A stretch of DNA of 64,000 nt from Candidatus Ruminimicrobiellum bubulum. Lineage in GTDB: Bacteria; Elusimicrobiota; Endomicrobiia; Endomicrobiales; Endomicrobiaceae. The notes under the pieces are model-generated. The model was not told the DNA's origin, did not search any database, and saw only the letters and a program-made list of their open reading frames with translations. The stretch is from NCBI GenBank assembly GCA_017651625.1, contig JAGCCP010000018.1, positions 1 to 64,000 of the forward strand, read 5' to 3'. Below, piece after piece: positions 1 to 64,000 of this stretch. The translations under genes were made by a program, and so were the position numbers. How positions within the stretch are numbered: position 1 is the stretch's first letter; each line of letters starts with the position of its first letter.

Positions 1-75
1 TCTTATAACTTCCAAAAGATTTTTTTCTTTATCAAAAGAAACTTTTTTACCGTTAATAGTTAATGTTTTTTCCAT
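1..75 (-). CDS. hydA: [FeFe] hydrogenase catalytic subunit HydA, N-terminal fragment
   Basis: Only the first 25 codons lie in the window; the gene runs off the left edge. The peptide begins MEKTLTINGKKVSF, the beta-grasp start typical of the N-terminal [2Fe-2S] ferredoxin domain of HydA/NuoG-type subunits. The ATG lies three bases after the hydB stop, and an SD-like GAGAGGA is embedded in the last hydB codons, so translation is probably coupled. Position directly after NuoE-like and NuoF-like genes is the standard hydCBA order of NAD-linked bifurcating hydrogenases. The H-cluster motifs that would prove the assignment are outside the window. Confidence 0.75.
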   Translation of the reverse strand, partial: MEKTLTINGKKVSFDKEKNLLEVIR

Positions 76-78
76 ATA

Positions 79-1962
79 TTATCCTCTCTTCACAGCACCA
101 AATTTACATGTTGCAACACAAGCACCACATTTTACACATAAACTTTGGTCTATAGAATGTTTTTGTTTTACTGCACCTTTGATTGCTCCTACAGGACACT
201 TTCTTGCACAAGCTGTACAACCGATACATTTTGTTTGATCGATTGTGATTTGTGTTAAGCTGGAACATACTCCTGCCGGACATCTCTTTTCTTTAACGTG
301 TGCATCATATTCATCTCTGAAATATTTTAAAGTAGATAATACAGGGTTAGGTGCTGTTTTACCTAAAGCACAAAGAGAACCAACTCTAACGGCATTTGCC
401 AACTGTTCGAGTAAAGGAATTGTGTTTTCGTCTGCTCTGCCTTCGGTAATATCTTCAAGCATCATCAACATTTGTTTTGTACCTTCTCTGCAAAGAACAC
501 ATTTACCGCAAGATTCACTTTGTGTAAATTGCATGAAGAATTTTGCTGTGTTCACCATACAAGTTGTTTTGTTCATAACAACAAGTCCGCCGGAACCAAC
601 CATTGCACCTGCTTTTCTTAACGAATCAAAATCCAAAGGTAAATCAAGATGTTCTCTCGTTAAACAAGCACCGGAAGGTCCACCGATTTGAACTGCTTTA
701 AAGGCATCTTCGGAAACATTGCCTTTATCATCGGTAACCCCGCCTGCTATATCAAACAAAATTTCTCTTAATGTTGTTCCGAAAGGAACTTCGATAAGAC
801 CGGTATTTTTAACATAACCGGTTATAGCAAATGTTTTTGTTCCGGTAGATGTAGGAACACCGATTTTCTTATAAAAATCTGCTCCGTCTCTTATTACCAA
901 AGGAACGGTTGATAAAGTTTCAACGTTATTGATTACTGTAGGTTTTCCGTATAAACCATGTTGTGCAGGGAACGGAGGTTTTGGGTTTGGCATACCTCTT
1001 TTACCTTCAACGGAAGCGATTAATGCTGTTTCTTCACCGCATACAAAAGCTCCTGCACCTTCCATAACATGAAGTGTAAAACTGAAATCGGAACCGAAAA
1101 GATTTTTGCCTAAAACTCCGATTTCTTCAGCTTTTTTAATAGCATTTTTCATTCTTTCTACGGCCAAATGATATTCTGTTCTAACGTAAACATAACCTTC
1201 ATCTGCTCCGATAGCTTTTGCAGCTATAATCATACCTTCTATAACACTGTGAGGATTTCCTTCAAGAACACTTCTGTCCATGAATGCTCCCGGATCTCCT
1301 TCATCACCGTTACATATAACATATTTTTTAGGACCGGGTTGAACTCTTGTAAGTTCCCATTTTCTGCCGGTAGGGAATCCTGCTCCGCCTCTACCTCTAA
1401 GTCCTGAATCTAACATTTCTTTACAGATTTGTTCGGGTGTCATTTCCAAGCAAGCTTTTTTAGCTGAAGCATATCCGCCTTTACTTATATATTCTTCAAT
1501 ATCTTCTGCACCTATGAATCCGCAGTTTTTAAGAACATATCTTCTTTGTTTTGCATAGAAAGGAATTTCGGAATGACCTTTATAGAATTTGTCGTTAATC
1601 TTGTAGCATAATCTTTCAACAACTTCATCTTTAATAATACTTCTTTCAATAATTTCTTTTACATCTTCAACTTTAACTTTTGTATAAAGAATATCATCTT
1701 CACCTTTAATAACTGAAACCAAAGGTCCCATTTGACAAAAACCCTGACAACCGCTTTTTGAAACAAGAGTTCCTTTACTTTCGTCGTTTAATTCTATACA
1801 AAGTTCAACGTTCATCTCTTTTGCTAATCTTAAAAACTCTGCATAAACTTTTAAAGAACCGTTTGCTACGCAACCGGTACCTGCACAGATAATAATTCTT
1901 TTAGAAATCTGTTTAAATGCTTTTTGTACTTTAGCGGAAATTTTATCTAAATCTACAGACAT
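79..1962 (-). CDS. hydB: NADH-dependent [FeFe] hydrogenase subunit HydB (NuoF-like flavoprotein)
   Basis: A 627-residue NuoF-like subunit that binds FMN and NAD(H) and passes electrons between NAD(H), ferredoxin and the hydrogenase. Domains seen in order: thioredoxin-like [2Fe-2S] domain (Cys26, Cys31, Cys72, Cys76); FMN/NADH-binding core with GRGGAGFPTGRKW at 190-202; SLBB region; [4Fe-4S] site ESCGKCVLC (Cys485, 488, 491) with Cys531; C-terminal two-cluster ferredoxin (Cys579/582/585/589 and Cys609/612/615/619). The fused N-terminal thioredoxin-like and C-terminal ferredoxin domains are characteristic of HydB of bifurcating hydrogenases rather than of complex I NuoF. The start overlaps the hydC stop by one base (TAATG). 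Formate dehydrogenase or NfnB-type diaphorases are less likely given rex and the hydA start next door. Confidence 0.93.
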   Translation of the reverse strand: MSVDLDKISAKVQKAFKQISKRIIICAGTGCVANGSLKVYAEFLRLAKEMNVELCIELNDESKGTLVSKSGCQGFCQMGPLVSVIKGEDDILYTKVKVEDVKEIIERSIIKDEVVERLCYKINDKFYKGHSEIPFYAKQRRYVLKNCGFIGAEDIEEYISKGGYASAKKACLEMTPEQICKEMLDSGLRGRGGAGFPTGRKWELTRVQPGPKKYVICNGDEGDPGAFMDRSVLEGNPHSVIEGMIIAAKAIGADEGYVYVRTEYHLAVERMKNAIKKAEEIGVLGKNLFGSDFSFTLHVMEGAGAFVCGEETALIASVEGKRGMPNPKPPFPAQHGLYGKPTVINNVETLSTVPLVIRDGADFYKKIGVPTSTGTKTFAITGYVKNTGLIEVPFGTTLREILFDIAGGVTDDKGNVSEDAFKAVQIGGPSGACLTREHLDLPLDFDSLRKAGAMVGSGGLVVMNKTTCMVNTAKFFMQFTQSESCGKCVLCREGTKQMLMMLEDITEGRADENTIPLLEQLANAVRVGSLCALGKTAPNPVLSTLKYFRDEYDAHVKEKRCPAGVCSSLTQITIDQTKCIGCTACARKCPVGAIKGAVKQKHSIDQSLCVKCGACVATCKFGAVKRG

Positions 1963-2444
1963 TATTTTTCCTCCTGTTTAATCATATCGTCAATAATTTT
2001 TGTTACTTTTTCAGGTGTAACTTGGCCGTAAACTTCGTTATCTATAACCATTGCAGGAGCAAGTCCGCAAGCACCTAAACAAGATACTGTTTCCAATGTA
2101 AACAACATGTCTTTTGTTGTGTTTTCGGATGCTGTAAGATTAAGTTTTGCTCTTATTGCATCAATAATTGTTGTCGATCTTTTAACGTGACATGCCGTTC
2201 CGTCGCAAACTTTAATGATATGTTTGCCTTTTGCTTTTAAAGTGAAATGTGCAAAAAATGTGGCAACTCCGTAAACTCTTGCAGGGGATATATCCAATGC
2301 AGAAGCTATGAATGTCAAAATTTCTTCAGGAAGATAATTGTATACTTCCTGTACTGCCTGCAAAATTGGGATTAATCTTGCTTTGTCTCTGCCATTTTTG
2401 TCAAGAATTTGGCAGACTTTGTCAAATTTCCCTTGATTTTCCAT
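1962..2444 (-). CDS. hydC: NADH-dependent [FeFe] hydrogenase subunit HydC (NuoE-like)
   Basis: A 160-residue NuoE/24-kDa-type [2Fe-2S] protein. An N-terminal helical bundle is followed by a thioredoxin-like fold with the four cluster ligands in the usual pattern: CDGTAC (Cys80, Cys85) and CLGAC (Cys122, Cys126). It forms the electron-transfer module with HydB. An SD (AAGGAGA) precedes the ATG by a few bases. It follows rex with a 34-base gap and shares one base with hydB, so rex-hydC-hydB-hydA reads as one transcription unit. Length is normal for the family. Confidence 0.93.
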   Translation of the reverse strand: MENQGKFDKVCQILDKNGRDKARLIPILQAVQEVYNYLPEEILTFIASALDISPARVYGVATFFAHFTLKAKGKHIIKVCDGTACHVKRSTTIIDAIRAKLNLTASENTTKDMLFTLETVSCLGACGLAPAMVIDNEVYGQVTPEKVTKIIDDMIKQEEK

Positions 2445-2455
2445 GTAAGTTCTCC

Positions 2456-2470
2456 TTGTTATGTTAACAA
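2456..2470. promoter_or_regulatory. Inverted repeat between rex and hydC
   Basis: TTGTTA-TGT-TAACAA, perfect 6-bp arms with a 3-bp spacer, just upstream of the hydC ribosome-binding site. The half-sites match the TTGTTA/TAACAA halves known from Rex operators, but the spacing is three bases shorter than the usual 18-bp operator. It may be a degenerate operator, an RNA element or chance. Confidence 0.3.
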
Positions 2471-2478
2471 CTTATTAA

Positions 2479-3129
2479 TTATTTCAAATTCTTTATTTTT
2501 TGAGACAAAACCGCTAAACTCGAAGCCAAGTTTTCATGTTGAACAACAACATCTTTAGGAACATTTATTTTTATAGGTGCAAAATTCCAAATAGCTTTTA
2601 TTCCTACTTTTACCATTCTGTCCGCCAACTCTTGTGCAACGGCGGAAGGAACGGTTAATATTCCTATCTTTATTTGCATTCTGCTTATTATATCTTCAAG
2701 TTTATCTATACTGAAAACTTTTTTATAATTTATGAACTTATTAAATCTTTCCGGATTATTATCAAAAGCGGCGATTATATCCAATCCGTACTCTTTAAAT
2801 CCGTGATACCCTAAAAGAGCATATCCTAAATGTCCGGCACCTAGTAAAACAGCCTCGTTTTTAGTATAAAAGCCTAAAAATTTTTCTATTGCCGATATTA
2901 ATTTTTTGAGGTTATAACCTCTTTTGGGTTTTCCTTCAATTTTGGTTGCTTCAATATCTTTTCTTACTTGTATAGTATTAAATCCAAGGAACTTTGCTAT
3001 TTGTGCCGATGAAATCTCTTTAACGCCTTCCGTTTCCAACTGTTTCAAATAATGATGATAAAAAGGAAATCTTCTTAAAGTGGCTTCGGATATTTCCTTT
3101 TTATTATATAGAACACTTTTTTTCTTCAT
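2479..3129 (-). CDS. rex: Redox-sensing transcriptional repressor Rex
   Basis: A 216-residue Rex homologue of normal length. The N-terminal winged helix (about 15-80) carries the typical FPFYHHYLKQL start and the recognition-helix stretch NTIQVRKD. A Rossmann NAD(H)-binding domain follows, with GAGHLG at 97-102 and the acidic strand end in AAFDNNP near 121-126; the C-terminal helix is suited to domain swapping. Rex senses the NADH/NAD+ ratio and releases DNA when NADH is high. It is first in the operon with hydC, hydB and hydA. Its promoter carries a palindrome that recurs at the por operon, suggesting autoregulation and control of both operons. Confidence 0.95.
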   Translation of the reverse strand: MKKKSVLYNKKEISEATLRRFPFYHHYLKQLETEGVKEISSAQIAKFLGFNTIQVRKDIEATKIEGKPKRGYNLKKLISAIEKFLGFYTKNEAVLLGAGHLGYALLGYHGFKEYGLDIIAAFDNNPERFNKFINYKKVFSIDKLEDIISRMQIKIGILTVPSAVAQELADRMVKVGIKAIWNFAPIKINVPKDVVVQHENLASSLAVLSQKIKNLK

Positions 3130-3198
3130 TTGCTTATATATTTTTAATGAAAATTTTTACTTATTTTTACTGTTGTTTGTCGAATAAAACTTATTATG

Positions 3199-3233
3199 GA
3201 TAAAATTTTATCTATTTAGAAAGACTATGTCAA
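3199..3233 (-). promoter_or_regulatory. rex-hyd promoter with palindromic operator over the -10 box
   Basis: Read on the minus strand: TTGACA (-35, 3228-3233), 17-bp spacer, TAAAAT (-10, 3205-3210). The -10 sits inside the perfect 14-bp palindrome GATAAAATTTTATC (3199-3212). The whole arrangement, including the TCG before TTGACA, is repeated before porC at 37947-37982. A repressor bound here would block polymerase. Rex is the most likely ligand by context; the half-sites differ from the TTGTGA/TTGTTA type. Confidence 0.75.
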
Positions 3234-3289
3234 CGAGTTTAGATTAGTAAAACTTTTATATATTTTTCTAATATTTTTAGCTGTTTTTA

Positions 3290-3334
3290 TATAAATAAAA
3301 AAACAAGAAACACAAATTAATATGTTTCTTGTTT
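3290..3334 (-). terminator. Rho-independent terminator after the M48 protease gene
   Basis: Perfect 12-bp stem, AAACAAGAAACA (3301-3312) with TGTTTCTTGTTT (3323-3334), 10-base loop. On the minus strand it is followed by a T-rich run (TTTTTATTTAT). The plus strand also has a short T-rich tail, but no plus-strand gene ends here. Confidence 0.8.
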
Positions 3335-3357
3335 TATTATATAGTTATTTATACTTT

Positions 3358-4125
3358 TTATTTTGATTTTTTGTAGTATTCCAATGCTTCGGGTAAATGT
3401 TCCTGCAAATTCTTGATTCTTTTTTCATCTGAAGGATGTGTAGATAAAAAGTCAGACAATCCGCCTTGTGAACCGCCGCTTGCCGCACACATTCTTTGCC
3501 AAAATTTTATTGCTTCGTTAGGATCATAACCTGCTTTTGCCATTAAAAGAAGTCCCATATAATCGGCTTCTGATTCATGTTTCCTGCTGTAAGGTAAAAT
3601 AACACCTACATTACCGGCAACATTTACACCAAGCATTATTAATTCTTTATTGGGATTATTTGCTAATGTTGCTCCGCCTATGGCAAGTCCGTATTCAAGT
3701 AAGGTATTTTGTGCCGATCTTTCTGCACCGTGTCTTGCTATTGCATGTGCTATTTCATGTGACATTACCGTTGCAAGCCCTGCTTCTGTTTGAGTATAAG
3801 GCAAAATTCCTGTATATACTGCAACTTTTCCTCCGGATAAACACCAAGCGTTTGCTTCATCACTTTCCAATAAATTAAATTCCCAATCATAATCACAATC
3901 GGAAACAGCAGCTATTTTTTGACCAACTTTTTTTACGAGCGCTGTATTTGTTTTATCGGTAGATATTTTTGCTTCAGCCAAATATTGACCGTAACTTGTT
4001 GCGCCTGCAGCAATTTCTTCTGCTTCATCACTTAAAAGAAGCTGATATCTTCCCGTCATAGGAACAGTCGTACAACCAACGACTAAAACCAATAAAGCTA
4101 ATAATAAATAATATTGTTTTTTCAT
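3358..4125 (-). CDS. M48-family zinc metalloprotease, predicted lipoprotein (LoiP/BepA-like)
   Basis: A 255-residue protein from the ATG at 4125; the in-frame TTG six codons upstream is less likely. The signal sequence ends in a lipobox (LVVGC, Cys18), predicting a lipid-anchored periplasmic protein. The Zn site HEIAH (123-127, HExxH) and the third-ligand region HESEAD (183-188) are intact, followed by the STHPSDEKRI C-terminal motif of M48 envelope proteases. Such proteins degrade misfolded outer-membrane proteins, relevant in a genome with huge autotransporters. A TATAAT-like sequence lies only about 10 bases before the ATG and no SD is obvious, so the exact start is slightly uncertain. A terminator follows. 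Confidence 0.88.
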   Translation of the reverse strand: MKKQYYLLLALLVLVVGCTTVPMTGRYQLLLSDEAEEIAAGATSYGQYLAEAKISTDKTNTALVKKVGQKIAAVSDCDYDWEFNLLESDEANAWCLSGGKVAVYTGILPYTQTEAGLATVMSHEIAHAIARHGAERSAQNTLLEYGLAIGGATLANNPNKELIMLGVNVAGNVGVILPYSRKHESEADYMGLLLMAKAGYDPNEAIKFWQRMCAASGGSQGGLSDFLSTHPSDEKRIKNLQEHLPEALEYYKKSK

Positions 4126-4167
4126 AATGGATTTATTATACAAAATTTTCGTGATTTTTACGAAATA

Positions 4168-4680
4168 TTATAGTCTTCCTTTTTCTTGAATGATTTCGAC
4201 AATTTTTCCGTCAATAAAGCCTGCATCGTTAAAAGTACTTGCACTCGCATCGAATCTCAAAGATTCACTTCCTTCATCATACAATACATAAATTTCGTAT
4301 TTGCCGTCTCTTTTGGCATAAGCAAGTTCGAATACGGATTTATTAGAATTTGAAGGTGAAGCGGAAACTTTTTTGTTATCTGCTCTATAAGAAAAGAGTT
4401 CCGTTTTTGTCCATTTGTAACCGTTTTCGGAGACTTCTTCTCCTTCGACTTTTATTAACAGTTTGGTTATATCGTCGGTATACATTCTGTTTTCTCTGTA
4501 ATATATAATATTGGAATCTGCGATTTGTCTAAGTATTGCCATAGCATCTGCAACCTTTGATTTTTCAAGAGTCATTTTATAGTAATTGAAACTTACTGCG
4601 GAAAGAGATATAACGATAATAACTATAATCAACAATTCTACTAAACCAAAACCTTTATTATTCAAATATTTTTTTAACAT
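4168..4680 (-). CDS. Type IV pilin-like protein (major or minor pilin/pseudopilin)
   Basis: A 170-residue protein with a class III signal: short basic leader, prepilin peptidase site G10/F11, Glu at mature position 5 (GFGLVELL) and about 20 hydrophobic residues. The globular domain is not recognised in detail; its beginning (KVADAMAILRQIADS) resembles PilE-type pilins. It stands alone, with no pilus assembly genes nearby, so it could be a pilin, minor pilin or type II secretion pseudopilin. The start is supported by an AGAGG-type SD. Confidence 0.85.
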   Translation of the reverse strand: MLKKYLNNKGFGLVELLIIVIIVISLSAVSFNYYKMTLEKSKVADAMAILRQIADSNIIYYRENRMYTDDITKLLIKVEGEEVSENGYKWTKTELFSYRADNKKVSASPSNSNKSVFELAYAKRDGKYEIYVLYDEGSESLRFDASASTFNDAGFIDGKIVEIIQEKGRL

Positions 4681-4747
4681 ACTCTTAACCTCTATAAAGA
4701 ATTGACTAATTAAAGAATAGTATATATCTGTTTTTTTTTCAATGAAT

Positions 4748-5701
4748 TTAGTATTTGATTTCCTTGTATAATTTATCTAAATTGATAAATCTTTCATCTT
4801 TTATATTTTCAATCCAAAACTCTTTTATTACTTCGGATGTGTTTAATTTGCTGTTACCCCAAGCAAATTGTTCAAACATCGCTTGTTCATCCCAGTTTGC
4901 ATTTATATAACATAATGCTTTTACATCTTTACTTTGTATAAATTTAAACAATATTCTGTACCATTTTATTTTGTCAGCTTCGGTTGCATTCGTACCTAAT
5001 GTAGGTGAACATTCCGCAAGCATAAGAGGTTTGTTGTGCGCTTTTGTAAATTATATCATAGGGAACCATTGCGGATTTGCAAAGTAAGATATTGCACACC
5101 AATCTACATATTCATCTCCCGGATACCACTGCTCTATTCCGTTCGGAGCATACGAGGCATACGAATGCCAAACATAAGCGACATTTTTTACTTTTTGTTC
5201 ATCAAGTTTTTCTACTATATGTCTGAATGCTTGTTTGTAAAGATCCGGATCATAATTGTTTTCAGGGAAATCAAATTCGTAACCTATCCTTAAAAATACG
5301 GGAACTTTTGTTTTGGTTATCCATTCCCCCAATTTCTTTATGTTTTCGTCTAACGAACCGTCAACTACGGAATCTAAAGAACCTACCAAAAACAAACCTA
5401 TTTGTAGAGCGGCTTTTTTATAATTTTGTAATATAAAATTGCCCGACATTGCTCCTGTTCCGTACTCAACATCTTCTTCCAATCCTTCCAAATTTTGTAA
5501 GGATGTGTAAATCATAAATCCTGCCGGAACTTTGTTGTTTATTTCAACGAATTCTTTACTGTCATTGTTGTTTTGTCCGCAGAATAGTAACGTATGGTTA
5601 TCGGAAGGAACAAATCTTCCTGTAAGGCCTTCTTTTCTTTGAGCGAAACAAATAGTTGTTATAATTAGTAGACAAAGCACTACACCGAAAAATATCTTCA
5701 T
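4748..5701 (-). pseudogene. Glycoside hydrolase (GH26/beta-mannanase-like), interrupted by an in-frame stop
   Basis: One reading frame of 317 codons broken by a single TAA at 5051-5053 (codon 217). Both sides are in the same frame: upstream a signal peptide and a (beta/alpha)8-like glycosidase segment (VFLRIGYEFD, VWHSYASY, YPGDEYVDW, SYF), downstream FTKAHNKPLMLAECSPT. In this type of fold the Glu of RIGYEFD would be the acid/base and the Glu of LMLAE the nucleophile, so truncation removes half the active site. No length change is involved, so it is a nonsense substitution, a sequencing error or readthrough. An SD (GGAG) precedes the ATG. The family assignment (GH26-like) is from motif resemblance only. 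Confidence 0.7.
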
Positions 5702-5723
5702 AAATGCTCCAAAAATAAAACTA

Positions 5724-5752
5724 TTGACAAACCTCTAAATTTGTGGTATATT
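5724..5752 (+). promoter_or_regulatory. clpB promoter
   Basis: TTGACA (5724-5729), 17-bp spacer and TATATT (5747-5752), a strong housekeeping-type promoter. The -10 box overlaps the first bases of the CIRCE element, so HrcA binding would occlude initiation. Confidence 0.85.
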
Positions 5753-5777
5753 AGCACTCAGTAGTAAAGAGTGCTAA
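5751..5777. promoter_or_regulatory. CIRCE element (HrcA operator)
   Basis: Perfect TTAGCACTC-N9-GAGTGCTAA. This is the established operator of the heat-shock repressor HrcA. It lies between the -10 box and the clpB SD, placing clpB in the HrcA regulon of this organism. Confidence 0.96.
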
Positions 5778-5810
5778 TTAAAATATATTGGCACAAAGGA
5801 GGTACACAAA

Positions 5811-8468
5811 ATGAATATATCAAAATTTACAATAAAATCGCAAGAGGCACTTGCGGATACACAGGACCTTGCGGTACAGTATGGTAACCAAGAAATATCC
5901 GCGGAACATCTTTTATATGCTTTACTTAAACAGGAACAAGGTATTGTTGGTACCATTATAAGTAAGTTATCTGCAGTGGAACAAGATTTAAAACCGTTAA
6001 TAGAAAACGATGTTTTAAAACTTATTGAATCTAAACCGAAAGTTCAGGGAGCAACACCTTATTTATCAAGCGATTTAAACAAAATTTTAACCGTTTCGGA
6101 AAAAATAGCTAAAGATTTGAAAGATGAGTATGTTTCTACCGAACACATATTTCTTTCTATTATAAGTTTTCCTAACTTACAAGTAACAAAAGTTTTAAAT
6201 AAGTACGGAATAACTCAAGATAAAGTATTAAAAGCTTTGGTAGATATAAGAGGTTCCAACAGAGTTACGGATCAAAATCCGGAAGACAAGTATCAGGCTT
6301 TGGAAAAGTACGGTAAAGATTTAACCGCACTTGCAAAAAAAGGGAAACTTGATCCTGTTATAGGAAGGGATGAAGAAATAAGAAGAAGTATTCAAGTATT
6401 ATCAAGAAGAACAAAAAATAATCCTGTTTTGATAGGTGAACCGGGTGTAGGTAAAACCGCTATAGTTGAAGGCCTTGCACAGAGAATAGTTTCCGGAGAT
6501 GTTCCCGAAACATTAAAAGATAAGAAAGTTATAGAACTCGATTTGGGTTCTTTAATTGCCGGTGCAAAATACAGAGGTGAATTTGAAGACAGACTAAAAG
6601 CCGTTTTAAAAGAAATTCAGGCTGCACAAGGAAAAATAATTTTGTTTATAGATGAAATTCATACTATTGTAGGTGCAGGTGCAACCGAAGGTGCAATGGA
6701 TGCCGGTAACATGCTAAAACCGTTACTTGCAAGGGGTGAGTTGAAACTTATCGGCGCAACAACACTTGATGAGTACAGAAAATATATAGAAAAAGATAAA
6801 GCGTTGGAAAGAAGATTTCAAACCGTTTATACCGGTGAACCTTCGGTGGAAGACACTATTGCTATACTTAGAGGTATCAAAGAAAAATATGAAGTTCATC
6901 ACGGTGTAAAAATAAAAGATTCCGCTTTGGTAGCGGCAGCAACATTAAGTTCAAGATATATTACCGACAGATTTTTGCCGGATAAAGCTATAGATTTGGT
7001 TGATGAAGCTGCAAGTAAGTTAAGAATGGAAATAGATTCTATGCCTGTAGAACTTGATACCGTAGAAAGAAAAATAAGACAACTTGAAATAGAAAAGCAG
7101 GCAGTAAAAAAAGATTCCGATCCCGCAGCAAAAGAAAGACTTGCTGCTATAGAATCCGAAATTGAAAAATTAAAAAATTCGTCCAACGAAATGAAAGTTC
7201 ATTGGCAGAAAGAAAAAGAAACTATTTCTTCAATAAGAAAATTAAAAAAAGAAATTGATGAACTAAAAGTAGATGAACAAAAAGCTGAAAGAAGCGGTGA
7301 TTTAAACCTTGTTGCGGAAATTCGTTACGGTAAAATTCCTAAAATTCAAACGGAATTGGATAACGAAAACAAAAAACTTACAACACTTCAAAAAGATAAA
7401 AAGATGTTGAAAGAAGAAGTTGATGAAGACGATATAGCAACCGTTGTAGGTAAGTGGACAGGTATTCCCGTATCGAAAATGATGGAAGGGGAAACTCAAA
7501 AACTTCTCAAAATGGAAGAAAGATTGCACGAAAGAGTTATCGGTCAAAACGATGCCGTAGATGCTATTGCTAATGCTGTTCGTAGGTCAAGATCGGGAAT
7601 TTCCGATCCCAATAAACCCATGGGCTCGTTTATGTTTTTAGGCCCTACAGGTGTAGGTAAAACCGAACTTGCAAAAGCACTTGCAGACTTTTTATTTGAC
7701 GATGAAAGAAACATCGTAAGAATAGATATGAGTGAATATATGGAAAAACATTCAGTATCTAAACTTATCGGTGCACCTCCGGGATATGTAGGTTTTGAAG
7801 ACGGCGGTCAACTTACGGAAGCCGTTAGAAGAAGACCTTATTCCGTAGTATTGTTTGATGAAATAGAAAAGGCTCATCCGGATGTATTTAACATAATGTT
7901 ACAATTACTCGATGACGGAAGACTTACAGACAGTAAAGGCAGAACCGTAGATTTTAAAAATACAGTTGTTATTATGACGTCTAACGTCGGCTCGCAATAT
8001 ATTCAAGACAGTATAAATTTCGATAAAGATAAAATCGGATTCGATAAAGATAAAAAGAAAAAAGAACCTGTAAAAGAGAACTTTGATTACGAACAAATTA
8101 AAAAGAAAATTGATTCAGAACTTCACTTGCACTTTAAACCGGAATTCTTGAACAGAATAGACGATATAATAATATTCAGAAGACTTGAAAAACAAGATAT
8201 CGGTAAAATTATAGATATTCAATTAAAAACAATATTAAAAAGATTGGCAGATAAAAAAATATCTATTGAACTTACCGATAAAGCAAAAGATTTTCTTGCG
8301 GATAAAGGTTATGAACCTGCATTCGGTGCAAGACCTTTAAAAAGAGCATTACAAACTTATTTGTTGAATCCTTTATCTACGGAACTTATTGCAGGAAAGT
8401 TTACCGAGGGCGATAAAATTAAAGTGGAATTATCCAAAGATAAAAATGAGTTGAAATTCAGTAAATAA
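5811..8468 (+). CDS. clpB: ATP-dependent disaggregase ClpB
   Basis: An 885-residue class I Hsp100. N-terminal Clp repeat domain (1-150); first AAA+ module with Walker A GEPGVGKT (209-216) and Walker B ILFIDE (277-282); coiled-coil middle domain (about 405-535), which distinguishes ClpB from ClpA/ClpC; second AAA+ module with GPTGVGKT (611-618); C-terminal D2-small domain. A charged insert rich in Lys and Asp ([15 protein letters not shown], about residues 740-757) is unusual but in frame. With DnaK it resolubilises protein aggregates. The start is fixed by a strong SD (AAAGGAGGT, 5795-5803) behind the CIRCE promoter. Confidence 0.96.
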
Positions 8469-8501
8469 TTATAGTGCCCTTAATATTTCGGTTACAATTT
8501 T

Positions 8502-8550
8502 GAAACACAGAATCTTGAGTCATTGATTCTGTGTTTCTTTATTATTTTTT
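8502..8550 (+). terminator. Rho-independent terminator after clpB
   Basis: Perfect 13-bp stem GAAACACAGAATC / GATTCTGTGTTTC (8502-8514 and 8525-8537), 10-base loop, followed by a T-rich run (8535-8550). Confidence 0.9.
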
Positions 8551-8625
8551 ATTATTATGTTAGAATGCATAATATATCAATAAATAGTAAGCAAAGAATA
8601 TAAATTAAATTTTTAGGGAGAAGCC

Positions 8626-11600
8626 ATGAAACTGAAAAAATTGGCAGTAAAAATGTTTTCAATACTATTGGCGGTAATTTTGTTAAATACACAGTTTGTT
8701 TTTGCGGCAAGATATCAGGATGTTACAGAAGATCTTACGGTAGCCCCCTATAATATTTATTCGGGTTTTACGGAATCTGCTGAGGTTGGAGGAAGTGGTG
8801 GTGTATTTTTAGTAAGTCATACTGTTACATTAACCATAATGGATCATGTATCTTTTTCGAGCAATGCGGCAAGACTTTTCGGCGGAGCAATAAATACAAA
8901 TAACGAAGATTCAAAGGTGAATATAGGCTCAAATGCATCTTTCGATAATAATAAAGCAATTTACGGTGGGGCAATAAATATTCAGAAAGGAACAGTGACA
9001 ATAGGAGACGCAGCAGTATTCAAAAATAATAAAACTGAAAAAATGTTTGAGGGTGATGTTGCTGCAAGTGGTGGTGGAGCAATACACAATAAAGATAATT
9101 TAACTATAGGAAACGAAGCTTCTTTTGAGAAAAATGTTGCATATGGAAATGGTGGTGCAATATGTAATGACCAATTAGGTAAACTTACTATAGGAAGTGG
9201 TGCATATTTTAATAAAAACGAATCAACGAATGGAAGTGGTGGAGCAATATACAATTATGGAACAGTTAATATCAGTAGTGATGCATATATACGTTTTGGT
9301 TACAATGTAGCAAAATATTCGGGTGGCGCAATATATAATCTGGGAAATTTTAGTGTAACAGGTTGCTCACAGTTTCAATATAATTCTTCGGAAAGTAATG
9401 GTGGTACTATATACAATTCCCATAAATTTGAACTGGGACAAGATGGAGCAGTACCTGGATCAGCACCTATTATTGTTCATAGTTCTTCAACAAAAAATGG
9501 TGGTGCTATTTGTAATTACACTATCTTTGGAAAGTTAAAAATAGGGGATGGTGTTAAGTTGAGCCAAAATTATGCGGGAGAGCAAGGTGGTGGAATATAC
9601 AATCAAAGTGGAACTGTTAGTATCGGCAATGATATGGAATTTGAAAGAAATTCTGCAAATGGAAGTGGTGGTGCGATATACAATGAAAGAGGAACATTTA
9701 CAATAGGCAACAATATCAAATTTGCGGAAAACGGTTCAAATGATTGTGGCGGAGCAATATATAATTGTAGAGAAGATGATAAAGATGCACAGCTTAATAT
9801 CGGTAACGATGTAATGTTTTCAAAAAATCATTCACAGAGCAGTGGTGGCGCGATATATAATGATGATAATCTAACCATAGGTGACAGAGCCGTGTTTTAT
9901 CAAAATTATGTATCCCAAGCAAATGGTGGTGCGATATACAATGATTTCACAGGAAAACTTAAGATAGGAAACGATGCACTTTTTACAAACAATTCAGCTT
10001 ATAATTCTGGTGGAGCGATTTATGAGTATGGAGGATCTTTTATCATAGGAGACAATGCACAATTTATAGAAAATTTCGCAGAGGAAAAAGGTGGAGCGAT
10101 TTATACTCAACATGAGGCAGGAAAGCTTACTATAGGAAACAATGCACAATTTACGAAAAATTCTACATCGCACTATGGCGGGGTTATATATAATAATAAA
10201 GAAAGGATCGTTATAGGAGACAATGCACAATTTACAGAAAATTTTGCAGAGGAAAAAGGTGGAGTGATATATTCTGATAATTATGGAACTATTAGCATAG
10301 GAAACGATGCGCAGTTTATAGAAAATTCCGCAACCGATCATGGTGGAGTTATATATGGTTCTATGGGAACTGTTAATATAGGAAATAATGCAAAATTTAT
10401 AGAAAATTATACGTATGAGCTCGGAGGAGTTGTTTACGTTAATACAGGAGGAACTGTTAACATAGGAGACAATGCAGAATTTTCGCAGAATTTTGCAGAT
10501 GATTATGGTGGAGTAATATATTTAGACGGTTTCGGCTCTTTCGGAGTTGTTAATATAGGAAACAATGCTAAATTTGCAAACAATAGTGTAGATGATTATA
10601 GTGGTGGAGCAATTAATATTAATGGTGGAATTTTTAATATAGGAAACAATGCGGAGTTTGTAGAAAATTCCGCAAGAGAAATGGGTGGTGCTATAAATAA
10701 AAGTTCCGGAACAGTTACTATAGGAAATAATGCTTATTTCAAAAATAATAGCTCAGATAATTATGGCGGAGCTATAGCCAATGAAAAAGGAAAAGTTTAC
10801 ATAGGAGATAATGCACAATTTACAAACAATTCAACCGAAGATGATGGTGGTGCGATAATGAATGATACTTTAGGAACAGTTACAATAGGTTCCAATGCGA
10901 ACTTTACCGGCAACATGTCAAACTTTGGCGGAGCAATCGAGAATCGCGGAATAATGACATTTGAGGATGGTGTGGTATTTAGAGACAATACTGCAGAAAT
11001 TGGCTGTGGTGGAGCAATTTATAATTCCGGAACATTGAATTTAGTAGCGAATACAAAAAATGTAGAATTTACTGGAAATACGAGTGGAGGAGATCCGATT
11101 GCAATAGATAATCAAAAATCAACCATGAATTTGTGGGCAAGCGAAAAAGTTAGGTTTATTTTTAATGATAGGATAACATCAGACGATAGTTTAAGCACAT
11201 TGAATATCAATCAGTCATCCGGTACACTTCCTACAAATGGAACAATAGAATTAAATGCGGATATGAGCAGGTATGTCGGAGAAGTTTATTTTTATGGTGG
11301 AACGATAGAGTTAGGTAAAAACGGAACATTGTTTGGTGTTGATAATGGTATAAAATACATTGATGTGGATAATGCAACAATAAAAATGGCAAACGGTAAA
11401 GTAGCAAATGCAGAATTTGGTATAGATGGTAGTGTAAATATAAGAAAAGAATTAAATTTAACAGTAGATGCTGATTTGGAAAATAAAAAAATGGATATGG
11501 CTTTGTTCCCCGGATCGAATATAGGTCCCGGGAAATTAAATGTAAAAGAAATAAATATAATAAAAGATTCTGATAAAACAACAAGAGTGGATTTTGCATC

Positions 11601-12693
11601 AACAGGATCTGATAATAATGTGATAAGTGTAAATAAAGCAAGGTCTGTTAGATATAGTTACGATGCAAAATTAGAGTATGGTAAAATTACGGCTTTTATT
11701 GGTAGTATTCCTGTTCCGAATATTGACGGTTATTATTACACTTTCACAAAGAACGGATTTAACCCCGTAACGGCATCAGGAGCAATTTCGGCAACAGCAG
11801 GTGGAGCAGCAACACAATCTTTGGTTGCAAACCAAGTTTTTGCAAATATGAACGGTAAGACATCAAATAGTAAAAAAGCAAGTATAAATCCTTCGAATTT
11901 GTATGTTTCCGCAGGTGACCAGGTATTTGATAATAGCGGAAAAGTAGAAAGAGGATTATGGTTAAAACCATTTATGGCACAAGAAACGGTAAAAATCGGT
12001 GATGCAGATGTAGACAACAATTTGTACGGAACACTTGCCGGAATAGATTTTCCGCTAGGACAAGATAAACAAGTATCATTTTATTTAGGATATGCCGGAA
12101 GTGAACAGACGATAGAAGAAGTAAAATCGAATCAAACGGGATATGTATTAGGTGCAACCGGAATGTTGATAAAAGAAAAGTGGTATTTGGGAGCAACGGC
12201 AAATATGATATTCAATAAAGCGTCTATAGATAGTGATGACGGAACAAATGATATAGATATGAATATGTTTGGTATTGCAGCCAAAGCAGGATACAATTAC
12301 GATATGGGCAAAAAATGGATATTGGAACCGAATGTAACATTGATGTATGGAATAGTAAATTGCGGAAGTTATGAAACAACATTAACAAAAGTGGATAGCC
12401 AAAGCATAAGTAATATATCTGTAGAACCGCAAGTAAAAGCGAAATTTGAAATAGGAAACGGATGGCAACCATACGGTTTATTGGGATATTCAGCAAACTT
12501 GAGTTCACAACCTACAGTTAAAACGGAAGCAGGAGATTTAGACCTTGATAGTGTAGATGGATATGTAGAATACGGAGCAGGAGTGAATAAAGATTTTATA
12601 GATACAGCGTGGAGTTGTTATGCACAGGTAACCGGAAGAAGCGGCGGAAGGAATGGGTTTGCAGGAAACCTTGGGGTTAAATACAAATTTTAA
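8626..12693 (+). CDS. Pmp-like autotransporter with FxxN/GGAI repeats
   Basis: A 1355-residue predicted type V-secreted surface protein. It has a Sec signal peptide (cleavage near FAA, about residue 28); a passenger with about 26 GGA(I/V)-type motifs alternating with FxxN motifs and IG(N/D)NAxF strands, the motif pair that defines chlamydial Pmp adhesins and predicts a right-handed beta-helix; a linker; then an autotransporter beta-barrel over roughly the last 250 residues (from ERGLWLKPF) ending in Phe (VKYKF). Its barrel is clearly paralogous to those of the three proteins at 41901-58092, but its passenger lacks their NLWA/IDNITVST modules except for one NLWA copy. It has its own terminator-like hairpin downstream. 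The surface role (adhesion or interaction) is inferred. Confidence 0.88.
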   Translation: MKLKKLAVKMFSILLAVILLNTQFVFAARYQDVTEDLTVAPYNIYSGFTESAEVGGSGGVFLVSHTVTLTIMDHVSFSSNAARLFGGAINTNNEDSKVNIGSNASFDNNKAIYGGAINIQKGTVTIGDAAVFKNNKTEKMFEGDVAASGGGAIHNKDNLTIGNEASFEKNVAYGNGGAICNDQLGKLTIGSGAYFNKNESTNGSGGAIYNYGTVNISSDAYIRFGYNVAKYSGGAIYNLGNFSVTGCSQFQYNSSESNGGTIYNSHKFELGQDGAVPGSAPIIVHSSSTKNGGAICNYTIFGKLKIGDGVKLSQNYAGEQGGGIYNQSGTVSIGNDMEFERNSANGSGGAIYNERGTFTIGNNIKFAENGSNDCGGAIYNCREDDKDAQLNIGNDVMFSKNHSQSSGGAIYNDDNLTIGDRAVFYQNYVSQANGGAIYNDFTGKLKIGNDALFTNNSAYNSGGAIYEYGGSFIIGDNAQFIENFAEEKGGAIYTQHEAGKLTIGNNAQFTKNSTSHYGGVIYNNKERIVIGDNAQFTENFAEEKGGVIYSDNYGTISIGNDAQFIENSATDHGGVIYGSMGTVNIGNNAKFIENYTYELGGVVYVNTGGTVNIGDNAEFSQNFADDYGGVIYLDGFGSFGVVNIGNNAKFANNSVDDYSGGAININGGIFNIGNNAEFVENSAREMGGAINKSSGTVTIGNNAYFKNNSSDNYGGAIANEKGKVYIGDNAQFTNNSTEDDGGAIMNDTLGTVTIGSNANFTGNMSNFGGAIENRGIMTFEDGVVFRDNTAEIGCGGAIYNSGTLNLVANTKNVEFTGNTSGGDPIAIDNQKSTMNLWASEKVRFIFNDRITSDDSLSTLNINQSSGTLPTNGTIELNADMSRYVGEVYFYGGTIELGKNGTLFGVDNGIKYIDVDNATIKMANGKVANAEFGIDGSVNIRKELNLTVDADLENKKMDMALFPGSNIGPGKLNVKEINIIKDSDKTTRVDFASTGSDNNVISVNKARSVRYSYDAKLEYGKITAFIGSIPVPNIDGYYYTFTKNGFNPVTASGAISATAGGAATQSLVANQVFANMNGKTSNSKKASINPSNLYVSAGDQVFDNSGKVERGLWLKPFMAQETVKIGDADVDNNLYGTLAGIDFPLGQDKQVSFYLGYAGSEQTIEEVKSNQTGYVLGATGMLIKEKWYLGATANMIFNKASIDSDDGTNDIDMNMFGIAAKAGYNYDMGKKWILEPNVTLMYGIVNCGSYETTLTKVDSQSISNISVEPQVKAKFEIGNGWQPYGLLGYSANLSSQPTVKTEAGDLDLDSVDGYVEYGAGVNKDFIDTAWSCYAQVTGRSGGRNGFAGNLGVKYKF

Positions 12694-12703
12694 GCGGTTT
12701 ATC

Positions 12704-12788
12704 TTTTAAATTTATACTGCGTTACAGCACGGCGCATTTACTTTTCAACGTAAACTTCGCCGTGCTGTTGCCTTGTATAAATTTAAAA
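12704..12788. repeat. 85-nt nested inverted repeat downstream of the autotransporter gene
   Basis: Outer arms TTTTAAATTTATAC / GTATAAATTTAAAA (14 bp, 12704-12717 and 12775-12788), inner arms ACAGCACGGCG / CGCCGTGCTGT (12724-12734 and 12758-12768), with a further TTTAC/GTAAA pair inside. It can form a long imperfect hairpin and probably ends transcription or protects the 3' end. Bases 12789-12945 hold no gene or motif I recognise; TATAAT boxes lie at 12934-12939 and 12946-12951. Confidence 0.75.
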
Positions 12789-12977
12789 TATTTCAGCTTT
12801 AAGAAGGAAAGTTCTGTCTTTAAATTCTCTGATACACTCAAAAAACACATTTCGCAAAATCTTAAAGTCTTGAAAGTCGTATCATTACGAGGTTACAATC
12901 CACCTGCTTTTAAGAAATATTATGGAATAATAATATAATTTGGGCTATAATATCCACAATTATATTTGGAGGAAGCT

Positions 12978-13916
12978 ATGTCAAAAAAAAGAATAGGTGT
13001 TATTGGCGGTGCTACTGAAAAACATTCTGTTTATATGAAACAATTATTGGAATCCATGGGAGTGGATGTTCTTTTAATAGATACATTAAATTTTCCTGAA
13101 CATGTAGATTTTTCTTTTGGAGATAAACTTAAGTATCAAAACGAAGAGATAGAGGATATAAGAAGTTTTTATGTAAGAACCGTATTTTATAATGAACCGC
13201 CATATTATTTAGAAGAAGTTAAAGAAGGGAAACCGATAGATTTAGATGGATGGTATTCTAATTATACTGCAGAAAGAGAAAGACAAGCTTTTTTAGGATC
13301 ATGGATAAGAACTTTAGCACTTGAGGGAAGAACTGTAGTAAACAATATTTCAACTTTTCAGCTACACTATTTAAAGCCGTATCAAATTGCAATTTTAAGA
13401 AAACAGGGAATAGTTTTACCTAAAACGTTGGTAACAAATAGCAAAGAGGAGTTGTTGAAATTCAGAAACGAAGTAAAAGAGGTTGTTTATAAAGCCGTAG
13501 CAGGTGGTACAGCTTGCAGAAAAATGACTGATGAAGATTGGAAAGATGAAAGATTGGATAAACTAAAATATGCTCCGGTAATTTTTCAAGATTATATAGA
13601 TGGCGACAACATTAGAGTTTATGTTTTAAATCATAAAATTATTTCTTGTAACGTAATCAATACGGATGAGGTTGATTACAGAGGTTATGAAAAATCCGTT
13701 GAACATGTTAATATTCCGGAAGATGTTCAGAACATGTGTATAAAAGCTGCTGATATTTGCGGGTATACATTTACGGGAATTGATATAAAAAGAACTACCG
13801 ATAACAGATATGTGCTAATTGAATGTAACCCTTCGGCAATGTTCTTGGGAGTAGATTATAGAACAGGAGATAACATTGCAGGGCAACTTGCCGAATATCT
13901 TATAAAAAATGGATAA
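12978..13916 (+). CDS. ATP-grasp peptide ligase of the MvdC/MvdD (graspetide) type
   Basis: A 312-residue ATP-grasp protein, predicted to join Thr/Ser or Lys side chains to Glu/Asp carboxylates of a RiPP precursor. The sequence runs like MvdD-family enzymes: N-terminal pre-ATP-grasp domain, a conserved lysine in VVYKAVAGG (Lys172), FQDYIDGDNIRVYV (203-216), VDYRGY (233-238) where family members have DWR, GIDIK (267-271), and the Mg-binding end VLIECNPSAMF (279-289; Glu282, Asn284). RimK or glutathione synthetase are alternatives, but the neighbouring TTxxxxEE precursor strongly favours graspetide synthesis. The ATG at 12978 has a good SD (TTTGGAGGAAG); the in-frame TTG upstream overlaps that SD. 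It overlaps the next gene by 8 bases. A TATAAT at 12946-12951 may be the operon -10. Confidence 0.88.
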   Translation: MSKKRIGVIGGATEKHSVYMKQLLESMGVDVLLIDTLNFPEHVDFSFGDKLKYQNEEIEDIRSFYVRTVFYNEPPYYLEEVKEGKPIDLDGWYSNYTAERERQAFLGSWIRTLALEGRTVVNNISTFQLHYLKPYQIAILRKQGIVLPKTLVTNSKEELLKFRNEVKEVVYKAVAGGTACRKMTDEDWKDERLDKLKYAPVIFQDYIDGDNIRVYVLNHKIISCNVINTDEVDYRGYEKSVEHVNIPEDVQNMCIKAADICGYTFTGIDIKRTTDNRYVLIECNPSAMFLGVDYRTGDNIAGQLAEYLIKNG

Positions 13917-14847
13917 TAAAAGAAGAATTTTAACCAGTCCGTATAAAAATGCTTTTGTTTTTGAGTATGGTAACCTCGACGATAATACTATTTGGATATT
14001 GCCGCCAAGTCAAAAAGTTTTTAATATAGATCAGTTCACATTGAAAGTTATACTCGATATGAATAACGGCACAAAAGTTGACGTAATTTCAAAAAAGTAT
14101 GATTTACCGATGGAAGAAATACAATCTATATTAAATAAACTTTCCTTTGAAAGTGCTATAACCGAACAAAATTGCGGTAGAATTATGATGTCTCAGAATA
14201 ATGATACTGTTGATTTGGCTCCTCTTTTAACTTTGTCTGTTGTTATGCTTTTCATACAAATAGAGTATTTTAGAAATGTGGCTCATACTTTCATCATGAA
14301 TTCTTTCGCAGATTCAATGATTGTTGCTATTATAGCAATAGCTGTTGTTTTCTTTCATGAATTAGGTCACTATTTGGCATGCATAAAACATTTTAAACCC
14401 AGGTTCGGTTTTATGTTTGTGTCAATATTTCCGACAATATATGTAAACACAAATTTGTCTTGGACGTTAAGTAAAAGTATCAGAATATTTATAAACCTTT
14501 CCGGTGCTTTTGCGGATTTAATTGTTAACACTGTTTTGGTTTTTATGGTTGTGTTATTTCCGAAAGTAGAATATTTTATAACACCTTTACTTATGTTACA
14601 ATATTCAAGATTATTAATAGTTTTGAATCCTTTGTTGCCCGGAGATGGATATTGGATATTGTCGGATGTGTTAAACAAAGTTAATTTGAAACAAAAATCT
14701 TTAAGAGAACTGTTATCGTTTAGATTTAATTTTATGTCTTTTTTCGGTTTAGTTTCTTTTATAATGATGGTAGTACCTATGATTTTCTTTGGAATATATA
14801 TTTTTAATTTAATATATAGTTTTATTCAAAAATTAGGACTTTTATAA
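13909..14847 (+). CDS. PqqD-like domain fused to M50-type intramembrane metalloprotease
   Basis: A 312-residue membrane protein. Residues about 25-90 resemble a PqqD/RiPP-recognition winged helix (WILPPSQKVFNIDQFTLKVILDM, then a second helical pair). Residues 103-310 have four to six hydrophobic segments, with HELGH at 150-154 in a membrane segment and NPLLPGDGYWILSD at 240-253 supplying the third ligand (Asp246). This HExxH plus NPxxPxDGYxxLSD arrangement is that of the peptide zinc metalloproteases found in peptide-export and RiPP clusters. The simplest reading is that the N-terminal domain binds the precursor leader and the M50 core cleaves it at the membrane. It is translationally coupled to the ATP-grasp gene (8-base overlap). 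Confidence 0.8.
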   Translation: MDNKRRILTSPYKNAFVFEYGNLDDNTIWILPPSQKVFNIDQFTLKVILDMNNGTKVDVISKKYDLPMEEIQSILNKLSFESAITEQNCGRIMMSQNNDTVDLAPLLTLSVVMLFIQIEYFRNVAHTFIMNSFADSMIVAIIAIAVVFFHELGHYLACIKHFKPRFGFMFVSIFPTIYVNTNLSWTLSKSIRIFINLSGAFADLIVNTVLVFMVVLFPKVEYFITPLLMLQYSRLLIVLNPLLPGDGYWILSDVLNKVNLKQKSLRELLSFRFNFMSFFGLVSFIMMVVPMIFFGIYIFNLIYSFIQKLGLL

Positions 14848-14859
14848 TCGGAGGTAACA

Positions 14860-15627
14860 ATGTATATTTACATGTATATCGGTATTTTTGTTTTTTTTAT
14901 TTGCATATTGCTTTTTTCATCTGTTAGAGTTTTTAAGGAGTATGAACGAGGAGTATTATTCAGATTAGGCAGACTGAAAAAAACAAAAGGACCGGGACTT
15001 GTTTTTATAATCCCGATAATAGATAAAATAGTAAGGGTTGATTTAAGACTTGTATCTATAGATGTTGCAAGGCAAGAAATTATGACCTTGGATAATGTTC
15101 CGGCAACAATAGATGCGATCGTATATTTTAAGATAATAAATCCGGATAATGCAATAACGGTTATACACAACTATTATCAAAGTACTTTTCTTATTGCGCA
15201 AACTTCGCTTAGAAGTGTTATCGGACAGGTAGATTTGGATACATTGTTATCAAAAAGAGAAAATATTAATGAAGCTCTTCAAGGCGTTATTGCCAAACAA
15301 ACAATGCCTTGGGGAATAGAAGTTCCTATGGTAGAAATCAGAGAAGTTTCTTTGCCGGAAGAAATGAAGAGAGCAATGGCAAGGCAAGCCGAAGCGGAAA
15401 GAGAAAGAAGAGCTATGTTGATAGATGCAGAAGGTGAATTTCAAGCTGCAACAAGGTTGGTTGATGCAGCTAATATAATGCAGCAAAATCCGATAACTTT
15501 GCAGTTGAAATACTTACAAACTTTGACGAAAATTTCTTCGGAAGGAAAAACGATAGTATTTCCGTTTCCTATAGAGTTTATAAAGGATTTTATAAGTAAA
15601 TTAAACAAGCCAAACGAAAAGAAATAA
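14860..15627 (+). CDS. SPFH/Band 7 protein (stomatin/slipin type)
   Basis: A 255-residue slipin: N-terminal membrane hairpin/anchor (about 3-25), SPFH domain starting EYERGVLFRLGRL, then an Ala/Glu/Arg-rich coiled coil (RAMARQAEAERERRAMLIDAEGEF... region, about 170-195) and a short tail. Such proteins form membrane-associated oligomeric scaffolds, usually paired with NfeD or FtsH-type proteases. Here no NfeD is present; instead it sits 12 bases after the M50 gene with a GGAGG SD. It may organise the protease or the maturation complex at the membrane; that role is inferred from position only. Confidence 0.85.
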   Translation: MYIYMYIGIFVFFICILLFSSVRVFKEYERGVLFRLGRLKKTKGPGLVFIIPIIDKIVRVDLRLVSIDVARQEIMTLDNVPATIDAIVYFKIINPDNAITVIHNYYQSTFLIAQTSLRSVIGQVDLDTLLSKRENINEALQGVIAKQTMPWGIEVPMVEIREVSLPEEMKRAMARQAEAERERRAMLIDAEGEFQAATRLVDAANIMQQNPITLQLKYLQTLTKISSEGKTIVFPFPIEFIKDFISKLNKPNEKK

Positions 15628-15728
15628 TATTTTTTACAAAAATTTTACAAAAACTTACGGATTTTTTTTCAATAACCGATTATAATTGTTTTGTATTCTA
15701 TTTAATATAAGTAGTAGTAGGAGGAAAG

Positions 15729-17702
15729 ATGAAAACAAAAAAGTTGTTTATCGTGGAATTAGAAGAAAGAAAAAGCACCTCAGAATTATTTATTAAAACT
15801 CCGGCATATAGCAATTCTCAATTAAAACAAGGAAAAGGCGGCAGTCCGAAAGATAATTTTGTTACTGATGAAGAAAAAGAGGCCGGATTGATGAAATCAA
15901 CATCCGATGTAACAACAAAATCGGTTGGTGAAGAAGGCTCAACAACAAAGAATGAAGCCGGTACAGATGTAACAACGAAGTCAATCGGTGAGGAAGGCGC
16001 TACTACGAAGAACGAAGATGGTGCAGATGTAACAACAAAATCAATTGGTGAAGAAGGGGCCACCACAAAGAATGAAGATGGTGCCGATGTAACAACGAGA
16101 TCAATCGGGGAAGAAGGCGCTACTACAAAGAACGAAGACGGTGCTGATGTAACAACACTGGCACTCGGTGAAGAAGGTTCCACAACAAAGGATGAGGGTG
16201 GATCTGATATAACAACATTGGCAATGGGAGAAGAGGGTTCTACAACAAAAGATGAGGGTGGAGCAGATTTAACAACATTGGCAATGGGAGAGGAAGGTTC
16301 TACAACCAAGGATGAAGGCGGAACAGATGTAACAACCAGAGCAATTGGCGAGGAAGGAGCCACAACGAAAAACGAAGGTGGAGCCGATGTGACAACCAAT
16401 GCAATCGGAGAAGAAGGAGCAACGACAAAGAATGAAGGTGGAACAGATGTAACAACTAAATCAATTGGTGAGGAAGGAGCTACCACAAAGAACGAAGGTG
16501 GGGCAGATGTTACAACCAACGCAATCGGAGAAGAAGGAGCAACGACAAAGAATGAAGGCGGAACAGATATAACAACAAGATCAATTGGAGAAGAAGGAGC
16601 CACCACAAAGAACGAAGGTGGAGCCGATGTAACAACAAAATCAATTGGTGAGGAAGGAGCCACAACGAAAAATGAAGGTGGAGCTGATGTAACAACAAAA
16701 TCAATCGGAGAAGAGGGAGCCACCACAAAGAACGAAGGTGGAACCGATGTAACAACAAAATCAATTGGCGAGGAAGGAGCCACAACGAAAAATGAAGGTG
16801 GTTATGATGTAACAACAAAATCAATCGGTGAAGAGGGAGCAACGACAAAGAATGAAGGTGGAGCAGACGTAACGACGAAATCAATCGGTGAGGAAGGCGC
16901 TACCACAAAGAACGAAGGCGGTTACGATGTAACAACAAAAGCAATCGGAGAAGAAGGAGCCACTACAAAATCAGAAGGCGGAGCAGATGTAACGACTAAA
17001 TCAATTGGCGAGGAAGGAGCTACCACAAAATCAGAAGGCGGAGCTGACGTAACAACAAAAGCAATCGGAGAAGAAGGAGCTACCACAAAATCAGAAGGTG
17101 GAGCCGATGTAACAACAAAAGCAATCGGAGAAGAAGGAGCCACCACAAAATCAGAAGGCGGAGCTGATGTAACAACAAAAGCAATCGGAGAAGAAGGCGC
17201 TACAACTAAAAATGAAGGTGGTTTTGATTCAGTAACGACAATGGCATTAGGAGAAGAAGGAGCTACCACAAAATCAGAAGGCGGAGCTGACGTAACAACG
17301 AAAGCAATCGGGGAAGAAGGAGCTACCACAAAATCAGAAGGCGGATCCGACGTAACAACAAAAGCAATCGGAGAAGAAGGAGCTACCACAAAATCAGAAG
17401 GTGGAGCAGATGTAACAACGATGGCCATCGGAGAAGAAGGCGCCACAACTAAAAATGAAGGTGGTTTTGATTCAGTAACGACAATGGCATTAGGGGAAGA
17501 AGGCGCTACCACGAAATCAGAAGGTGGAGCTGATTCGGTAACAACAATGGCATTAGGAGAAGAAGGAGCTACAACTAAATCAGAAGGCGGTGCCGACACA
17601 ACGACAAAATCAATCGGAGAAGAGGGAACAATAACGAAGAATGAAGGTGGTTCCGATGTAACAACTAAGGCATTAGGTGAAGAAGGAAGTTTAATAAAAT
17701 AA
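15729..17702 (+). CDS. Giant multi-core graspetide precursor with 30 TTxxxxEE repeats
   Basis: A 657-residue protein: a 60-residue leader without signal peptide (start MKTKKLFIVELEE), then 29 full repeats of 20 residues (three have 21) plus a 14-residue last copy. Consensus: VTTKSIGEEGATTKNEGGAD. TT-x4-EE-G is present in all 30 copies; the second TTK is present in 28. TTxxxxEE is the known core motif of plesiocin-type (group 2) graspetides, in which an ATP-grasp enzyme makes Thr-Glu side-chain esters. No Cys, Trp or His occurs in the array. A near-perfect SD (AGGAGG, 15719-15724) and a 101-base gap with a TATAAT (15681-15686) suggest strong and perhaps separate expression. The alternative, a structural repeat protein, is possible but does not explain the neighbours. 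Confidence 0.87.
   Translation: MKTKKLFIVELEERKSTSELFIKTPAYSNSQLKQGKGGSPKDNFVTDEEKEAGLMKSTSDVTTKSVGEEGSTTKNEAGTDVTTKSIGEEGATTKNEDGADVTTKSIGEEGATTKNEDGADVTTRSIGEEGATTKNEDGADVTTLALGEEGSTTKDEGGSDITTLAMGEEGSTTKDEGGADLTTLAMGEEGSTTKDEGGTDVTTRAIGEEGATTKNEGGADVTTNAIGEEGATTKNEGGTDVTTKSIGEEGATTKNEGGADVTTNAIGEEGATTKNEGGTDITTRSIGEEGATTKNEGGADVTTKSIGEEGATTKNEGGADVTTKSIGEEGATTKNEGGTDVTTKSIGEEGATTKNEGGYDVTTKSIGEEGATTKNEGGADVTTKSIGEEGATTKNEGGYDVTTKAIGEEGATTKSEGGADVTTKSIGEEGATTKSEGGADVTTKAIGEEGATTKSEGGADVTTKAIGEEGATTKSEGGADVTTKAIGEEGATTKNEGGFDSVTTMALGEEGATTKSEGGADVTTKAIGEEGATTKSEGGSDVTTKAIGEEGATTKSEGGADVTTMAIGEEGATTKNEGGFDSVTTMALGEEGATTKSEGGADSVTTMALGEEGATTKSEGGADTTTKSIGEEGTITKNEGGSDVTTKALGEEGSLIK
15909..17699 (+). 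repeat. 60-bp coding tandem repeat array (30 units) in the precursor gene
   Basis: Units of 60 bp (63 bp in units 22, 26 and 27, which add a Ser codon). Codons for the invariant TT and EE residues vary freely (ACA/ACG/ACT/ACC, GAA/GAG), so conservation is at protein level. Sub-types cluster: KNEDG units 2-4, TTLA(L/M)GEEGSTTKDEGG units 5-7, KNEGG units 8-17, KSEGG units mostly 18-28, consistent with growth by local duplication. Confidence 0.95.
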
Positions 17703-17726
17703 AAAATTTTTAAAATATAATAAATA

Positions 17727-17766
17727 AGGACTATGAGCTAAAAAGTTCATAGTCTTTATTTATTTG
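17727..17766 (+). terminator. Rho-independent terminator after the precursor gene
   Basis: Stem GGACTATGA with TCATAGTCT (one G-T pair), extended on both sides, a short AT-rich loop, then TTATTTATTT. It closes the RiPP locus before comM. Confidence 0.85.
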
Positions 17767-17827
17767 CTAAAAAAACAGAAATGTTATATAATACAAAAGT
17801 AAGTATGTTGCTATAAAATGTTGTTGT

Positions 17828-17856
17828 TTGCACACTATTATATTTTTAGATATAAT
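17828..17856 (+). promoter_or_regulatory. Promoter for comM
   Basis: TTGCAC (17828-17833), 17-bp spacer, TATAAT (17851-17856), 30 bases before the comM ATG. No other gene lies between. Confidence 0.7.
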
Positions 17857-17886
17857 TTTACTTTAAATTCAGTTTAGGAATGTTTT

Positions 17887-19416
17887 ATGATTTCGTTTTT
17901 ATATTCCGCATCCGTTCAGGGAATAGATGCTTGTTTAATAGATGTTGAAATAGATATTTCATCGGGTTTACCTGTTTTTTCAATAGTAGGATTACCGGAT
18001 ACTTCCGTAAAAGAATCAAGAGACAGAGTTGTTTCCGCTATAAAAAATTCGGGGTTCGATTTTCCTACAAAAAAAATTACGGTAAACCTTGCACCGGCAG
18101 ACATCAAAAAAGAAGGTGGATCGTTTGATTTACCTATAGCTTTGGGTATACTTGCTTCAAGCGGAATAATCGATAAAAAATCGTTACAAAACATATGTGC
18201 GATAGGCGAACTTTCTCTTGACGGAAAGTTAAGACCGGTAAAAGGAATTTTGCCTATAGTTTTAAGTTTGCATAAGTTTGGTATAACACAAATTATTGTT
18301 CCGGAAAAGAATAAAAATGAAGCTTGTGTAGCTAAAGATATAGAAATATATCCATTTAACGATTTAAAAGATGTAATACAATTTTTAAAGAAAGAAACAG
18401 TTGTTGAACCTTACAAACAAGACAACATTTCGTTTCATAATAGTTTAACAAAAAGTTCGATAGATTTTTCCGATATTAAAGGTCAGCTCTTTGCAAAACG
18501 AGCCGCTGAAGTTGCTTGTGCCGGAGGACATAATATGATTATGGTCGGACCTCCCGGATCAGGTAAAACGATGATAGCAAAAAGAATCCCTACAATACTT
18601 CCTTCAATGAGTTTTGAAGAGTCTGTTGAAACAACAAAAATATGGTCTGTGTCGGGCCTTGTTCCGGCAGGGGAAAGTTTAATTACCGACAGACCTTTCA
18701 GAAGTCCGCATCATACAACATCGGCAGTTGCTTTAATAGGCGGAGGTTCGTATCCTAAACCGGGTGAAGTAAGTTTGGCTCATAACGGAGTATTATTTTT
18801 AGACGAATTAACGGAATTCAGAAGAGACGTTTTGGAAGTTTTAAGGCAACCTTTGGAAGATAAAATAGTTACCGTATCGAGAGCAAAAAATACTTTATCT
18901 TTTCCGGCATCGTTTATGTTGATAGCTTCAATGAATCCTTGTCCGTGCGGTAATTACGGAAGTGATAAAGAGTGTACATGTAATCCGTATCAGGTTAAAA
19001 GATACAGAGCAAAAATTTCCGGACCTTTAATGGACAGAATAGATATTCAAGTAGAAGTTCCGGCACTGAAAATCGATGAAATAACTTCGAACAAAAATGC
19101 TGTAAACGAAACTTCGCAACAGATAAAAGAAAGAGTAATAAAAGCAAGAAATATACAGTACGAAAGGTTTAAAGGTAAAAAAATTTATTGTAATGCACAA
19201 ATGGGACCGAAAGAAATAAAAAAATATTGTGTGCTGGAAGAAAGTGCGGGAATGATGTTACATAATGCCATAGAAAAGTTAGGCTTTTCCGCAAGAGCAT
19301 ATGATAGAATATTAAAAGTTGCAAGAACAATTGCCGATTTGGCAGGTAACGAAATAATACAGTCGTCACATATAGCCGAAGCAATAAAGTACAGAAATCT
19401 TGATAAATATAATTAG
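17887..19416 (+). CDS. comM: ComM/YifB family Mg-chelatase-like AAA+ ATPase
   Basis: A 509-residue AAA+ protein of the ComM family, a helicase that promotes branch migration during natural transformation in other bacteria. Features: N-terminal ribosomal-S5-like domain (SIVGLPDTSVKESRDRV near 35-50), Walker A GPPGSGKT (about 218-225), Mg-chelatase core (FRSPHHTTS, LAHNGVLFLDELTEF as Walker B region), the Cys-rich insert MNPCPCGNYG...CTC, and the C-terminal Mg-chelatase subdomain. Normal length. It heads a run with mrdA and rodA, separated from mrdA by 9 bases, so may be cotranscribed with them. Confidence 0.93.
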   Translation: MISFLYSASVQGIDACLIDVEIDISSGLPVFSIVGLPDTSVKESRDRVVSAIKNSGFDFPTKKITVNLAPADIKKEGGSFDLPIALGILASSGIIDKKSLQNICAIGELSLDGKLRPVKGILPIVLSLHKFGITQIIVPEKNKNEACVAKDIEIYPFNDLKDVIQFLKKETVVEPYKQDNISFHNSLTKSSIDFSDIKGQLFAKRAAEVACAGGHNMIMVGPPGSGKTMIAKRIPTILPSMSFEESVETTKIWSVSGLVPAGESLITDRPFRSPHHTTSAVALIGGGSYPKPGEVSLAHNGVLFLDELTEFRRDVLEVLRQPLEDKIVTVSRAKNTLSFPASFMLIASMNPCPCGNYGSDKECTCNPYQVKRYRAKISGPLMDRIDIQVEVPALKIDEITSNKNAVNETSQQIKERVIKARNIQYERFKGKKIYCNAQMGPKEIKKYCVLEESAGMMLHNAIEKLGFSARAYDRILKVARTIADLAGNEIIQSSHIAEAIKYRNLDKYN

Positions 19417-19425
19417 AGAAGAAAA

Positions 19426-21240
19426 ATGTCTTGGAGTACAGATAACAGATTTGCATATAATTTATTTGTTGAAAAACATAAAGTAATATTGATATTTCTT
19501 ATCGTTTGCTTTGTTGTTTTATCAATGAAACTTTTTTATATGCAAATAATAAGAGGAAATTATTATAGAAATATATCCGAACATCAAAGAATAAATACCG
19601 CTCATGAAAGAGCGTTCCGCGGACTTATTTACGATACTAACGAAAAAGTTTTAGTAGATAACGATACTAATTATGTTGCACTTTTTTACCCGTTTGAACA
19701 ACAGTATGAACCTACCGAAGAAAGTATAGAAAAGTTAAGCAAAATTTTGCAGAAAGATATAAAATCTTCCATCGAAAAAAGTTGGAGATACGGTAGAGTA
19801 ATAAAACTTGCCGAAAATTTAACCATAGATGAAGTTTTCAAAATACAAGAAAACAAACTTTTTTTGTCCGGAATAACGGTAGTAAAAGAACCTAAAAGAG
19901 TATGTCACGATTCAGTTGAAAATGCACACATTATAGGTTATGTAAACGAACTAAGACTTGAAGAACTCGACAACATGGATAATGCCGAACTTAAAGTAGG
20001 TGATACTATAGGAAGGTGCGGAATAGAACAATCTTATGACAGATATTTAAGGGGAAAAGACGGAGGATATTCTTTTGAAGTTAATGCCAGAGGACAACAC
20101 CAAAAAACGTTCGATTATGAACCGCCCATTATAGGAAACAGTTTATATTTAACCATAGATACGGACCTACAAAGAATAGCCTATCAAGCACTAAAAAATT
20201 CCTCATCCGGTAAAGGTGCCGCAGTTGCGATAGATGTAAAAACAGGTGCAATAAAAGCGTTTGTTTCATGCCCCAGTTACGATTTAAACAAAATATCATC
20301 CGCAAAAGATTACAAAAAATATTTAAAAAATAAAAAATTGCCTTTCTTTAACAGATGTATTCAAGCATTGTATCCGCCGGGTTCAACATTTAAAATTGTT
20401 ACTTTTATTGCGGCATTGGAACACTTGCATTTTGATCCTCGTACAATAGAAGATTGTACCGGTAAATTTGAACTTGGTGACAGATTTTATTCTTGTTCAT
20501 CCAAAGCGGGTCACAGAAAATTAAATCTTATTTCTGCAATGGCATATTCATGTAATGTTTATTTTTATATTTTAGGGCTTGATTTAGGTGTTAGAGTTAT
20601 TGTTGATTATGCTAAAAAGTTCAGATTGGGCGAAAAAACCGGTATAGATATTTATTCCGAAAAGAAAGGTTTTGTTCCCACACCGGAATGGAAAAAATCT
20701 AAAATGAAAGTGCCATGGCTTAAAGGTGATACCGTTATTCTTTCTATAGGGCAAGGTGCGTTGTGGGTTACTCCGTTACAAATGGCAAACTTAATGGCAA
20801 CTGTTGCAAATAACGGTGTTTCTTATAAACCTTATTTTGTGCAAGAAATAAAAGATTCAATAACAAAGGAAACAATTTATAAGCATGAACCGGAACCAAA
20901 CGAGAAAATAGAATTAAATCCAAATACATGGAAACAGTTACACAAATCACTTAAAGCAGCAGTTGATTATGGTACTGCCAAAAGAACAAAATTTAAAAAT
21001 ATGACTGTTGCCGCAAAAACAGGAACAGCCGAAAATCCGCAAGGTGAAGACCATGCTTGGGTAGTAGCTTATGCTCCCGCAGATAATCCCGAACTTGCAC
21101 TTGCGGTTATAGTAGAAAACGGAGGTTTCGGCGGTAGTGTTTCTGTACCTGTAGCAAGAGAAATATTTAAAAAATATTTTAATATTGCAGAAGAATATGA
21201 TGAAGATTTAATTAACGGAAATAGCAATGACACACACTAA
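19426..21240 (+). CDS. mrdA: Penicillin-binding protein 2 (transpeptidase of the elongasome)
   Basis: A 604-residue class B PBP. One N-terminal membrane anchor (about 18-40), dimerisation/pedestal domain with RGLIYD near 65-70, and a transpeptidase domain carrying all three active-site motifs: SxxK as STFK (Ser320, Lys323), SCN in MAYSCNVYFY, and KTGTAEN near the C-terminus. It cross-links peptidoglycan during lateral wall growth, working with RodA, whose gene overlaps its end by 14 bases. The lack of MreBCD here is not informative. Confidence 0.95.
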   Translation: MSWSTDNRFAYNLFVEKHKVILIFLIVCFVVLSMKLFYMQIIRGNYYRNISEHQRINTAHERAFRGLIYDTNEKVLVDNDTNYVALFYPFEQQYEPTEESIEKLSKILQKDIKSSIEKSWRYGRVIKLAENLTIDEVFKIQENKLFLSGITVVKEPKRVCHDSVENAHIIGYVNELRLEELDNMDNAELKVGDTIGRCGIEQSYDRYLRGKDGGYSFEVNARGQHQKTFDYEPPIIGNSLYLTIDTDLQRIAYQALKNSSSGKGAAVAIDVKTGAIKAFVSCPSYDLNKISSAKDYKKYLKNKKLPFFNRCIQALYPPGSTFKIVTFIAALEHLHFDPRTIEDCTGKFELGDRFYSCSSKAGHRKLNLISAMAYSCNVYFYILGLDLGVRVIVDYAKKFRLGEKTGIDIYSEKKGFVPTPEWKKSKMKVPWLKGDTVILSIGQGALWVTPLQMANLMATVANNGVSYKPYFVQEIKDSITKETIYKHEPEPNEKIELNPNTWKQLHKSLKAAVDYGTAKRTKFKNMTVAAKTGTAENPQGEDHAWVVAYAPADNPELALAVIVENGGFGGSVSVPVAREIFKKYFNIAEEYDEDLINGNSNDTH

Positions 21241-22567
21241 ATCAATTTTTTCTAAAATTATCAAAAATATAGATTTAACTTTTTATATATCGATATTGTA
21301 TTTATTGTTTATCGGTATTACGGCAATATATTCCGCAAGTTCAAATTTGGATAATCCTACAAAATATATAACAACACAATTTATTGCTTTAAGTATAGGT
21401 ACTGTCGGAATGCTTTTTCTGGCAGGGTTCAATTATCAAAATTATAAACATTTCGGGAAATTTATATATATTTTATCTTGTGTTTTACTTGTTTCGGTAC
21501 TGATATTCGGAACTCAACATAAAGGAACAAAAGGGTGGTTTGATTTACCTTTTTTCTCGTTCCAACCGGTGGAAATAACGAAGATAATGCTTATAGTGAC
21601 TCTTGCAGCATTTATAGATAAACATTGGAACGAAATATCCAAACTTTCAATCTTTGTTAAAACTTTAGGTCTTACATTGGGACATTTTGCCCTTATAATG
21701 TTACAACCGGATTTTTCTTCCACACTGTCTTATTTTCCGGTAACGCTCGTATTGTTGTATGTTGCAGGTGCAAGACTTTTACATCTTTGTGCGGTTATTT
21801 TGTATGGAGCACTTGCCGTTTTAATACCGTTACTGGTAACTTTTTTTAAATTACAACCTGAACTTTTAGAAACAAATAAATTGGTAAACTTTTTTGTAAC
21901 AGCATCAACAAACTGGCATAAAGCAGTCATAATTTTAGGCGTGATAATTTTAATTATGGTTTTAACAAAATGGTTTTTAAATAAGTTAAGAATTCCTATA
22001 GGATGGGCATATCCTATTATATTTTTATCGGTAATTTTGGCAGGTTCTTTTTCTTCTATAGCGGTAAACAAATCTTTAAAAGAATATCAAAGAAAAAGAT
22101 TAATAGTTTTCTTAAAACCGGAAATCGATTCCAGAGGTGCCGGTTACAACATTATACAATCTAAAATCGCTATCGGTTCGGGTAAATTTTCAGGTAAAAA
22201 ATTCTTTAAAGGAACACAAACACAACTCGGGTTTTTACCTGAACAAAGAACAGACTTCATTTTTTCCGTTATAGGTGAAGAAGGGGGGTACGTTCTTGCA
22301 CAACTTACAATCCTTTTTTACTTTTTATTTATATGGAGAGCTTTGGTTGTAGCCAAATATGCGAAAGACCGGTTCGGCTCTCTCGTTGCAATGGGTATAG
22401 CTACAATGTTTGCTTTTTATGCGATTATAAATTTAGGTATGGTTATGGGCCTTATGCCTGTTACGGGGCTTCCTTTACTTCTTTTATCTTATGGCGGTTC
22501 AAGCATGCTTTCATCAATGTTTGCCATAGGAATCCTTATATCTATCCACATCAGAAGATTTTACTAA
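21227..22567 (+). CDS. rodA: Rod-shape glycosyltransferase RodA (SEDS family)
   Basis: A 446-residue multi-spanning SEDS protein with the family hallmarks: YSASS after the first helix, GTKGWF...FQPVEITKI, the LQPDFSST loop, IGSGKFSGKKFF...LPEQRTDFIFSVIGEEGG and the C-terminal PVTGLPLLLLSYGGSS. It polymerises lipid II in partnership with PBP2. RodA rather than FtsW is chosen because it is coupled to mrdA. An extra stretch (about residues 200-260) between the central helices makes it longer than the usual roughly 370-400 residues. Confidence 0.94.
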   Translation: MTHTKSIFSKIIKNIDLTFYISILYLLFIGITAIYSASSNLDNPTKYITTQFIALSIGTVGMLFLAGFNYQNYKHFGKFIYILSCVLLVSVLIFGTQHKGTKGWFDLPFFSFQPVEITKIMLIVTLAAFIDKHWNEISKLSIFVKTLGLTLGHFALIMLQPDFSSTLSYFPVTLVLLYVAGARLLHLCAVILYGALAVLIPLLVTFFKLQPELLETNKLVNFFVTASTNWHKAVIILGVIILIMVLTKWFLNKLRIPIGWAYPIIFLSVILAGSFSSIAVNKSLKEYQRKRLIVFLKPEIDSRGAGYNIIQSKIAIGSGKFSGKKFFKGTQTQLGFLPEQRTDFIFSVIGEEGGYVLAQLTILFYFLFIWRALVVAKYAKDRFGSLVAMGIATMFAFYAIINLGMVMGLMPVTGLPLLLLSYGGSSMLSSMFAIGILISIHIRRFY

Positions 22568-22588
22568 AAAATGCCTTAGGCAATTTTT
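22566..22588 (+). terminator. Terminator-like hairpin after rodA
   Basis: TGCC-TTA-GGCA core with flanking A5 and T5 (one bulged A), overlapping the rodA stop. Similar hairpins end other genes in this window. Confidence 0.65.
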
Positions 22589-22720
22589 GGAAGAATGGAA
22601 GATTAGAAGAGTAGAAGATTAGAGGAAAAGAGGAAAATTATATAATAACAAAATTTGCAAAGCAAATTTTACAACTTAACGTCCAATCTTCAAATCTTCC
22701 AATCCTCGAATCTTCAGTCG
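22589..22720. repeat. Octamer-repeat inverted intergenic element
   Basis: The left arm is a run of degenerate purine octamers (GGAAGAAT, GGAAGATT, AGAAGAGT, AGAAGATT, AGAGGAAA); the right arm is its pyrimidine counterpart (CCAATCTT, CAAATCTT, CCAATCCT). The centre holds the hairpin AAAATTTGC-AAA-GCAAATTTT. The arms could pair into one long imperfect stem. The same architecture recurs elsewhere in the window. Confidence 0.75.
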
Positions 22721-22721
22721 T

Positions 22722-23294
22722 TTATTTCTTTACCGGTGGTTTCGGGATAATTCTTGTTATCGGATTTATTCCTTTAGGCATTACTACAGGCCTTTTTATA
22801 GGGTTTATCGGAAATCTTGGAAGTACTCTGTTAGGTAACTTCTTTTCAATGTTTTCCAGCTTTTTATTTATACTATCCAACGTGTTAAAAAAGTTGTCTG
22901 CCAAACTTATTTTTTCGCTTACAACAGAAACTTTATTATAAAATTCTTCTATCTTTGTTAACTGCTTTTCTATATCGAGTTTTTCTATCTCTTCAAACTT
23001 TTGTTGCATTTTTTCAAAGTTGGTAATATTCTTTTTTACGCCTTGAATTGTGGTGTTTATGGAATCAACGGTTTTTCTTATATTTTCTAACGGTTCAACG
23101 GATTTTTTTGCGATTTCCACCTTTTGTAATATAGCGACAATTTGTTCGTAATTGTTTTTAAGTTCGATAGTTTTTTTATTTAATTCATTAATCGTTTCTA
23201 TTGTTAAATTAAGTTCTTCGAATCTGTTAAGAGCTTGAGAAATTTCCGTTGCATATTTTTTAAGTTCGTTTACTTTATTTATAAAATCACTCAT
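22722..23294 (-). CDS. Coiled-coil protein of unknown function
   Basis: 190 residues, not recognised. Residues 1-150 are almost entirely heptad-like helix (ELKKYATEISQALNRFEELN... and on), with no membrane segment or signal. The last 40 residues are basic and proline-rich (PRFPINPIKRPVV, PKPPVKK), possibly a binding tail. It overlaps the helicase gene by 8 bases (ATGAGTGA), so the two are coupled and probably act together. Confidence 0.75.
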   Translation of the reverse strand: MSDFINKVNELKKYATEISQALNRFEELNLTIETINELNKKTIELKNNYEQIVAILQKVEIAKKSVEPLENIRKTVDSINTTIQGVKKNITNFEKMQQKFEEIEKLDIEKQLTKIEEFYNKVSVVSEKISLADNFFNTLDSINKKLENIEKKLPNRVLPRFPINPIKRPVVMPKGINPITRIIPKPPVKK

Positions 23295-25650
23295 TGGTTA
23301 ACTCCTTTACTATTTTTGTTGCTGAATTTTCTATCTTCGTGTGTATATTTTTTAGTTCGTTAATTTTATAATCAAAATATTTTTCTATTTCCTGTTTTGC
23401 AAAATTGTACTTGTTGTAAAGTTGTTCGATGTTTAAATTTTTTGCAAACAAAATTTTTTCAAAATCTTCAAAATTGTTTTGATACAAACTCATAATACAG
23501 TATAGTTCAAAATTGTAATCTTTTTCATAATATTTTTTTGCGAGTGTAAACTGTTTATACGAAAATAATAAATCCGCTTTTTCGTTGTAGTTCATGTTAG
23601 GTTCCAACAAAAATTTGTCACAAATTTCTATCATCTTCTTTGTAGTATCAATATTGTATTTTGTCACTTTTTCAAAATGTTCTTTGGCTTTTTCAAACTC
23701 TTCGTTATTAAAAAAGTTTAATGCCTTTAAATAATATCTTTCGTCTGTAGCCTCATCCAAACTTAACGAGATTTCATTTATGTTGTTTATTTTATCAATC
23801 AAAGAATATTTTATTTCATATTTGTTCATCTTCGAAACAATATCGTTTATTAACTCGATATCATTTTTTTCTTCCAATAAATAAACGTTATGTTCGCCTC
23901 TTGTTATAGCAACATAAAACTGATTAAAATAAAAATCATAATTCTTATCTTTTTTCCAATCATAATTATAAAAATTTTGGAATATTGAAAAGTAGTCCGA
24001 CAACACATTGTAAGTTATAATGTTGGGATACTCTCTTCCTTTAATTTCCGATACGGTAAAAATATTTGTAAGGTGAGGAAAAGCTTTTTTTAAGTTATCT
24101 TTTTTTTGTTCGTCGGAAACTATTATTGCAACATCAAGCCCCTTATTTTCAAGTCCTTCAAACAACACTTTTTTATTGTTGTCGCTGTATCTTATTATTC
24201 CGAACTTTCCGGCATTATTGTTTCTTGTTATTTCGGGGACTTTATCTTCGTGGTGCCTTGCCGGCAATTTTTCATCTCTGATTTCGTTAACTAAATTTAT
24301 AAGTTTTGTTATATCGGTGGAATTTCTGAAATTTTCGTTTAACCTTGTTTTAAATGCTCTTACCGCATTATCATTAAACAATTTTTCAAGTCGTCCTATT
24401 TTAAAAAATGTCGGGTTTATCACTTGGTTCGGGTCACCGGTAAAAATAAGTCCTTTTTTGTCGGATAAAAGAAAAAGCATATATATTTGAACTTCGGTTA
24501 AATCTTGAATTTCATCTACAATAATGTAATCATATTTTATGTTTTTTGTTTCAATTGTATTGCATAAATCAAAAGCAATATCGTTCATATCAAACATGTT
24601 TCTGTTTTGTAACCATTTGTTATATTCCAACGTAAGGTTGTACAAAGTTTCTCTGTCTTCTTTGTTGAACGCTTTATAATCGTCCGGAATTTTTTCGTCA
24701 CTGTTAATGTAAGAGTTTCTGTCGATGATATTGTTAATTGTTCCGTCTTGTAACTTTTTTAATTTCCTGTCCCAATTAACATACATAGATCCTTTCAGTA
24801 TTCCGCAGATTTCGCTGTAAATTAAACTTTTGTTCTCTCTTATAAACTTTTGATATTTTTTGTTTCTTGTATCCAAAAACTCTTTTTCGAATCTTTGCGA
24901 ACTTTGAATAATATTAGTATCTATAATTTTTGTGCTTTCGTATTTGTTTTTAAGAAACAAACAAAGATCTTTAAAAATTTTTATATCTACGGAAGAATCG
25001 TTAACTTTTTCTTCAACGAAATTTCGTAACCCTTCCGAATATGTAACATAAAGAATTTTTTTCTCGTTGTTATACTTTTTCTGCAACTCTTTTATTACTT
25101 GTATAGAAATAACGGTTTTGCCGCTACCCGCAATTCCCGAAAGTATGCTCGGCAATTTAAGTTGCATATCTCTACTGTGCAACGAAAAATTTTGTTTTAT
25201 GGTTAGCACTTCCTGTCTGTTCAAATCTTTAAAAGTGGTTTGTGTATCTTCAACGATTGTATCAACCTGTTTATCGTTTGTATCAATGAAATCTTGTTGA
25301 ATATAGTTGTTCTTATCCAGGAAAAAAGCTTTATCTTGTTGTTGGTCATGCTTTGCTATAAAAAATAAAAGCAGTGTATTATAAATGTCTTGATCGGAAG
25401 AATACTGGTTAAAACAGTAATCGTTTTGTAAAGGATAATCGGAAAGCATCATACAAATAATTCTGTCGCTGCCCAAATCTATCGCACCGACTTTATTTGT
25501 TCCTTTAAACTTTTTAAATCCGAAACTGTTGAAATCGTAAAGTTCGTTAACCGAAACTTGTTGAAGTTTTTGTATTAACGAATTAAATCTGTCGATATCG
25601 TTATACTTTTTTAATTGTTTTTCCAGTTTGGTTGTAATAAATATGTTCAT
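23287..25650 (-). CDS. Superfamily 1 (UvrD/Rep-like) helicase with RelE-like N-terminus and TPR-like C-terminus
   Basis: 787 residues from the ATG at 25650 (AGG SD; the longer frame has no good SD). Helicase motifs in order: Walker A GIAGSGKT (172-179), motif II YIIVDEIQD, motif III GLIFTGDPNQV, motif IV region LNENFRNS, motif V SEIKGREYPNII, motif VI FYVAITRGEHNVYLL. The first 70 residues (ITTKLEKQLKKYNDIDRFNSLIQKL, then FKKFKGTNKVGAIDL...RIICMM) look like a RelE/ParE-type mRNase fold. The tail after motif VI has Asn/Glu/Tyr-rich helical pairs resembling TPRs. DNA or RNA substrate is unknown. A defence or RNA-quality role is possible but unproven. Confidence 0.8.
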   Translation of the reverse strand: MNIFITTKLEKQLKKYNDIDRFNSLIQKLQQVSVNELYDFNSFGFKKFKGTNKVGAIDLGSDRIICMMLSDYPLQNDYCFNQYSSDQDIYNTLLLFFIAKHDQQQDKAFFLDKNNYIQQDFIDTNDKQVDTIVEDTQTTFKDLNRQEVLTIKQNFSLHSRDMQLKLPSILSGIAGSGKTVISIQVIKELQKKYNNEKKILYVTYSEGLRNFVEEKVNDSSVDIKIFKDLCLFLKNKYESTKIIDTNIIQSSQRFEKEFLDTRNKKYQKFIRENKSLIYSEICGILKGSMYVNWDRKLKKLQDGTINNIIDRNSYINSDEKIPDDYKAFNKEDRETLYNLTLEYNKWLQNRNMFDMNDIAFDLCNTIETKNIKYDYIIVDEIQDLTEVQIYMLFLLSDKKGLIFTGDPNQVINPTFFKIGRLEKLFNDNAVRAFKTRLNENFRNSTDITKLINLVNEIRDEKLPARHHEDKVPEITRNNNAGKFGIIRYSDNNKKVLFEGLENKGLDVAIIVSDEQKKDNLKKAFPHLTNIFTVSEIKGREYPNIITYNVLSDYFSIFQNFYNYDWKKDKNYDFYFNQFYVAITRGEHNVYLLEEKNDIELINDIVSKMNKYEIKYSLIDKINNINEISLSLDEATDERYYLKALNFFNNEEFEKAKEHFEKVTKYNIDTTKKMIEICDKFLLEPNMNYNEKADLLFSYKQFTLAKKYYEKDYNFELYCIMSLYQNNFEDFEKILFAKNLNIEQLYNKYNFAKQEIEKYFDYKINELKNIHTKIENSATKIVKELTNE

Positions 25651-25758
25651 TGTATTACCTAAACATTTATAATTAAACATTATATTAAATATTATCGGTT
25701 TTTTTAATAATTTGATATACTTATAAAAAATATTTTAATTAAGAAGGAAAAAATAAAA

Positions 25759-27312
25759 ATGAAAAAGTATTATATTACAACACCGATTTATTATGTTAAC
25801 GACAGACCTCATATAGGTCATGCTTATACTACAATAGCCGCAGATATCGCTGCCCGTTGGAAAAGACTTCAAAATCACGAAGTTTATTTTTTAACGGGAA
25901 CGGACGAACACGGTGCAAAAATTTGTCAGTCCGCACAAGCTAAAGGTGTTACTCCGAAACAACTTTGCGATGAAATGAGCGGATACTTTCAAGAAGCTTG
26001 GAAACTTTTAAATATATCTAATGACGGTTTTATAAGAACGACAGATAAATTTCACGAAGAAACCGTTCAAATGATAATGCAAAAACTTTACGATAAAGGT
26101 CTTATATACAAAAAACAATATGAAGGATTATATTGTGTAGGTTGCGAAAAGTTTATTGCCGAAAAAGATTTGGACGAAAACGGTTGTTGTCCTGATCACA
26201 AGAAAAAACCCGTGGTTCAATCCGAAGAAAATTATTTTTTCAAGCTTTCACAGTTTAACGAACAACTTATAGACATGATAGAAAATCCCGCAAACCCTAA
26301 CCATATAGATGTTTTACCGGAACAAAGAAGAAACGAAATATTGGGAAAATTAAGATTAGGTATTGAAGATATAAGTATTTCAAGAGCCGCTCTTGATTGG
26401 GGTATACCGTTACCTTTCGATAACAGTCAAACGGTGTATGTTTGGGTGGATGCTTTAATCAACTATGTTTCGGCTATCGGATACAAAGATAACAAAGAAA
26501 TGTTTTCTAAATATTGGCCGGCAGATATACATTTAATGGCAAAAGATATTTTGTGGTTCCACAGCGTAATTTGGCCTGCACTTTTAATGGGTGCGGATAT
26601 TCCGGTACACAAAAGAGTTTATGCTCACGGATTTTTTACAATCAACGGAGACAAAATGTCTAAAACGTTGGGGAATGTTATTACACCTGCTCAACTTGTA
26701 GAAAAGTTCGGTGTGGATCCAGCAAGATATTTGGCGGTATCTTTAATACCGTTCGGTCCCGACGGCGACATTTCTATGGAAGCGCTTACCAAAAAATATA
26801 ATGTGGATTTGGCAAACAATTTGGGTAACCTTGTATCAAGAACAAACAAAATGGCGGAAAAATATTTTGAAGGTAAAGTTCCTAAAACCGATATTGAAGA
26901 TAACTTAACAAAAGAAGTAGCAAAAATTTTAAATAACGGTTACGGACTGTCAATAGAAAATATGCAGTTCCATAAAGCATCGGAAACTTTACAGCAGGCA
27001 ATAACATTAATTAACCAACAAATAGAACAGGATGCTCCTTGGAAACTTGCAAAAACAGATACTAAAAAACTTGCGGATTGCATGTACTGTTATTTCCAGG
27101 CAACTGACTTGATAGCATTACATTTAATACCGTTCATGCCTACACTATCCGAAAAAATATGGCAGTTGAACGGCGGTAACGGAAATATTGTTGAAACGGC
27201 AAAAAAATATTTTGAAGATAAACAGTTACCTAAAGAAGGTTTTTCACCGAGCGACACAAAGTTAGGACAGTTTGAAATCTTGTTCCCGAGAATACAAAAC
27301 GGCAATGTATAA
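25759..27312 (+). CDS. metG: Methionyl-tRNA synthetase
   Basis: A 517-residue class Ia synthetase. HIGH motif as RPHIGH (His18-His21), KMSKS as DKMSKT near residue 300, and a zinc-type knuckle region (CVGCEKF...CCPDHKK, about 128-147). The anticodon-binding helical domain follows. The C-terminal tRNA-binding/dimerisation domain found in longer MetRS is absent, as in many bacteria with the short form. The start is supported by a GAAGGA SD. It is divergently oriented to the helicase, with about 100 bases of promoter DNA between. Confidence 0.96.
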   Translation: MKKYYITTPIYYVNDRPHIGHAYTTIAADIAARWKRLQNHEVYFLTGTDEHGAKICQSAQAKGVTPKQLCDEMSGYFQEAWKLLNISNDGFIRTTDKFHEETVQMIMQKLYDKGLIYKKQYEGLYCVGCEKFIAEKDLDENGCCPDHKKKPVVQSEENYFFKLSQFNEQLIDMIENPANPNHIDVLPEQRRNEILGKLRLGIEDISISRAALDWGIPLPFDNSQTVYVWVDALINYVSAIGYKDNKEMFSKYWPADIHLMAKDILWFHSVIWPALLMGADIPVHKRVYAHGFFTINGDKMSKTLGNVITPAQLVEKFGVDPARYLAVSLIPFGPDGDISMEALTKKYNVDLANNLGNLVSRTNKMAEKYFEGKVPKTDIEDNLTKEVAKILNNGYGLSIENMQFHKASETLQQAITLINQQIEQDAPWKLAKTDTKKLADCMYCYFQATDLIALHLIPFMPTLSEKIWQLNGGNGNIVETAKKYFEDKQLPKEGFSPSDTKLGQFEILFPRIQNGNV

Positions 27313-27430
27313 TTGATAATTTACAATGTACAATTGTCGGTAAAAAATGCAAAGCAATTTTTGTTAAATTATTAGTTTTTTTGCATCGCAAAAAACACAT
27401 TAATTATAAATTGTAAATTATAAATTAATT
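27313..27430. repeat. AT-rich intergenic element with two hairpin cores
   Basis: AT-rich outer arms (GATAATTTACAATG left; TTGTAAATTAT right) flank a core with ATGCAAAGCAATTTTT and TTTTTTGCATCGCAAAAAA. The core resembles that of the element at 30209-30356 (shared pattern CAATTTTT...TTAG.TTTTTGCA..GCAAAAA..CATTAA), although the arms differ. Confidence 0.6.
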
Positions 27431-27433
27431 TTG

Positions 27434-27462
27434 TTGACATTCTCGACAATAAAATATATATT
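27434..27462 (+). promoter_or_regulatory. Promoter of the first barrel gene
   Basis: TTGACA (27434-27439), 17-bp spacer, TATATT (27457-27462). Followed in the leader by a small hairpin, GTCGGTGATACCGAC. The paralogue at 28476 has the same promoter layout. Confidence 0.85.
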
Positions 27463-27521
27463 ATTAAAAAATTAAGTCGGTGATACCGACCTAAAATAAA
27501 AACAAAAGGAGAAAGAAAAAA

Positions 27522-28160
27522 ATGAGAAAAAGCTTGGTAGCTTTGTTGTTGGCAGTGGCACTTGTAGCGCCTGTTTTTGCGGCAGAAAAGAATATGTGGG
27601 TAGGCGGAAGTTTCGGCTATAATTCCAGTAACAATGAGCAGCATGGTTATACTTTTTCAACAACAGCATGGTCTATTGAACCGGAATTCGGTTGGACCAT
27701 AGTTGACAGATGGGATATCGGTTTAGATTTCGCTTATGGTGAGGGACAAAATGTTAATTCTATTTATGGATTTAAAATTCCTATTTCGATTGATCCTTGG
27801 CAGACCGGTATTAGTGCTAAAATAATTACAGTAGCACCTTTTGTAAGATATTATTTGGCAAAAGTAGCCGGTGTTGATGTTATATTAAAAGGTTCTATAT
27901 TCTATTCAAAAACGGAAGCTGAGTTTCCAGGAGGTGGCGATACAGTTAATGTCAATGCTTATGGAATCAGTATTGTTCCTATAATTTCTTACAGTATAAA
28001 TGAAACATGGTCAATAGGTGCAGCACTTAACTTTGCGGAACTTTCATTCCTAAGTGCATCAAGTGATGGTGATAATTTCACTGAAGCAAAAACAGAGCAA
28101 TTTGGTTTCAACGTGAACAACGGTTCACTTATAAGTGTAGGTTTTTCATACCATTTCTAA
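27522..28160 (+). CDS. Small outer-membrane beta-barrel protein
   Basis: 212 residues. Sec signal peptide with cleavage after VFA-A (about residue 20), then WVGGSFGY and alternating amphipathic strands (WSIEPEFGW, WDIGLDFAYG, VAPFVRYYLAK, GVDVILKGSIFY, ISIVPIISYSINETWSIGAAL) and a C-terminal aromatic end, SVGFSYHF. This is the pattern of an eight-strand OmpA/OmpW-like porin fold. No enzyme motif is seen. It is a paralogue of the next gene, with a duplicated promoter. Strong promoter and SD (AAAGGAGAAAG) suggest an abundant protein. Confidence 0.85.
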   Translation: MRKSLVALLLAVALVAPVFAAEKNMWVGGSFGYNSSNNEQHGYTFSTTAWSIEPEFGWTIVDRWDIGLDFAYGEGQNVNSIYGFKIPISIDPWQTGISAKIITVAPFVRYYLAKVAGVDVILKGSIFYSKTEAEFPGGGDTVNVNAYGISIVPIISYSINETWSIGAALNFAELSFLSASSDGDNFTEAKTEQFGFNVNNGSLISVGFSYHF

Positions 28161-28183
28161 AAAATTGCCGAAAGGCAATTTTT
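28160..28183 (+). terminator. Terminator hairpin after the first barrel gene
   Basis: AAAATTGCC-GAAA-GGCAATTTTT immediately after the stop codon; stable GNRA-type loop and T5 tail. Confidence 0.75.
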
Positions 28184-28397
28184 AGCTGATGAGCTGAGAA
28201 GCTGAAAGGCTGAAAAGTTTGAAATATAAACAAAAAAAGAGCAGAAGATTTCCTTCTGCTCTTTTTTTGTCATTGCGAACGAAGTGAAGCAATCTGTTGC
28301 CGTTAAAACCGCAAAATCGGTGTCATCATACGGGATCTCGTTGCTATTCTTTGCCGTTAATTGCTAATTACTAATTGCTAACTATTAATTGTAATTG
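28184..28397. repeat. Intergenic repeats between the two barrel genes, with a terminator at 28232-28268
   Basis: Contains degenerate octamers (GAGCTGAG AAGCTGAA AGGCTGAA), a strong terminator (AAAGAGCAGAAG / CTTCTGCTCTTT with T7), a REP-like segment (CATTGCGAACGAAGTGAAG) and AT-rich TAATTGC/TAATTAC repeats leading into the next promoter. The same terminator sequence follows the second barrel gene. Confidence 0.75.
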
Positions 28398-28426
28398 TTG
28401 ACATTATCGATAGTAATATATATATT
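28398..28426 (+). promoter_or_regulatory. Promoter of the second barrel gene
   Basis: TTGACA (28398-28403), 17-bp spacer, TATATT (28421-28426). Layout and leader length match the first barrel gene's promoter, indicating that the duplication included the regulatory region. Confidence 0.85.
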
Positions 28427-28475
28427 ATTTAAAAATTAATTCAGTAACACCGAATTAAAATAAAAGGAGAAAAAA

Positions 28476-29120
28476 ATGAAAAAAAACTTGTTGGCTTTGT
28501 TGTTTGCAGTAGCACTTGTAGCACCTGCTTTTGCAGCAGAAAAAAATATGTGGATAGGCGGAAGTTTCGGGTATAGTAGTGTGTCTTCAAAGGCACATCC
28601 TGATTGTTCAAATGATGCGGCAAGTGAATTTACAATCGCACCTGAATTAGGTTATGTTTTAGACGAAAAATGGGATATAGGTTTAAATTTATCTTATACA
28701 AAACAAAAAAATACGGCACATACGACAGATGGAATTGATAAATTAATTCCAGGTTCAAATGGAGGTAGTGATTCCGATACAATCGGCATATCACCTTTTG
28801 CGAGATACAATTTAGCAAAAGTAGCCGGTATTGATGTTTTATTAAAAGGTTCTTTGTTTTATAATACTTCAACAATAAAGCTTTGGGGTGAAGACGTAAA
28901 AGTAAATTCTTGCGGTATAACAATAGCACCGGTTATTTCGTATACCATAAATGAAACTTGGTCAATATCTGCAACACTTAACTTTTTGGAGCTTGGATAT
29001 GCTCATTTCTCTTCAAGTGATTTAAAAAATTCTGCCGGTGATGATTATGCTTGCGATATATTTGGTTTAAATGTAAATGATGCTTCTATCATAAGTATTG
29101 GTTTTTCATACCACTTCTAA
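28476..29120 (+). CDS. Small outer-membrane beta-barrel protein (paralogue)
   Basis: 214 residues with the same build as the preceding barrel protein: signal peptide ending APAFA-A, KNMWIGGSFGY, strands FTIAPELGYV, WDIGLNLSYT, ISPFARYNLAK, GIDVLLKGSLFY, ITIAPVISYTINETWSISATL, and the end ISIGFSYHF. The strands are well conserved between the two, while the loops (residues about 32-50, 85-105 and 180-200) differ, as expected for surface-exposed loops under diversification. SD AAAGGAG. Confidence 0.85.
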   Translation: MKKNLLALLFAVALVAPAFAAEKNMWIGGSFGYSSVSSKAHPDCSNDAASEFTIAPELGYVLDEKWDIGLNLSYTKQKNTAHTTDGIDKLIPGSNGGSDSDTIGISPFARYNLAKVAGIDVLLKGSLFYNTSTIKLWGEDVKVNSCGITIAPVISYTINETWSISATLNFLELGYAHFSSSDLKNSAGDDYACDIFGLNVNDASIISIGFSYHF

Positions 29121-29138
29121 TACTATAGCTAAATATAT

Positions 29139-29174
29139 AAAAAGAGCAGAAGATTTTCCTTCTGCTCTTTTTTT
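29139..29174 (+). terminator. Terminator after the second barrel gene
   Basis: AAAAAGAGCAGAAG / CTTCTGCTCTTTTT with a 6-base loop and T7 tail; practically the same as the hairpin at 28232-28268. Confidence 0.9.
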
Positions 29175-29401
29175 ATGTCCGCCATTGCGAGGCAACTTGT
29201 TGCCGTGGCAATCCATAGTCCTTTGTCATCCCGCACTTGATGCGGGATCTCGTTGTTCATTGTCATTCCGGACTCCGATCCGGAATCTATAAAAAATTGT
29301 GCCGCAGGCACTCCGAAAACTTTTCACCCATTCACCTCTTCACCTGTCTTTCCGTCGTTGTCGTTTCCATCCCTCCATCCTTCTATACCTCCATACCTCA
29401 A
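29175..29401. repeat. REP-like palindromes and octamer repeats before tatD
   Basis: Consecutive small palindromes: ATTGCGAGGCAACTTGTTGCC...GGCAAT, CCCGCACTTGATGCGGG, TTCCGGACTCCGATCCGGAA, GTGCCGCAGGCAC. They are followed by degenerate octamers (TTCACCCA TTCACCTC TTCACCTG; TCCATCCC TCCATCCT TCTATACC TCCATACC). No gene. An extended -10 (TGGTATAAT, 29405-29413) for tatD follows. Confidence 0.75.
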
Positions 29402-29446
29402 AAATGGTATAATATTAAACCATAAAATAATAATCGGAGAAAAAAG

Positions 29447-30214
29447 ATGTTAATAGATTCTCATGCACATACTACCGATGCACATTTTGATGCCGACAGA
29501 CAAGAAGTATTAAACAGAGCATTCAGCAGCGGACTAAAATATATTTTGGAAGTAGGTTGCGAACCTCCGTTATGGGATAAAGTTGCGGAACTTTCCAAAC
29601 AAGAAAAAATTTATTCTATGTTTGGCCTTCATCCGCAAGATGCGGACAAATTTAATGACGAACTTTTTAATAAATTAAAATTTTTGTTAAGTGATAAAAA
29701 ATGTGTTGCAGTTGGCGAAATCGGGCTTGATTATCATTATGAAGGTTATGATAAACAGTTGCAAAAAGAACTTTTTGTTAAACAAATAAACTTGGCACTT
29801 GAAATAAATAAACCTATATGTGTTCATTGCAGAGATGCTTACGATGATATGGTGGAAATATTTAAAACTTTTAAGCAGTTGCCTAAGGGAGTTATACATT
29901 GTTTTTCGGGCAGTTACGAACAGGCGAAAATTGTTGTGGACATGGGCTTTTTAATCGGTATAGACGGGCCGTGCACTTACCCGAAAAGTAACAAGTTAAA
30001 AAGAGTTATAGAAAATGTTCCGTTGGAAAAAATTTTGGTTGAAACCGATTGCCCGTACCTTGCACCGCAACTGTACAGAGGTACAAGAAACGAGCCGTCT
30101 TATGTTGTGGAAGTTGCAAAAAAAATAGCGGAAGTAAAATGTGTTCCGTTTGAAGAAGTTTGTAATATAACGACAAACAACACAATAAAGTTGTATAATT
30201 TAGAAAATAGTTGA
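29447..30214 (+). CDS. tatD: TatD family metal-dependent hydrolase (nuclease)
   Basis: A 255-residue amidohydrolase-fold DNase-type protein. Metal ligands are present in the standard places: DSHAH (HxH) at residues 3-7, GEIGLDYH near 90, CVHCRDA near 127, VIHCFSG near 150 and VETDCPYLAP (Asp) near 200. A GGAG SD and an extended -10 box precede it. Its stop codon lies in the first bases of an inserted intergenic element, so the C-terminus may have been reset. A TatD-linked radical SAM gene follows. Confidence 0.92.
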   Translation: MLIDSHAHTTDAHFDADRQEVLNRAFSSGLKYILEVGCEPPLWDKVAELSKQEKIYSMFGLHPQDADKFNDELFNKLKFLLSDKKCVAVGEIGLDYHYEGYDKQLQKELFVKQINLALEINKPICVHCRDAYDDMVEIFKTFKQLPKGVIHCFSGSYEQAKIVVDMGFLIGIDGPCTYPKSNKLKRVIENVPLEKILVETDCPYLAPQLYRGTRNEPSYVVEVAKKIAEVKCVPFEEVCNITTNNTIKLYNLENS

Positions 30215-30356
30215 AAGGGTGAAGGGGTTAAAGGTTGAAAGGTTTGTTGTAAAAATCGCTTCGCAATTTTTAATAAAAAATTAGATTTTTGCAAAGCAAA
30301 AATACATTAAACTGTTCACCCATTCACCGGAGCGAAGCTCGTTCAACCATTCAACT
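30209..30356. repeat. MITE-like intergenic element, copy A
   Basis: About 148 bp with imperfect terminal inverted repeats (AGTTGAAAGGGTGAAGG and, inverted, AGTTGAATGGTTGAACG), octamer-repeat arms and hairpin cores (AATCGCTTCGCAATTTTT, TTTTTGCAAAGCAAAAA, GAGC-GAA-GCTC). It supplies the tatD stop codon. A second copy lies at 33815-33936; copy A has 26 extra bases carrying one hairpin. A separate AAAAATCGCTTCGCGATTTTT hairpin follows at about 30357-30378. Confidence 0.85.
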
Positions 30357-30389
30357 AAAAATCGCTTCGCGATTTTTAAGGAGTTTAAT

Positions 30390-30995
30390 ATGGCACAGTA
30401 TTCTTACGTTTATGCAAATAATTTGTATCTTAATATAACCAACCGTTGTATGATGGCATGTCCTTATTGCATAAAACATAAATGGGCAGGAAAGTTCAGA
30501 GGTAACTCTTTAAAATTGGATAAAGAACCTACCGTTGAGCAGGTAATAGAATCTATAGGTGATCCTACAAAGTACGGTGAAATAATATTTTGCGGGTACG
30601 GAGATGCTTTGGTAAGGTTACCGGAAGTTATAGAAATATCCAAATGGTTAAAAAGTAAAAATGTTACGGTAAGAATAAATACTGCTGGCCTTGCAAACAG
30701 ATATTACGGTAAAAATATATTGCCGCAACTTAAAGGTTTAATAGATGTTATTTCAATAAGTCTTAACGGTTCAAACCCGCAGGAACATAACAAGTTAAAC
30801 AATCCTATGTTTAAAGAAGAATCTTTCGGTGAAATTTTAAAGTTTGCCGAAGCCGCAAAAGAATATATTCCTACCGTGGTTGTTACGGCTGTGGAACTTC
30901 CGGGACTTGATGTATCGAAAGTTAAAGAAATCGTAAAACCGTTAGGTGTTCATTTTAGGGTAAGACCGTATTTAGATGAGTATGAAGAATATTGA
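30390..30995 (+). CDS. TatD-associated radical SAM protein
   Basis: 201 residues with an N-terminal radical SAM cluster motif CMMACPYC (CxxxCxxC, about residues 17-24) after the strand LYLNITNR, a GYGDALVR SAM-binding type motif near 70, and strands INTAGLAN and ISISLNG. Short radical SAM proteins encoded next to tatD are a recognised family of unknown reaction; this one matches in length and position. No SPASM or other auxiliary Cys cluster is visible. The end overlaps the next gene by 20 bases. Confidence 0.85.
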   Translation: MAQYSYVYANNLYLNITNRCMMACPYCIKHKWAGKFRGNSLKLDKEPTVEQVIESIGDPTKYGEIIFCGYGDALVRLPEVIEISKWLKSKNVTVRINTAGLANRYYGKNILPQLKGLIDVISISLNGSNPQEHNKLNNPMFKEESFGEILKFAEAAKEYIPTVVVTAVELPGLDVSKVKEIVKPLGVHFRVRPYLDEYEEY

Positions 30996-31815
30996 GATAA
31001 AAAAGTTTGTCAGACTTTTATATATTCCGATACTGATAGTATTAGTAGTTTTTATATTGGATACAAACTCGGTATTATCTAAAAAAAGTTGTATTATTGT
31101 TGACGGTAAAACCATACCGATACAATACGACAAAAACAAAATTTTAAGAGACATTTTGCAGGAAAATAACATATCGTTAGGTAAAAATGATATCGTGTAT
31201 TCTTCTTTGGATAAGCCTATAAAACCGAACTCAAAAGTGAAAATTGTCAGAGTAGATAAAGTAAAATCGAAAGCGGCAAGCAAAACCGAATTCAGGCCCA
31301 CATGGCACAAAATATATAATTCGAATTTAAGAAAAGTCGAACTGCAAAAAGGTATAGTAAAATACACGGATTCCGATATAACGCAAGTTTTTCATGATAC
31401 TAAATTGGAAAGTATTGTATATGATAAACAGTTGTCGTATTCGGTGACTTTTTACAGGCTTTTACTGTTAGACAAAAACAACAATGTGGAAAAAATATAC
31501 GATTTGTCTAAAGCTAAAAGGATGAAAATGATAGCGACGGCATACTATCCGGGAGACCCTTTAGCTTGGAAAGACGGAACAATAACTTTTTTGGGACAAA
31601 AAATGCAAAGGGGTATTGTTGCTGTTGACCCAAAAGTTATACCGTTAAGAACAAGACTTTATATTTCAGGTTACGGTTACGGCTATGCAGGAGATACCGG
31701 TTCTGCAATAAAAGGTGACAGAATAGATTTGGGTGTTAATAACGCTCAAGAAGAAAAATCTTGGATGTTCAGAGAAGTTACTGTATATATTCTTGAAAAA
31801 TCCAATACTTGGTAA
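30976..31815 (+). CDS. Membrane-anchored 3D-domain protein (YabE/MltA-like fold)
   Basis: 279 residues; a second ATG two codons in (30982) is also possible. N-terminal membrane anchor (about 12-30), a ubiquitin-like DUF348-type module (IIVDGKTIPIQYDKNKILRDIL) and a C-terminal 3D domain (about 180-275) with MIATAYYPGD, GIVAVDPKVIPLRTRLYISGYG, AGDTGSAIKGDRIDLGV. The three conserved aspartates of the 3D (double-psi barrel) domain are present. Related proteins are peptidoglycan lytic enzymes or Rpf/YabE-like wall proteins, so a cell-wall cleavage role is likely. Confidence 0.8.
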   Translation: MSMKNIEIKKFVRLLYIPILIVLVVFILDTNSVLSKKSCIIVDGKTIPIQYDKNKILRDILQENNISLGKNDIVYSSLDKPIKPNSKVKIVRVDKVKSKAASKTEFRPTWHKIYNSNLRKVELQKGIVKYTDSDITQVFHDTKLESIVYDKQLSYSVTFYRLLLLDKNNNVEKIYDLSKAKRMKMIATAYYPGDPLAWKDGTITFLGQKMQRGIVAVDPKVIPLRTRLYISGYGYGYAGDTGSAIKGDRIDLGVNNAQEEKSWMFREVTVYILEKSNTW

Positions 31816-31824
31816 GGTAAAAAC

Positions 31825-32373
31825 ATGATAAAAGATATGATATTGTTCGGTAAAATTTTGTATGAACAGGGACTAAACCATTCTCATTCGGGTAACATAA
31901 GTGTAAGAGATAAAAACGAAATTTTGATAAAAAGGCATGGTGCAATGTTGGGATATCTTACTAAAAAAGATATCGTAAGAATAAATTTGAATAACGATAA
32001 AAAAGATAAACTTGCATCACTTGAAGCTAAAGTTCACAGAGCAATATATTTAAAAAATACCGAAGTTAAAGCCATTGCTCACGGTCATACAATATATGCA
32101 ACCATATTATCTTTACATAACAAAATTATAAAACCGATAGACAGCGAAGGTCAGCTTTATTTACCGCAAATTCCGGTACTTGATTGTAAAGAAACTATCG
32201 GCTCGGATGAAGTGGCAAAAAAGATTCCCGAGCTTATATCAAAATACAAATGTGCAATTATAAAAGGGCACGGAGCATTTGCCGCAGGTAAAAATTTGGA
32301 ACAGGCAAGCCTGTATCTTTCCGTAATAGAAAATGCATCAAAAATTTTATATTTAAGTAAATTATGTAAATAA
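31825..32373 (+). CDS. Class II aldolase/adducin-domain protein
   Basis: 182 residues, close to the minimal length of the family. Recognisable motifs: GLNHSHSGNISVRD (substrate-phosphate loop), EAKVHRAIY, the zinc pair HGHT (near residue 90) and the third ligand GHGAF (near 152). Members include fuculose-1-phosphate and ribulose-5-phosphate-type aldolases and epimerases and MtnB dehydratase; the substrate cannot be fixed from sequence. The ATG follows a GGTAAGG SD. It starts 9 bases after the previous gene. Confidence 0.8.
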   Translation: MIKDMILFGKILYEQGLNHSHSGNISVRDKNEILIKRHGAMLGYLTKKDIVRINLNNDKKDKLASLEAKVHRAIYLKNTEVKAIAHGHTIYATILSLHNKIIKPIDSEGQLYLPQIPVLDCKETIGSDEVAKKIPELISKYKCAIIKGHGAFAAGKNLEQASLYLSVIENASKILYLSKLCK

Positions 32374-32457
32374 TCTGACCGATAAATTTAATATTATGAA
32401 AACAATGTAAAATTTTATATAATGCATATTGAAAATATTAGATAAAGTGCGATTAAA

Positions 32458-32997
32458 ATGCAGATAACATTAAAACCCGTAAAATCAAGTGTAAAAGTAT
32501 TCAATTATTTAGAAAAAAAAGGTTTAATTTCAGTACTAAAACCTACAGATAAAGCGCTTAAAACAAGAACCAAAACGGGAACGGTTGATATTTCGTACAC
32601 ATCAAACAAACGATTCGGTTCACACAGGTTGATGTGTATAGGTAAAAGAACAAAAAAAGTTCAATTATGTTATCATTTTGATAATGAAGATTTTATTTTT
32701 ATAAATCCTTCAAATATCGATTACCAAAAACTTTATTTGGTATTTGCATTGGACAAAATAGACGTTTTTTACAAAAAGTTATCTAAAAATTTGTTAAGCG
32801 GTAAAGATTTTATTGCTGTTGAAATTGTCTATAACGATCCGAGACTAAGTTTTTTTACAATGCTTAAAAAGACGGTTCATTGCGAAGTTGTAAAAGATGA
32901 AGATAAACAACATCCCGTATTTTTTGTTACGGAGTCTTCTAATTTAAAAAACAACAAAATTAAACATAAAGATTTAACTATATCGGTGGGAGATTAA
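32458..32997 (+). CDS. Hypothetical protein
   Basis: 179 residues, not recognised. No signal peptide or membrane segment; basic N-terminal half with beta-rich strands (KTGTVDISYTS, SHRLMCIGK, KVQLCYHF, DFIFINPS), which loosely suggests a PilZ-like or split-barrel fold, but the PilZ RxxxR/DxSxxG motifs are not evident. It is followed one base after its stop by a membrane protein gene, so the two likely form an operon. Confidence 0.7.
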   Translation: MQITLKPVKSSVKVFNYLEKKGLISVLKPTDKALKTRTKTGTVDISYTSNKRFGSHRLMCIGKRTKKVQLCYHFDNEDFIFINPSNIDYQKLYLVFALDKIDVFYKKLSKNLLSGKDFIAVEIVYNDPRLSFFTMLKKTVHCEVVKDEDKQHPVFFVTESSNLKNNKIKHKDLTISVGD

Positions 32998-32998
32998 A

Positions 32999-33787
32999 AT
33001 GCAGGAATTTTTGGTAAACATGCTAGTGCCTATAATAACGGGTGTAGTATATTTCGTTATGGCAATTGAAGTAATAAGAGTAAGCAGAATAAGAAAATTT
33101 ATGTTCGGTGAAATAGGATACCAAAAATTGTTTACTGCATTTATATTGTTTGGTATATATTTTATTACAAGACCCCTACAAAATATTATCGGACCTCACC
33201 CTTGGCCTATGATTATAAATTCCGCAAGACAATTTTTTATTATGGGAATAATTGCACCTTCCATTTTTGTAGGAATTTTGCATTGGGTTCCCGGAAAAAG
33301 CGGTGCACCGAAATCTTCCGTTGTTGCAGCTTATGCTATAGGAATTTTGATGGGAACAATATTTGCACTTATCAATTCAATTGCTGTTGACGGTTCAAAA
33401 ATTATAGCAACAGTGGGAAATCTTCATTTATATGATGCAACTTGGTTTTCCGGTGATTCGAAAATACAGTTGATAATGATACATCTTATTTGTCAGTTGG
33501 TTTCACCTGTAGGGCTTATTCTTCTTGCCGCTGCTTTTGTAAGACACAGAAGACACACCTATATGTTAGGACACATTTATACTAAAATGAAAACAAAGTG
33601 GAGATACCTTGAAACAGGTCTTATAATTATACCGGGCTCATTTATTTTGTCGGGGCTTTTGGCAATGTTCGGAAGATATTACACTTATTTGTGGTGCATA
33701 TATTTTGTGGGAGCAATTATAGCAGGTTTCTTTGTATTATACAGTATAAAGTTGGCACCGAGAGAAAAACCTGCCGACCTTATATAA
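32999..33787 (+). CDS. Polytopic membrane protein of unknown function
   Basis: 262 residues with seven probable membrane helices (about 5-25, 40-60, 75-95, 110-130, 155-180, 205-225, 230-250). The spacing resembles the seven-helix sensory regions of some bacterial kinases, but no output domain is present. No family recognised. The downstream hairpin at 33784-33814 probably ends the unit. Confidence 0.7.
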   Translation: MQEFLVNMLVPIITGVVYFVMAIEVIRVSRIRKFMFGEIGYQKLFTAFILFGIYFITRPLQNIIGPHPWPMIINSARQFFIMGIIAPSIFVGILHWVPGKSGAPKSSVVAAYAIGILMGTIFALINSIAVDGSKIIATVGNLHLYDATWFSGDSKIQLIMIHLICQLVSPVGLILLAAAFVRHRRHTYMLGHIYTKMKTKWRYLETGLIIIPGSFILSGLLAMFGRYYTYLWCIYFVGAIIAGFFVLYSIKLAPREKPADLI

Positions 33788-33814
33788 ATAAAATCACAAA
33801 GTGATTTTATTTAT
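33784..33814 (+). terminator. Terminator-like hairpin
   Basis: Perfect 14-bp stem ATAAATAAAATCAC / GTGATTTTATTTAT with an AAA loop, overlapping the stop of the membrane protein gene. Confidence 0.7.
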
Positions 33815-33936
33815 GTTGAATAGGTGAAAGGGTTAAAGGGTGAAAGGCTTGTTGTAAAAATTAGATTTTTGCAAAGCAAAAATACATTAAACTATTCACC
33901 CATTCACCGGAGCGAAGCTCGTTCAACCTTTCAACT
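33815..33936. repeat. MITE-like intergenic element, copy B
   Basis: Nearly the same as 30209-30356 over its length (left arm of degenerate TTGAAAGG-type octamers, TTTTTGCAAAGCAAAAA hairpin, GAGC-GAA-GCTC hairpin, right arm TTCAACCTTTCAACT), but lacking a 26-base hairpin segment. It lies just upstream of dnaX, as copy A does upstream of the radical SAM gene. Confidence 0.85.
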
Positions 33937-33974
33937 AAAAATTATAAAATAATTTTTATAAATTGGAGTTTAGT

Positions 33975-35708
33975 ATGTCTTATTTAGTTTTAGCAAGAAA
34001 ATTCAGACCTACGACTTTTGATGAAGTTATTGGTCAAGATCATATATCGCAAACTTTAAAAAATGCAATTAAAGAAGGTAAAATTGCTCATGCATATTTG
34101 TTTAGCGGACCGAGAGGTACCGGTAAAACAACTATGGCAAGAATTTTTGCCAAAGCACTTAATTGTAAAGAAGGTCCTACTACGGACCCTTGCGGTAAAT
34201 GTCAAAATTGTATAGATATAGCAAAAAACCAAAGTATAGATGTTATGGAAATAGATGCTGCATCAAATACAGGCGTAGATAACATTAGAGAAATAAGAGA
34301 AAACGTTAAGTTCGGTGCAACGTCTTCAAAATATAAAATTTATATCATAGACGAAGTTCACCAGTTATCTACAGGTGCATTCAATGCTTTACTTAAAACA
34401 TTGGAAGAGCCTCCCGAACACGTAATTTTTATTTTGGCTACAACGGAACAACATAAAGTTCCAATAACAATTCTTTCAAGATGCCAAAAATACAGATTCA
34501 GACTTTTATCTACAAATGAAATAGCTAAAGCAATAAAAAATATCGCAAAAAAAGATAACTTCGAAATAGAAGATGAAGCACTTAAAATCATAATAAATGC
34601 TTCCGGCGGTTCTATGAGAGATGCATTAAGTTTGCTTGATCAGGCAATATCTGCAACTACCGGAACAATAACGGAAGAATATATAAGAAATTTGATAGGT
34701 CTTTTACCTAAAGAAATAATATCTAAAACGATAGATTATATTGCACAAAACGATGTAGAATCGATAATGAAAATATGTAAACAAGTTTATGAAGAAGGTT
34801 ACAACGTTTTACAGTTTGCAAGAGATTTAAGAGACCATTTAAGACAGCTTATGATATTTTCCGTAAATCCCGACCTTTCCGATGTTTCAAACGAAGATAA
34901 AAAGTTGTATGACAGACAAAAAGTGTTGTTCCCTATATCAAGATTTATAAGAATGGGTAATTTAATATCTAAAGCATTGGAAGAAATGAAATGGCACGAC
35001 CAACCCAGAACGTTATTGGAACTTTACCTTTTAAAAATGGCAGAACCGTACTACAATGTTGCCGAACTTATCAGCAAAATAAACGAGTTGGGTAAACAAA
35101 ATATTGCAAGTATGCCGGAACTTAAAGAAGTAAAAGTGGAAAAAACTGTAGTAAGTAATGAAGTGTCAAATCATGCTGTAATAAATGAACAGATTGAAGA
35201 AGATACCGTTGTAACAATGGCAGAATCTTTCGACTACGATTTAATGGGATTATGGAAAGAAATAGTTGCCGAATTTTCAAGAAAACATCCGATGTCTGCA
35301 CAGACTTTAAAAGATGCAACGGTTAAAGAATTAAATGCAAACACATTTCAAATAGCGGTTCCAAGTCCCTTATCTTTAAATATGATAAAAATGCATCAGG
35401 AAACAATACAAAAACTTATGACAAGAAAAAGCGGTAGAGAAATAAAAGTTTCTATGGTGTTGGACGAAATCGCACAAAAGGGCGGAATAATAAAAGAAGA
35501 TATAAAAATAGAACATGAAGAAGAAATGCCGAAGGAACAATTCACGGTTGTTGAAGATTTTAAGGAAACGGCAAAAACCGCCGTTCCTTCAAAAATAGAA
35601 GGTATAGCAAAAAAATTCGGTGGAATTGCCGTAAAAAAAGCTAAAGATACTGCTAAATCAAGTGAAAAATCTGCCGAAAACAGTTCTGATACGGAATCGG
35701 AAGAATAA
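33975..35708 (+). CDS. dnaX: DNA polymerase III subunit gamma/tau
   Basis: 577 residues from the ATG at 33975 (GGAG SD; the in-frame TTG 12 bases upstream gives MEFS before the conserved MSYLVLARKFRP start). Clamp-loader AAA+ module with Walker A GPRGTGKT (about 41-48), the four-Cys zinc module CGKCQNC region, Walker B/DEVHQL, and arginine-finger SRC. Domain III follows, then a tau-like C-terminal half with a charged linker. No obvious programmed frameshift A-tract was identified. recR follows four bases later. Confidence 0.94.
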   Translation: MSYLVLARKFRPTTFDEVIGQDHISQTLKNAIKEGKIAHAYLFSGPRGTGKTTMARIFAKALNCKEGPTTDPCGKCQNCIDIAKNQSIDVMEIDAASNTGVDNIREIRENVKFGATSSKYKIYIIDEVHQLSTGAFNALLKTLEEPPEHVIFILATTEQHKVPITILSRCQKYRFRLLSTNEIAKAIKNIAKKDNFEIEDEALKIIINASGGSMRDALSLLDQAISATTGTITEEYIRNLIGLLPKEIISKTIDYIAQNDVESIMKICKQVYEEGYNVLQFARDLRDHLRQLMIFSVNPDLSDVSNEDKKLYDRQKVLFPISRFIRMGNLISKALEEMKWHDQPRTLLELYLLKMAEPYYNVAELISKINELGKQNIASMPELKEVKVEKTVVSNEVSNHAVINEQIEEDTVVTMAESFDYDLMGLWKEIVAEFSRKHPMSAQTLKDATVKELNANTFQIAVPSPLSLNMIKMHQETIQKLMTRKSGREIKVSMVLDEIAQKGGIIKEDIKIEHEEEMPKEQFTVVEDFKETAKTAVPSKIEGIAKKFGGIAVKKAKDTAKSSEKSAENSSDTESEE

Positions 35709-35711
35709 AAA

Positions 35712-36314
35712 ATGAACAGACCTCAAACAGTTGAAAAAATGATAGATGTGGTAAAAAAGTTGCCGGGTGTAGGTCCGAAAATGGCCGAAAGGTTATGTTA
35801 TCACATACTGAAGATGTCCGATGTGGAAGCAAAATCTTTTGTTGAAGCAATACAGAATGCAAGACAAAAGGTAAAAGTTTGTTCTGTTTGTTATAATTTA
35901 AGCGAGTCGGATCCCTGCCCTATATGTTCCGATAATACAAGAGATAAAGAACTGTTATGTGTAGTTGAAAGTCCGCAGGATTTAATAGCCGTAAGTAAAG
36001 TAAGAAACGAAGATTATAACGGATTATATTTTGTGTTGGGCGGGGCTTTGTCACCGCTTGATGCTATAGGCCCTAAAGATATAAGAATCAATCAATTGAT
36101 TACCAGATTAAAACAAGATAACATAAAAGAAGTTATTCTTGCTACGGATATGGATTCCAAAGGGGAAACTACTGCAGTTTACCTTGCACAACTAATAAAA
36201 CCGTTAGGTATAAAAGTTTCAAGACTCGGTTACGGTATGCCCGTTGGCGGAGATATAGAATATGCCGATGAAGTTACAATATCAAAAGCCATAGCCGGCA
36301 GAAAAGAAATGTAG
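35712..36314 (+). CDS. recR: Recombination protein RecR
   Basis: 200 residues, full length. Helix-hairpin-helix (LPGVGPKMAERL), C4 zinc finger (CSVCYNLSESDPCPIC, about 57-72), Toprim domain (LLCVVESPQDLIAV...YNGLYFVLGG) and the C-terminal RLGYGMPVGGDIEYADEVT Walker-B-like end. It acts with RecO/RecF in gap repair. The dnaX-recR order is common, but the usual intervening ybaB is missing here. Confidence 0.96.
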   Translation: MNRPQTVEKMIDVVKKLPGVGPKMAERLCYHILKMSDVEAKSFVEAIQNARQKVKVCSVCYNLSESDPCPICSDNTRDKELLCVVESPQDLIAVSKVRNEDYNGLYFVLGGALSPLDAIGPKDIRINQLITRLKQDNIKEVILATDMDSKGETTAVYLAQLIKPLGIKVSRLGYGMPVGGDIEYADEVTISKAIAGRKEM

Positions 36315-36338
36315 TTTTAAATTCAAATCAATCAAATA

Positions 36339-37898
36339 ATGAATAAAAAATTTTTCAAAGATTCTTCCTTTATAATTTTTGCAACAATAGCACTATTGTA
36401 TGCTATAGGAAATTTTATTTGGTGGAAATTAAATACTCCTATCATTCCGACAGGTATATCGGCATTACATTTCAACGATATTTTTAAAAACGATGTTCTT
36501 TATTATAATGCTCCGCTTATTGTATGGATAATGAAAGGTATGTTTTTTATATTCGGAAAACAATATTTCGATTTACAAATAATAGGTGTTAATTATGTGT
36601 TTTTTTTAGTAGCTATATATTTTATATATAAACTCGGATTAGAACTAAAAGATAAAGAAACCGGCAAAGTTGCAATGGTGTTATTTGCATTAACACCTGC
36701 AGTATATTACATGGGCAGACATTACGGCCATCAGGATTGGCATGTAATGGTTGCGATGATAGTTAACATATATTGTCTGATAAAATTAGATGATTTTAAA
36801 AATAGTAAATGGAGTATATTGTATGGAATGACGGTAGGTTTAGGATTGTTGATTAAAGATGAGTTCTTACCGTATTTCTTTGCTCCATGGTTATATGTTG
36901 TTGTGAGAAGTTTAGTTAATACCGTGGAAACAAGAAAGGTATTAAATATATTAGTAACTATAGTGATTGGTGCTTTAATATCAGGATGTCATTATTTTAG
37001 ATATGAAATAATTAATAAAGTTTTACATGAACCTATTATTGAGACAGCACCTATATTTAGTTTGACAAGTTTAAGTGTAACAACCGTAGATTTAAGTAAA
37101 TATCTGTTATATCCATTATTATTTTTTGTGTTTGCTGTAGGATTTGTATTATTTTTGTATAAAAACAAAAACAGAGACAAGAATATATACATTTTGTGGT
37201 TTGCTGTACCTTGGACAATAATAACATTTATGCCTCATGTTAAAGCGCCTGAATATTGTTTGGGTTTTATTCCCTGTATGATTTTGATTTGTTCTTTTTT
37301 TATAACAAGTATTAAAAATATCAAAAAAATATTGGTATTATCGTTAATTGTAGTGATTTATTTGGCTCAGTATGTGTTTCTTATCTACGTAAATGATATT
37401 AGCTCATTTAATAAAAATGTTTATGGTATACGTTCTATTTCAGAAAAATCCTATTGTCAAGGTAGATATAAGATGAATTTTTGTTTTAAACTATCGCAAT
37501 ATGTTGATAATTATTCCGTAACTAAAAAAGTTCTGTTTGATGATACCTATATGCAAAAATCGACCGGAATAGACCGCTTTTTCTTTGAAGCAATGAATAA
37601 TATATACTTTTCAAGAACAAATGTTTACGATTATAAAACTCGTGGTAATTATGATTGCGATATTTTATTTACAACCAAAAACGGAATATTTACCAGGGAT
37701 AACCAGGAAATAGCATTAAAAGAATACAAGAGATATATAAATAGCCCGTTACAGACAGAAGAATCAAAAAGAATATATATAAATAAAAGAATGGAGGAAA
37801 TAGAACAGCTCAAAAATTTTATTAAAAACAATTTTATTTTAATTGATAATATTCCATATAAAGATGATGTAATAGAAGTTTATAGATTGGTTAAATAG
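36339..37898 (+). CDS. Polytopic glycosyltransferase (PMT/ArnT-like, GT-C fold)
   Basis: 519 residues with about ten to eleven membrane helices and an extracytoplasmic C-terminal part (about 370-519). The N-terminal loop (ISALHFNDIFKNDVLYYNAPLIVWIM) and the second loop with YMGRHYGHQDWH resemble dolichyl/undecaprenyl-phosphate-sugar mannosyl- or aminoarabinosyltransferases. It would transfer a lipid-linked sugar to a protein or lipid A; acceptor and sugar are unknown. It ends 24 nt after recR begins a gap and may be read from the dnaX-recR unit. Confidence 0.7.
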   Translation: MNKKFFKDSSFIIFATIALLYAIGNFIWWKLNTPIIPTGISALHFNDIFKNDVLYYNAPLIVWIMKGMFFIFGKQYFDLQIIGVNYVFFLVAIYFIYKLGLELKDKETGKVAMVLFALTPAVYYMGRHYGHQDWHVMVAMIVNIYCLIKLDDFKNSKWSILYGMTVGLGLLIKDEFLPYFFAPWLYVVVRSLVNTVETRKVLNILVTIVIGALISGCHYFRYEIINKVLHEPIIETAPIFSLTSLSVTTVDLSKYLLYPLLFFVFAVGFVLFLYKNKNRDKNIYILWFAVPWTIITFMPHVKAPEYCLGFIPCMILICSFFITSIKNIKKILVLSLIVVIYLAQYVFLIYVNDISSFNKNVYGIRSISEKSYCQGRYKMNFCFKLSQYVDNYSVTKKVLFDDTYMQKSTGIDRFFFEAMNNIYFSRTNVYDYKTRGNYDCDILFTTKNGIFTRDNQEIALKEYKRYINSPLQTEESKRIYINKRMEEIEQLKNFIKNNFILIDNIPYKDDVIEVYRLVK

Positions 37899-37946
37899 AT
37901 AAAAACTGTTAGGTTTCGTTATAAAAGTTTTATTAATCTAAATTCG

Positions 37947-37982
37947 TTGACATATGGTTTATAAACAGATAAAATTTTATCT
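37947..37982 (+). promoter_or_regulatory. por promoter with palindromic operator over the -10 box
   Basis: TTGACA (37947-37952), 17-bp spacer, TAAAAT (37970-37975), embedded in the perfect 16-bp palindrome AGATAAAATTTTATCT (37967-37982). Position and sequence match the rex-hyd promoter at 3199-3233. The transcript would have a leader of about 130 bases before porC. Confidence 0.78.
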
Positions 37983-38111
37983 ATAAAAATTGACAAAATT
38001 ATGCAGTTTAGAAATAGGAAAGTTCTATATATAAAACTTTCTTATAAGATTTATTTTTTTTAATATAAATTTGAGAGTTAATATATTAAATTTCGCAAAA
38101 AGGAGTAGAAG

Positions 38112-38690
38112 ATGTCAAAGATGATTGAAGTTCGTTGGCATGGTAGAGGCGGACAAGGTGCAAAAACCGCAGCTCTATTATTTGCACAAGCAGTATTATC
38201 AACCGGAAAGTATATTCAGGCTTTCCCGGAATACGGTCCTGAAAGAATGGGTGCACCTGTTCAGTCTTTCAACAGAGTTAGTGATGATCCTATAACGGTT
38301 CATTGTTCAGTTACCGAACCTAACTATGTAGTTATTTTAGATCCTTCATTGATTGAAGCTGTAGATGTTACCGAAGGTGTAGGAACACAAGGTAAAGTTA
38401 TTGTTAATACATCTTTTTCTGCAGAAGAAATGGCAAAAAAACTTGGTATAGCAAAAGAACAAGTTTATGTTGTAGATGCATCAAAAATTTCAAATGAAAC
38501 AATAGGTCAAAACAGACCTAATACTCCGATGTTAGGTGCTTTGGTAAAAGTTATTGGAACACTCGATATCGAAGGTGTTTTAAAAGATACAAGAGCAAAA
38601 CTTGAAGTTAAATTCAGAAGTAAACCTGAAGTTATTGATGGAAATATTACTTCAATACAAAGAGCTTATGACGAAGTAAAAAATTCATAA
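38112..38690 (+). CDS. porC: Pyruvate:ferredoxin oxidoreductase, gamma subunit
   Basis: 192 residues with the gamma-domain start EVRWHGRGGQGAKTAALLFAQA, FPEYGPERMGAPVQSF and VVILDPSLIE. It is the first of four genes in the archaeal-type split POR order gamma-delta-alpha-beta. The complex oxidises pyruvate to acetyl-CoA and CO2 with reduction of ferredoxin, which would feed the hydrogenase encoded at the left end of the window. 2-oxoisovalerate oxidoreductase (VOR) is the main alternative. Confidence 0.92.
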   Translation: MSKMIEVRWHGRGGQGAKTAALLFAQAVLSTGKYIQAFPEYGPERMGAPVQSFNRVSDDPITVHCSVTEPNYVVILDPSLIEAVDVTEGVGTQGKVIVNTSFSAEEMAKKLGIAKEQVYVVDASKISNETIGQNRPNTPMLGALVKVIGTLDIEGVLKDTRAKLEVKFRSKPEVIDGNITSIQRAYDEVKNS

Positions 38691-38726
38691 TTTGTAAAAA
38701 ATAGATTCAAATATATGGAGAATAAA

Positions 38727-39017
38727 ATGAAAAACGAAGAAAAAAAACCTACAGCTGCAGAACTTCCTGCAGGTGGAATAGTAGAAGCTGGAACAGCAGC
38801 TCAATTTAAAACAGGTCCTTGGAGATCCATTAAGCCTGTATGGAGCAAAGAAAAATGTAAAGCTTGTATGATTTGCTGGATATATTGTCCGGATGCCTCA
38901 ATACAAGTTGCAGACGGTAAAGTTACCGGTATAGATTATGACCATTGCAAAGGTTGCGGTATTTGTTCTAAAGAATGTAAGTTCGGCGCAATAACAATGG
39001 AAGCAGAAAAGAAATAA
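38727..39017 (+). CDS. porD: Pyruvate:ferredoxin oxidoreductase, delta (ferredoxin) subunit
   Basis: 96 residues from the ATG at 38727, which has GGAG 7 bases upstream; an ATG four codons earlier overlaps that SD. It carries two [4Fe-4S] motifs: CKACMICWIYCP and CKGCGICSKECKFGAI. Preceding residues (GPWRSIKPVWSKEKC) match the PorD family. It moves electrons from the TPP site to external ferredoxin. Confidence 0.93.
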   Translation: MKNEEKKPTAAELPAGGIVEAGTAAQFKTGPWRSIKPVWSKEKCKACMICWIYCPDASIQVADGKVTGIDYDHCKGCGICSKECKFGAITMEAEKK

Positions 39018-39047
39018 TTTAAAGAAATTTTAAAGGGGTAAATAATA

Positions 39048-40253
39048 ATGGTAAAGCCAATATTTTCTAAAGGAAAAATAGTTGCCAAAACTGGTAACGA
39101 AATGATGGCAGAAGCTATGAGACAAATAGCTCCTGATGTTGTTGCTGCTTATCCTATAACGCCGGCAACAGAAATAGTTCAAATATTTTCACAATTTGTA
39201 GCAGACGGTAAAGTTCCTACGGAATTTGTTGCAGTAGAAAGCGAACATTCCGCAATGTCAGCAACAATTGCAGCTTCAGTTGCGGGTGCAAGAGCAATGA
39301 CAGGAACATCATCACAAGGTTTTGCTTTAATGTGGGAAATGCTTTATATCGCAGCAGGTTTAAGACTTCCTATCGTTATGGCAGAAGTTAACAGAGCATT
39401 ATCTGCTCCTATTAATATCCATGGTGATCAATCAGATACAATGGGTGCAAGAGATGCAGGTTGGATACAAATTTATTCGGAAGATCCTCAAGAAGCATAT
39501 GATAATATGATTCAATCGGTAAGAATTGCAGAAGCTGCAAAGCTTCCTACAATGGTAACAACAGACGGATTCATTATTTCTCACTGTATGGCAGCTGCAG
39601 AAGTATATCCGGATGAAGATGTAAAAGAATTTGTTGGAACATACAAACCTGAAAGATATTTGTTGGATTATAAGAGACCTTTCACATTAGGTTCAATCGA
39701 AATGCAGGATTATTATTTCGAACACAGATATCAATTAGCACAAGCACAAAGAGATGCTAAGAAGATTATTCTTGATGTTGCAAAAGATTTCAAGAACAAA
39801 TTCGGTAGAGAATACGGTTTCTATGAAAAATATAAAATGGACGATGCAGAAGTTGCTATCGTTACAATCGGTTCTGCAGCAGGAACAACAAAAGCAGTTA
39901 TTAACGAATTAAGAGAAAAGGGAATAAAAGCAGGTCTTATAAAAATAAGAATTTTCAGACCTTTCCCTGCAGATGAAATTGCAAAAGATTTAGCTAATGT
40001 TAAGGCATTGGCTGTATTAGATAGAGCAGATTCTTGCTCGGGTACATTTGCACCGGTATATTCAGATGTTGTTGCAGCTATGTATGCTAACGGCGTAACC
40101 GGTCCTAAGACCGAAAACTATGTATATGGTTTGGGTGGAAGAGAAATTGATATGACCCACATTGCAGATGTTTTCAAACATTTGGACGAAGTTGCAAAAG
40201 GTAAAGCTCAAGCATCAAAAACAGTTGAATATATTAACGTAAGAATAAAGTAA
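39048..40253 (+). CDS. porA: Pyruvate:ferredoxin oxidoreductase, alpha subunit
   Basis: 401 residues. Pyrimidine-binding TPP domain with GNEMMAEAMRQIAPDVVAAYPITPATEIV, the catalytic/regulatory stretch AVESEHSAMSATIAASVAGARAMTGTSSQGFALM, and the C-terminal transketolase-like domain (VAIVTIGSAAGTTKAVINEL, IRIFRPFPADEI). Length and motifs fit the split POR alpha. A GGGG-type SD lies in the 30-base gap after porD. Confidence 0.95.
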   Translation: MVKPIFSKGKIVAKTGNEMMAEAMRQIAPDVVAAYPITPATEIVQIFSQFVADGKVPTEFVAVESEHSAMSATIAASVAGARAMTGTSSQGFALMWEMLYIAAGLRLPIVMAEVNRALSAPINIHGDQSDTMGARDAGWIQIYSEDPQEAYDNMIQSVRIAEAAKLPTMVTTDGFIISHCMAAAEVYPDEDVKEFVGTYKPERYLLDYKRPFTLGSIEMQDYYFEHRYQLAQAQRDAKKIILDVAKDFKNKFGREYGFYEKYKMDDAEVAIVTIGSAAGTTKAVINELREKGIKAGLIKIRIFRPFPADEIAKDLANVKALAVLDRADSCSGTFAPVYSDVVAAMYANGVTGPKTENYVYGLGGREIDMTHIADVFKHLDEVAKGKAQASKTVEYINVRIK

Positions 40254-40282
40254 TAAATTAATAGAATTAGGAGAATATAAAA

Positions 40283-41227
40283 ATGGCAAATTTAAAAGAA
40301 TTAAGTAAAAATGCCGAAAGAGTTACAGGCGGTCACAGACTTTGTGCCGGTTGTGGTGCAGGTGTTGTTGCAAGACAAACTCTTATAGCAGCTGAAAATA
40401 TGCCGGTTGTCGTTGTAAGTGCTACCGGTTGTTTGGAAGTTTCAACTTCAGTATTTCCATACACTTCTTGGAAAACTCCGTTTTTCCATAGTGCATTCGA
40501 AAACTCCGCAGCTACATGTTCCGGAGTGGAAGCAGCATACAAAAGTTTAGTAAGACAAGGCAAAATAAAAGATGAACCTATCAGATTCATAGCATTCGGC
40601 GGTGACGGTGGAACTTATGATATCGGTTTACAATCACTTTCCGGAGCAATGGAAAGAGGTCACAGAATGCTTTATGTTTGCTATAACAACGAAGCATACA
40701 TGAATACAGGTATTCAAAGAAGTAGTGCAACACCTCAAGGTGCAAGTGCAACAACATCTCCTGTAGGAAAAGTTAAACAAGGTAAAGAACAACCTAAAAA
40801 AGATTTGACTGCAATAATTGCAGCTCACAATGTTCCTTATGCAGCACAAGCTATAATCGGTGATTTCAACGATTATATTACAAAAGTTCAAAAAGCTTTG
40901 AACACAGACGGTCCTACATTTATCAATGTATTAACACCTTGCAGACTCGGTTGGGGATGCAAACCTGAAGATTCAATGGAAATGGTAAGACTTGCTGTTG
41001 ATACATGCATTTGGCCTGTTTATGAGGTTGTAAACGGCAAATACAAAATGACAAAGAAACCAAGAGGCGGAAAGAAACTTCCTGTTGGCGAATTCTTCAA
41101 ATATCAGTCAAGATTCAAACATTTATTGAAACCTCAAAATGCTGAATTGTTGGCTAATATTCAAGCAGATGTTGATGCAAAGTGGGAGAAAATCTGCGCA
41201 CTTTGCGGCGAAGAAGTTATAAAATAA
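40283..41227 (+). CDS. porB: Pyruvate:ferredoxin oxidoreductase, beta subunit
   Basis: 314 residues. TPP-pyrophosphate domain with GDGGTYDIG (107-115), N-terminal HRLCAGCGAG (Cys21, Cys24), Cys50 in ATGCLEV and a late Cys near 222 (TPCRLGW) as ligands for the proximal [4Fe-4S] cluster. The CTE-like tail is shorter than in homodimeric PFOR. It completes porCDAB; a large terminator-type structure follows. Confidence 0.95.
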   Translation: MANLKELSKNAERVTGGHRLCAGCGAGVVARQTLIAAENMPVVVVSATGCLEVSTSVFPYTSWKTPFFHSAFENSAATCSGVEAAYKSLVRQGKIKDEPIRFIAFGGDGGTYDIGLQSLSGAMERGHRMLYVCYNNEAYMNTGIQRSSATPQGASATTSPVGKVKQGKEQPKKDLTAIIAAHNVPYAAQAIIGDFNDYITKVQKALNTDGPTFINVLTPCRLGWGCKPEDSMEMVRLAVDTCIWPVYEVVNGKYKMTKKPRGGKKLPVGEFFKYQSRFKHLLKPQNAELLANIQADVDAKWEKICALCGEEVIK

Positions 41228-41245
41228 ATAAGGCTACAATATAAT

Positions 41246-41363
41246 AAAAAAACTGCATATTTTTGGTTACACTTTTGTGTTTTAAAATCTTATGTACCGC
41301 TTCGCTTGTGTACACTGCAATTTTAAAACACTTCAGTTCACCGACAAACTATGCAGTTTTTTT
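41246..41363 (+). terminator. Nested stem-loop terminator after porB
   Basis: Outer stem AAAAAAACTGCAT / ATGCAGTTTTTTT (13 bp, 41246-41258 and 41351-41363), inner stem GTGTTTTAAAAT / ATTTTAAAACAC (41277-41288 and 41320-41331), and TGTAC/GTACA inside. The outer right arm ends in T7. Unusually large for a terminator. Confidence 0.75.
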
Positions 41364-41404
41364 ATGCCCTTACATTTTATTGGTAAAGTGAAAAATATAA
41401 TTTT

Positions 41405-41454
41405 GAAATGCAAGAGTTTATGTGCTATTCACGCACACGGCACTCTTGCATTTC
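41405..41454. repeat. Stem-loop in the por-autotransporter intergenic region
   Basis: Perfect 13-bp stem GAAATGCAAGAGT / ACTCTTGCATTTC with an inner TGTGC/GCACA pair. It is flanked by direct repeats of TTTTATTGGTAAAGT (about 41376-41390 and 41563-41577). Confidence 0.7.
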
Positions 41455-41511
41455 TTCATTTCATCACAAAATCTAAACTATTTTCCTGCCCTTACATTAT
41501 ATTTCGTCGCT

Positions 41512-41634
41512 CTAAAAATTATTTTCAATAATTTTTAGAAATGTTGTTTATCTATTCTTGAATTTTATTGGTAAAGTTAAAAATATGATACAAAATCTAC
41601 ATATTGCTTAAAAATTTACTTCGTAAATTTTTAA
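41512..41634. repeat. Two short perfect hairpins
   Basis: CTAAAAATTATT-TTC-AATAATTTTTAG (41512-41538) and TTAAAAATTTAC-TTC-GTAAATTTTTAA (41608-41634). Both have 12-bp stems and the same TTC loop, like other small palindromes in this window. Confidence 0.75.
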
Positions 41635-41689
41635 AATGTAAATTTCAGTCAGCAAATATTTCGTTATAGCTTAAAATCTTAAAATCCTT

Positions 41690-41815
41690 TGAATGCCAAA
41701 CCATCAACCATAAACTATAAGCTTTAAGCTATAAGCTATAAGCTCTAATCTGTCGTTGCCAATCTTCCAATCTTCTAATCATCCAATCTTCTAATCTTCT
41801 AAAAGCTCTTTGCGT
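41690..41815. repeat. Heptamer and octamer degenerate repeats before the autotransporter promoter
   Basis: Runs of TATAAGC-type heptamers followed by CCAATCTT/CTAATCTT octamers. The latter match the right arm of the element at 22589-22720. No gene. Confidence 0.75.
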
Positions 41816-41823
41816 TTTTTCAA

Positions 41824-41851
41824 TTGTCGTTTTTATTTTATGTGCTATAAT
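41824..41851 (+). promoter_or_regulatory. Promoter of the tandem autotransporter cluster
   Basis: TTGTCG (41824-41829), 16-bp spacer, extended -10 TGCTATAAT (TATAAT 41846-41851), 49 bases before the ATG. Confidence 0.65.
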
Positions 41852-41900
41852 ATGAAAATACGCTATAAAAGTACAATGTTAATAAAATAAGAGGGCAACT

Positions 41901-44900
41901 ATGTTTAATACCAAAAGTTTAAAAATTGCTTTATTGTCGATAATGACAATAACATTATTAAGTACAACGTCTGTTTTTGCGACGGAACATTACGAAATTA
42001 CGACGAGCAGTTCAGTATCAAATGAAACTTATTCGGACTATTCTCAAAGCGGAACAGGTTATGGCGGAGTATTTTATATTTACAACGGTGGAAGTTTAAC
42101 ATTAACAGATGTAATTTTCAGTACTAATTCGGCATATTACGGTGGAGCAATATATAACGGTGGAACATTAACGATAGAAGATGATGTTGCCTTTAATGGA
42201 AATACAGGAACTTATGGCGGTGTAATAAGCAATATAGGAAGAATATCTATTGACGGTGATGATATATCTTTTTCTTCAAATACTGCACAAAGCGGTGGAG
42301 CAATATATCAAAATCAGAGTGGAATATTAAACATAGGCGATGATATATTGTTTTTTAATAATAAAGCAACGGGGAGCGGCGGCGCAATATGGGTTGGTTC
42401 CGGATCGCTTAATATTGGTAATAATGTAGTGTTTAATAAAAATAATTCAAATTCCTACGGCGGAGCCATATACAATGAAACAGAAACAAATATAAATATA
42501 GGTTCAAATACGGTTTTTTCTTCAAATAAAGCAACAACAGGCGGAGCAATATATAATGATTCCGTTGGAATTCTGAATATAGAAGATGGAGCTATATTCT
42601 CCGGAAATAAAGCAACAACTAATGGCGGAGCAATTTATAATTACGGAATAATAAATATCGGTGACAACGCAAAGTTTAGTGGTAACGAAGCATCGAGTTC
42701 AGGTTATTCATCATTCAAGTATGGCGGAGCCATATACAATACCGGAACAGTGAATATAGGTGACGATGCAGAATTTAGAAGCAATAAGTCATCAACCAGT
42801 GGCGGAGCTATATATAATACTGATAACGGAATGTTCCAAATAGGTGACAATGCAAAGTTTCTGTCAAATGATGGCGGAACGAATGTTGGTGCAATATTAA
42901 ATTCATCTTCAGCAATATTTGTTATAGGAGATAATGTAAACTTTTCTTCAAATACAGCCTTTTCCGGTTCAGGTGCAATATCAAACGGCGGTACATTAAC
43001 CATAGGAGATGGTGCAATTTTTTATGGTAATAGGTCTTCTATATCCACCAGTGGAGGAATAAATAACTCCGGGACGGCATTTATAGGTGCAAATTCAAAT
43101 TTTTCAAATAATTATGCGGGTGATGAAAGGAGGGGTGGTGGAGCGATTTATAATTCGGGAACAATGATAATAAGTTCAAATGCTTATTTTACACAAAACT
43201 ATGGGGATACAGGTGATGCAGTATATAATGCTTCCGATGGTACTATAACATTTGAAGATGGGGTTATTTTTGAGGCTAATCGCGGAGTTGCTATTTATAA
43301 TGCAGGAATAGTAAATCTTGTGGCAAATACAAATAATGTGGAATTTACGGGTAATGCACCGAATACTTATTCAATTACCTACGCAATGACAGGAGACGGG
43401 ACTGTAAATTTATGGGCAAGTAGTGAAGCCGATATAATTTTCAACGATAGAATAATAGGTTCAAGCATAATAAATGTTAATAGTTCAACCACAACATTAA
43501 CCGCAGATGGAAAAGTAACATTAAATAATGATATGAGCTCACATACCGGAACAGTAAATTTATATGGCGGAGAAATAGAATTTAAAGCAAAAACGGCAAG
43601 TGGTTCAAATGTAAATACAAACAAATTTTTTAGCGGTAACATAAATTTAAGTAGCGGAACATTAAATATATTAAATAATTCAATAGATAATATAACGGTG
43701 TCTACTTTTACATCAACGGAAGATACAAATTTAAAATTCGATATGGATTTAAGTAACAATACAAGCGATAATTTTACCGTAACCGATACTGTAAGCGGAA
43801 CATTGAATTTGATGGCATTAAACATAATAGGTGCAAATCAAGATAGCGGACAAATAGTATTATTTAACAATGAGATTGCTCCCGAATTAAACATATTAAC
43901 AAATGCAATCTATAACGGATACGAATACAATTTTATAAACAGTGATATAGCAGGAGTATTAAATTATGAAAAAGGAAGAAAACTTACATTAAAGGAAACG
44001 GTTAACGAAACAAGTACTCCGGTTCGTTCGTATTCTTTATCCGAACAAGAAATAGTTACGGCGGATTTAGGACAATTGGGCGGAGAACAATTAACGATAT
44101 TCGGTAACGGTTATGACATAAACGGAAACGAAAAAGGCGGAATAAATGTAAGCGAAAATCAAACATTAAATGTTGAAGGGACAATGAATATAATAAGTTT
44201 TCAGTCCGAAGGTAACGGCGGTTTCTTGTACAACGATGGCGGGACAATAAATATAGAAAATAATGTCACATTATCTTTAAACAGTGCAACAAACGGCGGA
44301 GCTATATACAACAATAATGGAACCGTAAATATACAAGATGGTGTTACAATATCCTCTAACAACGGCGGAGCCATTTATAACGATCATGGAACAACAAATA
44401 TTTTTGCAAAAACAAGCAATGTTGTATTTGCCGGTAACACGGCAAACGGAACATCAAATGCAATACACGATAATGGCGGAACAGTAAATTTGTGGGCAAA
44501 TTACAATGCTTATAAGAACATAAGTATAATTTTTAATGATAGAATAACATCCGAAGATAGTTCAAGTGTAATAAATATCAATAATCCTGATTTCTCCACA
44601 GGATCCGGGGGCAAAATAACATTAAACGAAGATATGAGCGGTTATACCGGAACAGTGAATTTGTATAAGGGAGATATTTATATACAAGCAAAAACAGAAG
44701 AAGGTTCAAATATAAATACAAATAAATTCTTTAGCGGTAATATAAACATACAAGGCGGAAGATTAAACACATGGAATAATGTGATAGATAACATAACGGT
44801 ATCAACACTGACATTAACAAATGCACAATTATATTTTGATACAGACCTAAGCAATAACACAAGTGATAATTTCACCGTTACAAACAGTGTAACCGGAACA

Positions 44901-47114
44901 TTGAATTTATATGCAATAAATATATTGGGGGTAGATCAAGATAGCGGGCAGATAACATTGTTTAATAATGAAAATGCTCCGACTATAAATATACATACCA
45001 CAGGATCTTATGGCGGATATGAATATACTTTCACAAACAGTGATGTTGCCGGTGTTTTAAATTATGAAAAAACGGGACTTGTTGCAAAAACATTTAAAGA
45101 ATGTGTAAATACATTTGAACCTGCAATAAGAAGTTATTCTCTTTCCGAGGATGAAGATGTATGGACAAGCTTATATGATTTGGGAGGAGAACAGTTAACA
45201 ATATTCGGTAACGGTTACAATGTTGTAGGTTCGAATGTTACAGGTATTTACGTTTATGAAGATCAGACTTTAGATATAGTCGAAGTTGAAAATTGGAGCG
45301 GATTTACAAACAGATACGGAGCAATACAAAATGAAGGTACATTAAATATTGCAGGAACAAACTTTTCTAATAACAGCGGACAAGATATAATAAATAACGG
45401 AGATTTAATACTTTCAGGAACGGCAAGCAGTTTTGCAACCGGAATCAATGGTAATGGTAACACCGCAATAAACGGAGTTAGTATAGATCTCGGCGACAAT
45501 GCTTTTATAAAACAGAGTTTAATAGAAATCGATGAAAACGGAACATTAACGGCAAATGCAAGTAATGTTTCCGGAAATATATCAAACAACGGAATATTAA
45601 TATTTACAGACGGAACAAATGCAAGTTCAATAAGCGGAACCGGAGAGTTGGAAATAAATGGACCAATAGTAAATAATAAAAGCATAAATCAAAATATAAT
45701 TACAATAAATGAAATATTAGAAAACAATTCTACAATATCAGCGGAAGATGTATATATAAACGGTATATTTAAATTAGCCAAAAACGGATCTTTTTATAAT
45801 GCGACAAATTCGATAATAACCGATGGAGCTATATTGGATTTACAGAACAAGAAAAGACAAACTCATAATTTTGGAAATTTGACGGTAAATTCGGGAACGG
45901 TAAATTTGGCTGTAGATGCGGATTTAAGAGCCAAAACAATGGATACAATATCGGCAGATGAAAGTTCCGTTATAAACGGAACAATAGATGTAAAAGCAAT
46001 AAATATATTAACTGATAACAAAGAAACGGAAACAACGGAAATTTTGTTTACCAATTCGGAAATCTTAAAAGATAAAATAACAAGTATAAAAAATGTAACT
46101 TCAAAGTTATATAAATATAAAGTTTCTTATAATGACGGATATTTTAGTTTTACAAATATCGGCAGGAATTTAAAACCGGAAGCCAATCCGATAATATTGG
46201 AATCCGCCGTTGCGGGAATTGTTGGCGGAAACGAAACACAAGTAACGGTAACAGAACAATCTTTCGGTATATATAATCAAACAAAGAAAATATGGAAGGC
46301 ACAATCAAACGAAAATTTATATGCTTCCGCTTCAGATAGTATATTTGAAACAGATAACGGTATAGAAAGAAATTTATGGTTAAGACCTTATGCCGTTGCC
46401 GGAACAATCAAGTTTGGCGATTTTGATGTAGATAACACTTTGTTTGGAACATTAGCCGGGATAGATTTGCCTTTTGATGAAGAAAAACAGGTGTCTGTTT
46501 ATGTCGGTTATGCGGGAAGTACACAAAAGTATGAAGATATAAAAATGAATCAAACCGGATATGTTATAGGTGCTACCGGCTTGATGATAAAAGAAAACTA
46601 TTACTTGGGATTAACTGCGAACGTTATATTAAACAAAGTTGAAAGTGAAAGTGATTACGGAACGGACGACTTTGATATGAATATGTTTACGATAGCCGCA
46701 AAAGCAGGATATAATTTTGAGCTCGGAAACAATTGGATATTGGAACCGAACTTAATGTTAATGTTCGGTAATATAAACACTCAGGAATATGAAACAAGTC
46801 AAGGAGCAAAAATAGATAGTAATGGCATAACAAACATAATGGTAAAACCTCAAGTAAAAGCAAGGTTACAACTTGAAGACGGATGGCAACCATACGGATT
46901 GTTGGGATATGCTTTAAATATTAATGATAAAGTAAGATTAAAAGCAGAAGGCGAAGAATTTGATACGGATAAAGTAAACGATTTCTTTGAATTGGGCGTT
47001 GGAGTAAACAAAGAATTTATTGATACACCATGGAGCTGTTACGGACAGTTGGCGGGAAGATTCGGAGGAAGAACCGGCGTTTCATTAAATTTAGGAGTTA
47101 AATATCGTTTCTAA
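41901..47114 (+). CDS. Giant Pmp-like autotransporter (tandem paralogue 1)
   Basis: 1737 residues. Signal peptide ending SVFA-T (about residue 27), then HYEITTSSS and a Pmp-like passenger of alternating FxxN and GGAI motifs (about 45-480). A large module (NLWA...IIFNDRI, MSSHTGTVNLYGG, INTNKFFSG, NITVST, DLSNNTSDNFTVT) occurs twice, each copy followed by SYSLSE and LTIFGNGY. The last 250 or so residues form a beta-barrel (ERNLWLRPYAVAG to the final Phe of VKYRF). SD GAGGG. It is first in a three-gene tandem array, 51 bases ahead of the next start. Predicted surface-exposed via type V secretion; ligand unknown. Confidence 0.88.
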   Translation: MFNTKSLKIALLSIMTITLLSTTSVFATEHYEITTSSSVSNETYSDYSQSGTGYGGVFYIYNGGSLTLTDVIFSTNSAYYGGAIYNGGTLTIEDDVAFNGNTGTYGGVISNIGRISIDGDDISFSSNTAQSGGAIYQNQSGILNIGDDILFFNNKATGSGGAIWVGSGSLNIGNNVVFNKNNSNSYGGAIYNETETNINIGSNTVFSSNKATTGGAIYNDSVGILNIEDGAIFSGNKATTNGGAIYNYGIINIGDNAKFSGNEASSSGYSSFKYGGAIYNTGTVNIGDDAEFRSNKSSTSGGAIYNTDNGMFQIGDNAKFLSNDGGTNVGAILNSSSAIFVIGDNVNFSSNTAFSGSGAISNGGTLTIGDGAIFYGNRSSISTSGGINNSGTAFIGANSNFSNNYAGDERRGGGAIYNSGTMIISSNAYFTQNYGDTGDAVYNASDGTITFEDGVIFEANRGVAIYNAGIVNLVANTNNVEFTGNAPNTYSITYAMTGDGTVNLWASSEADIIFNDRIIGSSIINVNSSTTTLTADGKVTLNNDMSSHTGTVNLYGGEIEFKAKTASGSNVNTNKFFSGNINLSSGTLNILNNSIDNITVSTFTSTEDTNLKFDMDLSNNTSDNFTVTDTVSGTLNLMALNIIGANQDSGQIVLFNNEIAPELNILTNAIYNGYEYNFINSDIAGVLNYEKGRKLTLKETVNETSTPVRSYSLSEQEIVTADLGQLGGEQLTIFGNGYDINGNEKGGINVSENQTLNVEGTMNIISFQSEGNGGFLYNDGGTINIENNVTLSLNSATNGGAIYNNNGTVNIQDGVTISSNNGGAIYNDHGTTNIFAKTSNVVFAGNTANGTSNAIHDNGGTVNLWANYNAYKNISIIFNDRITSEDSSSVININNPDFSTGSGGKITLNEDMSGYTGTVNLYKGDIYIQAKTEEGSNINTNKFFSGNINIQGGRLNTWNNVIDNITVSTLTLTNAQLYFDTDLSNNTSDNFTVTNSVTGTLNLYAINILGVDQDSGQITLFNNENAPTINIHTTGSYGGYEYTFTNSDVAGVLNYEKTGLVAKTFKECVNTFEPAIRSYSLSEDEDVWTSLYDLGGEQLTIFGNGYNVVGSNVTGIYVYEDQTLDIVEVENWSGFTNRYGAIQNEGTLNIAGTNFSNNSGQDIINNGDLILSGTASSFATGINGNGNTAINGVSIDLGDNAFIKQSLIEIDENGTLTANASNVSGNISNNGILIFTDGTNASSISGTGELEINGPIVNNKSINQNIITINEILENNSTISAEDVYINGIFKLAKNGSFYNATNSIITDGAILDLQNKKRQTHNFGNLTVNSGTVNLAVDADLRAKTMDTISADESSVINGTIDVKAINILTDNKETETTEILFTNSEILKDKITSIKNVTSKLYKYKVSYNDGYFSFTNIGRNLKPEANPIILESAVAGIVGGNETQVTVTEQSFGIYNQTKKIWKAQSNENLYASASDSIFETDNGIERNLWLRPYAVAGTIKFGDFDVDNTLFGTLAGIDLPFDEEKQVSVYVGYAGSTQKYEDIKMNQTGYVIGATGLMIKENYYLGLTANVILNKVESESDYGTDDFDMNMFTIAAKAGYNFELGNNWILEPNLMLMFGNINTQEYETSQGAKIDSNGITNIMVKPQVKARLQLEDGWQPYGLLGYALNINDKVRLKAEGEEFDTDKVNDFFELGVGVNKEFIDTPWSCYGQLAGRFGGRTGVSLNLGVKYRF

Positions 47115-47165
47115 TAAAATATAAATTGCTGTTTGAAATATAATTATCAAAATAAGAGGGTAACT

Positions 47166-50100
47166 ATGATTAACATCAAAGATTTAAAAATTACTTTATT
47201 GTCGGTATTAGCAGTAACTTTACTTGGTACAACATCTGTTTTTGCAACACAACATTATCAAATAACGACAAGCAGTTCAATTGTAGATGAAAATTATTCC
47301 GATTATTCGCAGAGTGGATCCGGAGAAACTGCTTACGGAGGAGTTTTTTATATTGGTAATAACGGAGATTTAACTTTAGAAAATGTAGGTTTTTACAATG
47401 ATTATTCAACAAGAGGCGGTGCTGTTTATATTTATAATAGTAGTGGAAGTTTAAATTTAACCGATATAATTTTCGATAGTAATTCTGCCACTAATGGCGG
47501 TGCAATATATAACCAAGGTGGAACAGTAACAATAAGCAAAAATGGACTTTTTAACGAAAATACATCATCTGCCTCCGGAGGAGCAATCTATAATACAGGT
47601 AATACAAGTCAATTATATATAAGTTCAAATATAGCTTTTTTCGGAAATAAAGCATCTACATCCGGAGGAGCAGTTTATAATTATAATAATGGTCAAGTGT
47701 ATATAAGTTCGAATATAGTTTTTTCCGAAAACACAGCTAAAAATGGAGGAGCAATTTATAATACGAGTGGTAAAGTATATATAAGTTCGAATGTAGCTTT
47801 TTCCAGTAATACATCATCCAGCTATGGAGGAGCGATTTATAATAATGGTCAAGCATATATAAGTTCTGGAGTAGCTTTTTTCAGTAATACATCATCCGGC
47901 TATGGAGGAGCAGTTTATAATAGTAGTCAAGTATATATAAGTTCAAATATATCTTTTTCCGAAAACAAATCATCTAGCTACGGTGGAGCAATCTATAATA
48001 CGAGTGGTCAAGTATATATAAGTTCGAGTGTAGATTTTTCCAGTAATACATCATCCAACTATGGAGGAGCGATTTATAATTATAATAACGGTCAAGTATA
48101 TATAAGTTCAAATGTAACTTTTTCCGAAAACAAATCATCCAGCTACGGTGGAGCAATCTATAATACAGGTAGTACGAGTAAAATAGATATAAGTTCGGAT
48201 GTAACTTTTTCCGAAAATACAGCTAAGTATGGAGGAGCAATTTATAACACGAGCGGTCAAGTATATATAAGTTCGAATATAGCTTTTTCAGGAAATACGG
48301 CATCTTCATATGGCGGAGCGATTTATAATTATAATAATAGTCAAGTGTATATAAGTTCGAATGTAGTTTTTTCAGGAAATAAAGCAATAAATTCTGGACA
48401 AGGCGGTGCTATTTATAATTTGGGAACAATGAGAATAGATAATGTGATTTTCAGTAGTAATTCAGCTACTTATGGCGGTGCTATTTATAATGCAAAAACT
48501 TCAACTATAACAAACACAACTTTTAGTGATAACAGTGCATCATATGGAGGAGCTTTATACGGAAGTCAAATAACGTTAGGTGAAGGAGTTGTTTTTACCG
48601 GGAACAGAACCACAAGTTCTGGGGGTGGAGCAATTTACAGTACAGGTTCCTTATATGTAAGTTCTGGTACAATATTTACGGAAAATCAAGCTGTTAATTC
48701 AAATGCCGGGAATGGAGGAGCTATATACAGTAGTGGAAAAGTGGAAATGGGTGATGGGGTAATATTTAGTTCCAATTCCGCAAAAGGTTCAAATTCAAAC
48801 ACAGGATTTGGCGGAGCGATTTATATGAGTAATAATAGTAATAATGTAACAATAGGAGATAATGCAGTATTTGATTCTAATTATGCATACTCAAGAGGCG
48901 GAGCCGTTTATGTTTATAGTAGGGGAACTTTAAATATTGGAGATAATGCAACTTTTTCCAATAACAGTTCCAGTGCCGGTGGAGTATTGTATAGTGGTGG
49001 AGAAACGACAATCGGTGCAAATGCAATTTTTTCTTCGAATACAGGCTCTTCTACAGGCGGAGCAATTTATGTTAATACAGGTGGTGTAACTATAAAAGAA
49101 AATGCGACATTTGAGTCTAATAGTACAACAAACAGCGGTGGAGCAATTTACAACGGAACCAGCTTAACTATAGAGAACGGAGCAAAGTTTATTTCAAATA
49201 CTGCAAGTGCCATATATTACTATTCGGCAGGAGGTGGTGCGATACAGAATAGCGGGACATTAAATTTAATTGCAAATACATATAACGTAGAATTTACAGG
49301 TAACAAAGCTAAAGGAATATCCAATGCAATAAATAATAGTGGTACAGCTAACTTATGGGCAAGTGATACTGCTGATATAATTTTTAACGATAGAATAACC
49401 GGAACCGGAAGCGGAACAATTAACATAAATAGTTCAACGGATACATTAACGGCAAATGGTAGAATAATATTGAACGAAGATATGAGCGGATTTACCGGAA
49501 CTACCAATATATATGGCGGTGAAGTTGAGTTTAAATCAAAGAAGGGAAATAATTCCAAAATTAATACATACAAATTTGTTAAGGGAACAGTAAATCTATC
49601 GAGCGGAACATTAAATATAATGAACAATGCAATAGATAATATAGCTCTGACAACGTTTACAGTGACACAGGCAAATTTAAAGTTTGATGCCGATTTAAGT
49701 AACAACACAAGTGATAACTTCACAATAACCAATACCATAACAGAAGGCGAATTGAATTTAACGGGAATAAATCTTTTAGGATGCAAAAACGATGTGGAAA
49801 CGGGAACTATAACATTGTTTAAAAATAGTAACTCTCCTACTTTAAATGTATTAACAACAGCAAGTTGCGGAGGTAACATATATACCTTTACGACAGGTGC
49901 TACTTCTGGAACACTAAACTATATAATTTCCGGATATAAACCGTTTAAAGAATATGTGAATGATACGGAAACTGAAATAAGATCATATTCTTTTGGTACG
50001 AGCGGAGAAAATGTAAGCGAAGGTTTGGGAGATTTGGGCGGAACGCAATTTACAATATTTGGTAACGGGTATAATTTAGTGGCAAATTCCGTAACCGGAA

Positions 50101-53072
50101 TAAATGTAAGTTCTGAACAAACGTTAAATATTGATGGTATAAATGAGATATCAGGTTTTACAAATGAAAATAATGGCGGATTTTTATATAACAATGAAGG
50201 AAACATAAATGCGGGAAACGGCACTTCTTTTTCTTCAAACAGTGCCGATAACGGCGGAGCAGTTTATAATTCGTTGGGAATATTAACAATAAGTGATAAT
50301 GCAAGTTTTATCAACAATGTTGCAACATCGCAAGGTGGAGCAATTTATAATAACGAAGGAACAATAAATTTGATAACAAATACGGGAAATGTAGTGTTTA
50401 CAGGAAATACCGCAAACGGAATATCAAATGCCATACATGATAATAACGGAACAATGAATTTGTGGGCAAGCGAAAATGCAAGTATAATTTTTAACGATAG
50501 ATTAACATCCGAAGACAGTTCAAGTGTAATGAACATAAATATTACAACTTCAACGATGCTTACGAAAGGGCAAGTAATATTAAATGAAGATATGAGCGGC
50601 TATACCGGAACCGTTAATGTATATGGCGGGGAACTTTTATTGCAAGCAAAAACGGAAGACGGTTCAAATATTAACACAAACAAATTATTCAGCAGAACAA
50701 TGAATATAAATGATGGAACATTAAATGTGTTAAACAACGCAATAGATAATATTGTAGTATCGACATTAAATGTAACTGGAAATGTAAATTTAAAATTTGA
50801 TGCGGACTTAAGTACAAATGCAAGTGATAATTTTACGGTTACAAATGTTACCGGAGCATTTAACTTAACGGCAATAAACTTATTGGGAGTTAATGAAGAT
50901 ATCGGTCAAATAACGGTGTTTAATAGTGAAAATGCACCTGAATTAAATATATTGACTACCGGAGGTTATAAAGGATACGAATATACATTTACGAACAGTG
51001 ATGTTGCAGGTGTTTTAAATTATGAGAAGACCGGACTTATTGCAAAAACATTTAAAGAATACGTTAATGCACTAGAACCGGAAATAAGAAGTTATTCGTT
51101 GTCGGAAGACGAGATTGTAACCGAAAGTTTGAACTCTTTAGGGGGTGAAGAATTAACTATATTCGGTAACGGTTACGATATTACTTCTTCGTATTATTGG
51201 GGTATATCTGTTGACGAAGATAAAACATTGAACGTAGAAAATGTAAATAATTATAGTGGCTTTTCATATGGCGCAATAAGTAATTATGGAACATTAAATA
51301 TATCCGGAACAAACTTTTCAAATAATAGCCAACAAGATATATACAATGAAGGTAATTTGTTTCTTTCCGGAACGGCAAGCACTTTTGAAACAGGAATTTA
51401 TGGCTACTATGGTAGCGCAACAACTACAATAGACGGAGTAGATATAGATTTGGGAGATACGGCATTCATACGTCAACAATCAATAATAATAAACGATGAT
51501 GCAAGTTTAACGGCAAATGCAAGCAATGTTTCAGGAAATATATCAAATAGCGGGACATTAATATTTAATGACGGAACAAATGAAAGTCAAATAAGCGGAA
51601 CGGGACAACTGTATATGAACGGTGAGTTAGTAAACACCGGTGCAATAGAACAAGATATTGTTGCAATAAATGGTTCATTGGAAAATAAATCAACAATAGC
51701 TGCAACCGATATGTATATAGACGGAACATTTAAAATCGGTAAGAACGGAAGTTTTTATAGCGCAACAAATTCAACAATAACCGACGGTTCTTTTATAGAT
51801 TTACAAAACAATAAAATACAGAGTCATAATTTTGGAAAATTAACTATAAGTTCGGGAAAGATAGATTTGTCTGTAGAAGCAGATTTAGAAAAAGCAAGAA
51901 TGGACAGAATTTCAGCGGATTCCGATTCCGAAATAAATGGAACAATAAATATAAAATCGATAAATGTATTAAGAGATAGTAAAGATATTACCGAAATATT
52001 ACTTACAAATTCGGAAGTATTAAAAGACAAAATAACGACATCCGGGACGGCAAGTTCAAAACTATACAAATATGAAGTTTCTTATGATAACGGATATTTG
52101 AGGTTTATAAATGGTAATAATCCGTTAGTAAATCCTGCAGTAGTTGAACAAGCGGTAGCAAGCTATGTGGGCGGATTTGCGGCACAGAATGTAATATTGG
52201 GACAAGTCTTTACAAGTTTGGATACGGAAATAAGCGATAGATTAGAGGCTAATAGGGATATTAAACCTTCAAATATGTATGCAGCAACCGAAGCCCAAAT
52301 ATTCGGAACTGATAATATTATAGAAAGAGGGTTATGGTTAAGACCGTTTGTATTACAAGATAGTGTAAAAATTGGAGTTTATGATGTGGATAACAGTTTG
52401 TACGGAACATTAGCTGGAGTAGATTTACCTGTAAGAGAAGATACGACAGTGTCTGTTTATTTGGGATATGCGGGAAGTACACAAAAATATGATGAAGTTA
52501 AGATGAGTCAAACGGGATATGTTGTAGGTGCAACGGGAATGTTTGTAAAAGATGAATGGTATTTAGGCTTAACGGCAAATATGATATTTAATAAAGCATC
52601 GGCGGATACAGATAACGGAACAGATGAGTTTGATATGAATATGTTTTCGATCGGTGCAAAAGCCGGGTACATTATTGGTATGGGAGACAGTTGGATATTG
52701 GAACCAAATTTAATGTTAATGTACGGAACAGCAAACGCTCAGGAATATGAAACAAGTATGGGGGCAAAAATAGATAGTCAAAGTGTAAGCAATATAGTAG
52801 TAGAACCGCAAGTAAAAGCAAAGTTACAATTAGAAAACGGATGGCAACCATACGGACTTGTAGGATATGTAGCAAACATGAACGATAAGGCAAAAGTTGT
52901 AGCAGATGCGATGGAATTTGAGTTAGATAAAGTAGATGGATATGTCGAATATGGTATCGGAGTAAATAAAGAGTTTGAATTTACACCATGGAGCTGTTAC
53001 GGACAGATAACAGGTATGAGTGGCGGAAGATCCGGATTTGCCGGCAATTTCGGAGTTAAATACCGTTTCTAA
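47166..53072 (+). CDS. Giant Pmp-like autotransporter (tandem paralogue 2)
   Basis: 1968 residues from the ATG at 47166, chosen because GAGGG lies 5 bases upstream; the in-frame TTG 33 bases earlier would put 11 polar residues before the signal peptide. Signal peptide ends TSVFA-T. The passenger has ten near-identical YISSN/GGAIYN units (from 47562), further FxxN/GGAI repeats, then two large modules with NLWA, IIFNDR and LTIFGNGY like those of its neighbours. The barrel (ERGLWLRPFVLQD to VKYRF) is close to identical in stretches to that of the next gene. It is the longest protein in the window. Confidence 0.88.
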   Translation: MINIKDLKITLLSVLAVTLLGTTSVFATQHYQITTSSSIVDENYSDYSQSGSGETAYGGVFYIGNNGDLTLENVGFYNDYSTRGGAVYIYNSSGSLNLTDIIFDSNSATNGGAIYNQGGTVTISKNGLFNENTSSASGGAIYNTGNTSQLYISSNIAFFGNKASTSGGAVYNYNNGQVYISSNIVFSENTAKNGGAIYNTSGKVYISSNVAFSSNTSSSYGGAIYNNGQAYISSGVAFFSNTSSGYGGAVYNSSQVYISSNISFSENKSSSYGGAIYNTSGQVYISSSVDFSSNTSSNYGGAIYNYNNGQVYISSNVTFSENKSSSYGGAIYNTGSTSKIDISSDVTFSENTAKYGGAIYNTSGQVYISSNIAFSGNTASSYGGAIYNYNNSQVYISSNVVFSGNKAINSGQGGAIYNLGTMRIDNVIFSSNSATYGGAIYNAKTSTITNTTFSDNSASYGGALYGSQITLGEGVVFTGNRTTSSGGGAIYSTGSLYVSSGTIFTENQAVNSNAGNGGAIYSSGKVEMGDGVIFSSNSAKGSNSNTGFGGAIYMSNNSNNVTIGDNAVFDSNYAYSRGGAVYVYSRGTLNIGDNATFSNNSSSAGGVLYSGGETTIGANAIFSSNTGSSTGGAIYVNTGGVTIKENATFESNSTTNSGGAIYNGTSLTIENGAKFISNTASAIYYYSAGGGAIQNSGTLNLIANTYNVEFTGNKAKGISNAINNSGTANLWASDTADIIFNDRITGTGSGTININSSTDTLTANGRIILNEDMSGFTGTTNIYGGEVEFKSKKGNNSKINTYKFVKGTVNLSSGTLNIMNNAIDNIALTTFTVTQANLKFDADLSNNTSDNFTITNTITEGELNLTGINLLGCKNDVETGTITLFKNSNSPTLNVLTTASCGGNIYTFTTGATSGTLNYIISGYKPFKEYVNDTETEIRSYSFGTSGENVSEGLGDLGGTQFTIFGNGYNLVANSVTGINVSSEQTLNIDGINEISGFTNENNGGFLYNNEGNINAGNGTSFSSNSADNGGAVYNSLGILTISDNASFINNVATSQGGAIYNNEGTINLITNTGNVVFTGNTANGISNAIHDNNGTMNLWASENASIIFNDRLTSEDSSSVMNINITTSTMLTKGQVILNEDMSGYTGTVNVYGGELLLQAKTEDGSNINTNKLFSRTMNINDGTLNVLNNAIDNIVVSTLNVTGNVNLKFDADLSTNASDNFTVTNVTGAFNLTAINLLGVNEDIGQITVFNSENAPELNILTTGGYKGYEYTFTNSDVAGVLNYEKTGLIAKTFKEYVNALEPEIRSYSLSEDEIVTESLNSLGGEELTIFGNGYDITSSYYWGISVDEDKTLNVENVNNYSGFSYGAISNYGTLNISGTNFSNNSQQDIYNEGNLFLSGTASTFETGIYGYYGSATTTIDGVDIDLGDTAFIRQQSIIINDDASLTANASNVSGNISNSGTLIFNDGTNESQISGTGQLYMNGELVNTGAIEQDIVAINGSLENKSTIAATDMYIDGTFKIGKNGSFYSATNSTITDGSFIDLQNNKIQSHNFGKLTISSGKIDLSVEADLEKARMDRISADSDSEINGTINIKSINVLRDSKDITEILLTNSEVLKDKITTSGTASSKLYKYEVSYDNGYLRFINGNNPLVNPAVVEQAVASYVGGFAAQNVILGQVFTSLDTEISDRLEANRDIKPSNMYAATEAQIFGTDNIIERGLWLRPFVLQDSVKIGVYDVDNSLYGTLAGVDLPVREDTTVSVYLGYAGSTQKYDEVKMSQTGYVVGATGMFVKDEWYLGLTANMIFNKASADTDNGTDEFDMNMFSIGAKAGYIIGMGDSWILEPNLMLMYGTANAQEYETSMGAKIDSQSVSNIVVEPQVKAKLQLENGWQPYGLVGYVANMNDKAKVVADAMEFELDKVDGYVEYGIGVNKEFEFTPWSCYGQITGMSGGRSGFAGNFGVKYRF
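47562..48380 (+). repeat. Coding tandem repeats of 72-87 bp in autotransporter 2
   Basis: Ten units encoding (T/K)xSSxYGGA(I/V)YN...QVYISSNxxFSxN, 24-29 residues each, with long stretches of near-identical DNA (for example TATATAAGTTC in nearly all units). The array is a likely site of slippage or unequal exchange, which would change passenger length in frame. Confidence 0.88.
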
Positions 53073-53190
53073 TACAGGTTATTATTTTTAGTTTGCCATT
53101 GTGAGTAAAGTGTAACAATTCGGACTTTGCTGTTTTGTCGTTAATATAAATTGCTGTTTGAAATATAACTATCAAAATAATACGGTAACT
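53073..53190. other. Intergenic spacer with duplicated leader
   Basis: A degenerate REP-like piece (GCCATTGTGAGTAAAGTG) is followed by about 60 bases nearly identical to the spacer before the previous gene (AATTGCTGTTTGAAATATAA...). The SD has changed from GAGGGTAACT to TACGGTAACT, which may lower translation of the third paralogue. Confidence 0.75.
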
Positions 53191-56100
53191 ATGATTAATA
53201 TCAAAAATTTAAAATTTACTTTATTGTCGATATTGACAATAACATTGTTAAGTATAACATCTGTTTTTGCAACCGAACATTACGAAATTACAACAAGCAG
53301 TTCCATTGCGGATGAAACTTATTCGGACTATTCTCAAGGCGGGAATGGTTACGGCGGAGTATTTTATGTCGGTAATAACGGGAACTTAATGTTAGATAAT
53401 GTGGGTTTTTATAATAATTCTGCCACTATAGGCGGTGCTATTTATTTTAGTAATAGAAATGGGAATTTAACGTTGACTGATGTAACTTTTACAAGTAATA
53501 CAAGTAAATTTGGCGGCGCAATTTACAATACAGGTACACTAAATATAAGTTCAAATGTATTCTTTTCAGGAAATAAAGCATACGGAGATGATGGACAAGG
53601 CGGAGCTATTTATAATGTTGGAACAATGACAACAGACAATGTTGTTTTCAGTAGTAATTCGGCGATTCGTGGAGGTGCTATTTATAATGTTAGAAATTCA
53701 ACCATAACAAACGCGATCTTTAGTAATAATCATGCATCGTACGGAGGAGCTATATACGGCACTTCCAATAGTAAAATAGAAATAGGTGACGGTGTGATAT
53801 TCAGTTCCAATTCTGCCAGCGGTTCAGATTCAAGAACAGGGCACGGTGGGGCAATATACACCGCTTCTTACAATCCCATTAGTGTAACAATAGGAGATGA
53901 TGTAATATTTGATTCCAACTATGCGAGTTACAGAGGAGGGGCACTTTTTATTGGTGCTGAAACAAATTGGAATATCGGGAACAATGTAAAGTTTACATCC
54001 AATAAATCCGGTTCGGGCGGAGTATTATATAACAGTGGCGGAAATATAACAATCGGTACGAATGCCTTATTTGAATCTAATGAAACAACGACCGGAATTC
54101 TAAGTAATAACGGCGGCTCAATAACGATAAAAGGGAATGCATTATTTAAATCTAATACTGCATCAAATACCGGTGCCATAGCATATAATATGGGTATGTT
54201 GACCATAGAAGATGGAGCAAGGTTCATTTCAAATGTTGCAACACAATATGCATCCGGCGGAGGTGCTCTATACAATTCAGGGACATTAAATTTAATTGCA
54301 AATACAAATAATGTTGAATTCACCGGAAACAAAAACGGTTATTCTTCTAACGCAGTAAGAAATGATAAAACGATGAATTTATGGGCAAGTGATGCAGCTG
54401 ACATAATTTTTAACGATAGAATAACCGGAAATAACGGAACAATCAACATAAATAGTTCAACAGATACATTGACGGCAAACGGCAGAATAATATTAAACGA
54501 ATATATGAGCGGATTTACCGGAACTACTAATATATATGGCGGTGAATTAGAGTTTCGATCAACGAAACAAAACAATTCCAATGTTAATACATACAAGTTT
54601 TTTGAGGGAACATTAAACATATCGAGCGGAACATTAAACATAATGAACAATGCAATAGATAATATAGCTCTGACAATATTTACATTAACTGAAAATGCAA
54701 ATTTAAAATTTGATGCCGATTTAAGTAACAATACGAGCGATAATTTTACGATAACCAATACCATAACCGAAGGTAAACTGAATTTAACGGGAATAAATCT
54801 TTTGGGATGTAGTAAAGATGTAGAAGAAGGAACAATAACATTATTTAAAAATGAAAATTCTCCGATTTTAAATGTATTAACAACTGCAAATTGCGGTGGT
54901 AACATATATACTTTTACAACCGGTGATATTGCCGGAACTTTGAATTATGCAGTGGTAGATTATAAAACGTTCAAAGAATTTGTAAACGATACGGAAAATG
55001 AAATAAAGTCATATTCTTTTGGTGTGGGTGGTGAAACGGTAACCGAAGGTTTGGGTGATTTGGGCGGAATACAGTTTACAATATTCGGTAATGGATATGA
55101 TTTGATAGCAAGTTCCGCAACGGGAATAAATATGAGTTCGGGACAAACATTAAACATTGATAATATAAGAGATATATCTGGATTTAAAAATGAAGGTAAT
55201 GGCGGATTTCTATACAGTGACGAAGGAAATATCAATGTATGGAACAGAACATCTTTTTCTTCAAATAAAGCCGATAACGGCGGAGCAATTTATAATTCGT
55301 TAGGAATATTAAGAATAAATGATAACACAAACTTTGTTGATAATATAGTTACATCTAACGGCGGTGCTATCTATAATAACGAAGGAACAATAGATTTAAT
55401 AGCAAATGCAGGGAATATTGTGTTTGAGGGAAACACGGCAAACGGAATATCAAACGCAATTCATGATAATAACGGCATAATGAATTTATGGACAAGTGAA
55501 AATGCAAGTATAATTTTTAACGACAGATTAACATCCGAAGACAGTTCAAGCATAATGAATATAAATACTGCAACTACAACGGTAATAACAAAAGGCCAAG
55601 TAATATTAAATGAGGATATGAGCGGATATACCGGGACAGTAAACTTATCTGGCGGAGAACTTTTGTTACAATCTCAAGTAGAAGAAGATTCAGATATAAA
55701 TACAAACAAACTTTTCAGCGGAACAATAAATATAAACGATGGAACATTAAACATATTGAACAATGCAATAGATAATGTTGTAGTATCAACATTAAATGCA
55801 ACAGAGAATGCAAATTTAAAATTTGACGTGGATTTAAGCAACAATACAAGTGATAATTTTACGGTTACAAACGTTATGGGAACAATAAATTTAACAGCAA
55901 TAAACTTGTTGGGAGTTGATGAAGATAGCGGTCAAATAACTTTGTTTAAAAATGAAAATTCTCCCGAGTTAAATATTTTAACTACCGGAGCTTACAAAGG
56001 ATACGAATATACTTTCACAAACAGCGATGTTGCGGGTGTTTTAAATTATGAAAAAACGGGCCTTGTTGCAAAAACATTTAAAGAATATGTTAATGCCGAA

Positions 56101-58092
56101 GAACCTGAAACGAGAAGTTATTCCTTATCGGGAGATGAAATATTAACTACCCATTTGTTCAATTTAGGCGGAGAACAATTAACAATATTCGGCAATGGTT
56201 ATGATATCATTTCAGATTATTATAATGGAATATACGTTGCTGAAGGAAAAACATTGAATGTTGAAAATGTAAATAATTATAGCGGTTTTTCAAGCGGCTA
56301 CGGAGCAATAAGAAATGAAGGAATATTAAACATTTCGGGAACAAATTTTTCGAATAACGGTGGTCAAGATATAATAAATAACGGTGATTTAATTCTTTTC
56401 GGTAATACAAGCAGTTTTGAGGTCGGAATTATAAGTTATGGCGGCGGAACAACCACAATCGATGGAGCAGATATAAATTTGGGAGATACGGCAGTCATAC
56501 AACAAGACTCAATAATAATAATCAATGGTGGAAGTTTAACGGCAAATGCAAACAATCTTAAAGGCAATATAACAAATGACGGGACATTGATATTTACTAC
56601 CGGAACAAACGGTAATGATATAAACGGAGAAGGAATTTTGGAAATAATCGGTAATGTATCGAATAATAAAAATACGATACAGAACATAATAACAGTAGAT
56701 GGCTCGTTACAGAATAATTCAGTAATGACTGCGAACGATGTTTATATAAACGGAATATTCAAGGTGGGAGCAAATGGAAATTTTTATAATGCAACAAATT
56801 CAATAATAAGTGACGGCTCTTTTATAGATTTACAAAATAGTAGAATACAAAACCATAATTTCGGAAAATTAACTATAAGTTCAGGAAAGATAGACTTGTC
56901 CATAGAAGCAGATTTAGAAAAAGCAAGAATGGATAGAATTTCAGCGGATTCCGATTCCGAAATAAATGGAACAATAAATATAAAAACAATAAACATATTA
57001 AAAGATAATAAAGATATTGCCGAAATATTGCTTACAGATTCCGATGTGTTAAAAAATAAAATAACGACACCAGGAACGGCAAGATCCAGGTTATATAAAT
57101 ATAAAATTTCCTATGATGATGGATATTTAATATTTGCAAATGCTAATGATCCGTTAGTAAATCCGACAGTAGTTGAACAAGCGGTAGCGAGTTATGCAGG
57201 CGGAGCTGCCGTGCAATCTGTGGTATTTGAGCAAGCTTTTATGAGTTTGGATATGGAAGTGTTAAATACTAAAAAAAGTAAAACAAACTCTAATTTGCAG
57301 GCATCGGCAGGGGAACAAATATTCGTATCCGAAAAGCCTATAGAAAGAAGTTTATGGTTAAGACCATTTGTGTTACAAGATGCTGTTAAAATAGGAGTTT
57401 ATGATGTGGATAATAGTTTATATGGAACATTAGCCGGAATAGATTTGCCTATCTTGGATAACATAATGACATCACTCTATTTAGGATACGTTGGAAGTAC
57501 ACAAAAATATGATGAAATTAAGATGAATCAAACGGGATATGTTGTAGGTACAACCGGGATGTTAGTAAAAGAAAAATATTATGTAGGATTGACGGCAAAT
57601 GTGATATTTAATAAAGCATCTGCAGATACGGATGACGGAACCGATGAATTTGATATGAGCATGTTTTCTGTCGGAGCAAAAACAGGATACCTTTTTGATG
57701 TAGGTAAAAATTGGATATTGGAACCGAATTTGATGTTAATGTACGGAACAGCAAATGCTCAGGAATACGAAACAAGTATGGGGGCAAAAATAGATAGTCA
57801 AAGTGTAAGTAATATAGTAGTGGAACCGCAAGTAAAAGCAAAGTTACAATTAGAAAACGGATGGCAACCATATGGGCTTGTAGGATATGCGGCTAATATG
57901 AATGATAATACAAAAGTTATAGCCGATTCATTGGATTTTGAGATAGATAAAGTAGACGGATATATAGAATATGGTATCGGAGTAAACAAAGATTTTGAGC
58001 GTACACCATGGAGTTGTTACGGACAGCTAACCGGTAGAAGCGGCGGAAGATCCGGATTTGCCGGCAACTTTGGAGTTAAATATCGTTTCTAA
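53191..58092 (+). CDS. Giant Pmp-like autotransporter (tandem paralogue 3)
   Basis: 1633 residues from the ATG at 53191, placed by homology to the upstream paralogue (MINIK start, signal peptide ending SVFA-T). FxxN/GGAI passenger without the ten-unit YISSN array, two NLWA/IIFNDR/LTIFGNGY modules, and a C-terminal barrel (ERSLWLRPFVLQD to VKYRF). The stretch LEPNLMLMYGTANAQEYETS is identical to paralogue 2, at nearly identical DNA. The SD is weak (TACGGTAACT). It arose by tandem duplication of paralogue 2, then the passengers diverged; or they are homogenised by gene conversion. Confidence 0.87.
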   Translation: MINIKNLKFTLLSILTITLLSITSVFATEHYEITTSSSIADETYSDYSQGGNGYGGVFYVGNNGNLMLDNVGFYNNSATIGGAIYFSNRNGNLTLTDVTFTSNTSKFGGAIYNTGTLNISSNVFFSGNKAYGDDGQGGAIYNVGTMTTDNVVFSSNSAIRGGAIYNVRNSTITNAIFSNNHASYGGAIYGTSNSKIEIGDGVIFSSNSASGSDSRTGHGGAIYTASYNPISVTIGDDVIFDSNYASYRGGALFIGAETNWNIGNNVKFTSNKSGSGGVLYNSGGNITIGTNALFESNETTTGILSNNGGSITIKGNALFKSNTASNTGAIAYNMGMLTIEDGARFISNVATQYASGGGALYNSGTLNLIANTNNVEFTGNKNGYSSNAVRNDKTMNLWASDAADIIFNDRITGNNGTININSSTDTLTANGRIILNEYMSGFTGTTNIYGGELEFRSTKQNNSNVNTYKFFEGTLNISSGTLNIMNNAIDNIALTIFTLTENANLKFDADLSNNTSDNFTITNTITEGKLNLTGINLLGCSKDVEEGTITLFKNENSPILNVLTTANCGGNIYTFTTGDIAGTLNYAVVDYKTFKEFVNDTENEIKSYSFGVGGETVTEGLGDLGGIQFTIFGNGYDLIASSATGINMSSGQTLNIDNIRDISGFKNEGNGGFLYSDEGNINVWNRTSFSSNKADNGGAIYNSLGILRINDNTNFVDNIVTSNGGAIYNNEGTIDLIANAGNIVFEGNTANGISNAIHDNNGIMNLWTSENASIIFNDRLTSEDSSSIMNINTATTTVITKGQVILNEDMSGYTGTVNLSGGELLLQSQVEEDSDINTNKLFSGTININDGTLNILNNAIDNVVVSTLNATENANLKFDVDLSNNTSDNFTVTNVMGTINLTAINLLGVDEDSGQITLFKNENSPELNILTTGAYKGYEYTFTNSDVAGVLNYEKTGLVAKTFKEYVNAEEPETRSYSLSGDEILTTHLFNLGGEQLTIFGNGYDIISDYYNGIYVAEGKTLNVENVNNYSGFSSGYGAIRNEGILNISGTNFSNNGGQDIINNGDLILFGNTSSFEVGIISYGGGTTTIDGADINLGDTAVIQQDSIIIINGGSLTANANNLKGNITNDGTLIFTTGTNGNDINGEGILEIIGNVSNNKNTIQNIITVDGSLQNNSVMTANDVYINGIFKVGANGNFYNATNSIISDGSFIDLQNSRIQNHNFGKLTISSGKIDLSIEADLEKARMDRISADSDSEINGTINIKTINILKDNKDIAEILLTDSDVLKNKITTPGTARSRLYKYKISYDDGYLIFANANDPLVNPTVVEQAVASYAGGAAVQSVVFEQAFMSLDMEVLNTKKSKTNSNLQASAGEQIFVSEKPIERSLWLRPFVLQDAVKIGVYDVDNSLYGTLAGIDLPILDNIMTSLYLGYVGSTQKYDEIKMNQTGYVVGTTGMLVKEKYYVGLTANVIFNKASADTDDGTDEFDMSMFSVGAKTGYLFDVGKNWILEPNLMLMYGTANAQEYETSMGAKIDSQSVSNIVVEPQVKAKLQLENGWQPYGLVGYAANMNDNTKVIADSLDFEIDKVDGYIEYGIGVNKDFERTPWSCYGQLTGRSGGRSGFAGNFGVKYRF

Positions 58093-58143
58093 TTGCCGTA
58101 ATAAAAATGTATAATTAAGGAAATAATTCTAAGGGAATACAAA

Positions 58144-59784
58144 ATGTTAAAATTTAGTTTTGAAGAACAATTAAAGAATACAATAAACAATTTTGCAAAA
58201 TCTAAAGGGGTAGAAGAATCGATTTCTTTTGTAGTGGAAATTCCTCCTAAAAATATTAATGCGGATTTAGCCTTAAATGCCGCGATGATAATTGCAAAAA
58301 AAGTAAGAACAAATCCGAGAATCATAGCAACCGAACTTATAGAAATAATTTCTAAAGAGTTCTCCGATACAATAAAATCTGCCGAAATCGCGGGTGCGGG
58401 TTTTATTAATTTACATTTTACCGATGAATTTTTACAGCAAGAGCTAAATAAAATATTATCTAAAAAACAAGATTACGCAAAACAAGAAAATATAAAGAAA
58501 GATAAAATTATGGTGGAATTTGTTTCCGCTAACCCTACAGGCCCTTTACACATAGGGCATGGCAGAGGTGCTGCGATAGGCGATTCTCTTTCAAGAATAT
58601 TAAAACATTTGGGATATAACGTTGTTAAAGAATATTATCTTAACGATGTAGGTAACCAAATGAATGTTTTGGGAGAATCCACTAAAACAAGATACAGACA
58701 ACTTAAAGGTGAAGATATTCCTTTTTTGGAAGACGGATATAAGGGCGACTATATAAAAGATATTGCACAAGATTTAATAAACGAAGGTAAAAAGTTTGAA
58801 GAAATAGATTTTAAAAAAGAGTCTCATACAAGAATTTTGGAAACAATAAAAAAAGATTTGGAACAATTCAGAGTAAGTTTTGACAGTTGGTTTTCCGAAT
58901 CTAAAATTGCTTTCGATAAAGACGAAAACGGTAACACTCAAGTAGATAACGTTTGCAAATATTTAAAAGAAAAAGAGTTTGCTTTTGAACAAGATGGTGC
59001 TTTATGGTTGAAATCTACTTTGTATGGAGACGATAAAGACAGAGTTTTGAGAAGAACAGACGGCAGATACACATACTTGGCTTCCGATGTTGCATATCAT
59101 AAAAATAAATACGAAAGAGATTTTGCTCAGGTTATAAATTTGTGGGGAGCAGATCATCACGGATACGTTGCAAGAATTATGGCAGCAATTCAAATGCTAG
59201 GACAAAAGAAAGAAGCATTAAAAGTTATACTTTATCAATTGGTAAGTCTTGTTAGAAACGGACAACCTGTTGCAATGTCTACAAGAAGCGGTGAATTTAT
59301 AACACTTAAAGATGTGTTAGATGAAGTGGGAACAGATGCTTGCAGATTCTTTTTCTTGTTAAGAGCACCGGATTCACAACTTGAATTTGATTTGGAACTT
59401 GCAAAAAAACAGTCGAGTGAAAATCCGGTATTTTATGTTCAGTATGTTAATGCAAGATGTCAATCTATTTTAAAAGAGTATAAAGAAGATACTTCTAATG
59501 CTAATTTAAGTTTATTAAGTACAAAAGAAGAAAGAGATTTAATAAAGAAATTAATATCTTTTGAAGATACGTTGCTTATATGCGACAAAACAAAAAGTCC
59601 GCACCATTTAACTACGTACTTAATAGAAACAGCAGATATTTATCACAGATTCTATGAAAAGTGCAGAGTGTTGGGTGAAGATAAAGAACTTGAAAAAGCA
59701 AGAATACAGTTATTAAAATCTGTATCCGTTATAATAAAAGCAGGTCTTGATTTGCTTGGTGTATCATCACCGGATAAAATGTAA
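58144..59784 (+). CDS. argS: Arginyl-tRNA synthetase
   Basis: 546 residues. N-terminal Arg-tRNA synthetase domain (1-110), HIGH motif in NPTGPLHIGHGRG (near 135-147), LWGADHHGYVARI, a KMSKS replacement MSTRSGEF (near 380-387), typical of ArgS, and a C-terminal DALR anticodon-binding domain ending LDLLGVSSPDKM. The ATG follows AAGGGAATAC. No T-box or other leader structure is apparent. Confidence 0.96.
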   Translation: MLKFSFEEQLKNTINNFAKSKGVEESISFVVEIPPKNINADLALNAAMIIAKKVRTNPRIIATELIEIISKEFSDTIKSAEIAGAGFINLHFTDEFLQQELNKILSKKQDYAKQENIKKDKIMVEFVSANPTGPLHIGHGRGAAIGDSLSRILKHLGYNVVKEYYLNDVGNQMNVLGESTKTRYRQLKGEDIPFLEDGYKGDYIKDIAQDLINEGKKFEEIDFKKESHTRILETIKKDLEQFRVSFDSWFSESKIAFDKDENGNTQVDNVCKYLKEKEFAFEQDGALWLKSTLYGDDKDRVLRRTDGRYTYLASDVAYHKNKYERDFAQVINLWGADHHGYVARIMAAIQMLGQKKEALKVILYQLVSLVRNGQPVAMSTRSGEFITLKDVLDEVGTDACRFFFLLRAPDSQLEFDLELAKKQSSENPVFYVQYVNARCQSILKEYKEDTSNANLSLLSTKEERDLIKKLISFEDTLLICDKTKSPHHLTTYLIETADIYHRFYEKCRVLGEDKELEKARIQLLKSVSVIIKAGLDLLGVSSPDKM

Positions 59785-59826
59785 TATGGTAATTTATAAT
59801 TAATGACAAACGGCAGAGGGGAAAAT

Positions 59827-60528
59827 ATGAAAATAAAAAAAGTATTAATCTTTACCATCGCAACAATTCTTTTTTTAAATATTAGTGTGTTTGCAAAGAA
59901 AAAAACTCCGGAAGTACTAACCATAAACAGAAATCCTATATTAAACAAATATCAAAACGATAAAAAAGTTCAAGAAATAATATGTGTGACTCCGGTAGAA
60001 AATACCAATGCCATATTAAAAATGTATGTTAAAGACCAAACTCAAACCAGCGGTTGGGACCTTATTTTAGCAACGGATGCTTTTATCGGTAAAAGAGGGT
60101 TAGGTAAGGAAAGAGAGGGGGACTTAAAAACTCCCATAGGAATTTTTAATCCTACGTTTGCTTTCGGGAAGAGAGGTAATCCGGGAACGACTTTAAAATA
60201 TGTTGAAATAAATAACAATATGTATGCATGCGACGAAGAAGGTAAATATTATAACCAAATTATAGATGTAACAAAAGTTAAACACGAATGTAACGGTGAA
60301 CATTTAATGGATTATATTCCCCAATACAATTATGCATTATGTATAGATTTTAATCCCAAAAATATTTTTCCTGACGGTTCAAACATTTTTATTCATGTAA
60401 AAGGTAATAAAGATTATACTGCCGGATGTATAGCGGTAGATGAAGAAAGTATGATAAAAATTCTTCAGAACACAACAAAGAAAACCAAAATAGTTATTTA
60501 CGAATACGAACACCAGTTCGGTGAATAG
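59827..60528 (+). CDS. L,D-transpeptidase (YkuD domain), secreted
   Basis: 233 residues from the ATG at 59827 with GAGGGG upstream; an ATG 24 bases earlier lacks an SD and would displace the signal peptide. Signal peptide ends near SVFA-K. YkuD motifs: GDLKTPIGIF (near 98-107) and the catalytic FIHVKGNKDYTAGCIAVD with His190 and Cys201. It makes 3-3 peptidoglycan cross-links or attaches proteins to the wall; ErfK/YafK-like subfamily. Tail to tail with mnmE, only 2 bases between stops. Confidence 0.87.
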   Translation: MKIKKVLIFTIATILFLNISVFAKKKTPEVLTINRNPILNKYQNDKKVQEIICVTPVENTNAILKMYVKDQTQTSGWDLILATDAFIGKRGLGKEREGDLKTPIGIFNPTFAFGKRGNPGTTLKYVEINNNMYACDEEGKYYNQIIDVTKVKHECNGEHLMDYIPQYNYALCIDFNPKNIFPDGSNIFIHVKGNKDYTAGCIAVDEESMIKILQNTTKKTKIVIYEYEHQFGE

Positions 60529-60530
60529 AA

Positions 60531-61925
60531 TTATTTTCCTACACAAAATTTTGAAAATACGGTATGCAAAATATCTTCTTTTGCATCTATACCCAAAATT
60601 TCGTTTAAAGAATTTAGTGCATTTTGTGTTTCGAAAGAAACAATTTCGTCACTGTCACCTTTATCTATAAGTTCCAGAATTTTGGTTAGATGTTCCTGAA
60701 CTTTACAAATAAGGTTATATTGTCTTGCATTGATAAGTACGGAAGATTCTCTTTCTTCAATATCAGTTAAATTCATTAATTCAAAAATTTTATTTAAAAT
60801 TGTTTCTATGGGAGTATTATTTACGGTTGAAAAGTTTATAATACTATTTGTGCTAACAATATCTTTAATATCTTTTGAAGATATTTTTTGTTGTAAGTCG
60901 GACTTATTTAAAACAACAATAGTTTTATCTTGTTTATCTTTTAACAAGTTTGCTATCTGTTTATCATTATCGTCAAAATCTATACTTGAATCCGTAATCC
61001 ATAAAATTATGTCTGCGTTTTCTATTGAAGATTTTGATCTTTCTTGTCCGATTTTTTCTATTGTGTTTGTTGTATGATATCTAATACCTGCGGTATCTAT
61101 AATCGTAACAGAAACACCGTTATATTCAACGGTTTCTTCTATTGTATCGGTGGTAGTTCCGGCAATATCGGTAACTATTGCTCGTTGGTAACCCAATATC
61201 GAGTTAAGTATTGAAGATTTTCCTACGTTAGGTTTTCCTACAATCGCAATTTTTATACCGTTAGTTACTAGTTTACTTAAAGAATAAGAAGAAATTAAAT
61301 CGTTTAACTTGGAAATAATATTTTGCATACTTTCTTTTTTTTGTTCTCTTGTTAAAAAGTCTATATCTTCTTGCGGATAATCAAGTGATACTTCAAGGTA
61401 TGCAAACAGTGTAGTTAAATCTTGTTTAATATCTTTTATTTTGTTTGATAATGAACCTTGTAAAGAATTCAGTGCAAGTTCTACCGATTTAGAATTAGAA
61501 CTGTTTATAAGTTCGTTTACCGCTTCCGCTTCGGATAAATCCAGTTTATTATTCATAAAAGCTCTGTAAGTGAACTCACCTTTATCTGCCGGTCTTATAC
61601 CTTTCGATAACAACAAATTTATTATATTTTGAACTATTAACGGGTTACCGTGTGTAGATATTTCAACGGTATCTTCACCGGTATATGTGTGAGGAGCTTT
61701 TAAATAATATAAGATTACTTCATCAAGCTGTTTATCGTTATCGCAAATGTAACCGTGATAAACTTTTCTGTCTTCAATGTTTATCGGTTTATGACTTTTT
61801 GTAAAAAAAACAGAAGATACTATTGTTTTAGCAATACTACCACTTATTCTTATGATAGCCAAAGCGGATTTTATATTGCCCGTAGCAAGTGCTACTATAG
61901 TATCTTCCTGTTTAAATAAGTTCAT
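60531..61925 (-). CDS. mnmE: tRNA uridine-5-carboxymethylaminomethyl GTPase MnmE
   Basis: 464 residues. N-terminal tetrahydrofolate-binding domain (IALATG/AIIRISG start), helical domain, inserted G domain with G1 GKPNVGKS (230-237), G3 DTAG and G4 NKSD, and the C-terminal catalytic Cys motif CVGK at 461-464. With MnmG it modifies the wobble uridine of tRNAs. It overlaps jag by one base in the conserved yidC-jag-mnmE order. Confidence 0.96.
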   Translation of the reverse strand: MNLFKQEDTIVALATGNIKSALAIIRISGSIAKTIVSSVFFTKSHKPINIEDRKVYHGYICDNDKQLDEVILYYLKAPHTYTGEDTVEISTHGNPLIVQNIINLLLSKGIRPADKGEFTYRAFMNNKLDLSEAEAVNELINSSNSKSVELALNSLQGSLSNKIKDIKQDLTTLFAYLEVSLDYPQEDIDFLTREQKKESMQNIISKLNDLISSYSLSKLVTNGIKIAIVGKPNVGKSSILNSILGYQRAIVTDIAGTTTDTIEETVEYNGVSVTIIDTAGIRYHTTNTIEKIGQERSKSSIENADIILWITDSSIDFDDNDKQIANLLKDKQDKTIVVLNKSDLQQKISSKDIKDIVSTNSIINFSTVNNTPIETILNKIFELMNLTDIEERESSVLINARQYNLICKVQEHLTKILELIDKGDSDEIVSFETQNALNSLNEILGIDAKEDILHTVFSKFCVGK

Positions 61926-62617
61926 TAATTTTTATCTATCGATAACTTTACACCGACTTTTCTCATTGCACCTTCTCCTTCGGAGAAAGTATCGAAACCA
62001 CCGATATTTTTAAAATATTTATGTATAAATTTTCTGTCTTTTGCGGACATCGGATCAAATCTGTAAATCTTTTTTGTTCTTTTAACATACTCTATAGCTT
62101 TGTTAGCTATTGTTTTTAATCTGTCTTGTTGTTTTTGTCTGTAATTTTCCGTATCGATAGCGACTTTAGCTCTTGTTGAAGGGTTAGTGTTTAACATAAG
62201 TTGAACAACATATTCCAAAGCGTTTAAAGATTGTCCGCTTCTTCCTATTAACAAGCTTCCGCTGTCTGTGGTAACATCAATATTTACGGCTTCTTCATCG
62301 TGAGAAACTTTTATATCGGTAACATTTATGTTCATCATGGAAACAATTTTAGATACATACTCTTTTGCATTTTTGCATGCTAAATCAAAATCTATCTCTC
62401 TTTTAGGTCCTTCTTTTTTTGTTTCAACTTTTCTGTTTTTATCTTTTATGGTTAAAAGAACTTTTGCAGGTTTTGCACCCATAAGTCCGAAAAGACCTTT
62501 CGTTCCTTCATCTAAAACTTTTATTTCTACATCTTCTTTTGAACAGTTAAGTTCTTGTAAACCTTTTTCTATTGCATCATCTATATTTTTGCCGGATATC
62601 TCAAGCTCTTTTTGCAT
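61925..62617 (-). CDS. jag: RNA-binding protein Jag/KhpB
   Basis: 230 residues with the three Jag parts: N-terminal Jag_N (IDDAIEKGLQELNCSKEDVEIKVLDEGTKGLFG), a KH domain (about 75-160, with LIGRSGQSLNALEYVVQLM) and a C-terminal R3H domain (DPMSAKDRKFIHKY). It affects cell elongation in other bacteria as an RNA-binding partner of KhpA. It overlaps the end of yidC by 17 bases and abuts mnmE. Confidence 0.93.
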   Translation of the reverse strand: MQKELEISGKNIDDAIEKGLQELNCSKEDVEIKVLDEGTKGLFGLMGAKPAKVLLTIKDKNRKVETKKEGPKREIDFDLACKNAKEYVSKIVSMMNINVTDIKVSHDEEAVNIDVTTDSGSLLIGRSGQSLNALEYVVQLMLNTNPSTRAKVAIDTENYRQKQQDRLKTIANKAIEYVKRTKKIYRFDPMSAKDRKFIHKYFKNIGGFDTFSEGEGAMRKVGVKLSIDKN

Positions 62618-64000
62618 TTTTTACCCCCGAGGAATTTTTTTCATATCTTTTTAAAACGAATATTTGAACGAAAATTGATACTACACTGTTTGTAAGCCAG
62701 TACAATACGAGTCCTGAAGGAAATCCCCAGAACATTAAAGTAAATATTATAGGCATTATATACATCATCTTTCTTTGAGTAGGATCGGATGTTGCTGTTG
62801 TAAGTCTTTGCTGTAAGAACATTATAAAACCCATAATTAAAGGTAACATATTGAATGATATTGAACCCATATAAAATAATGAGTCGCTTGCAGACAAATC
62901 TTTTACCCATAAAATCCAAGGAGAATATCTTAATTCATAAGCATTTCTCAATGTTTGGAACAATGCCCAAAAAATAGGAAGTTGAAGAAGCATCGGTAAA
63001 CATCCGCCGAAAGGATTAACCTTATGAGTTTTGTAAAGGTTCATCATTTCAACTTGTAATCTTTTAGGATCGTTTTTATATTTTGTTTGAATTTCTTTCA
63101 TTAAAGGTTGAACTTTTTTCATGCCTGCCATAGCTTTGAAACTTTTTAAAGTTAACGGCAATACTAAAATTTGTATTATTATTGTCATTATTATAATAGC
63201 CCAACCGTAATTGTTGGTTATGCCGTACAAAGCAAATAAAGCCGATGTAGCAAGTTTACCCAATATACCGAAGAACCCGAAATCAACGGCTTTTTCAAAA
63301 CCCATATTAAATGTTTTTAAATATGAATAAGATTTCGGACCAACATAAAATTTTAATGAAAAGTTTTGAACAGCTTCTTCTTGTTTAACTTTTGCGCTGA
63401 ACATTAAAACAGGCGGCATTCTTTTATTTTGTTTTACCATTCCGGCATTAGAATAGTTTAAAGAATTGTCGGGAATGAGAGCTGCCAAAAAGTATCTGTT
63501 ATCTATTGCTACCCATTTATATAATTGTGCGGGATTAGATTCTGTTTTAATCTTTTCCAATTTTGCCGGTTTTGTAGATGTGTATCCTACAACTCTTGTA
63601 ACAGAAACATTTTCTTTCAATTCTTTATCATCTGTTCCAAGGCCCGGACCCCAATTAAATTCTATTTCCGGAAGTTTTGCTTCTTCCGTCAATTTCTCAA
63701 GTTTTATATCCATTGCATGCAAATAATCCTGAGATAAATCGAAAGTCTTTGTTATTTTCCAGTTCTGTATTGAAGTGTGTGACATTACTATCTTTGTATC
63801 TGTTTTTTCTACTATTTCATATACCGAACCCGGAAAATTTGCAAGTACAGGTGATGCTTCCGGTAACACCAAATCAACTAAAGTATTGTTCTGCTCTTTT
63901 ACATACCAATGTTTTATTGCAGCGCCTTTATTTGAAAATACCGCTTTGTATTTGTCTGTTTCTATTGTTATTTCTTCTTCCGGAATATTTTGAATGTTAG
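62601..64000 (-). CDS. yidC: Membrane protein insertase YidC (5' end beyond window)
   Basis: The frame is open through position 64000 (it begins NIQNIPEEEITIETDKYKAV at the edge), so the N-terminus is missing. A Gram-negative-type periplasmic beta-sandwich domain (VFSNKGAAIKHWYV...IEFNWGPGLGTD) is followed by the conserved Oxa1 core with five membrane helices (YGWAIIIMTIIIQILVLPLTLKS; MKKVQPLMKEIQTKYKNDPKRLQ; PFGGCLPMLLQLPIFWALF; C-terminal FPSGLVLYWLTNS). The positively charged groove Arg is expected in helix 1. It inserts and folds membrane proteins. A start within the window at 63872 (a TTG) would truncate the periplasmic domain and is rejected. Confidence 0.95.
   Translation of the reverse strand, partial: NIQNIPEEEITIETDKYKAVFSNKGAAIKHWYVKEQNNTLVDLVLPEASPVLANFPGSVYEIVEKTDTKIVMSHTSIQNWKITKTFDLSQDYLHAMDIKLEKLTEEAKLPEIEFNWGPGLGTDDKELKENVSVTRVVGYTSTKPAKLEKIKTESNPAQLYKWVAIDNRYFLAALIPDNSLNYSNAGMVKQNKRMPPVLMFSAKVKQEEAVQNFSLKFYVGPKSYSYLKTFNMGFEKAVDFGFFGILGKLATSALFALYGITNNYGWAIIIMTIIIQILVLPLTLKSFKAMAGMKKVQPLMKEIQTKYKNDPKRLQVEMMNLYKTHKVNPFGGCLPMLLQLPIFWALFQTLRNAYELRYSPWILWVKDLSASDSLFYMGSISFNMLPLIMGFIMFLQQRLTTATSDPTQRKMMYIMPIIFTLMFWGFPSGLVLYWLTNSVVSIFVQIFVLKRYEKNSSGVKNAKRA

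Follow-up and report, generated by a model that had tools for sequence, protein, structure and literature searches.

A putative plesiocin-type graspetide locus with a 30-core giant precursor and M50 and SPFH partner genes in Candidatus Ruminimicrobiellum bubulum

Described graspetide systems and the layout of the locus

The closest described system is plesiocin (PsnA2/PsnB), a group 2 graspetide in which a single ATP-grasp enzyme acts on a precursor with an N-terminal leader and tandem TTxxxxEE cores. Co-expression of PsnA2 and PsnB leads to two lactones per core repeat (PMC9484694), and plesiocin inhibits serine proteases, the more strongly the more of its motifs are cyclised (PMC13097080). 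Microviridins and chryseoviridin (MdnB/MdnC, CdnC) are also products of ATP-grasp side-chain cross-linking, and some of their precursors are multi-core, such as AMdnA with three cores; AMdnC is distributive on several cores (PMC5934393). Membrane proteases of the M50 family occur in other RiPP clusters. Daptide clusters encode a site-2 protease with a fused RRE (PMC10036551), and EpeP, an epipeptide M50 protease, is believed to combine cleavage with export (PMC10885120).

Analysis of a 64,000-nucleotide stretch of contig JAGCCP010000018.1 (hereafter the window) led to four co-directional genes on the + strand between 12978 and 17702. The first (12978–13916, 312 aa) encodes an ATP-grasp protein, predicted to be a PsnB-like Thr-Glu ester-forming macrocyclase. 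It overlaps by 8 bases with the second (13909–14847, 312 aa), encoding a predicted intramembrane M50 (site-2-type) metalloprotease with an N-terminal domain possibly of the PqqD/RRE type. After a gap of 12 bases follows the gene of an SPFH/Band 7 protein whose N-terminal segment is hydrophobic (14860–15627, 255 aa). These three genes are closely packed, while the giant precursor, a repeat protein of 657 aa (~65.3 kDa), is encoded after a longer gap of 101 bases at 15729–17702. A clear GGAGG-type ribosome site is found upstream of the ATP-grasp, SPFH and repeat genes. Directly upstream of the four-gene locus, at 8626–12693, lies a large autotransporter gene with Chlamydia-Pmp repeats, and another array, made of ~80-base repeats of similar character, is located at 47608–48420 of the window. 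A dedicated C39 exporter was sought genome-wide, giving two weak matches elsewhere and none inside the four-gene locus. In the same genome, a 7805-residue open frame has a weak C39 peptidase match around 1056–1160 of contig G000:C37 (L042).

The locus shares with plesiocin the nearest solved ligase, the tandem TTxxxxEE motif, the N-terminal leader and the single ATP-grasp enzyme. It differs from it as follows: the tetravalent plesiocin carries a GDPSAG linker (PMC12291112), whereas the window precursor has 30 cores and a conserved TTKxExGxD linker, and group 2 graspetides often come with NHLM-type transporters (PMC13097080), in place of which the window locus has M50 and SPFH genes. Since both the ligase group and the tandem cores after a leader are those of plesiocin, the locus is very probably a variant of the plesiocin-type graspetides and not a separate class, set apart by how many cores it has, by its partner genes and by its linker. 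The initial annotation had proposed a new graspetide system. What holds of this is a plesiocin-type locus whose giant precursor carries many cores and whose gene set we found nowhere described in the papers searched; a new class is not supported, as the enzyme group, the leader-plus-core logic and the core motif are all those of the plesiocin group.

The ATP-grasp ligase and its relatives

The best PDB sequence match of the ATP-grasp protein is PsnB (7drm; E-value = 8.7e-51, 33% identity), followed by CdnC (E-value = 8.5e-8) and RimK (E-value = 5e-7). The conserved ATP-grasp site motifs YKxVAGG, RVYV, DExDxR, TGxDIK and ExNxSAMF align with PsnB. The predicted model of the window ligase (pLDDT 80) places 7drm first in a fold search against the PDB (E-value = 7.7e-30), ahead by about ten orders of magnitude, with RimK at 6e-16. 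Phylogenetic analysis, in which the rows of PsnB, MdnB, MdnC, CdnC and AMdnB come from printed PDB alignments and are partly incomplete, placed the window ligase in a clade of eight (support 97/97) with PsnB near but outside it and MdnB/MdnC/CdnC as a group apart. On sequence grounds, the ligase belongs to the PsnB group and is neither of the RimK nor of the microviridin type.

The enzyme had been called MvdD-like, a label that is replaced here by PsnB-like: it scores 63 bits against MvdD (cut-off 475) and 69 bits against MvdC (cut-off 425). An MvdC/MvdD ligase pair was rejected on these scores, far under the cut-offs, and on the presence of one ligase in the locus. Additionally, the PFFARFL leader and the TxKxPSD core of microviridins are absent from the window precursor. 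The same annotation had asked whether the ATP-grasp gene groups with RimK/glutathione-type ligases, and such a grouping is absent by sequence, tree and fold. The strongest Pfam name is indeed RimK (1.1e-14), which would fit an ordinary low-complexity repeat protein standing beside an unrelated ligase of the RimK type, whose role would be to attach glutamate or some other group. That reading is contradicted by the PsnB match, the tree and the fold, by the occurrence of the same leader and core beside the same enzyme in other phyla and by selection on the TT..EE residues (see below), and we consider it very improbable. A RimK glutamate ligase proper was ruled out by the rimK_fam score (80.7 bits, cut-off 143.4) together with the sequence and fold comparisons given above.

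Three relatives of the ligase were taken from genome contigs. Genome search found more, in 3 of 384 genomes of Omnitrophota (the phylum of G100) and in 14 of 392 of the phylum of G102, looser PsnB relatives included, while in its own phylum the window genome stands alone among 341. Within the clade, the window ligase groups with the Omnitrophota sequences (95/87). Rarity in the own phylum and this grouping suggest a horizontal transfer. No relative of the ligase turned up when viral contigs were searched.

The M50 protease and its SPFH partner

The second gene had been described as a PqqD-M50 fusion. Its M50 part is confirmed by the motifs HELGH and NPLLPGDGYW; in a four-member alignment, H150, E151, H154 and GDGYW are invariant and correspond to the HExxH and distal Asp motifs of site-2 proteases. 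The PqqD part found no confirmation from family models, as those of PqqD gave no match with the protein, and is left with a low-confidence topology: the N-terminal part of the model shows a beta3-alpha3 order at a pLDDT of about 33–75. An N-terminal RRE domain is plausible from this model. The profile searches and models were built on four-sequence alignments, and Foldseek with the M50 model gave no significant fold match (best E-value = 0.43). The nearest NCBIfam models are daptide_HExxH (1.1e-14, 54.4 bits, cut-off 300) and RiPP_HExxH_LiaK (2.7e-13, 50.2 bits, cut-off 225). The protein resembles the daptide and epipeptide proteases (YydH/LiaK, EpeP), which are also membrane proteases of RiPP clusters, but scores far under their curated cut-offs and has an ATP-grasp ligase and an SPFH protein as its partners.

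SPFH proteins frequently act as scaffolds of membrane proteases. The presence of such a gene in the locus, as initially annotated, is borne out by the Pfam Band_7 match (1e-38), and it is one of three SPFH genes in the genome. The protein matches the HflK model at 3e-19, under the HflK cut-off. It has the Band 7 domain in common with HflK/HflC and stomatin-type scaffolds, but its gene adjoins that of an M50 protease and not of FtsH or NfeD.

Synteny study showed M50 and then SPFH directly after the ATP-grasp gene in six of the eight clade members, across three phyla. The SPFH protein of L003 is short and diverged, the M50 gene of L025 starts near the contig end and L028 has neither gene. That the M50 and SPFH genes accompany this clade of ligases supports their participation in the pathway. 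A pairing of the same kind is found in haloarchaea: on the Halocatena salina plasmid NZ_CP096022.1 (L048:4995-6799), the end of a PsnB-like ATP-grasp gene overlaps a gene of the same M50 family, annotated as hypothetical; the downstream protein examined there has no TTxxxxEE array. On a Halorussus salilacus plasmid (L049:3937-7334), two adjoining ATP-grasp-like proteins are encoded near an M50 family gene on the opposite strand, and in this ligase neighbourhood no precursor of the window type was seen. Separately, a radical SAM-SPASM-like gene (L004:2-1036) is located directly upstream of an Omnitrophota ATP-grasp/M50/SPFH set, on a contig where no precursor was seen.

Concerning the literature, M50 and SPFH are missing from the published table of the families found most frequently in association with graspetide ATP-grasps (PMC8939145), and neither is mentioned in the text of PMC13097080. 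A full-text search for SPFH joined with RiPP terms returned nothing relevant. In the papers searched, no description of an M50 or SPFH partner for graspetides was found.

The precursor, its cores and the predicted product

The precursor begins with the leader motif KKLFIVELEERKSTSELF (within residues 1–21; 15729–15791, + strand), common to L003, L025, L027 and L028. The cores follow at 15912–17687 (+ strand, residues 62 to 653) as TTxxxxEEG in units of 20–21 residues joined by the linker TTKxExGxD. The 30 tandem TTxxxxEE motifs in 657 residues that had been annotated were counted exactly, with starts from residue 62 to 645, and TRF detected a 60-base period array at 15906–17687 with 29.5 copies. 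Shuffling the precursor residues 5000 times gave a mean of 0.52 and a maximum of 5 such motifs. All 29 units tested differ from one another in DNA, with a mean identity of 77%. The repeat number hangs on the assembly, and the synonymous divergence speaks against collapse. The leader, the entire precursor and consensus cores were each compared with the PDB, which returned nothing meaningful.

Codon comparison over the same 29 units separates constrained from free positions. The T, T, E and E codons of the core change only synonymously (pS 0.56, pN 0) and the core Gly has a pN of 0, while loop positions 3–5 reach a pN of 0.29. The TT..EE residues are under complete purifying selection, so that the residues needed for plesiocin chemistry are held while the loop varies. 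Chance repeats were rejected by the shuffle counts and by this selection. Loop position 3 is the most variable of the core (entropy 1.75 bits here and 2.53 bits in relatives), and the first loop residue in the window cores is K, R, L, M or N.

Unexpectedly, the linker is constrained as well. TTKxE shows a pN of 0.008 and the G and D a pN of 0, with pS of 0.6–0.7, against a pN of 0.27 at other linker positions. As this constraint equals that of the core residues, the motif TTKxExGxD may be functional too. Each unit could then carry two cross-linkable sites, the linker joining by esters and/or a Lys amide for about 90–120 links per chain, with nucleophiles before acids as in known graspetides (PMC7823629). 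The relatives speak against it, their linkers being mostly Pro- or Gly-rich and without the motif, which was also found in no graspetide in the literature searched; spacing, solubility or a protease site could also account for the conservation. We regard a second site as possible, but doubtful.

The related loci provide the context for the core number, which had been set against known precursors with a few cores. That range was understated. A leader KKLFIEELEQRKSTSxLF with TTxAxGEEG cores is found next to PsnB-like enzymes both in Omnitrophota and in a third phylum, and the leader motif is kept across six precursors (that of the window, L003, L025, L027, L028 and, diverged, L029). The complete relatives have 4 (L003), 4 (L025), 13 (L027) and 20 (L028, counting S/T variants) cores, and the incomplete precursors L026 and L039 at least 8 and at least 9, respectively. 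The 30 cores of the window are the extreme of this natural series. The sharing of leader and core with precursors that neighbour such enzymes in two further phyla supports the graspetide reading. Apart from these precursors, TTxxxxEE cores were observed joined to proteins whose N-terminal segment is Tat-like or Sec-like (L034:2477-3595 and L033:8687-9280), both adjoining PsnB-like ATP-grasps without M50/SPFH; in the L034 protein, two core blocks flank a middle segment that looks folded.

Taken with the sequence evidence, PsnB-like ester formation in the TTxxxxEE cores is probable. The conserved leader would be bound by the ATP-grasp enzyme, which would activate the two Glu of each core with ATP and link them to the two Thr by nested esters. 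Up to 30 bicyclic hairpins would result, that is 60 esters with a loss of 60 waters (about -1081 Da). Because Thr, Lys, Glu and Asp are conserved in the linker as well, the connectivity may differ from that of plesiocin. The leader would be cut off at the membrane by the M50 protease, organised by the SPFH scaffold, and the protease would perhaps help the release of the chain outside. We infer ester formation and leader removal from the relatives, consider the M50/SPFH step somewhat likelier to occur than not and offer the export route as a guess.

By analogy with plesiocin, the product could be a multivalent serine-protease inhibitor with a specificity given by the variable first loop residue, a role for which we see the chances as evenly poised, a 30-core inhibitor being unusually large. 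Its main rival keeps the same chemistry but gives the product a structural or surface role, as a polymer whose stapled hairpins form a stiff chain that is kept at the cell surface or matrix and does not diffuse. The 65 kDa and the 30 near-regular 20-residue units would suit such a chain, as would esterification, which would cancel 60 of the 134 acidic side chains and bring the net charge (from residue counts) from -72 to about -12, and the placement of cores on both sides of the folded-looking segment of L034. On the other hand, relatives with 4–13 cores share leader and motif, so the cores are not bound to great length, and the first loop residue varies widely in the manner of a binding site, where a fibre would keep it fixed. 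We therefore hold the polymer to be unlikely and the inhibitor to be the preferred role.

A broader proposal, rather improbable as a whole, would see here a distinct plesiocin-type branch over several phyla, with the ATP-grasp/M50 pair also in haloarchaea, in which an SPFH-held site-2 protease matures very long multi-core chains; in the window, a second TTKxExGxD cross-link site would turn the mature product into a polymer of 65 kDa in which the side-chain links number from 60 to more than 100. If the plesiocin-type reading is true, the product would greatly exceed tetravalent plesiocin and three-core AMdnA in length, and the locus would offer a direct test of one ATP-grasp enzyme modifying dozens of cores per chain. 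It would also connect RiPP maturation with an intramembrane protease and an SPFH scaffold, a combination not found in the literature searched. The conserved leader and cores, together with the ATP-grasp, M50 and SPFH genes, provide a handle for genome mining, and the natural series from 4 to 30 cores, with its variable loop residue, would be a library for the effects of multivalency and loop on protease inhibition.
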